From: Candidatus Cloacimonadota bacterium
GTDB lineage: Bacteria > Cloacimonadota > Cloacimonadia > Cloacimonadales > JAFGVF01
NCBI GenBank assembly: GCA_016838885.1
Contig: JAEKNW010000298.1
Location: 1-34,753, forward strand
Direction of reading: 5' to 3'
Length of the DNA stretch: 34,753 nucleotides
The translations under genes and the position numbers were made by a program. The notes beneath the pieces are model-generated. The model did no database searches. It saw only the letters and a program-made list of their open reading frames with translations, and was not told the origin of the DNA. Below, piece by piece: positions 1 to 34,753 of this stretch (its first letter is position 1; every line of letters begins with the position of its first letter).

Positions 1-208
1 AATGCAGTAGATCTTTGAGAATAGCACTATATTCTTTTGCAAAAGTAACTTCCATAATTTTCATGAATATATATATTATATGCCTTCAAATTCTGTAAGC
101 TATTTTGCTAAAAGAATCTGTACTCTTCGCCTGTGATACGTAGCTTTAGCGAAGTATTACTAAAGCTCTACTGCACCATTCGGGTTTAACCCAAATAATG
201 CAGTAGGA
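1..208. repeat. Dispersed palindromic repeat, copy R1 (truncated by window start), with a second repeat end abutting it (TTTAACCCAAATAATGCAGTAGGA, 185-208)
   Basis: Positions 1-45 match the reverse complement of 21734-21779; 30-128 matches the reverse complement of 34655-34753; terminal motif CTCTACTGCACCATTCGGGTTT at about 166-187 recurs elsewhere. Confidence 0.85.
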
Positions 209-246
209 TAAAAAAAAAAAGGGTTATGAACTTAATCATAACCCTG
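209..246 (-). terminator. Rho-independent terminator of the ornithine carbamoyltransferase gene
   Basis: On the minus strand AGGGTTATGA-TTAAGT-TCATAACCCT followed by a T run (A10 on plus at 211-220). Confidence 0.88.
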
Positions 247-267
247 ACAAATTTATTGCTTTAGTAA

Positions 268-1269
268 TTAGTCACCTAAAGTAGCAACCATCACAGCTTT
301 AATAGTATGCATTCTGTTTTCAGCTTCATCAAAGACAACTGAGTTTTCAGATTCAAAAACTTCATTAGAAACTTCTTGAGAATCTATGCCATATTTTTCA
401 AAAACTTCTTTACCAACAGTAGTATTTAAGTCATGGAAAGCAGGTAAACAGTGCATAAAGATAGTTTCTTTTTTGCCTGTCATATCCATCATAGCTTTGT
501 TAACTTGGTAAGGTTTAAGAAGATTAATTCTTTGTTCCCAAACTTCAGCAGCTTCACCCATAGAAACCCAAACGTCTGTGTAGATTGCATCTGCATCCTT
601 AACACCGGCAGGGATATCTTCAGTAAGAGTAATTTTAGCTCCTGTTTCTTTAGCTATTTCCATACATTTAGCAACTAAGTCATCGGTTGGGAAGAGAGAT
701 TTAGGGGCAACAATTCTGAAGTCCATTCCCATCTTTGCAGCACCTATCATGAGTGAGTTACCCATGTTATTTCTACCATCGCCAACATAAGTGAACACAA
801 CTTCATTAAGAGGTTTTTTGATGTGTTCTTGGATGGTAAGTAAGTCAGCAAGAATTTGAGTTGGGTGATATTCAGTAGTAAGACCATTCCAAACAGGAAC
901 ACCTGCGTATTCAGCTAATTCTTCAACAACAGCTTGACCGAAACCTCTGTATTCAATACCATCATACATTCTGCCTAAAACACGAGCAGTATCTGCCATA
1001 GATTCTTTATGACCAATTTGAGAACCTGAAGGTCCTAAATAGGTAACATGAGCACCTTGGTCAAAGGCTGCAACCTCGAATGCACAACGTGTTCTGGTTG
1101 ATGCTTTTTCAAAGATAAGAGCAATGTTTTTACCTTTAAGTCTTGCTTGCTCTGTACCGGTATATTTAGCTCTCTTTAAATCTCTTGAAAGGTCTAACAA
1201 ATAATTGATTTCCTTTGGAGTGAAATCAAGTAATGTGAGGAAATGTCTGTTTCTTAAATTAAAAGCCAT
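268..1269 (-). CDS. argF: Ornithine carbamoyltransferase
   Basis: 333 aa; [40 protein letters not shown] and [10 protein letters not shown] motifs. Confidence 0.96.
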
Positions 1270-1374
1270 AATTAACTCCTTAGATATATATTTTTCTAAT
1301 TACCAAAAAATAGTAAGCAATTTTTATAGCAAGGAAATTTTTAAGCTGAATGCATTATTGGCTTTAATTCGCTT

Positions 1375-3126
1375 CTAATTGAGGAAGTTCCAGGAGATTA
1401 AGACAGTGATAGATTGAGGGATAGTTCTATGTCCTGTAATGATTTGATTATCAAGAATATTCTTCCAATAAGCGTTTATTTCAAAGAGTTTTGTAATTTG
1501 GAAACCCAGATAAATATCGAGGAGAGAGCTTTGAGGATAGAGGACTTCAGCAGAATTTTCCCAAGCTAGATAGGCATCAAAATAGTGATGAGCTAATCCG
1601 GTTTTGATAAAGTTATTATGATTCACATCGCGTGAGATTTCTAATGAATTGGTAAGCATAGCCTTGGGGAGATAGTGGATGTCATAATTATCATAATCTT
1701 GATAGAATCTCATTAAGGAAGATAACTTGAAGGCATACTTGCCTAGAGAATAAAAAATATCACCGGCAAAGTGAGTTTTTATGGCTTGATAATCTTTAGC
1801 AAAGGGCGAATTTAGTAAATCTGTTTCAATATTTGCATTGCTGATAGCTGCTTCCAGGTTTATGTGGGAAGAAGAAAAGTGGAGATTTAGGCCGGTATTA
1901 TTCTTTTCATTAAGATAGAAGGGGGTATTTATAGGATTATCATCTGTGTCAGAAGTAAAGTCAGGAAAGAGATTTTCTTTTTTAAGAGTTTGTCGGAAAT
2001 GAGAAAATGCCCCAAATTTCCAGTTTTCAGTCAAGGTATAACTAAGTTCCGAATTAGTTAAAAGCTGGTAGGGGTAGGTTAGGACGATTCTATTGCTTAA
2101 GTTCAGATGGTCATAATCTGATGAAAGATAAAGATCTAAGACTTGGTCAAGATCAGATGATAAGGAGTTTAATTCCTGACTATAAAAATCTTCTTGGTGG
2201 AAGAAGTATTCATAGTTAATCTCACCATGCCAGTTCCTAGCATTAAAATCTTTATTTAAAAGGATTTGAAAATACTCTCTTTTTAGGGTTCTTGGGGTTA
2301 TTCTCTGATAATTTTCTGCAGAATATTTAAGACCAAACTTAAGTAAATTGTTGTTGTAGAAAGCTGAAAAAGATTGGCTATTCTCTTCAAATATTGTAGA
2401 GTTAAGCCTAAAAGCAGGAGAAAGACGATAATAGGGTCCTTCAAAAGAAACAGAGTTAAAAGCAATATCCAGGTAACTATTCTTAAAAGGAATAATTAGA
2501 TTACCAGTAGTATTAGAAGCTAGTTCACTCCCATTATAGAAATCAGCTTTAACGAAATTCATTCTGAAATCTAAATTATATCGATCGAAGAATTTGTTCT
2601 TTTTTAGGGCTACATAACCGGTGCCCAAATCATAATCTCCGGTAGAGGCAACTACTTCGATTGCTGTAACCGGTAAATCATAATATTCTTTATCTAAGTG
2701 GTAGAAATCTCCTGATAGGGTTTCTCTATAAAATCTATTATAATGTTGAAGTTTTAAATAGGTAGGGGAGAGTGAGTTAAGTTCTGTAAAGTTATCCTTG
2801 CGGATGAAGTAGTTATCAGTACTAAGTCCAAATAGATGTCCCTGAATTGACCAGAATAGTTTTTTGTTAGGGTCGCTTCGAAAACTTTCTCGACTTTCAC
2901 TCTTGTATTTTTCCACTCGTTCAAACAAGTTCAAATAGTCTGAATAATCAACTTCAGTACTAGTCTCATCTAAGGAATCAATAAGAGTTAGCATCCCCAA
3001 TGAATCAAGGCGGGCCTGATTAAAGAGGAGGGAATCACTAACAGTAGCCAGTGAATCGGATTGAGCATTACATAAAGTAACTGCTAGTAAGAAAGAGATT
3101 ATTGCACAATATATTTTTAATTTCAT
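1375..3126 (-). CDS. Putative outer-membrane beta-barrel/porin-like protein
   Basis: 583 aa; N-terminal signal peptide (MKLKIYCAIISFLLAVTLCNA), many alternating aromatic/polar beta-strand-like segments, C-terminus ...SITVLISWNFLN. Confidence 0.6.
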   Translation of the reverse strand: MKLKIYCAIISFLLAVTLCNAQSDSLATVSDSLLFNQARLDSLGMLTLIDSLDETSTEVDYSDYLNLFERVEKYKSESRESFRSDPNKKLFWSIQGHLFGLSTDNYFIRKDNFTELNSLSPTYLKLQHYNRFYRETLSGDFYHLDKEYYDLPVTAIEVVASTGDYDLGTGYVALKKNKFFDRYNLDFRMNFVKADFYNGSELASNTTGNLIIPFKNSYLDIAFNSVSFEGPYYRLSPAFRLNSTIFEENSQSFSAFYNNNLLKFGLKYSAENYQRITPRTLKREYFQILLNKDFNARNWHGEINYEYFFHQEDFYSQELNSLSSDLDQVLDLYLSSDYDHLNLSNRIVLTYPYQLLTNSELSYTLTENWKFGAFSHFRQTLKKENLFPDFTSDTDDNPINTPFYLNEKNNTGLNLHFSSSHINLEAAISNANIETDLLNSPFAKDYQAIKTHFAGDIFYSLGKYAFKLSSLMRFYQDYDNYDIHYLPKAMLTNSLEISRDVNHNNFIKTGLAHHYFDAYLAWENSAEVLYPQSSLLDIYLGFQITKLFEINAYWKNILDNQIITGHRTIPQSITVLISWNFLN

Positions 3127-3133
3127 AAAAGAA

Positions 3134-3175
3134 ATCCTTTTACATCTTATTTTTTACAATAAAATATAAAAGGAT
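3134..3175 (-). promoter_or_regulatory. Possible RBS-sequestering hairpin upstream of the 1375-3126 CDS
   Basis: Perfect 9-bp inverted repeat ATCCTTTTA (3134-3142)/TAAAAGGAT (3167-3175); the arm nearest the gene contains AAAGGA, about 8 nt from the ATG. Confidence 0.3.
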
Positions 3176-3195
3176 AAATTTAACAAGAAAAAAAA

Positions 3196-3939
3196 TTAGA
3201 AACTACCGATTTCGAAAAATTCTTCGACTTGGGGTATTCCTGATTTCTTCGCTTGGTCCAAAGTCCCAGCGAAGAGTAGTTTTCCTTTATGTAAGTAAAT
3301 GATTCTATCTGCAATTCTGTGGATTGAAGCTAATTCGTGGGTAACAATGACCATTGACATATTCAGTTGATTCTTAAGGTTTATTATCAGCTTATCCAGG
3401 TCAGCACTGGTAACAGGGTCAAGTCCGGCAGAAGGTTCATCACAAAAGAGGATTTCTGGTTCCAAAGCTAAAGCCCGAGCCAAGGCAGCTCTCTTTTTCA
3501 TACCTCCAGATAGTTCAGAGGGGGTAAGATAGACTGCATGATCCAAGTTAACAAGATGGAGCTTGGTCTTGATTATTCTGTCAATAATCTCACGAGTTAG
3601 ATTTGTATGTTGTTCTAAAGGAATAGCGACATTGTCATAGACAGTTATGGAGTTCAACAGAGCTCCATTCTGGAACAACATCCCAGTTCTTTTGAGTATT
3701 TCATTAAACTGATCATCGTCTAAATTTAAAACCTCTTCTCCAAAAATCTCAACTTTACCCGAGAAAGGTTGATACATACGGAGTATATTCTTGAGTAGGG
3801 TAGTCTTGCCACAACCACTAGTCCCGAGAATTACAGTAACTTCGCCCTTGTACATTTCTACAGAAATACCATCTAGAACAATGTTATCACCATATTTTGC
3901 CACAAGGTCAGTAGTTTTAATAATAATATCTTTTTTCAT
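3196..3939 (-). CDS. mlaF: ABC transporter ATP-binding protein, MlaF-like (MCE/phospholipid transport)
   Basis: 247 aa; Walker A GTSGCGKTT, signature LSGGMKKRAALARALAL, Walker B EILFCDEPSAGLDP; next to MlaE and MCE genes. Confidence 0.9.
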   Translation of the reverse strand: MKKDIIIKTTDLVAKYGDNIVLDGISVEMYKGEVTVILGTSGCGKTTLLKNILRMYQPFSGKVEIFGEEVLNLDDDQFNEILKRTGMLFQNGALLNSITVYDNVAIPLEQHTNLTREIIDRIIKTKLHLVNLDHAVYLTPSELSGGMKKRAALARALALEPEILFCDEPSAGLDPVTSADLDKLIINLKNQLNMSMVIVTHELASIHRIADRIIYLHKGKLLFAGTLDQAKKSGIPQVEEFFEIGSF

Positions 3940-3941
3940 AA

Positions 3942-5018
3942 TTATAAGTAGATTAAGCTAAATGCTGCATCGGCTAAGATAACAGCAAAGATTGAAGTAA
4001 CAACAGAGCTGGTAGTTGCTTTACCAACACCTTCAGCTCCTCCGGTAACTTTCATCCCATAATAGGCACCAATGATGACTATTAACCAGCTGAAAGTGAT
4101 TGTTTTTATTAGGGTAATAATAATGTCTTTCACAGCCAAAATATTAATCGATCGAGAGATATAGACTTCTAAAGCTACATCTAAAAAACCAACAGAAATC
4201 AATAATCCTGCTCCCATACTAATCAGAATTGAGAAAGCTACAAGGATAGGCATAGTTAAGGTAATTGCATGAAATTTAGGAACGATGACATATTTGATCG
4301 GATTCAAAGCCATCATTTTCAAGGCATCAATCTCTTCGGTTACCTTCATCGTGGCTATCTCTGAGGCAATGGCTGAACCAGATCTACCTGCAATAATAAT
4401 AGCCGTGATTAAAGGCCCCATCTCTCTAACAATAGAGATACTTAAGAGATCAGCTATATAGACATTAGCTCCGAATTTTTGAAGTTGAAAGCCGGATTGC
4501 AAAGTTAGAATAAAGCCAATCACAAAAGATAATAAGGCTACAATAGGTAAGGCATCTAAACCGATAGCAATTGCTTGCTCTGTAACTGAACCTTTACGTC
4601 TGCCTTTTTTATTTACTATTCCGGTAATACTCCACCAAATAGTATCTGAAGCTAAATATAGACCATCAACAATTTGTTTGATAAAGGAAAGAAAATTATC
4701 TCCAGTTTTTACAAAAATATTATCAGGGACAGGTTTAACAGCAGATTCACCTTTGATAGTCTTGAAAATCTCTATAGTTTTCATAATGGTAGGGTTACCA
4801 TTCTCTAAAGATTCAGAGGTGAGTTTATTTCTGTCAAGAATAGTCTCGATAAAGGAAACTCCTGCTCCGTCAATCTCTTCTACATCTTTTAAATTGAGCT
4901 TGGAAATCTTTTCTTTGCCGAATTTATGGTCAAAGTCTTTTAGCAAGACTGTAATATTAGCAATCACAATTTTACCAGAAATATTCAAGGTTTGATCTTT
5001 TATACTAAGTTTACTCAT
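3942..5018 (-). CDS. mlaE: MlaE-family permease with N-terminal STAS-like (MlaB-like) domain
   Basis: 358 aa; about 90 aa STAS-like N-terminus (SKLNLKDVEEIDGAGVSFIETI) then MlaE core with REMGPLITAIIIAGRSGSAIASEIATMKVTEEIDAL. Confidence 0.9.
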   Translation of the reverse strand: MSKLSIKDQTLNISGKIVIANITVLLKDFDHKFGKEKISKLNLKDVEEIDGAGVSFIETILDRNKLTSESLENGNPTIMKTIEIFKTIKGESAVKPVPDNIFVKTGDNFLSFIKQIVDGLYLASDTIWWSITGIVNKKGRRKGSVTEQAIAIGLDALPIVALLSFVIGFILTLQSGFQLQKFGANVYIADLLSISIVREMGPLITAIIIAGRSGSAIASEIATMKVTEEIDALKMMALNPIKYVIVPKFHAITLTMPILVAFSILISMGAGLLISVGFLDVALEVYISRSINILAVKDIIITLIKTITFSWLIVIIGAYYGMKVTGGAEGVGKATTSSVVTSIFAVILADAAFSLIYL

Positions 5019-5024
5019 AATATC

Positions 5025-7151
5025 TTAAAAGAAGTAGGATAAGCGGATGAATGAGCTAGTTTTATAAACAAAGTAGTCTCTGTAATTTTTATCATAATTA
5101 ACATCAAACCTGACGTCCCAAGAGACATTTCTAATTAACTTCAAATTAAAGACATTAATAAATTCGAAGGTGGGATCTCCATCTCCTTGTAGTGGTACTA
5201 ATAAATCAGCTGTTGATGACCACGATAATCTAATCTGCGGAATATTAAAATTACCAACAATTGAAGTTGCAATACCTCTTGTAGATGTATCAGGAATTTG
5301 TCTGTAAATATTGAATCCATTTGCATCTGTTCTATCAAAAACCAAGACCTCATTATTATAAGTTTGAAGCCAGCCCAAACCAGCTCTGAAATTAACATTT
5401 CCATATCTGTTCAAACCTACTCTCCAGTTTAAACCTATATCCTCTTTTAAAGTTAGAGGAAATAGAGGATCTTGCAGAGTTATGTCATCTTTGTTAAGTA
5501 AAGAATCAATCAAAGAGCCTTGTTGATTATATACAAGATAATCTGTCTCGGAATTGAAATATTGACGTTTCGGCAAGAAATGAGAATTTGCATCTAATCT
5601 TCCATAAAAACCAATGTTGTTCCAAATGTTATAAATCACTGTATTGTTAATTCTAAAATCATCAACGGAAATCTTTAAATCCTGATCAGATTCTTTATTG
5701 AATCCAAGCTCCCAGTTGACTCTTCCATCATAATTTAAGTTATCTTTTTCGTATTTAATTCTTGTGTCTAATTGACTGCTCAAGGTGATATTTTCATCGA
5801 ATGAGTCCTCTTCAGTTTCGTTATTAGCATTTATATTGAAGTTGAGGTGGAAGGCATTTTGAGTGTTCCAGTTAGATTCATTTAACAAAGCTTCAGTTTC
5901 TTGGGGGTGAATTCCTGCACCTAGAAGTTTCCCGTTAGTTCCATCAGGGTCAACAACCATTGTAAGATTATAGTGCTTTCCAGATTCTAAGGTGATTGTA
6001 GTAAAATCAATATAGGAAGAAAAAGAGGCACCATCAACAGTAATGAAATAGAGGTCAGGTTTCAATATCCACACTCGATTTTCTTCACCAACTTCGTCTG
6101 ATGCAGATAGATCATTTCCTACTGATTCATTTGAATTACCTTTAAAAATTTCGTATCTCATTCTGACATTAGTTTTCCCACTATCAATAATTTTTATAGT
6201 CAAAGAACTCCAGGTAGGTGTAACAATAGTTCTATACTTTGGTTTAACTTCAGTTGGGTGGATTATTTCCGTTTCTTGTCCTCGACCAAGATAGAGGGTA
6301 TATTTCCCTACCGGCAAGGTTATTACTTCTCCCATATCGATCTCATAATCTGATTCAGTTTCAGTACTTCTTATGAAAACCTTAGGAGCAGTAGTGCTTG
6401 TTGATAGATTTGGTACTAACAACTCACCTGTTGTCTCCTCATAGTCATCATCAGCAAGCTTTTCAAAGTCATCAATATTATCAAGCTTATCTGCATTTAG
6501 TTCAGGTATTAGATTTTTGCTTTCTATTCCATTAACAAAGTAATCTTTAGACTTCATTAAAAATTTGTCATACTCTTCAGAGATTATTACTGAGAAAGTT
6601 TGGACTATTGAACTCATATCACTATCTAATACGGGCTCAGTTCTATTTGATCTGTGAACAACAACTATATTCTGTTTAGCGTTCCTTAAATAAAAGTCCA
6701 TTTTAACATGAGCAGAAACTCTTTCATTAACATTAACTTGTTCAATACTAGCAACAAAGCTATCAATATAAAAATCAGGAAGAGTTGTAAAAAAGTCTCT
6801 TTGGGCATTATCAAAAAAGTTATATCTGTTAGCTTTTTGTAGCAGCAATTGGGGTATTGAATTATAGAGTTTATCTGCCCATACTGCTTCATTGGAATAT
6901 GAAATAGTATTTATTGAGTTTTTTGATACTATTTGATTTCTTTGATATGAACGGGGAATCTGAGATTCAGTAATCTCAACACTATAGGGGAAGGGAACAG
7001 TTTGTTTTAATTCTTCCTTATCTAAATGGGGGAAGTAATCTAAGATGTAGTATTTAACTTCAACTATATCTCTGTTGTTAGAACATGCGCTAAAAAAAGT
7101 TAACACCAAAAACAATATTATTATTAAAAAATATATTTTTTTCATAAGCAC
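5025..7151 (-). CDS. Lipoprotein with N-terminal PqiC/ABC_trans_aux-like domain, a middle beta-rich domain and a C-terminal outer-membrane beta-barrel-like domain
   Basis: 708 aa; lipobox-like TFFSAC; PqiC-like VKYYILDYFP...SQIPRSYQRNQIVSKNSINTISYSNEAVWADKL; C-terminal ~260 aa of amphipathic strands ending ...SSFIRLSYFF. Confidence 0.7.
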   Translation of the reverse strand: MLMKKIYFLIIILFLVLTFFSACSNNRDIVEVKYYILDYFPHLDKEELKQTVPFPYSVEITESQIPRSYQRNQIVSKNSINTISYSNEAVWADKLYNSIPQLLLQKANRYNFFDNAQRDFFTTLPDFYIDSFVASIEQVNVNERVSAHVKMDFYLRNAKQNIVVVHRSNRTEPVLDSDMSSIVQTFSVIISEEYDKFLMKSKDYFVNGIESKNLIPELNADKLDNIDDFEKLADDDYEETTGELLVPNLSTSTTAPKVFIRSTETESDYEIDMGEVITLPVGKYTLYLGRGQETEIIHPTEVKPKYRTIVTPTWSSLTIKIIDSGKTNVRMRYEIFKGNSNESVGNDLSASDEVGEENRVWILKPDLYFITVDGASFSSYIDFTTITLESGKHYNLTMVVDPDGTNGKLLGAGIHPQETEALLNESNWNTQNAFHLNFNINANNETEEDSFDENITLSSQLDTRIKYEKDNLNYDGRVNWELGFNKESDQDLKISVDDFRINNTVIYNIWNNIGFYGRLDANSHFLPKRQYFNSETDYLVYNQQGSLIDSLLNKDDITLQDPLFPLTLKEDIGLNWRVGLNRYGNVNFRAGLGWLQTYNNEVLVFDRTDANGFNIYRQIPDTSTRGIATSIVGNFNIPQIRLSWSSTADLLVPLQGDGDPTFEFINVFNLKLIRNVSWDVRFDVNYDKNYRDYFVYKTSSFIRLSYFF

Positions 7152-7156
7152 TCCTA

Positions 7157-8116
7157 TTAATCTCCTCTTAGAAGAATTGTGGGATTATCATTTATCTGCT
7201 TAGTGAAATCATTAAGATTTTCCATAGCTTCACGAGCAGAATCTAAAATGTCTAAGATATCTCTTCTTGATCTAATAACAGTATTATCAACATTAGTAAT
7301 CATTGACTCAAATCGAATCACAGAATTATTCAAACTGGTAACAAGCAAATTCAGATCAGCTTCAGCCAAATCTGTCGAAATCGTATCCAGGTTGGTAATA
7401 ATGTTGTTTATTGAACTGCTATTTAGGATGTTGTTCAAAGCTGTAATCGACTGAGTAGTAGCTGTAACTAATGTATCTAATTTCACTTCTAGAACATTGG
7501 TAAATTTAGCTACATCTCCTGAAATCAACTCCAAATTATGCATAGTCCCCTCTAGAGTGGAACGATTCTCTGTCAAAATGGCATCAAGATTTCCTATTAT
7601 AGAGGCAATATTATCAATGTTGTCTTGATCTGCAATTCTGTTTAGACTCTTGATTAGCTCATCTAATTGTTCTGTTATCGAGACAGCTTTATTGGTAATA
7701 GTCCCGAAGAGAGATTTCTCAACTTCTATATAGGAAGCTGGTGGTAAGAGCTTTGATTCATTGGTACCTCCCTTAATCTCGATAGCATGTAATCCCGTGA
7801 TCCCCACCGGAGATAGCGAAGCCTTGGCATCGTTTTTGATTGGTGTACCACCCCTAATACTTATTGTAACAATTATTGATGTTACATCCTCAGGAGATAT
7901 TATAATCTCATCAACCCTTCCAACTCCGATTCCTTGATAATTAACCTTACTACCAACATCTAATCCTCCCACTGATTCATTACGAAAATTGATGTAGTAG
8001 ATGTCACGCTTTTGGGATAAATTTGTCCCAGCTATGACAGCTATGGTAATAATTATTAAGGTAAAACCGGTTATTAAAAATACTCCAAGACGATATTTCT
8101 GAGCTTTATTCGCCAT
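7157..8116 (-). CDS. mlaD: MCE-domain (MlaD family) lipid-transport protein
   Basis: 319 aa; one N-terminal TM, MCE domain (GLDVGSKVNYQGIGVGRVDEI...LSPVGITGLHAIEIKGG), long helical tail ending NPTILLRGD. Confidence 0.9.
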   Translation of the reverse strand: MANKAQKYRLGVFLITGFTLIIITIAVIAGTNLSQKRDIYYINFRNESVGGLDVGSKVNYQGIGVGRVDEIIISPEDVTSIIVTISIRGGTPIKNDAKASLSPVGITGLHAIEIKGGTNESKLLPPASYIEVEKSLFGTITNKAVSITEQLDELIKSLNRIADQDNIDNIASIIGNLDAILTENRSTLEGTMHNLELISGDVAKFTNVLEVKLDTLVTATTQSITALNNILNSSSINNIITNLDTISTDLAEADLNLLVTSLNNSVIRFESMITNVDNTVIRSRRDILDILDSAREAMENLNDFTKQINDNPTILLRGD

Positions 8117-8921
8117 AGTTACCTGCCATTAATGTTCCTTCTAAAATTATAGTTGCAAGCCCCAAAATTGAGACATACGCTTCTTCATTCCTAATTTCCA
8201 TTTTGCCTCCACGAGCAGACATTTGTTCTATTTCAATACTATCTTTATCTAATTTATTAAACCAATATTCTGATACTACCAAGCCTGCAGAACCTGTTAC
8301 CGGGTCTTCAGGAATACCTTCCCATGGATCAAAAAATCTCATTCTTACTAGTCCCGCGTGTTGATTACTTATCACCAACCCCCTAATTTCAGGAAGTATC
8401 TTACTTAGTTCTATAATTCCATGGCTTTCTATCATAAAAGAGGATATGTTAAGTTCATCTGCTACAAAAAGACACAAGTAGTGGTTTACTTCACTAAACA
8501 AAATATTCCTTTTAATCCCAAAAGCAAAGAATTCTTTGATTTCATCGTATTTATCAATTTGAATTAATCTGTCCTTAGGGAAAGTCATTTTTATCTTATC
8601 TCCTTCTTGAGAACAAACTAAGATACCATATTTTGTGATGAATTTCACAGAATTTAAGTTTGCTGCTAAAAATGTGAAAAAAACTTTGGCTGAAGCTAAG
8701 GTTGCATGACCACACAAAGAAACTTCTGTAGTAGGTGTGAACCATCTCAATCCGTATATATCTTTATCCTGCTTGATCAAAAAAGCAGTTTCTGAAAAGC
8801 CAATCTCTTGAGCAATTTTTTGCATTAAATTGTCAGACAATTCTTTATCTAGTAAAACTACTGCAGCAGGATTTCCTTTAAAAGGCTGATCTGTAAATGA
8901 ATCAATGTAATATATTTTCAT
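8106..8921 (-). CDS. PhzF family phenazine biosynthesis-like isomerase
   Basis: MKIYYIDSFTDQPFKGNPAAVVLLD, GFSETAFL, EVSLCGHATLASA, DPVTGSAG motifs; start placed at the internal Met of the 277 aa ORF; overlaps the MCE gene by 11 nt. Confidence 0.9.
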   Translation of the reverse strand: MKIYYIDSFTDQPFKGNPAAVVLLDKELSDNLMQKIAQEIGFSETAFLIKQDKDIYGLRWFTPTTEVSLCGHATLASAKVFFTFLAANLNSVKFITKYGILVCSQEGDKIKMTFPKDRLIQIDKYDEIKEFFAFGIKRNILFSEVNHYLCLFVADELNISSFMIESHGIIELSKILPEIRGLVISNQHAGLVRMRFFDPWEGIPEDPVTGSAGLVVSEYWFNKLDKDSIEIEQMSARGGKMEIRNEEAYVSILGLATIILEGTLMAGNYGE

Positions 8922-9000
8922 AAAACATAATATATACAAGACAATAATTTAGTCAAGAAATAAGAATATTCACAAATGTGAAATTTCTAGAGAGTATATA

Positions 9001-9026
9001 GAACAGCCTCGCATGCAAGGCTGTTC
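9001..9026. terminator. Intergenic hairpin, possible terminator for the 9082-9420 gene
   Basis: GAACAGCCT-CGCATGCA-AGGCTGTTC, 9-bp stem and 8-nt loop; no strong T tract. Confidence 0.5.
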
Positions 9027-9081
9027 CTGGATAAATTTCAGCTATTGGTGTATTTAAGCTCTAGGAAAGATTAGCTTGGTC

Positions 9082-9420
9082 CTACTCAACTGTAATTTCA
9101 GCAGATTTCTTTCCTCGCTTACTGCATTCGGTAACTACCTTAACTTCATCGCCTTTTTTTAAATCAGGAATACGATAAATTAGTTGTCCACCATCAGCAG
9201 TTTCTTGCTTGGAAATAAGCTGAGTAATTATCTCTTTTTTATTTACTTCTATCTTCACTTCATAAATGAAATGATCACTTGCATCTCTTACTTTATGTTC
9301 AAATTCTACTTTTAGCAGTTTTGTTTCCATATCATAAGTAGCTGTAACTTCTTGAGCAGAATGTGCCAATAAACCTGATAGCATGATGCCAAAGAGGGAA
9401 ACTAGTATTAGTTTTTTCAT
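9082..9420 (-). CDS. Small secreted/periplasmic protein of unknown function
   Basis: 112 aa; signal peptide MKKLILVSLFGIMLSGLLAHSA; beta-rich domain with weak resemblance to desulfoferrodoxin-like folds; RBS AAAAAGGAG upstream. Confidence 0.6.
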   Translation of the reverse strand: MKKLILVSLFGIMLSGLLAHSAQEVTATYDMETKLLKVEFEHKVRDASDHFIYEVKIEVNKKEIITQLISKQETADGGQLIYRIPDLKKGDEVKVVTECSKRGKKSAEITVE

Positions 9421-9450
9421 TTTCTTTTCTCCTTTTTTTAAAAAATAATT

Positions 9451-9684
9451 CTACTGCTTCTTTCTGGTTATAATCTGGGTTTTAATCCATTTCCAATTGA
9501 AGCTTATATGAATAATAGCAAAGATTGCAAAGATAATACCTGCACTTTCATGAATCTCTCCTACAAGTTCATCCCCATTAAGAGCTGAGGGGATAATAGC
9601 ATATAAGAGGGCACTTATAATAGTCGTAAGAAAGGCTATAAATAGCACGATATTAATTAAGATTAGAATTTTTCGTTTATTCAT
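9451..9684 (-). CDS. Small membrane protein, DUF4405/cytochrome b561-like
   Basis: 77 aa; two TM segments; HESAG...IHISFNWKWIK pattern. Confidence 0.6.
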   Translation of the reverse strand: MNKRKILILINIVLFIAFLTTIISALLYAIIPSALNGDELVGEIHESAGIIFAIFAIIHISFNWKWIKTQIITRKKQ

Positions 9685-9740
9685 TTAAGCTCCTTTATTC
9701 ATTTGTAATATAATAACTAATTTAGAATGCAAAGCAAATT

Positions 9741-9816
9741 TAACCCGAATGATGCAGTAGAGCTTTAGAGAAGAATCTGCACTCTTCCCTAAAACTCTAC
9801 TGCATCATTCGGGATT
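9741..9816. repeat. Dispersed palindromic repeat, copy R2 (compact foldback form)
   Basis: Perfect 19-bp arms CCCGAATGATGCAGTAGAG (9744-9762)/CTCTACTGCATCATTCGGG (9795-9813), plus inner pairing of TTTAG.GAAGA with TCTTCCCTAAA. Confidence 0.85.
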
Positions 9817-9850
9817 ATTTCCACCAGACTTTAACTTGAGCCTCTTTATT

Positions 9851-9888
9851 TGGGAAAAGAAAAAGAGGCGAAACTAATTTCGCCTCTT
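9851..9888 (-). terminator. Rho-independent terminator of the hydrogenase operon
   Basis: AAGAGGCGAAA-CTAA-TTTCGCCTCTT (9863-9888); on the minus strand followed by TTTCTTTT. Confidence 0.82.
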
Positions 9889-9914
9889 CTATATTAATTA
9901 TTAATTATCAATTA

Positions 9915-11702
9915 TTAATGATGTGAATCTAAGCCGGTAGTTTGTTTTTCAACTTGGCCTTTGAATTTATCTCTACCAAAGTAGTAAGTATGGAGTAATT
10001 CATGAGCCTTATGAGAACCTGGTTTTTCTAAGTAATCAGCATAGATTTTAGTAATTTCAGGGTTATGGTGTGAGCATCTGAAGTCCATGTTTGCATCTTC
10101 TTTATAGAGAGCTTCACCTCTTCTAGCACGTTGAGCAATACCGTTGCCGAATGGTTGTCCACCACCACCAACGCAACCACCTGGGCAAGCCATGATTTCA
10201 ACGAAGTGATATTCAGTAGAACCGGTTTCGTTAATTTGTTGTTGGATTTTATCCATAACTTTTCTAGCATTTCCTAAACCGTTAGCGACTGCAACTTTTA
10301 CATCTCCGAAACCAGGGATAGTGATAACAGCTTCTTTTACACCTTTAAGTCCACGAACAGCTTCAATATTAGGATTTTCTAAATCTTGGCCTGTTACTAA
10401 GAAGTAAGCTGAACGAATAGCTGCTTCCATCACACCACCGGTAGCACCAAAAATAGTACCTGCACCAGTATAGAAACTCATACCTTCATCAGGTTTAGCT
10501 TCTTTAATGTTTTGGAAATCAATACCAGCTTCGTGGATCATTCTAAGGAATTCACGGGTAGTAAGAACGATATCAGTATCAGGCACACCATCACGAGCTA
10601 ATTCAGGTCTTTGAGCTTCAAATTTCTTAGCAGTACAAGGCATGATTGCCACTGAAACTATGTCTTTCGGGTCTAAACCATGAACTTCAGGATAGTAAGT
10701 TTTGGATAAAGCACCAAACATTGACATAGGAGATTTAGCAGTTGATACATAAGGAGTTAAATCAGGATAATAAGTTTCCACAAATTTAACCCAACCAGGA
10801 GAACATGAAGTAATCACAGGTTTTCCTGTATGTTTCTTAAGATTCTCAACACACTCTGTACCTTCTTCCATAATGGTAAGATCGGCTGTGAAGTTGGTAT
10901 CCATAACTGAATCAAAACCAAGAGCTCTTAAAGCAGCATACATCTTACCTGGGGTAACTGTACCCATATCCATACCGAACTCATCACCTAAAGAGGCACG
11001 AATTGATGGAGCTTCTTGAACAACTACATGTTTAGTTGGATCTAAAAGAGCATCCCATACTTTATCAGTATCGTCTTTTTCTCTTAAAGCACCAGTTGGA
11101 CAATAAACAGTACATTGACCGCAGTTCACACAAGCACTGTTGCCAATACCCCAGCTCATTGCTGTATCAACATGAGCTTCAAATCCACGATCTGCAAAGG
11201 TTAAGGCATAAACAGTTTGGATATCGTTACAAACTGTGATACAACGTCCGCAATTTATACATTTATTAGTATCTCTAACGATAGAAGGGCTTGAATAATC
11301 GATTGGTTTCATTTCTAATAATTTAGGAACTTTTTCCATATCAATATCCATAGTGTACGCTAATTGTTGCAATTCACATTTGCCATTAGCCACACATGTA
11401 GGACACTTCACATCATGATTTGCAAGCACTAATTCTAAGATAGTCTTTCTTAATTCTCTTAATTCTCTACTATTAGTATTAACTTTCATTCCTTCAGTTA
11501 CAGGAGTAGCACATGCTCTTTTGGGAACGGGGTAACCTTCCACATCACATACACATATTCCACAAGCTGCTGTAGGAGCTAAGTCAGGATGCCAGCATAA
11601 TGAAGGGACTTTAAATCCGGCTTTTAAAGCAGCCTGAATCAAAGTTGTGCCTTCTGGAACTTCTACAGGAACATTATTGATTGTTAAGTTAATCATTTTC
11701 AT
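9915..11702 (-). CDS. hydA: [FeFe]-hydrogenase catalytic subunit (group A, M3-type architecture, HydA/HndD-like)
   Basis: 595 aa; H-cluster motifs TSCSPGW, MPCTAKK, MACPGGCVGGGGQP; N-terminal [2Fe-2S], His-ligated [4Fe-4S] and 2x[4Fe-4S] ferredoxin motifs. Confidence 0.96.
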   Translation of the reverse strand: MKMINLTINNVPVEVPEGTTLIQAALKAGFKVPSLCWHPDLAPTAACGICVCDVEGYPVPKRACATPVTEGMKVNTNSRELRELRKTILELVLANHDVKCPTCVANGKCELQQLAYTMDIDMEKVPKLLEMKPIDYSSPSIVRDTNKCINCGRCITVCNDIQTVYALTFADRGFEAHVDTAMSWGIGNSACVNCGQCTVYCPTGALREKDDTDKVWDALLDPTKHVVVQEAPSIRASLGDEFGMDMGTVTPGKMYAALRALGFDSVMDTNFTADLTIMEEGTECVENLKKHTGKPVITSCSPGWVKFVETYYPDLTPYVSTAKSPMSMFGALSKTYYPEVHGLDPKDIVSVAIMPCTAKKFEAQRPELARDGVPDTDIVLTTREFLRMIHEAGIDFQNIKEAKPDEGMSFYTGAGTIFGATGGVMEAAIRSAYFLVTGQDLENPNIEAVRGLKGVKEAVITIPGFGDVKVAVANGLGNARKVMDKIQQQINETGSTEYHFVEIMACPGGCVGGGGQPFGNGIAQRARRGEALYKEDANMDFRCSHHNPEITKIYADYLEKPGSHKAHELLHTYYFGRDKFKGQVEKQTTGLDSHH

Positions 11703-11725
11703 CTTTACATCTCCAGATTCTATTT

Positions 11726-13285
11726 TTATTTAATTCTTTTTAAAAAATCATTTCTAAAGTTCAATATTGAACTCTTGATTGGCATATATGGTGATTGTCC
11801 GAGAGCACAGAATGAACTTTTAACCATTGCATCTGATAGCAATATCATACTCTCTAAATCTTCTTCTTTACCTTCGCCATCTCTAATTTTACAAATAATG
11901 TTATACAACTGTTGGGTTCCTAAACGGCATGGGAAACATTTTCCACAAGATTCATGACGGAAGAATCGAAGAATTGACCAAAGCATTTCGACCATATCTA
12001 CCTCTTCACCCATTACCATAATCGCACCTGAACCAAGCACAGCTGTGTACTCTTTCAAACTTTCATAATCCATTTTGACGTCAAGAAGTTTATCAGATAA
12101 GATTACTCCTGCAGCACCACCAACGAGTGCTCCCTTGAATTTCTTACCTCTTAACATTCCTCCACCATACTTATTAATAATATCTCTAAGGGTAATTCCC
12201 ATAGGCACTTCTGTAAGGCCTGGCATGGCAACATCACCCATCAAAGTGTAAACCTTTGTTCCAGTTGCTCCATTAACTCCAAGACTCTTATACCATTCAG
12301 CACCTTTATTAATGATAGTAGGAACATTAGCAATTGTCTCCACATTATTAACTACTGTTGGAGTTTGCCATAAACCTTTAACACCTGGGAATGGTGGTTT
12401 GAAACGAGGATTTCCTCTATTTCCTTCTAATGATTCGATTAAAGCAGTCTCCTCTCCACACACATAAGCACCGGCACCAACTTTGATATCAAAATCTAAG
12501 TTAAAGCCACTACCAAAGATATCTTGGCCAAGGATACCATAAGAACGACATTGATTGATGGCATGTTTTAATCTTTCGATACATAACTTATATTCACCTC
12601 TAATATAGATGAATCCTTTGTTAGCCCCGAAAGCACGACAAGCAATCATCATACCTTCGAGTAGTTTATGAGGATCCCCTTCCATGATTAATCTATCTTT
12701 AAAAGTACCTGGTTCACCTTCATCTGCATTAATAACAAGATGCTTTTCAGGTGAATCTATTGGGGCAGTAAAGCTCCATTTTAACCCGGTTGGGAAACCT
12801 GCTCCACCACGACCTCTAAGTCCTGATTCTTTTACTTCAGCAATAATCTCTTCAGGCTTCATTTTTAATAATGCTTTTTCCCAGGCTTCATAGCCACCCA
12901 CACCGATATATTCTTCAATATCTTCAGGGTCTATGATACCTGAGTTTTCTAAAACATTTCTCTCTTTATAATTAAAATCATAAGCTTCAACGCGAGTAGT
13001 TGTGGCTAATAATCTCTTTACCGGTCTTCCTTTGAGGAAGTGTTCTTCAACTAATTCAGGAATATCTTCTACAGTAACATTTTCGTATAAAACATTTTCC
13101 GGATATACTTTAAGGCAAACACCTTTGGCAAAAAAACCAAGTGGACCAGTCTCTAAAACATCAATCTCATCTTGTAAATTTCTTTTGGAAAGTTCAGATT
13201 TTAAAGCTAATTCGATCTTTTTGGCACCAGCTTCAATAGAAGTTTCACTCATACCTAATAGGATGTGGCTACGATAGAATTTCAT
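11726..13285 (-). CDS. hydB: NuoF-like NADH/FMN-binding hydrogenase subunit (HydB/HndC-like)
   Basis: 519 aa; [54 protein letters not shown]...SSFCALG; thioredoxin-like N-terminus without ligand Cys; no C-terminal bis-[4Fe-4S] domain. Confidence 0.93.
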
Positions 13286-13740
13286 TACTTCTCTCCTTTG
13301 ATGTCTTTAATAATTTTGACAACTTTTTCTTCAGTAAGGTCACCATAAATATCGTTATTAATCATCATCACAGGAGCATTACCACATACTCCTAAGCAAG
13401 CACATAATTCTAAAGTAAACAATCCATCTTCTGTTGTTTCATTTTGTTTAATATTTAATTCTTCTTTTAGTTTTCTATAAATATTATCACAACCTTTAAG
13501 ATAACAAGGTGGTGATTCACATAGTCTGATAATGTTTTTTCCGCGAGCTTTCATTGAAAACATTCCGTAGAAAGTGATTACACCATAGATGTGATTTATA
13601 GGGACATTTAGATATTTTGATACAGATAAAACAGCCTCTTCGGTAATATATTGCTGAGGGTGATTATCCTGGATGTCATGTAAGATATAGATTAAATTAT
13701 CTTTAGTTGGTTCGTATTTTTTAAATATTTCCTGATACAT
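13285..13740 (-). CDS. hydC: NuoE-like [2Fe-2S] hydrogenase subunit (HydC/HndA-like)
   Basis: 151 aa; intact CxxxxC (CESPPC) and CxxxC (CLGVC) cluster ligands; ETTEDGLFTLE motif. Confidence 0.92.
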   Translation of the reverse strand: MYQEIFKKYEPTKDNLIYILHDIQDNHPQQYITEEAVLSVSKYLNVPINHIYGVITFYGMFSMKARGKNIIRLCESPPCYLKGCDNIYRKLKEELNIKQNETTEDGLFTLELCACLGVCGNAPVMMINNDIYGDLTEEKVVKIIKDIKGEK

Positions 13741-13756
13741 AAAAAAATCCTTATGG

Positions 13757-14122
13757 TTATTTGTCAGTTGAAATTATGAAATCGTTAACAGGGTTGCCAT
13801 TAACAATATGTTCTGCAACAACTCTTTTTACTTTCTCGGCTGTCATGTTACCATAAGTAACACTATTTACACCATCAATTATAACATCAACTACAGGTTC
13901 CATTGATGATAGACCCTTTTCTCCAGTTTGAGTAACTAAAACATCGTGAAGCTGTCTGTTAGCAATTTCATCTAAAAAAGCTTTCATAACTTCACGAGCA
14001 CCCATTGCTATTCCGGATGTTCCCATCCCAACAACAACTTTCACTCTTGTTTCACTGTTTCTTAGTTTCATGTCGTTTTGAGCTTTCTCTCTAATTTTTC
14101 TTAAATCAGCTAGAGTTTTCAT
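13757..14122 (-). CDS. HndB-like thioredoxin-fold protein of the hydrogenase operon, lacking all cysteines
   Basis: 121 aa; VVVGMGTSGIAMGAREVM...VTQTGEKGLSSMEP...VTYGNMTAEKVKRVVAEHIVNGNPV resembles HndB/thioredoxin-like ferredoxins, but no Cys residues. Confidence 0.8.
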   Translation of the reverse strand: MKTLADLRKIREKAQNDMKLRNSETRVKVVVGMGTSGIAMGAREVMKAFLDEIANRQLHDVLVTQTGEKGLSSMEPVVDVIIDGVNSVTYGNMTAEKVKRVVAEHIVNGNPVNDFIISTDK

Positions 14123-14184
14123 TATACGACCTCCTAATTTTTTATTTGTAACTTATAAATTCATCCCAAATTTTCTTAAAACCA

Positions 14185-14213
14185 AATTTATCTAAATTCG
14201 TCAAAACTGTCAA
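14185..14213 (-). promoter_or_regulatory. Sigma70-like promoter of the hydrogenase operon
   Basis: Minus strand TTGACA (14213-14208), 17-nt spacer, TAAATT (14190-14185), upstream of RBS AGGAGG and ATG at 14122. Confidence 0.6.
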
Positions 14214-14339
14214 ATACTAAATTATCTATCTTTAAAAAAAATATTTGCCTGACTTCAAAATGCTTCTATTATGTCTACTAACTTGGTGAGTAACACCCTG
14301 TTTAGAGAAGAAAAAAAATATTTTTGTTACTAGTTGAAT

Positions 14340-14411
14340 AACAAATTTGTTCAAATAATTCTTGATTTAGTTTAAGTATTTTTAAAAAAATACTTGTCGT
14401 AATTGACAAGT
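14340..14411. promoter_or_regulatory. Cluster of palindromes upstream of the acyl-CoA synthetase gene (candidate operators)
   Basis: AACAAATTTGTT (14340-14351); AAGTATTTTT-AA-AAAAATACTT (14374-14395); ACTTGTC-N6-GACAAGT (14392-14411). Confidence 0.45.
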
Positions 14412-14457
14412 TTTGATTATAAATTTTAAGTGAAACAACTAAAAAATAGGTGAGAAT

Positions 14458-16146
14458 ATGAAAATAATGAAAAAGACAATAATTGATAACATTAACGATG
14501 CTATCGAGAGATTTCCCAATCATGACGCCCTAACTTGGCTTGATGAAAGTCCCCTGACATATCGTGAATTAGGTGAGAAGTATCAAGAAGTTGCAAATCT
14601 CTTAAAAGAGCAAGGTATCAGATATGGTGATAAGGTAGCCATTCTTAGCGAGAATTCTCCGAATTGGGGTATATCTTATTTAGCAATTGTTTCTATGGGT
14701 GCTATTGTAGTACCAATTCTTACTGAGTTTCAAGAAAATGAAATACATCATATCCTAAGGCATGCTGAAGCAAAGGCAATCTTCGTTTCTAATAAGCTTT
14801 TTCCTAAGTTCGAAACCCTCTTTGGAGCTGGTAAGGAAATAATAGCTATTGATATTGAAGATTACCATATTATTAATCCATCTTCATCTCTCTCCAAAAT
14901 CAAGGCAATGCTCTTGGATAGAAGAGATTCAATGTTAGACAAGACAGGGATAATAGGGGAGATTGCTGGTTTTAAAAATAAACAAATTGATGAAAATCAT
15001 ACAGCTGTCATAATTTATACTTCCGGGACTACCGGTCAATCTAAAGGGGTTATGCTTACTCACAAGAATTTGATAACTAATATTCAAGCATGCTATAAAG
15101 TACAACCCATGGATCATAAGGATAGATTGATCTCAATCTTACCCCTGCCTCATACTTACGAATGTACCCTAGGCTTCCTATTTCCCTTAATGCATAATAG
15201 TACAATAACTTATTTAAGACGTCCTCCTACTGCCAGTGTACTTTTACCTGCTTTGACTAAGGTACAACCTACCATTATGTTAACAGTCCCCCTCATTATG
15301 GAAAAAATCTTTAAGAATAAGATTCATCCAACCTTAACCTCTTCAACTATAATGCGATTTCTATATTCAATACCCACTATCCGGAAAGTTCTTCATAAGG
15401 TTGCTGGTAAGAAACTTTACAAATCTTTTGGTGGACACCTAAAATTCTATGGAATTGGTGGCGCAAAAATTGCTTCAGATGTGGAAAAATTTCTACAAGA
15501 CAGTAATTTTCCATATTCTATAGGTTATGGGCTGACAGAGACTTCCCCCTTAGTTGCCGGAGCACCACCCGCTACGACCCGCTTTCGTTCTACCGGGCCA
15601 GTAGTCTTCAATTTGCAATACAAATTGATTAATACTAATCCTAAAACTGGAGAAGGTGAGATTGTCGTAAAGGGTGATAGTGTGATGAAAGGTTATTATA
15701 AAGATGAGAATGCTACTAAAGCTGTATTCACCGAGGATGGCTATTTTAAAACAGGTGATCTTGGCCAACTTAAACGAGGTTATCTCTATATTAAAGGTAG
15801 ATTGAAGAATGTGATTGTGGGGTCTAGTGGAGAAAATATCTACCCTGAAGAGATTGAATCTATCATCAATGAAAATGAATTTGTGGTAGAGTCCTTAGTC
15901 TTAGAACAAGATAGCAAACTGCTTGCTAAGATCCATTTAAATTATGACTATATTGATCAAATCCATGGAGCACATTCATTGTCAGAAGCTAAGCTAAAAA
16001 GAGAAATCACAAAAATCCTCGATACTATAAAAAGCGATGTTAATTCAAAAGTATCAAGCTTCTCAAAAATATCTAAAGTACAGGAACAGATAGAACCTTT
16101 TGAAAAAACACCTACTATGAAGGTTAAAAGATATCTCTATAGATAA
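14458..16146 (+). CDS. AMP-dependent long-chain acyl-CoA synthetase/ligase
   Basis: 562 aa; IIYTSGTTGQSKGVMLTHKNL, IGYGLTETSPLV, YFKTGDLGQL, KNVIVGSSGENIYPEEIE motifs. Confidence 0.93.
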   Translation: MKIMKKTIIDNINDAIERFPNHDALTWLDESPLTYRELGEKYQEVANLLKEQGIRYGDKVAILSENSPNWGISYLAIVSMGAIVVPILTEFQENEIHHILRHAEAKAIFVSNKLFPKFETLFGAGKEIIAIDIEDYHIINPSSSLSKIKAMLLDRRDSMLDKTGIIGEIAGFKNKQIDENHTAVIIYTSGTTGQSKGVMLTHKNLITNIQACYKVQPMDHKDRLISILPLPHTYECTLGFLFPLMHNSTITYLRRPPTASVLLPALTKVQPTIMLTVPLIMEKIFKNKIHPTLTSSTIMRFLYSIPTIRKVLHKVAGKKLYKSFGGHLKFYGIGGAKIASDVEKFLQDSNFPYSIGYGLTETSPLVAGAPPATTRFRSTGPVVFNLQYKLINTNPKTGEGEIVVKGDSVMKGYYKDENATKAVFTEDGYFKTGDLGQLKRGYLYIKGRLKNVIVGSSGENIYPEEIESIINENEFVVESLVLEQDSKLLAKIHLNYDYIDQIHGAHSLSEAKLKREITKILDTIKSDVNSKVSSFSKISKVQEQIEPFEKTPTMKVKRYLYR

Positions 16147-16264
16147 GTTATAACAATAATTCTCTACTAAATCACTAAGTGATTCAGAAAAGGATAGCTG
16201 CTGTCCGGCAGAAGATGCAATGTTATCGATTCAACAAATATATCATTACGGGTTTAAATATAAT

Positions 16265-16292
16265 TTGACAGTTTTCACTGATAACTGATAAT
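16265..16292 (+). promoter_or_regulatory. Sigma70-like promoter upstream of smpB
   Basis: TTGACA (16265-16270), 16-nt spacer, GATAAT (16287-16292). Confidence 0.45.
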
Positions 16293-16375
16293 GGGATAAA
16301 AGATTCAAAGTAGGATTAAAACTGGACAAAGTGAAGTTATTAATACTATTTAAAATCGGAGAGATGGTATAAAAA

Positions 16376-16852
16376 ATGGCAACAAAAAACAATAATGATA
16401 GATTGCGTGAAATAAAAAATAGAAAGGCAAAACATGAATATTATTTCTTAGAGACTTATGAGGCTGGCATTGTCTTAAAAGGTACAGAAATAAAATCCAT
16501 AAGACAAGGGAAAGTTAGTTTCAAGGATAGTTTTGCGCGTGTTGATAAAGAGGGAGAGGTATGGTTACTTAACTTACACATCTCACCTTATGAGAAATCA
16601 ACATATTTTAATCATGAAGCAACACGACCTAGGAAATTATTACTTAACAGAAGGGAAATTAAGAAAATTAACACGAAAATAATTGAGGGTGGCATGACTT
16701 TAATCCCTGCTTCGATATATATCAATGAGAAGAGTATTTGTAAGGTAGAATTAGCCTTAGCTAAAGGTAAGAAGAACTATGATAAACGAGAAGTATTGCA
16801 GAAAAAAGATCAGCAACGTGATGTTGATAGAGCCAAGAAAATGACATTTTAG
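16376..16852 (+). CDS. smpB: SsrA-binding protein SmpB
   Basis: 158 aa; NRKAKHEYYFLETYEAGIVLKGTEIKSIRQGKVSFKDSFA; C-terminal KGKKNYDKREVLQKKDQQRDVDRA. Confidence 0.97.
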   Translation: MATKNNNDRLREIKNRKAKHEYYFLETYEAGIVLKGTEIKSIRQGKVSFKDSFARVDKEGEVWLLNLHISPYEKSTYFNHEATRPRKLLLNRREIKKINTKIIEGGMTLIPASIYINEKSICKVELALAKGKKNYDKREVLQKKDQQRDVDRAKKMTF

Positions 16853-16854
16853 GG

Positions 16855-18012
16855 ATGCAAATGCAGAATAAAAATTTATTCCTAATTTTAGCTTTGCTGC
16901 TTTGTGTCTCTTTCTTATCAGCACAAATAAAAGTTCAGTTTACTGATAGTGATGAATACTACTTGCTTGAGACTTTTGAGCATAAGAAACTAAACTATTT
17001 TAAGCTTGCAGATTTTAATGCCATAGTTAAAGGACAAATGAAAGAGATTCTTTTAGATGATCGTCTTCATTTCTATGTCTTTAAAAAGGAGATTTCTTTT
17101 TGTATAGAAAGTTCTTTTGCTCACGTAGCCAGTTACAATAATAAAACAGGTTTATTGGAGGATGAATACTATAACTTCTATTATCCAATAAGCTATATAA
17201 AAGGTGAGTATTCTCTCCCAGAACATTTTTTACTAGATGTATTTCCTCAAATATTCCCTAACTCTGTCTATTATGAAGATGGTTTTTTGTTATTGAATCA
17301 AAGAAATAATTCATCCATCAAAGTTATCGTTCTTGATCCGGGGCATGGGGGAAAGGATCCTGGAGCTGAAGGAGCTAATGGATTACAAGAAAAACATATA
17401 GTTCTAAATATTGCCAAGAAATTGAAAGTTAGAATTGAAGAAGAATTAGATGTTAGAGTCTTATTAACCAGAGAAGATGATTCTTTTGTATCATTGAAGG
17501 ATAGGACCTTATTCGCAAACGCTAATAATGCGGATCTTTTCATCTCAATTCATACAAATGCAGCAGAAAATAAAAAAGCTCATGGAATAGAGGTCTATTA
17601 TCTATCGGAAGCAAAAAATGATGAATCAAGAGCAGCTCAAGCTCTAGAGAATGCTGTTGTTATCGAATTTGAAGGGGAAGAAGCCTTACAGGAATATTCT
17701 CAAGCAGATTATGTGATTAGTGATTTAATCCAATCTGCCCAACTGATAGAGAGTATAAATTTAGCTTATAAGTTTCAAAATAATTTAGTTCTAGAAACTG
17801 AAGCTTCAGATCGAGGAGTTAAATCTGCTAATTTCTTTGTTTTGCGTGGAGCCTTTATGCCATCTATTCTCGTAGAGCTAGGCTTTATCTCAAACTTCGA
17901 AGAGGGGAAGAAGCTTAACAAAGAAAACTATCAAGATAATTTAGTGGAGAGTATGTTTTATGGTATAAAATCTTTCAAGCTTCATTATGACAGGAATAAC
18001 AGTTTAGAGTGA
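16855..18012 (+). CDS. N-acetylmuramoyl-L-alanine amidase (Amidase_3)
   Basis: 385 aa; signal peptide; VIVLDPGHGGKDPGAEG, ADLFISIHTNAA, PSILVELGFISN. Confidence 0.93.
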   Translation: MQMQNKNLFLILALLLCVSFLSAQIKVQFTDSDEYYLLETFEHKKLNYFKLADFNAIVKGQMKEILLDDRLHFYVFKKEISFCIESSFAHVASYNNKTGLLEDEYYNFYYPISYIKGEYSLPEHFLLDVFPQIFPNSVYYEDGFLLLNQRNNSSIKVIVLDPGHGGKDPGAEGANGLQEKHIVLNIAKKLKVRIEEELDVRVLLTREDDSFVSLKDRTLFANANNADLFISIHTNAAENKKAHGIEVYYLSEAKNDESRAAQALENAVVIEFEGEEALQEYSQADYVISDLIQSAQLIESINLAYKFQNNLVLETEASDRGVKSANFFVLRGAFMPSILVELGFISNFEEGKKLNKENYQDNLVESMFYGIKSFKLHYDRNNSLE

Positions 18013-18899
18013 TGAAAGAGATTCATCCCAAGCGACTAGTTCGTGAGAAAAGAATTAAAGACAGGTTAAAAGAAAAATCTCATATACATAAGAAAGCCCA
18101 CCCTTTTTCAAAGGTTGTTAAAGTTATTTTTGACACAATGGGTTTGACGGCTTTAGGATTCAGAAATACCCAAAGAATTGCATGTAAACATATTGAACTA
18201 TCTCATCCCAAGATTGGAAAAGAGTTTAATGATTTTAAGATTATGTTTATTTCAGATTTTCATCTTAATGGGAACCCATCTTTAATAAAACCAATAAAAA
18301 AGATTCTAAGAAAAGAGAGTGTTGATATTTATTTGTTGGGTGGCGATTATCAGGTGAATGCTTTTGGAAACTATACAGTCATAAAATCCCTCTATACTGA
18401 GCTCTTCAATGTTATCGATACTTCCAAAGTTTATGCTGTTTTGGGAAATCATGATGAATATAAAATTGCTGAGATTCTAAACGACTTAGGTGTTAATATG
18501 TTACTTAATGAGTTTATAACTATCAAAAGAGGTGATGAATCCATAATAATCACGGGTATCGATGATTCAGATCGTTATTATTCTCATGAATTTCCATCTT
18601 TACCAAAGAAAATTAATGATTATAAGATACTCTTGACTCATTCTCCCAATATCTATAAAGAAGCAGAAAAAGAAGGTTATGATCTTCTTCTTGCCGGTCA
18701 TACTCACTCAGGTCAAATCTGTTATCCGGGCGGGATTCCCATAGTTAGATTTACTAAATTTCCACACAAATACTCTTACTCTTTGTGGAAATACAAAACA
18801 ATGCAAGGATACACAACTGCCGGAGTTGGTAATACCTGGGTCAATGTCCGCTTCTTCTGTCCTCCGGAAATTGTGATTATTACACTTAAACCCAAATAA
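18009..18899 (+). CDS. Calcineurin-like metallophosphoesterase (YaeI-like)
   Basis: 296 aa; MFISDFHLNG, LLGGDYQ, VLGNHDEY, LLAGHTHSGQ; last codons and stop lie in repeat R3. Confidence 0.9.
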   Translation: MMKEIHPKRLVREKRIKDRLKEKSHIHKKAHPFSKVVKVIFDTMGLTALGFRNTQRIACKHIELSHPKIGKEFNDFKIMFISDFHLNGNPSLIKPIKKILRKESVDIYLLGGDYQVNAFGNYTVIKSLYTELFNVIDTSKVYAVLGNHDEYKIAEILNDLGVNMLLNEFITIKRGDESIIITGIDDSDRYYSHEFPSLPKKINDYKILLTHSPNIYKEAEKEGYDLLLAGHTHSGQICYPGGIPIVRFTKFPHKYSYSLWKYKTMQGYTTAGVGNTWVNVRFFCPPEIVIITLKPK

Positions 18900-19002
18900 T
18901 GCAGTAGAATTTAGGGAAAAAGCGAATAGCACTATCTTCTTTTGCAAAAGTAAGCTACATAATTTCAGGAATATATATATTATATGCCTTAAACCCAAAT
19001 AA
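18886..19002. repeat. Dispersed repeat, copy R3 (partial, ends with a direct repeat of TTAAACCCAAATAA)
   Basis: TTAAACCCAAATAATGCAGTAGA...AATAGCACTAT...CTTTTGCAAAAGTAA...TTTCAGGAATATATATATTATATGCCTT shared with R1 and with reverse complement of R5. Confidence 0.85.
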
Positions 19003-19085
19003 AAAAATTAACAATAAATTGCTTGCCTTTAAAACAGAAATTACTAGAATGAAAAAGTAAAATAAGATTCAAAGGATATATTTAA

Positions 19086-21557
19086 ATGAATAGAGAAGAT
19101 TCAATATTTTTTTCAGATCAAATAGAACATAAACATAAAAGTTTGAGAGATAGGTTTTATTATCATTTGGAATACACAATGATCAAAGATAAAACAACTA
19201 TCAAAGCACGTGATATATATCAATCTTTAGCTTTAACCATCAAGGAAAATCTAATAGAAAAGTGGTTAAGAACAGATTATGAATATCATAAAAGTAACCG
19301 AAAAATGGTTAATTACTTATCCATGGAATTCTTGGTAGGCCGCTTAATGATAGACTCATTAAACAGTATGGGTATTTTGGAAGAGGTTCGTGAGTTAGTT
19401 AAAGAGCTAAACTATTCATTAAGTGATATTGAAGAGTTAGAACCGGATATGGGCTTGGGTTCAGGGGGATTAGGTAGATTAGCTGCTTGCTTCATGGATT
19501 CCTTAGCTACCCATAACTATCCTGCGATGGGTTATGGAATTAGATATGAGTTTGGTATTTTCAAGCAGTTAATTAGACAAGGTTATCAAGTTGAAGAACC
19601 TGATAACTGGCTACGAGCGGGAAATCCATGGGAGATTAGAAGACCTGAGATTACTTATAGAGTTAAATTTGGTGGTCGGGTTGAACATTACCAGCGGGAA
19701 GATGGCAAAATCTTATATTACTGGGTTGATACAGAAGATATCATGGCAGTTGCTTGGGATATTCCTGTCTTAGGCTATGAAACTAACAATGTGAATACCC
19801 TTAGATTATGGCAAGCTCAAGCTACAGATGATTTCGATTTTGATTACTTTAATACAGGTGATTATATAAAAGCGGTTGAAAAGAAAAACATTTCAGAGAA
19901 TATTTCAAAAGTTCTTTATCCTAATGATAACTTCCATCTAGGAAAAGTGTTAAGACTTAAACAAGAGTATTTCTTTGTCTCAGCAACACTTCAAGATATT
20001 TTTGCAAATTTCAAGAAGCATTGTCGTGATTTTAATCAAATCCCTGATAAAATTGCTATTCAATTAAATGATACTCATCCTGCTTTAGCAATACCTGAAC
20101 TGATGAGAATATTAATTGATCAAGAAAGATTAGAATGGGATAAAGCCTGGGAAATTACTAAAAAAACTATTGCTTATACTAATCATACTGTCTTACCTGA
20201 AGCCCTAGAAAAGTGGGGATATAACTTGCTTCAAGAGCTCCTTCCTCGTCATCTTCAGATTATCCAAGAAATTAATCTCAATCTTCTTAATAGAGTCAAT
20301 AAGCTCTATCCCGGTAATATGTATAAGCTAAAGACAATGTCAATTATTGAAGAAGGCCAGCAAAAACATGTTCGAATGGCTAACCTTTGTATTGAAGGAT
20401 CATTCTCTGTTAATGGTGTAGCTAAGCTACATTCTGAAATTATTAAAGAAAAGATATTCAAAGATTTCTATGAGTTATATCCTGAAAAATTCAATAATAA
20501 AACCAATGGCATCACCCAAAGGAGGTGGTTAGATTCCTGTAATAAGCATTTAGCAAGCTATATCACTTCTTTGATTGGAGATGCTTGGAAGAAAGATCTC
20601 TTTGAGTTAAAAAAACTTGAGGAATTTTATGATAATGATGATGTCCTAAATCATATTAGAGAGCATAAATTAATAAATAAAAAGCGGCTAACCAAAAGAA
20701 TATATAAACTAACCGGTGTCCGCGTTAACCCTAATTCACTTTTTGATGTTCAAGTCAAAAGAATGCATGAATATAAAAGACAATTGTTAAATATCTTACA
20801 TATTATTCATCTTTATAATAAGATTAAAGAGAATCCTGAAGCTGATTGGACCCCTAGAACTATTATTTTCTCAGGTAAAGCAGCGCCTAGTTACTATGTT
20901 GCCAAAAACATCATAAAGTTGATAAATGCTGTTGGAGTCAAAATCAACTCTGATCTCCAAATAAAAGACCTTCTCAAAGTTGTCTTTATTCCAAACTACT
21001 CAGTCTCTCTGGCTGAGATTATAATCCCAGCTGCAGACTTATCAGAACAAATTTCAACAGCCGGTTTCGAAGCCTCAGGTACCGGGAATATGAAATTCGC
21101 ACTCAACGGTGCTCTCACTGTTGGTACTCTCGACGGTGCTAATGTGGAGATGAAAGAGGAGTTCGGAGACGAAAATATTTATATTTTTGGCTTGAAAGCA
21201 GAGGATGTAGTCCGGATGAAACAAGAAGGCTATTATCCGGAAAATTACTATAACTCAGATGCTAGTTTAAAAAAAGTTCTTGATATGATTAAATACGATT
21301 ATTTTAATCAGACTGAACCCGGTATTTTTCAACCAATTTTAGATACACTTTTAAAGAATGGAGACTACTTTATGGTATTAGCTGATTTTCATTCTTACTG
21401 TGAGATGAATGATACTATTTCTAATGATTTTAAAGATACTAAATTATGGTATAACAAAGTTCTTCTGAATATCGCTAGGTCAGGAAAATTCTCTTCTGAT
21501 AGAACCATCCATGAATATGCCAAAGATATCTGGAATCTGCAGCCTTTAAAGGTCTGA
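19086..21557 (+). CDS. glgP: Glycogen/starch phosphorylase
   Basis: 823 aa; GLGSGGLGRLAACFMDSLATHNYPAMGYGIRYEFGIFKQ; PLP site EASGTGNMKFALNGALTVGTLDGANVE. Confidence 0.97.
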   Translation: MNREDSIFFSDQIEHKHKSLRDRFYYHLEYTMIKDKTTIKARDIYQSLALTIKENLIEKWLRTDYEYHKSNRKMVNYLSMEFLVGRLMIDSLNSMGILEEVRELVKELNYSLSDIEELEPDMGLGSGGLGRLAACFMDSLATHNYPAMGYGIRYEFGIFKQLIRQGYQVEEPDNWLRAGNPWEIRRPEITYRVKFGGRVEHYQREDGKILYYWVDTEDIMAVAWDIPVLGYETNNVNTLRLWQAQATDDFDFDYFNTGDYIKAVEKKNISENISKVLYPNDNFHLGKVLRLKQEYFFVSATLQDIFANFKKHCRDFNQIPDKIAIQLNDTHPALAIPELMRILIDQERLEWDKAWEITKKTIAYTNHTVLPEALEKWGYNLLQELLPRHLQIIQEINLNLLNRVNKLYPGNMYKLKTMSIIEEGQQKHVRMANLCIEGSFSVNGVAKLHSEIIKEKIFKDFYELYPEKFNNKTNGITQRRWLDSCNKHLASYITSLIGDAWKKDLFELKKLEEFYDNDDVLNHIREHKLINKKRLTKRIYKLTGVRVNPNSLFDVQVKRMHEYKRQLLNILHIIHLYNKIKENPEADWTPRTIIFSGKAAPSYYVAKNIIKLINAVGVKINSDLQIKDLLKVVFIPNYSVSLAEIIIPAADLSEQISTAGFEASGTGNMKFALNGALTVGTLDGANVEMKEEFGDENIYIFGLKAEDVVRMKQEGYYPENYYNSDASLKKVLDMIKYDYFNQTEPGIFQPILDTLLKNGDYFMVLADFHSYCEMNDTISNDFKDTKLWYNKVLLNIARSGKFSSDRTIHEYAKDIWNLQPLKV

Positions 21558-21570
21558 ACTTAGAAACATT

Positions 21571-21592
21571 GGGGCGTATCCACTATACGCCC
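21571..21592 (+). terminator. Hairpin downstream of glgP
   Basis: GGGCGTAT-CCACT-ATACGCCC, 8-bp perfect stem, about 15 nt past the stop; weak T tract. Confidence 0.5.
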
Positions 21593-21784
21593 TTAAACCC
21601 AAATGGTGCAATAGGCCTTTGCGAATAGCACTCTTCATCAAATATTCTTACCTTTATAGATTTCTTTCTTCTATCTCTTTGTTTAACCCGAATGGTGCAG
21701 TAGAGCTTTAGAGAAGAGTGCAGATTCTTTTGCAAAAGAATATAGTGCTATTCTCAAAGATCTACTGCATTATTTGGGATTAAA
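21592..21784. repeat. Dispersed repeat, copy R4 (partial end at about 21592-21638 plus a complete ~102 bp short form at 21682-21784)
   Basis: TTTAACCCGAATGGTGCAGTAGAGCTTTAG...GATTCTTTTGCAAAAGAATATAGTGCTATTCTCAAAGATCTACTGCATTATTTGGGATTAAA; terminal inverted repeats present. Confidence 0.88.
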
Positions 21785-21796
21785 TAAATGATTTTC

Positions 21797-22171
21797 TTAT
21801 TCAGTAGAAAGAATCATTTCCAGAGTCTCTAAGAGAGTATCCTGGGAGATAGGTTTAGTTAGATAGTAATCACAGCCAGCATTGAGAGCAATTATTTTTT
21901 CTTCAGGGTAAGCATAAGCTGTCAGGGCAATGATAGGCTTTTTATAATCTAATTTTCTTATTTCGCTAGTAGCTTCTATACCATCAATAAGAGGCATTTT
22001 TATATCCATCAAAATAGCATCAATTCTATCAGCTTCATGCTTGATAACTTCAATTGCCTCTGCTCCGTTTTCAGCGTGTATAATATCATAATGCCTAGAT
22101 ATGTAAGCTTGAACTAGGGTGAAGTTGTCCGGTTGATCTTCAGCAACCAAAATTAGTTTCTTATTTGTCAT
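21797..22171 (-). CDS. Response regulator receiver protein (CheY-like)
   Basis: 124 aa; VAEDQPDN, ILMDIKMPLIDG, IALTAYA, YLTKPI. Confidence 0.92.
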   Translation of the reverse strand: MTNKKLILVAEDQPDNFTLVQAYISRHYDIIHAENGAEAIEVIKHEADRIDAILMDIKMPLIDGIEATSEIRKLDYKKPIIALTAYAYPEEKIIALNAGCDYYLTKPISQDTLLETLEMILSTE

Positions 22172-23771
22172 GTTTCTCTCCTTGAGTGATGTATGAATAG
22201 GGTAATTCTAGATAAAATGTTGTACCTTGATTTAGCGATGACTCAACAGTAATTCTACCGTTAAGCAGTTTGCATAATGCTTGGCATATTGAAAGTCCTA
22301 GGCCTGAACCTGCTTTTAATGAGTCCAATTTGTGAAAACGGTCAAAGATGATTTGCAGGTTTTCTTGGGCTATACCAATTCCTGTATCTTTCACGAACAA
22401 AGTAATCTTATCAGTATCATGGGAATGTATTCCAAAATCGATATAGCCTCTATTTGTGAATTTAAAGGCATTGGTTAATAAGTTTGAGATAATTTGAGAA
22501 AGTTTATTCTCATCGGTTTCAAGTGGAAGTGAAGAAATGTTTTGAGTTGATAATCTTAATGAAACTTTATCATTATCTATCTGTTTGAATTTTCTGAACG
22601 CATCATTTAAAAAACTAATCAAATCGATTTTGCAATAATTCAAAGTTAAACTCTTTGATTCTATCAAAGAGTAGATTAGGATATCATCTATGATATTAAG
22701 CAAAAAAACATTATTAGTTTGGATTATGTTAATATAATTATTGATTTGAGATTGGTCTTTAACATCTTTTAGAACAGAAGAGAAGCCTACGATAGCATTG
22801 AGGGGTGTTCTAATTTCATGACTTACATGAGCTAAGAAAGAAGATTTCAATTTATCACTCTCTTCAGCTTTTTCCTTAGCAATTTCTAACTCCATCATTT
22901 TATTTGAGAGAGTTTGATTGAGTACATTTAATTCTTGATTTTTCTTTGCTAGGGATTTTTGATACCTAATAATGCTTGTAATATCACTAATTATACATAC
23001 AACGCCAATAATGTTTCCATCACTGTCATAGTTTGGAGAATATACTTCGCGAGTAAAGCCACTCAAGTTGGTAATTGGATTGATGAACTCTACGGATTCC
23101 AAGATTACTACTTCACCTTGAAGAGCTCGCTTTAAACCATCTGTAACTTCAGAGTATGTCCCTTGATTAAATATTTCTGTAGTATGTTTGCCTATAACTT
23201 CACTAGCAGGGAGACCAGTTGTCTTTGCCATGAAGTTGTTCCAAACCGTATAACGTAAGTCTTTATCATAAACTATGATTCCTTCAGAAGCATTTTGAAT
23301 AAGGTTCTGATTAAATATTAAAGAGTCTTTCAGTTGTTTATTCACAATAGAATGTTCATTTTCTAATTCAATAAATTCGGTGTCATCGTAAATAACGGAA
23401 AAAAGATATAATTTGTTATTTAGGGTGATTTTACTACTATGAACTCTTACTGTCCTGATGGAATCATCTGCTAACTTATGATTAAAAATAAAGGAAAATC
23501 TGTTATTCTCTCTAACTTCGTTAAATCTTTTAACTATCTCTTCTCGTGAGAGAATATTAATCTCAAAGATTGTCATGCTTAAGAGAATATCCTTGGGATA
23601 CTTATAAAATTCAACAGCACTTTTGTTGGCATCAACAATTCTTCCGTTATCAGGATCCATTATAAGTATGATTGATAAGTTATCATCAAATAGGTGATTA
23701 CACTCTTGTCTTATGAGAGATAAATCATTGGGGCAATCAACAACTTGATTAGAATTGTTATTTTCCATCAT
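22161..23771 (-). CDS. PAS-domain sensor histidine kinase
   Basis: 536 aa; PAS domains; [21 protein letters not shown]-box; HATPase DTGIGI...GSGLGLSI; 11-nt overlap with the response regulator. Confidence 0.93.
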
Positions 23772-26700
23772 CTTGGTTCTCCAAATATTTCTTGAATATT
23801 TTTATAAGTTCTCTTTTTATAATTGGTTTAGATAAAAAATCATCCATTCCTGCAACTATGCATCTTTCTTTATCTTCTGTTACAACATTGGCTGTTAAAG
23901 CTATAATTGGTATTTTATGGTTAATGTCGATCTTTCTCATTAGCTCTGTAGCTGTAAGACCATCCATTTCAGGCATAGTTAAATCCATAAAAACTATATC
24001 AAACTCGTTTGCCAAAAATAAGTCGTAAGCAATTTTTCCATTTTCAGCTTTAAAGATAAGGGCATTGGGTATCAATCTATTGATGATAATAGTTATCAAC
24101 TTCATATTCAAATCATTATCTTCGGCAATAAGAATATTCAGCGGAGTCTCTACATTTATAGATTCAGTATTATGTTTGAGTTTCCCTTCAAGCTGTCTCT
24201 TTTGGAAATAGAGCCTATCTTCAGCCTTCATTAAGTATCTATATAACTCAGTTTGTTTCACAGGCTTAGATAATCTGAAGCTTAAGTCTAACTCCTCAGA
24301 AAGAGTCTTGATTAACTTATCATCTTCAGAGCTATAAAGAAGAATTATTGCTTGTTTTTCTTGAGTTAAGTTTAAATCGTCCCTGATGATTTTAATGGCA
24401 TCTAAACCAGTCATCTGAGGCATTAGATAATCAATAATAATCACATCATACTTTTTTCCTTCTTGTAATAGTTGGATAGCTTCTAATCCACTGTTGATAC
24501 AGGTTACCTCGATTTTCCAACTCTCCAATATACCCTTCAAGATTTGTAGATTATGTTGATTATCATCAACACATAGGATATTTTTTATACCTGCTATTTG
24601 CTCATGTTCAAATTTTGGTCCGTTTTCATATTCAACTTTAAATGAGAAGAAAAACTTTGAACCATTGTTAACTATACTAACAAATTCAATTTCTCCACCC
24701 ATCATCTTAACTAGATTATTGGAAATAATTAATCCTAAGCCGGTTCCACCAAATTTCCTAGTTGTAGAGGTATCTGCCTGAGAAAATGCTTGGAATAGTT
24801 TTGTTCTTTGCTCCTCTGATATTCCTATACCCGTATCACTAACTTCGAAGAATATTGTTCCTTGGTAATCGGTAAGTTTTTTGAAATCTACTTTGAGCTT
24901 AACTTCACCTTGAGAAGTAAATTTTACAGCATTAGAAAGAAGATTGATTATCACTTGTTTTAAGCGAATTGCATCAATTTCGACAAACCTGGGAATGGCG
25001 GGTGAAATCTCAACTAAAAATTCTAATCCCTTCTTGGCAGTGTTGTATTTTATAATATCTTCAGTTTGTTCTATCATCTCAACAATATCTGTCTTGAGGA
25101 TATCTAGCTCCAATTTACCTGCTTCAATCTTGGAAAAATCTAAAATATCATTGATGATATCTAACAAGGATTGAGCTGATGTCCTAGTATTTTCTGCATA
25201 TTCTTGCTGAATTTGTGAGAGATGAGTAGTCAATAACAACTCACTAAAACCAATAACTCCATTAAGAGGCGTTCTAATTTCATGACTCATATTGGCTAAG
25301 AACTGAGATTTAGCTTTACTGGCATAAAAAGCCTTTTCTGCATACTCCTCAGCTATCTTGGTTTTGTGAAGAAGTTGTTCGTTAGTTTTTTTGAGGTTTT
25401 TCTCACTTTCGATTCTGGCCATAATATTAACATAAATCTGAACAAAGAAATCTAAAAGTTCTTTATCCATCTCGGAAAATGTAGTATGTTTTCGAACAAA
25501 ATCAACTCCAACAAAACCTAAACATCTATCCCCTGAGAAAATAGGAGTTGTTATAATACTCAATATCCCTTGTGGTTCCAAGATCTCTCTTACTGATAAC
25601 TCATGATATGATGCAACATCTTCAATTGCTAGAGCTTGATTGTTTAGGTGAATATTTACCCAGTCTGTCGCAGCGGAAAAGGGAACATTTTGCAGATTGT
25701 CCAATTCGGGAGATATGCCTTCTCCGCACCACTCATAGGTGTTTGACATCTCCTTGTTAGCCAAATCATAATCAAAAATATAAGCTCTGTCCCCGTCAAA
25801 GAATTCTCCAATCTCTCCTAGAACTTTATTGATAGCATCAGCAATATCCACTGTGCATATTTTAATCAAATTGGTAGAAAAGTCTCTTAAAATACTCTGT
25901 AATTTATAGTAATATTGAAGTTTTTTCTGATACTTCTTTTGCTGGGTAATATCTATCATGAAAGTAAGATAATACTTTTCACCGCCAGTCTCGAAAATCT
26001 CTCCTGATAAAAGGCCATGGACAGGTTTTGAAACATGACTAGTAATGGTTATCTCAATATCCCTAATCATCCCATACTTGTCAATTAACTCTGCTATTGT
26101 GCCCTCTTCATTAAGGTAACTTATCTTTCTGTCTAAGAACTTATTATAATATCCAATAAAGTTTTCTTTGTTCATTTTAAATAGATTTAGAAAAGCAGAG
26201 TTAAGATCTACAAACTTCTTATCTTCATAAGAACTCAAAACAATCATGGTGAAATTGTTATTAAATAATCTGTTAAACTTTTCTAAATCAATTGTTTGTT
26301 GTTTTTCAAACTTAATTCTACGGGTGATATCACGAGCTGCTGCATAGATATGGTTATTTATTGTATTAGATCTCCACTCTATATAACGATAATCACCCTT
26401 AATTGTTCTGTAGCGATTAACAAACTGAGTAACTTCATCATCATATTTTAATCTTTCCATTGTCTCATAAGTAGCCTGTAAATCATCAGGATGAATGAAT
26501 TCAATAAATTTATGTGTTAAGAGATAGTCACGTGAATATCCCAAAGTGCTTTCCCAAGATTTATTAACTCTAATGAAATTTCCTTCAAGATCAGCAATAC
26601 AAAGTAAGTCTAAATTTATATCAAAAAAATTTGAGAGATCGATATTGGTATTACTAGATTCTAAAACAGGTTGAAATGTGATAACCAGGTATTCATCTTC

Positions 26701-27018
26701 AGGTGAATACACTGATAACAAGTAATTTATGCTTCTAATTTTTACAGTATACTCCATATTAATGCTAAGATTTTTACTCGTAAAATTAATAAATGAATCT
26801 AGGGTGGAATAATAATCATCAAAAATCCTTGGATAAATCACGGACCCCTGCTTATCAATTACTTGAGATAAAGAAAGATTAATAGTTTCTAGAAACTTTT
26901 GATTAACTTCTATGAAAACCAAGTCATTTTGTTTCTTAATATTATCTTTAATTACCTTATGTAATGCATACCCAAAGGGCGCTCTGTCTAAAATTTTCTG
27001 ATATGTCGGTAAGTGCAT
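23758..27018 (-). CDS. Multi-PAS/GAF hybrid sensor histidine kinase with two C-terminal receiver domains
   Basis: 1086 aa; PAS repeats, [31 protein letters not shown]...GTGLGL, two REC domains ([23 protein letters not shown]). Confidence 0.93.
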
Positions 27019-27197
27019 TAATATTCTCCTAATTTATATCAAACAAATTATAAGTTGTTCTCAATAGGTGTCAATATATTTTTTTAATTAAAATCATGAA
27101 TATCCCTAATTTTGAGATAACGAAAAACAAGGTTGACATGGATGATTAATGATTAAATTTATAATTAATAGAAATAATTGAATTTTATATTACTTAA

Positions 27198-30059
27198 ATG
27201 GAGGAAAAGATGTTGAATGATAGACTAATAATTACTGATATTGGGAGCACCACAACCAAAGCAATATATCTTAAGCGTGATCAAAATAACTATAAGCTTG
27301 AAAAATTAGCAAATGCGATAACCACTGTTGAAGCTCCTTTTGAAGATGTGAAAATTGGAGTTTATCAGTCCATTAAAGAACTCGAAAGACTAACTAATGA
27401 ATCTTTTCTTAGAGATACTGCTAAAGAGGATAATCTAGTTTTTAAGTCTGATGTATCCTACCTAACAACATCTTCGGCGGGGGGAGGACTCCAAATATTG
27501 GTAGTTGGTTTAACTCTGTTTGACTCTGCAAAAAGTGCTGAAAGAGCTGCTTACGGTGCTGGAGGGGTTCTGCTTAATACATTAGCGATTAATGACCATC
27601 GTACTACCTATGAACAAATACAACTTATAAATAATTCTCATCCTGATATTATTCTCTTTTCAGGAGGAACTGACGGGGGAGCATTTACAGGAGTTGTCAG
27701 GTTAGCAGAAATTCTTTCGCTTGGCGTTCCATCACCTAAATTTATTACTGATAAGAAGATTCCTCTTATTTATGCAGGTAATGTTAATGCTCAAGATTTT
27801 ATGAGAACATTATTTTCCACTCACTATGATCTTTCTCTACTTCCAAATATTCGACCAACTATGGAACATGAGGTTTTAGAACCAGTAACAGAGAAAATTC
27901 ATGAGTTGTTCTTAAATAGTGTTATGGAAGATGCTCCTGGTTATGCTAAACTTAAACAGCTGACTGAAAGTGATATTCTACCAACTCCACTCTCAGTATT
28001 AAAAGTCATGGATTTACTAAAATCACATAATCCTGCTTCAATCCTCAAAGTCGATATTGGAGGAGCAACTACAGATATTTTCTCAGTAATCAATGATAGA
28101 CTGTATAGAACAGTAAGTGCTAATTATGGTATGAGTTACAGTATTTCCAATGTTATTGCAAATGCCGGTTATGAAGAGCTAAAGAAACTTCTTCCTAATA
28201 GATTTGGTGAAAATTTCATTAGAGACTACATTGGCAATAAAATGCTTAATCCCGGTTTTGTTCCCGATAATGACAAGGAAATCGCCATTGAACAAGCTGT
28301 TGCAATCTTAGCACTAAGATTATCTTTAGAACAACATTATGAAATGCATTTAAATACTTCCAAAATTGGTTTCTTAGAGTATGTCAAATCAAGATTCCGT
28401 GACCCTTTCTATGATCAGATGTATCAAGAAAAAGTTGCAGAAAAGAGTCAATTTCATCACTCTGATATTAGTATTGTGATAGGAGCTGGCGGTGTGATAT
28501 CTCATGTTAAAAAACCTCTTCAAGCATTATATATAATTATGCAAGGATTCCAAGTAGAGGGCATTACTCAAATTTGGCGAGATAAATATTTCATTTCTCC
28601 TCATCTGGGTTCATTAATCAAACTTGATAAAGAACAAGCTTATTCGCTCTTGATGAAGGATTGTTATGAAAACTTAGGAACTGTTATTCATCCCTTTATT
28701 GTAACAAAGAATGTTAATAAATCAGTTATCACAATAGAGCTTGGAAGCAATATCTACCAGATGAAGATTAATGAAATCAAATATATGGAAATAAATGAAC
28801 CAACTAAAGTTACTATAAAACTTTCAAAATATGCCTTAATAAAAGATGTTGATGAGACTACAAGTTTTGAGACAGATAAAAATCTGTTAATATCAACCCA
28901 TCCTAATCGAGATACTAATAATACAGAGTTAATCAAAACATTAAATCTCTACACCTTTGATAACGAGAGTGTTTTTGATGAATTAGAGTCCCAAAAGGTC
29001 GTTGGACATATTCATAAATATATAAGAAAGGCTGGTAAGTTTAACACAGATCTTAAGCTTCCCTATGAGGGAGAAATTAAAGTATCTCCAGGAGAGAAAT
29101 TACAAGCGTCTTCAATCTATGGAACAAATAATCATGACTTTCCCAAGATTTATATTGTTAGTTTGGTTAAATTATTAGGTCGAAGGTATGACTCAATCGA
29201 TCTAAGAAGTAGTTTATTAATCAAAGTTGGAGATGTTATCAAGTATGATCAGAATTTAATCGATATAGCTCACTCTCCTGTTCGTGGAATAGTGAAAATG
29301 ATTAACTATGATACCGGAACCATTTTAGTTAGAGAACATCAAGATTATCATGAGAAGCCGATAAAAGTTCATGTTGCAAAAATTCTGAGAAAAAAACCTT
29401 CTAGTTTGCGAAGTTATCTGAGGGTTAATAAAGGTGATTTTGTTTTTGAAGATGAGAATATAGCCTCATTGACTCGCGGAGCGAAAACAATTATTAGAGC
29501 TCCCAATACAGGATATGTTACTGATATTGATTATGAGAAAGGCCAAGTTACTATTCAATATATTCGCAAACCTGTTAATTATCCTGTTCAACTAAATTGT
29601 CAAGTAGTAGATATTGAAGATAAAATTGGCATAAAAATTGAATATGAAGCAATTGAATATCAAGGTGTAATTGGCTTTGGAAAGTCTAATTTTGGCAACT
29701 TGCTCTATATGCAAGATGTCCGTGATAGTGTTCAGCTTCAAGAAAAAATAATTGTGTTGGATAACCATGTTTCAATTGCTGATTTAAAGTATTTAGAAAA
29801 ACAGATGATTTCTGGATTAATAATTGCAGGAATAGAGATGAGTGATGTAGTAGCCTATATTGGGAAAGAGATCGGAGTTGCATTAACCGGTAATGAGGAT
29901 GTTCCCTTTCCAATTATTGTTATGAATGGATTTGGTGAATTTACATTTTCTCCTGACTTTATTGTTGATGTTAAAAAGAATACCGGAAGAAATTGTTTGT
30001 TAAATCCTACTACACAAATAAGAGCTGGTGTTACACGTCCAAAGGTGATTATTAATTAA
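27198..30059 (+). CDS. MutL/GlmL-family (glutamate mutase-associated) ASKHA protein with a ~500 aa C-terminal extension
   Basis: 953 aa; DIGSTTTKA, TTSSAGGGLQILVVGL, ILFSGGTDGG, KVDIGGATTDIFSV; C-terminal beta-barrel-like repeats (RGIVKMINYDTGTILVRE, TGYVTDIDYEKGQVTIQY). Confidence 0.82.
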   Translation: MEEKMLNDRLIITDIGSTTTKAIYLKRDQNNYKLEKLANAITTVEAPFEDVKIGVYQSIKELERLTNESFLRDTAKEDNLVFKSDVSYLTTSSAGGGLQILVVGLTLFDSAKSAERAAYGAGGVLLNTLAINDHRTTYEQIQLINNSHPDIILFSGGTDGGAFTGVVRLAEILSLGVPSPKFITDKKIPLIYAGNVNAQDFMRTLFSTHYDLSLLPNIRPTMEHEVLEPVTEKIHELFLNSVMEDAPGYAKLKQLTESDILPTPLSVLKVMDLLKSHNPASILKVDIGGATTDIFSVINDRLYRTVSANYGMSYSISNVIANAGYEELKKLLPNRFGENFIRDYIGNKMLNPGFVPDNDKEIAIEQAVAILALRLSLEQHYEMHLNTSKIGFLEYVKSRFRDPFYDQMYQEKVAEKSQFHHSDISIVIGAGGVISHVKKPLQALYIIMQGFQVEGITQIWRDKYFISPHLGSLIKLDKEQAYSLLMKDCYENLGTVIHPFIVTKNVNKSVITIELGSNIYQMKINEIKYMEINEPTKVTIKLSKYALIKDVDETTSFETDKNLLISTHPNRDTNNTELIKTLNLYTFDNESVFDELESQKVVGHIHKYIRKAGKFNTDLKLPYEGEIKVSPGEKLQASSIYGTNNHDFPKIYIVSLVKLLGRRYDSIDLRSSLLIKVGDVIKYDQNLIDIAHSPVRGIVKMINYDTGTILVREHQDYHEKPIKVHVAKILRKKPSSLRSYLRVNKGDFVFEDENIASLTRGAKTIIRAPNTGYVTDIDYEKGQVTIQYIRKPVNYPVQLNCQVVDIEDKIGIKIEYEAIEYQGVIGFGKSNFGNLLYMQDVRDSVQLQEKIIVLDNHVSIADLKYLEKQMISGLIIAGIEMSDVVAYIGKEIGVALTGNEDVPFPIIVMNGFGEFTFSPDFIVDVKKNTGRNCLLNPTTQIRAGVTRPKVIIN

Positions 30060-30073
30060 CTAAAGGTGATAAT

Positions 30074-32170
30074 ATGGAAAATTATAAAACATTAAACTTA
30101 AGAAAAACAGCTAGTATTCCCAAAAAAGAAGAGATAAAAAACTATTTTCTTAATACATATGGGGTAGAAGAAGAGTTATATAAGACATTAAAGAGAGATG
30201 AGTCCTTTTATTTAAGAGCAGACCCACTTCGTCATCCGATTATTTTCTATTATGGTCATACTTCTGCTTTTTATATGAATAAGTTAATCTTAGCAGGATT
30301 GATTAAAGAGAGAATTAATCCAAAGATAGAGTCAATGTGCGCTATCGGAGTTGATGAAATGTCTTGGGATGACTTAAATGAGGCCCATTACGATTGGCCT
30401 TCAGTCTCTGAAATTACACAATTTAGGCTTCAAGTAAAAGACTTGGTATCTAGTCTTATTGATACTCTTCCTTTAGAGCTTCCTATCGAATGGGATTCTC
30501 CTTGGTGGCCAATTATCATGGGTATTGAACACATGAGAATTCATATTGAAACTTCATCAGTCTTAATCAGACAGCTTCCTATCTCCGAAGTTACACCCAA
30601 TCCTATTTTTCCAACATGCAAGGATTATACTCAAGCTCCTAAAAATGAAATTATTAATGTTTTAGGTGATATCGTAACAATAGGGAAAGAAAGAGATGAT
30701 GAATTTTATGGTTGGGATAATGAGTATGGTATTCATCAAGCTGAAGTAGCAAATATGAAGGTCAGTAAATTTTTGGTATCTAATAGAGAATTTTTAAGCT
30801 TTGTAGAAGCAGACGGCTATTCTCATCAAGAGTATTGGACGGATGAGGGTTGGGGCTGGGTTACTTATACCCAAGCTAAATTTCCACGATTTTGGTCATT
30901 TAAAGAAGGAGAGTGGTATCAGCGCAACTTAACTGAGATTATTGAAATGCCTTGGAGTTGGCCAGTTGAAGTTAATTACTTAGAAGCAAAAGCTTTCTGT
31001 AATTGGAAGTCAAATATTGAGGGTAAACCTTATCGTTTACCAACTGAAGATGAATGGTATCAGATGTTCAAGATTTGTGAAGTACCCAGCTTTCAGCATG
31101 CTGAGGTTACACCGGCAAACATAAATCTTAATTATTGGGCTTCATCATGTCCTGTTAATAAGTTCAGATTTGGATCTTTATATGATATTATTGGAAATGT
31201 ATGGCAATGGACAGAAGTTCCGATTTATCCTTTTAAAGGGTTTAAGGTTCATCCTCTTTATGATGATTTTACTACTCCCACTTATGACGGACAACACAAC
31301 TTAATCAAGGGTGGTTCGTGGATGTCTTCAGGAAATCTGGCGATTCCTGAATCGCGTTATGCTTTTAGAAGGCATTTCTATCAACATGCCGGATTCAGAT
31401 ATATTCAAAGTGATGAGCCTGTAAAAACTTATAATACTATCTATGAGGAAGACCCAATCGTGGTTGAAGAGTGTGAAAGATCATGGGGAGAAGAGAAGTT
31501 TGGCATAAAAAACCTATCTACCCAACTAATCGAGAAAGCTCTTCCTAATCTAAAAAATCTTAACAAGGCTATGGTAATAGGCTGTGGAGCTGGTCGTACA
31601 GTCTTTGAACTAGCCAAGAAGTTTGATTTTGTTGAAGGTATAGATTTTTCAGCCAGAACCTTTAAATTAGCTGTTGAAATGCAACAAAAAGGACATAATC
31701 ATTATATTACTGTTGATGAAGGAAATAACACTCAGTATAATGAAAAATATTTGAGTAGTTTTGATTTAGCTGATACTGCAGAAAAAGTTGCTTTCTACCA
31801 AGGAGATGCTTCAAATTTATTAGAAAAATATAGTAATTACGATCTGATTATCTCTGAAGTTATGCTTCATAAAGCTTATGATCCAAGAAAGTTCCTAGAA
31901 ATGATTCATACTAGATTAACTAAGAATGGTCTGCTTCTTCTTGCTCACACAGCAGATTGGTCAGAAGAACACTCAACTCAAGATAAATGGTTGGGCGGTA
32001 TCAGAGGGGATGATGGGGAGATTGTTGACTCCCGTACGACTATTGAAAGAATCTTGGAAAATAAATTTAATAAAATTGGTGATTCGGATGAAATACCTTA
32101 TCTTATCTACAAGAATCGACATCGTATGCTGCTTAAAGTTGCTTGTGTAACTTTATGGCAGATAAGATAG
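30074..32170 (+). CDS. ovoA: OvoA-type 5-histidylcysteine sulfoxide synthase/mercaptohistidine methyltransferase (ovothiol biosynthesis)
   Basis: 698 aa; LRHPIIFYYGHTSAFYMNKLILAGLI, GVDEMSWDDLNEAHYDWP, HxxxHxE (GIEHMRIHIETSSVLIRQLP), FGE-sulfatase domain, C-terminal SAM methyltransferase domain (VIGCGAGRTVFELA). Confidence 0.9.
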   Translation: MENYKTLNLRKTASIPKKEEIKNYFLNTYGVEEELYKTLKRDESFYLRADPLRHPIIFYYGHTSAFYMNKLILAGLIKERINPKIESMCAIGVDEMSWDDLNEAHYDWPSVSEITQFRLQVKDLVSSLIDTLPLELPIEWDSPWWPIIMGIEHMRIHIETSSVLIRQLPISEVTPNPIFPTCKDYTQAPKNEIINVLGDIVTIGKERDDEFYGWDNEYGIHQAEVANMKVSKFLVSNREFLSFVEADGYSHQEYWTDEGWGWVTYTQAKFPRFWSFKEGEWYQRNLTEIIEMPWSWPVEVNYLEAKAFCNWKSNIEGKPYRLPTEDEWYQMFKICEVPSFQHAEVTPANINLNYWASSCPVNKFRFGSLYDIIGNVWQWTEVPIYPFKGFKVHPLYDDFTTPTYDGQHNLIKGGSWMSSGNLAIPESRYAFRRHFYQHAGFRYIQSDEPVKTYNTIYEEDPIVVEECERSWGEEKFGIKNLSTQLIEKALPNLKNLNKAMVIGCGAGRTVFELAKKFDFVEGIDFSARTFKLAVEMQQKGHNHYITVDEGNNTQYNEKYLSSFDLADTAEKVAFYQGDASNLLEKYSNYDLIISEVMLHKAYDPRKFLEMIHTRLTKNGLLLLAHTADWSEEHSTQDKWLGGIRGDDGEIVDSRTTIERILENKFNKIGDSDEIPYLIYKNRHRMLLKVACVTLWQIR

Positions 32171-32174
32171 ATAT

Positions 32175-32204
32175 GAGGGGGAGTTAATACTCCCTCTTTT
32201 TTAG
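32175..32204 (+). terminator. Rho-independent terminator downstream of ovoA
   Basis: AGGGGGAGTTAATACTCCCTCTTTTTT. Confidence 0.8.
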
Positions 32205-32382
32205 CTTAAAAAATTGGTAGTGGATTTAATTACAAAATGCTTTGACTGAACTGTAATTTTTAAAATCTTAAATACACAAGTTTAAAAAAAATAAACTCGA
32301 CCATAGGTATTATTTCTTTGACAAAATTATAGTCTTAATAATTATGGTAATTAATAGAAATATCAATAAGGTAAAAATATAT

Positions 32383-33036
32383 ATGAATGATTTTAGAAAT
32401 AAAAGAAAAGAATTAGAATATCAACTTAGAAGAGAATTTATTATTGAGGTAGCTCAAAAATTGTTTTATAAAGATGGCTATGAAAATGTTACTCTTAACG
32501 AAGTAGCAAAAAAGGCAGATTATACTAAAGCAACTCTTTATTCCTACATCAAGAGTAAAGAAGATTTATACATGGAAGTATATTGTGTTGGATTACAACA
32601 ACGTTATGAATATTTAAAAAAAGAGATGAATAAAGCTAAAACAGGATTAGCAAAAATTGAAGCTTTTGGCAAAGCTTACTATGAGTTTTATAAAAACAAT
32701 TCTGAAATCCTCTACCACCAACAATATTTAGATTATCGTCCCATAAATCCTGAAAAAATAGACCCTGCTTTAATGGAGAGATTTCAAGAGATCAATGTTG
32801 ATGGCTATATGATTGTTGTTGATGCAATTAAAGAAGGAATTGCTGATAATACAATTAAAGAAGATTTAGATCCAAATTATCTCTATTCTCAAATTATTTA
32901 TGCACTTAGGGCTGTTGCTTCTGCAGCTGTTTATCGCCGGAAATCTGTTCTTGATGAAGAAAATACTGAAGAGATTAATCGTAATTGGTATTACTCCTTT
33001 TTAGAACTACTAATGAATGCTATAACTAAGAAATAA
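32383..33036 (+). CDS. TetR/AcrR family transcriptional regulator
   Basis: MNDFRNKRKELEYQLRREFIIEVAQKLFYKDGYENVTLNEVAKKADYTKATLYSYIKSKEDLYMEV helix-turn-helix; ORF can extend upstream to 32344. Confidence 0.9.
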   Translation: MNDFRNKRKELEYQLRREFIIEVAQKLFYKDGYENVTLNEVAKKADYTKATLYSYIKSKEDLYMEVYCVGLQQRYEYLKKEMNKAKTGLAKIEAFGKAYYEFYKNNSEILYHQQYLDYRPINPEKIDPALMERFQEINVDGYMIVVDAIKEGIADNTIKEDLDPNYLYSQIIYALRAVASAAVYRRKSVLDEENTEEINRNWYYSFLELLMNAITKK

Positions 33037-33051
33037 ACTATTTTTAAATAA

Positions 33052-33945
33052 ATGAAAACCTATCCTAATTATAGTTTCACTTCAATTTTAGGATGGTCAG
33101 TCAGCAGATATGAAACATTTAAAAACTGCAAGAGAGCATATTACTATAATTACTATGGGAAATATGATGAGCAGGTTCCTGTAGATGTTATTAATGATTT
33201 AAAGAAATTAACCTCTATTCCTCTTGAAAAAGGTAATATTACTCACGATATAATTAGAGATATTTTAATTAGATATACTAAAACTTCAGCTAACATTGAT
33301 AGGGTGAAACTCTTTACTTATATCCATAAAATGATAAAAAGTTATTGCAATAAGAAAGTATTTTCTGAAGTATATTATAAACAGATTACTAAAATAGATC
33401 TTGAAGAGATATTCAATGAGGTTAAACAAGCAGTAATAAATTTGTTTAACAGTAATAGATTTAAGTGGCTAATCTCCAAAGCTATGGAGTCCAAGCAGGA
33501 ATGGATTATTGAACCTGGAGGTTTTGGAGAGACAAGGTTTAATGACTTAAAAGCTTATTGCAAAGTTGATTATTTTTTCCCCTTAGGGGATGAATACTAC
33601 ATTTTAGATTGGAAGACAGGTCATTATGCTCCTGAAAAACACAGAAAACAGATGTTAGCTTATGCACTTTGGGCTAAGGATACTTATCAGCTGACTTCCG
33701 AACAGATAAATCCAATTCTTGCCTTTCTTCTTCCAAATTATCTTGAAATAGGAGAACCTTTTACCTTAGAAGAGTTAACTCAATTCAACCAAGTGATTCA
33801 TAAGGAAACTCAAGAGATGCACTCTTTTTGTGCTAACATTGAAGATAACATCCCTCTGGTAAAAGATAATTTTCCTCAGACTGATAAGTATATAATATGT
33901 TCCTTCTGTAACTTTAGAAAACTCTGCAATCTCTCTAATCTATAA
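33052..33945 (+). CDS. PD-(D/E)XK nuclease superfamily protein (RecB/Cas4-like, candidate Fe-S cluster)
   Basis: 297 aa; VSRYETFKNCKRAYYYNYYGKY, LKAYCKVDYFF...YILDWKTG, KQMLAYALW, C-terminal CSFCNFRKLC. Confidence 0.82.
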   Translation: MKTYPNYSFTSILGWSVSRYETFKNCKRAYYYNYYGKYDEQVPVDVINDLKKLTSIPLEKGNITHDIIRDILIRYTKTSANIDRVKLFTYIHKMIKSYCNKKVFSEVYYKQITKIDLEEIFNEVKQAVINLFNSNRFKWLISKAMESKQEWIIEPGGFGETRFNDLKAYCKVDYFFPLGDEYYILDWKTGHYAPEKHRKQMLAYALWAKDTYQLTSEQINPILAFLLPNYLEIGEPFTLEELTQFNQVIHKETQEMHSFCANIEDNIPLVKDNFPQTDKYIICSFCNFRKLCNLSNL

Positions 33946-34560
33946 CTAAAAAATCGGAAATTGAGTCGGGATTATTGCGTAAGTTTTTAAGATGTTTATT
34001 AAAAGAATAAGGCAATAAGTTACGATAAACATAGTAACATCACGTAAATCTTTATAAAAAACTTTTGGTTTCACAGTGTACTCTTTGGGTTGAGTGAACA
34101 AGCTAAACTTTGGGAAAAAACGCGGAACTCTTTTGATATAATTTTGATAATCATCACCTAGGATTGAAGCTAATTTTCTCTCCTCACCTACGATCACAAA
34201 TGGATAATAAATAGCAAACCCGATTATTATAAATGAAAGGACTGCTAAAGAGTGAGTTACTAAACCAATCCCTATTGCTCCTATTAAGCTGAATAAATAC
34301 AAAGGATTCCTAGTTATTGAATAGGGACCGTCTGTTACTACTTTCTTATTCTTAAACCCAGAGATGTAGAAACCACACCACACTCTCCCCAGTGTCCCAA
34401 CTGTTACTAGTAGTAGAGCCACTATATCGACTATGCCTGAACCTAGACCACTTAAATAATATCTCTGCTCTCCAAAGATAAAGGCTATGATAACTAACAC
34501 AGCTAATACTTTTGATAATCTTGTTCTAATCTTTTTAATCTTTTGAAATCTGTTTTCCAT
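33946..34560 (-). CDS. ICMT/phospholipid-methyltransferase-like membrane methyltransferase
   Basis: 204 aa; multiple TM; VTDGPYSITRNPLYL and EERKLASILGDDYQNYIKRVPRFFP motifs. Confidence 0.85.
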   Translation of the reverse strand: MENRFQKIKKIRTRLSKVLAVLVIIAFIFGEQRYYLSGLGSGIVDIVALLLVTVGTLGRVWCGFYISGFKNKKVVTDGPYSITRNPLYLFSLIGAIGIGLVTHSLAVLSFIIIGFAIYYPFVIVGEERKLASILGDDYQNYIKRVPRFFPKFSLFTQPKEYTVKPKVFYKDLRDVTMFIVTYCLILLINILKTYAIIPTQFPIF

Positions 34561-34624
34561 ATCTTATTTCTCCTAATGATTCCTTTTTTATTTGCCATAA
34601 ATTTATTGGCAAGAATTAATTTTT

Positions 34625-34753
34625 TTAACCCGAATGATGCAGTAGAATTTTAGGGAAGAGTGCAGATTCTTTTAGCAAAATAGCTTACAGAATTTGAAGG
34701 CATATAATATATATATTCCTGAAAATTATGGAAGTTACTTTTGCAAAAGAATA
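34625..34753. repeat. Dispersed repeat, copy R5 (truncated by window end)
   Basis: TTTAACCCGAATGATGCAGTAGAATTTTAGGGAAGAGTGCAGATTC...; 34655-34753 is the reverse complement of 30-128 apart from a few mismatches. Confidence 0.88.

What the first reader, a model, noticed from the sequence alone, without database searches (positions are those of the whole stretch)
5025..7151. MCE-operon lipoprotein: PqiC-like domain apparently fused to an outer-membrane beta-barrel
The 708 aa protein starts with a lipobox and a PqiC/ABC_trans_aux-like region (QIPRSYQRNQIVSKNSINTISYSNEAVWADKL), continues with a beta-rich PEGA/Ig-like middle, and ends in ~260 aa of alternating strands with a terminal aromatic SFIRLSYFF. 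It sits between MCE (mlaD) and mlaE. Known MCE systems use separate parts (MlaA, or the PqiC lipoprotein), and in diderm Firmicutes such as Veillonella an OM barrel is fused to MlaD itself. Fusion of the barrel to the PqiC-like lipoprotein would be a different way of docking an MCE bridge to the outer membrane.
Basis: partly seen in the sequence, partly recalled or inferred. Interest (0 to 1): 0.75.

Follow-up and report, generated by a model that had tools for sequence, protein, structure and literature searches.

The report
Lipid-bridge lipoprotein fused to membrane barrel
In a little-studied bacterial phylum, the lipoprotein that caps a lipid-carrying bridge at the outer membrane has been joined into one protein with an outer-membrane beta-barrel, and related bacteria still carry the two halves as neighbouring genes, which indicates that such bridges can end in a barrel in the outer membrane.

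Summary
Window 5025-7151(-) encodes a lipoprotein (likely start ATG at 7145, 706 aa) with three folded parts: a PqiC-like domain (PF03886; TM-score 0.80-0.88 to PqiC/DUF330 crystal structures), an all-beta middle domain, and a 14-stranded outer-membrane-type barrel (AlphaFold2 pLDDT 88.7, pTM 0.78; best PDB matches are outer-membrane barrels). It lies in a tight mlaD-[fusion]-mlaE-mlaF operon. The phylum is Cloacimonadota: 112 of 125 genomes there have a homologue, and the fused form also occurs in some Marinimicrobia. Deeper lineages (KSB1, a second Cloacimonadota group, families f5 and f7) keep two adjacent genes, a PqiC-type lipoprotein and a barrel protein with its own signal peptide. Some KSB1 have MlaD-PqiC-MlaE-MlaF with no barrel gene. 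A tree gives at least two separate fusions (one clade rejected, p-AU 3.7e-72). MlaA is absent, and the MCE protein has no barrel of its own. Best reading: a Mpc/PqiC-type MCE bridge whose lipoprotein cap carries a barrel, fixing lipoprotein and barrel 1:1. Barrel closure, ring stoichiometry, cargo and direction are not shown. I found no earlier description in the open-access papers searched. New variant of a known kind.

The parts
7083..7145 (-). signal peptide and lipobox (residues 3-23); lipidated Cys23 at 7083-7085
   Evidence: RBS AGGAG before ATG 7145; FFSA|C, Cys invariant in 36 homologues, +2 never Asp
6531..7055 (-). PqiC-like (ABC_trans_aux / DUF330) domain, residues 33-207
   Evidence: PF03886 E 1.7e-6, 35/36 homologues; AF2 plus Foldseek to 2iqi, 6osx, 8q2c, TMt 0.84, 0.88, 0.80
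6432..6530 (-). low-confidence, poorly conserved linker, residues 208-240; the fusion junction
   Evidence: pLDDT mostly under 50; mean conservation 0.24 against about 0.5 in the domains; in homologue L106 it keeps the mature N-terminus of the split barrel protein
5910..6431 (-). all-beta periplasmic middle domain, residues 241-414
   Evidence: AF2 strands, mostly pLDDT 60-87; conserved as well as the other domains; no Pfam hit
5028..5870 (-). 14-stranded outer-membrane beta-barrel domain, residues 428-708
   Evidence: AF2 pLDDT 88.7, pTM 0.78; PDB matches are OmpG, NalP, EstA, FapF and other barrels; amphipathic alternation 2.63 vs 1.08 +/- 0.22 shuffled; DUF3078/DUF481
7157..8116 (-). mlaD: MCE protein of 319 aa, TM helix, one MCE domain, long C-terminal region, no barrel
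   Evidence: PF02470 E 4.7e-13; C-terminal tail motif shared by homologues
3942..5018 (-). mlaE permease with weak N-terminal STAS (MlaB-like) match
   Evidence: PF02405 E 1.2e-71; STAS E 0.017, below cut-off
3196..3939 (-). mlaF ATPase
   Evidence: PF00005 E 3.5e-31; MlaF-type model NF008809 is best NCBIfam hit, below its cut-off

Best explanation
The protein is the outer-membrane end of a transenvelope MCE lipid transporter of the MlaEFD + PqiC ('Mpc') kind. MlaE and MlaF form the inner-membrane ABC transporter, and MlaD forms an MCE ring whose long C-terminal region crosses the periplasm. The PqiC-like domain, tethered to the outer membrane by its lipid anchor, receives the tip of MlaD. The barrel that follows it on the same chain anchors this cap in the outer membrane and may give lipids access to it. 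Shown here: domain composition, predicted folds, operon, phylogenetic range, split and barrel-free relatives, repeated fusion. Inferred: the complex, ring formation, lipid as cargo, and what the barrel does. Because of the fusion, lipoprotein and barrel must be 1:1.
For: Pfam and fold identity of both halves. MlaD-fusion-MlaE-MlaF order in nearly all of 40 loci and in Marinimicrobia. Present in 112 of 125 genomes of the phylum. Split operons MlaD-PqiC-barrel-MlaE-MlaF in KSB1 and in deeper Cloacimonadota, each lipoprotein with a lipobox and nearly every barrel protein with a signal peptide. At least two independent fusions of the same two neighbours (AU p 3.7e-72). No MlaA in 31 genomes while E. 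coli and Caulobacter controls ring. LpxC in 25 of 26 genomes. MlaD tail motif (about NEFSRxIsEdPSxLxR) in barrel and barrel-free operons, different in the second MCE protein that has no PqiC beside it. Precedents: Brucella Mpc and the PqiC octamer (PMC12436622, PMC10897342).
Against: Barrel closure was not seen directly: the 1-14 strand pair gave no co-evolution signal (1.7 against a background of 1.85 +/- 0.67), and TM-scores to known barrels are about 0.4-0.55. No interaction or lipid data. Barrel-free operons in KSB1 show that the barrel is not needed for every such bridge. A ring of 6-8 barrels has no precedent; Grasekamp et al. (PMC10665443) judged a hexameric barrel ring unlikely for Veillonella.
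Confidence: 0.74

Rival explanations
1. The barrel is a lateral anchor only: it pins the PqiC cap in the outer membrane and takes no part in moving lipid; transport ends at the inner leaflet as proposed for PqiC.
For: Barrel-free MlaD-PqiC-MlaE-MlaF operons exist in KSB1, and the MlaD tail motif does not depend on the barrel. A lipid anchor plus barrel on one chain gives firm anchoring.
Against: The barrel is as conserved as the PqiC domain (0.51 vs 0.51) with many invariant polar and glycine positions, which a mere anchor would not need.
Confidence: 0.35
2. PelBC-like export channel: a PqiC-type ring sits under the barrel and a substrate (lipid or other) passes through the barrel to the surface.
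For: PelC has a PqiC-like fold and forms a 12-ring on the barrel PelB (PMC10897342, PMC12141448), so a PqiC-fold ring with a barrel has a solved precedent.
Against: PelB:PelC is 1:12, whereas the fusion forces 1:1. The operon partners are an MCE/MlaEF lipid transporter, not polysaccharide genes.
Confidence: 0.15
3. Neighbours by chance: the barrel is a general porin or secretion protein and its fusion to PqiC reflects read-through without a shared function.
For: Related DUF3078 barrels occur as stand-alone proteins elsewhere in the genome.
Against: Same gene order in three lineages, split and fused; at least two independent fusions; phylum-wide retention.
Confidence: 0.04
4. The C-terminal part is a soluble or surface beta-sheet domain rather than a membrane barrel.
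For: Closure is not independently demonstrated.
Against: 14 long antiparallel strands, alternating hydropathy far above shuffled (0 of 2000), signal peptides on the split proteins, barrel families DUF481/DUF3078, barrels dominating the structural matches.
Confidence: 0.03

Closest known systems
Brucella abortus Mpc system (MpcEFDA; PMC12436622)
   Same: MlaE/MlaF-type ABC transporter, single-MCE needle protein of about 310 aa, PqiC-like outer-membrane lipoprotein, no MlaA or MlaC
   Different: MpcA is a plain PqiC-like lipoprotein encoded last in its operon; no barrel is described as fused or encoded beside it
E. coli PqiABC / PqiC (PMC10897342; PDB 8q2c)
   Same: PqiC fold (TMt 0.80), lipobox, outer-membrane cap of an MCE tube
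   Different: PqiB has three MCE rings and PqiA is not an ABC permease; PqiC ends after about 187 residues, no barrel
Xanthomonas XCC0632 (DUF330; PDB 2iqi)
   Same: best N-domain structural match by E-value (TMt 0.84); operon with mlaFE and an MCE gene according to PMC10897342
   Different: lipoprotein only, no middle or barrel domain
Veillonella parvula long MlaD with C-terminal barrel (PMC10665443)
   Same: an outer-membrane barrel built into an MlaEFD-only transenvelope bridge without MlaA/MlaC
   Different: there a 10-stranded barrel sits on the MCE protein itself; here MlaD has none and a 14-stranded one sits on a PqiC-like lipoprotein. That paper reports barrel-MlaD absent from FCB bacteria
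PelBC (Pseudomonas Pel export; PMC12141448)
   Same: a ring of PqiC-fold lipoproteins working with an outer-membrane barrel
   Different: separate proteins at 12:1, polysaccharide cargo, 16-stranded barrel, no MCE or ABC partner
Arabidopsis TGD2/TGD4 (from memory, not tested)
   Same: MCE protein with a separate outer-envelope beta-barrel partner
   Different: no PqiC-like lipoprotein; TGD4 is a different barrel family

Membership tests
PqiC / ABC_trans_aux lipoproteins | PF03886 match over cut-off | tested here: met
   28.2 bits vs 26 in the window protein; 35/36 homologues match
PqiC / ABC_trans_aux lipoproteins | PqiC/DUF330 fold | tested here: met
   TMt 0.84 (2iqi), 0.88 (6osx), 0.80 (8q2c)
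PqiC / ABC_trans_aux lipoproteins | signal peptide with lipobox, no Asp at +2 | tested here: met
   Cys23 invariant, +2 = S/F/M/L/A/T/V/G
PqiC / ABC_trans_aux lipoproteins | ring oligomer (octamer) | not testable with these tools
   no multimer prediction available
Outer-membrane beta-barrel proteins | even number of long antiparallel amphipathic strands | tested here: met
   14 strands; alternation 2.63 vs 1.08 +/- 0.22; 10 of 13 neighbouring strand pairs are among the top 12 of 91 in co-evolution
Outer-membrane beta-barrel proteins | barrel closed between first and last strand | tested here: inconclusive
   matched to closed barrels by Foldseek, but no 1-14 co-evolution signal and coordinates could not be inspected
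DUF3078 (PF11276) | Pfam match over cut-off | tested here: met
   37.8 bits vs 25 in the window protein; 20/36 homologues match at E <= 0.01
MlaEFD-type MCE transporter | MCE protein, MlaE permease and MlaF ATPase in one operon | tested here: met
   PF02470, PF02405, PF00005 adjacent
Mpc (Mla-Pqi chimeric) system | MlaE/F + single-MCE needle + PqiC-like lipoprotein, without MlaA | tested here: met
   MlaC was not searched for
Mpc (Mla-Pqi chimeric) system | proteins form one complex | not testable with these tools
   shown for Brucella by pull-down (PMC12436622), not here
Canonical Mla with MlaA | MlaA (PF04333) in the genome | tested here: not met
   0 of 31 genomes; controls E. coli and Caulobacter ring
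Veillonella-type long MlaD with barrel | C-terminal barrel on MlaD | tested here: not met
   window MlaD is 319 aa and ends in a short tail after NPTILLRG; 68 homologues are 283-454 aa with like tails; judged from length and sequence, MlaD not folded

The most novel reading that the evidence does not exclude
Cloacimonadota, some Marinimicrobia and KSB1 use a distinct class of transenvelope lipid bridge in which every subunit of a PqiC-type ring carries its own 14-stranded barrel, so that a ring of barrels around the bridge tip, or lateral seams between barrels, gives lipids access to the outer leaflet.
Probability: 0.2. Interest if true: 0.85.

Novelty: new variant of a known kind. Interest (0 to 1): 0.62.

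Why it matters
How MCE bridges meet the outer membrane is unsettled: PqiC-type caps are thought to sit in the inner-leaflet headgroups, and barrel-MlaD was reported absent from FCB bacteria (PMC10665443). Here the barrel is found on the cap instead, with barrel-free, split and fused operons side by side. That series makes the question testable, ties PqiC-type lipoproteins to a barrel partner by repeated gene fusion, and gives a 1:1 construct suited to structural work. It also suggests an outer-membrane partner for the otherwise barrel-less FCB systems.

Tried and rejected
Assembly artefact: rejected; the fused ORF occurs in about 100 genomes, one of them a single contig (G011). Single fusion event: rejected. 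Sequence-only search of the PDB gave only sub-threshold PqiC matches. The full 36-row alignment was too diverse for the genome contigs pattern scan; a 7-row subset worked but used one pattern, so the survey across phyla is incomplete. PHROGs and NCBIfam gave nothing for the fusion. DCA for barrel closure was uninformative for strands 1-14. A fixed regular expression for the MlaD tail was too strict (18 of 64 with PqiC+barrel); the motif was judged by eye from the printed tails.

Full report
What is there. On the minus strand the window carries a tight run of four genes: MCE/mlaD (8116-7157), the fusion (start ATG 7145, stop 5025), mlaE (5018-3942) and mlaF (3939-3196), with gaps of a few bases. 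The fusion has a signal peptide and lipobox (Cys23). Pfam finds ABC_trans_aux (PqiC) at 56-190 and DUF3078 at 453-526, both over their cut-offs. Across 36 homologues PF03886 matches 35, the barrel family DUF481 matches 26, and DUF3078 matches 20.

Structure. AlphaFold2 with 16 sequences gives a PqiC-like domain (33-207), a low-confidence linker (208-240), an all-beta middle domain (241-414) and 14 long antiparallel strands (428-707); mean pLDDT 79.6, pTM 0.42, so the domains are not fixed relative to each other. Foldseek against the PDB matches the N-terminus to XCC0632/DUF330 (TMt 0.84), ECL_02694 (0.88) and E. coli PqiC (0.80). The C-terminal domain alone gives pLDDT 88.7 and pTM 0.78, and its 50 best matches are dominated by outer-membrane barrels (OmpG, NalP, EstA, FapF, porins), though with TM-scores of about 0.4-0.55 at best. 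Strand hydropathy alternates strongly (2.63 vs 1.08 +/- 0.22 for shuffles, 0 of 2000 reach it), unlike the middle domain. In an independent co-evolution test (138 sequences, effective number 109), 10 of 13 neighbouring strand pairs rank in the top 12 of 91, but the closing 1-14 pair shows no signal, so closure is inferred.

Distribution. Named relatives identify the phylum as Cloacimonadota. 112 of 125 genomes in it have the protein, and the operon order MlaD-fusion-MlaE-MlaF holds in nearly all 40 loci read. In the genus where the protein is often missing, G018 has only one MCE gene, of the other MCE type. The fused form also occurs in 16 of 149 sampled genomes of the phylum of a Marinimicrobia record (one of the 16, G256, only as fragments at contig ends).

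Split and barrel-free relatives. In KSB1, in most of a second Cloacimonadota family (f13, with f12) and in families f5 and f7, the same place holds two adjacent genes: a PqiC-type lipoprotein of about 200-225 aa and a barrel protein of about 490-534 aa that nearly always has a signal peptide. The L106/L043 fusion (family f6) still contains, in its linker, the sequence that begins the mature barrel protein in split relatives (LTEEQIQTWL..RDIVGLGRLFLP). Four KSB1 loci have MlaD-PqiC-MlaE (three of them followed by MlaF) with no barrel between. Rooted on these four, split lineages are deepest and fusion arose at least twice; forcing all fused rows into one clade is rejected (p-AU 3.7e-72, and with 71 rows). 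Of the f6 pair, L042 has an in-frame stop and L043 is intact. Marinimicrobia copies and one f13 copy (L182) nest among Cloacimonadota fusions, which points to horizontal transfer.

Mechanism. MlaA is absent from 31 genomes and LpxC is present in 25 of 26, so these are LPS-type diderms without the E. coli acceptor. MlaD has no barrel and ends in a conserved tail seen in barrel and barrel-free operons but not in the second MCE protein, consistent with docking on PqiC rather than on the barrel (inference). This matches the Brucella Mpc system and the PqiC cap model (PMC12436622, PMC10897342), with a barrel added. PelBC, a PqiC-fold ring on a barrel, is a solved precedent for that combination, at 12:1 (PMC12141448). 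Here the fusion forces 1:1. Whether a ring of barrels forms, whether lipid enters the barrel, and in which direction, is unknown.

Novelty. Searches of the open-access literature found MCE-barrel fusion only on MlaD itself (PMC10665443, which reports it absent from FCB) and no description of a PqiC-barrel fusion; subscription papers and preprints were not covered. I file it as a new variant of a known kind.

Noticed in passing
L154:8185-9090(-) and L154:5094-8174(-) (same genome, contig C83): A second MCE gene (301 aa, tail NPKKYIDLKIF) sits beside a 1026 aa protein with peptidase-MA-like and WD40-like regions and, by eye, an Omp85-like C-terminal barrel; the same kind of pair is in L186. Possibly another MCE-barrel pairing.
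   Followed up: partly
L028:837-6944(+) and similar in other family f8 loci: A gene of about 2000 aa with SprA_N (type 9 secretion/gliding) lies directly upstream of mlaD in many relatives.
   Followed up: partly
L155:7290-8213(-) (same genome, contig C276): Stand-alone 307 aa DUF3078-like protein with signal peptide, a probable barrel paralogue of the fusion's C-terminal domain.
   Followed up: partly
window 1375-3126 (-): 583 aa protein after mlaF with signal peptide and barrel-like C-terminus, no Pfam match; not seen after mlaF in the other loci read.
   Followed up: partly
window 3942-5018 (-): MlaE has an N-terminal extension with a weak STAS (MlaB-like) match, suggesting an MlaB-MlaE fusion.
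   Followed up: no
L096, L097: Records titled Armatimonadota/Armatimonadetes that are the same contigs as genomes placed in the window's phylum (Cloacimonadota); probably mislabelled.
   Followed up: partly
L165-L173, L182: Fused operons in Marinimicrobia and in one f13 genome nest among Cloacimonadota copies, suggesting horizontal transfer of the whole operon.
   Followed up: partly
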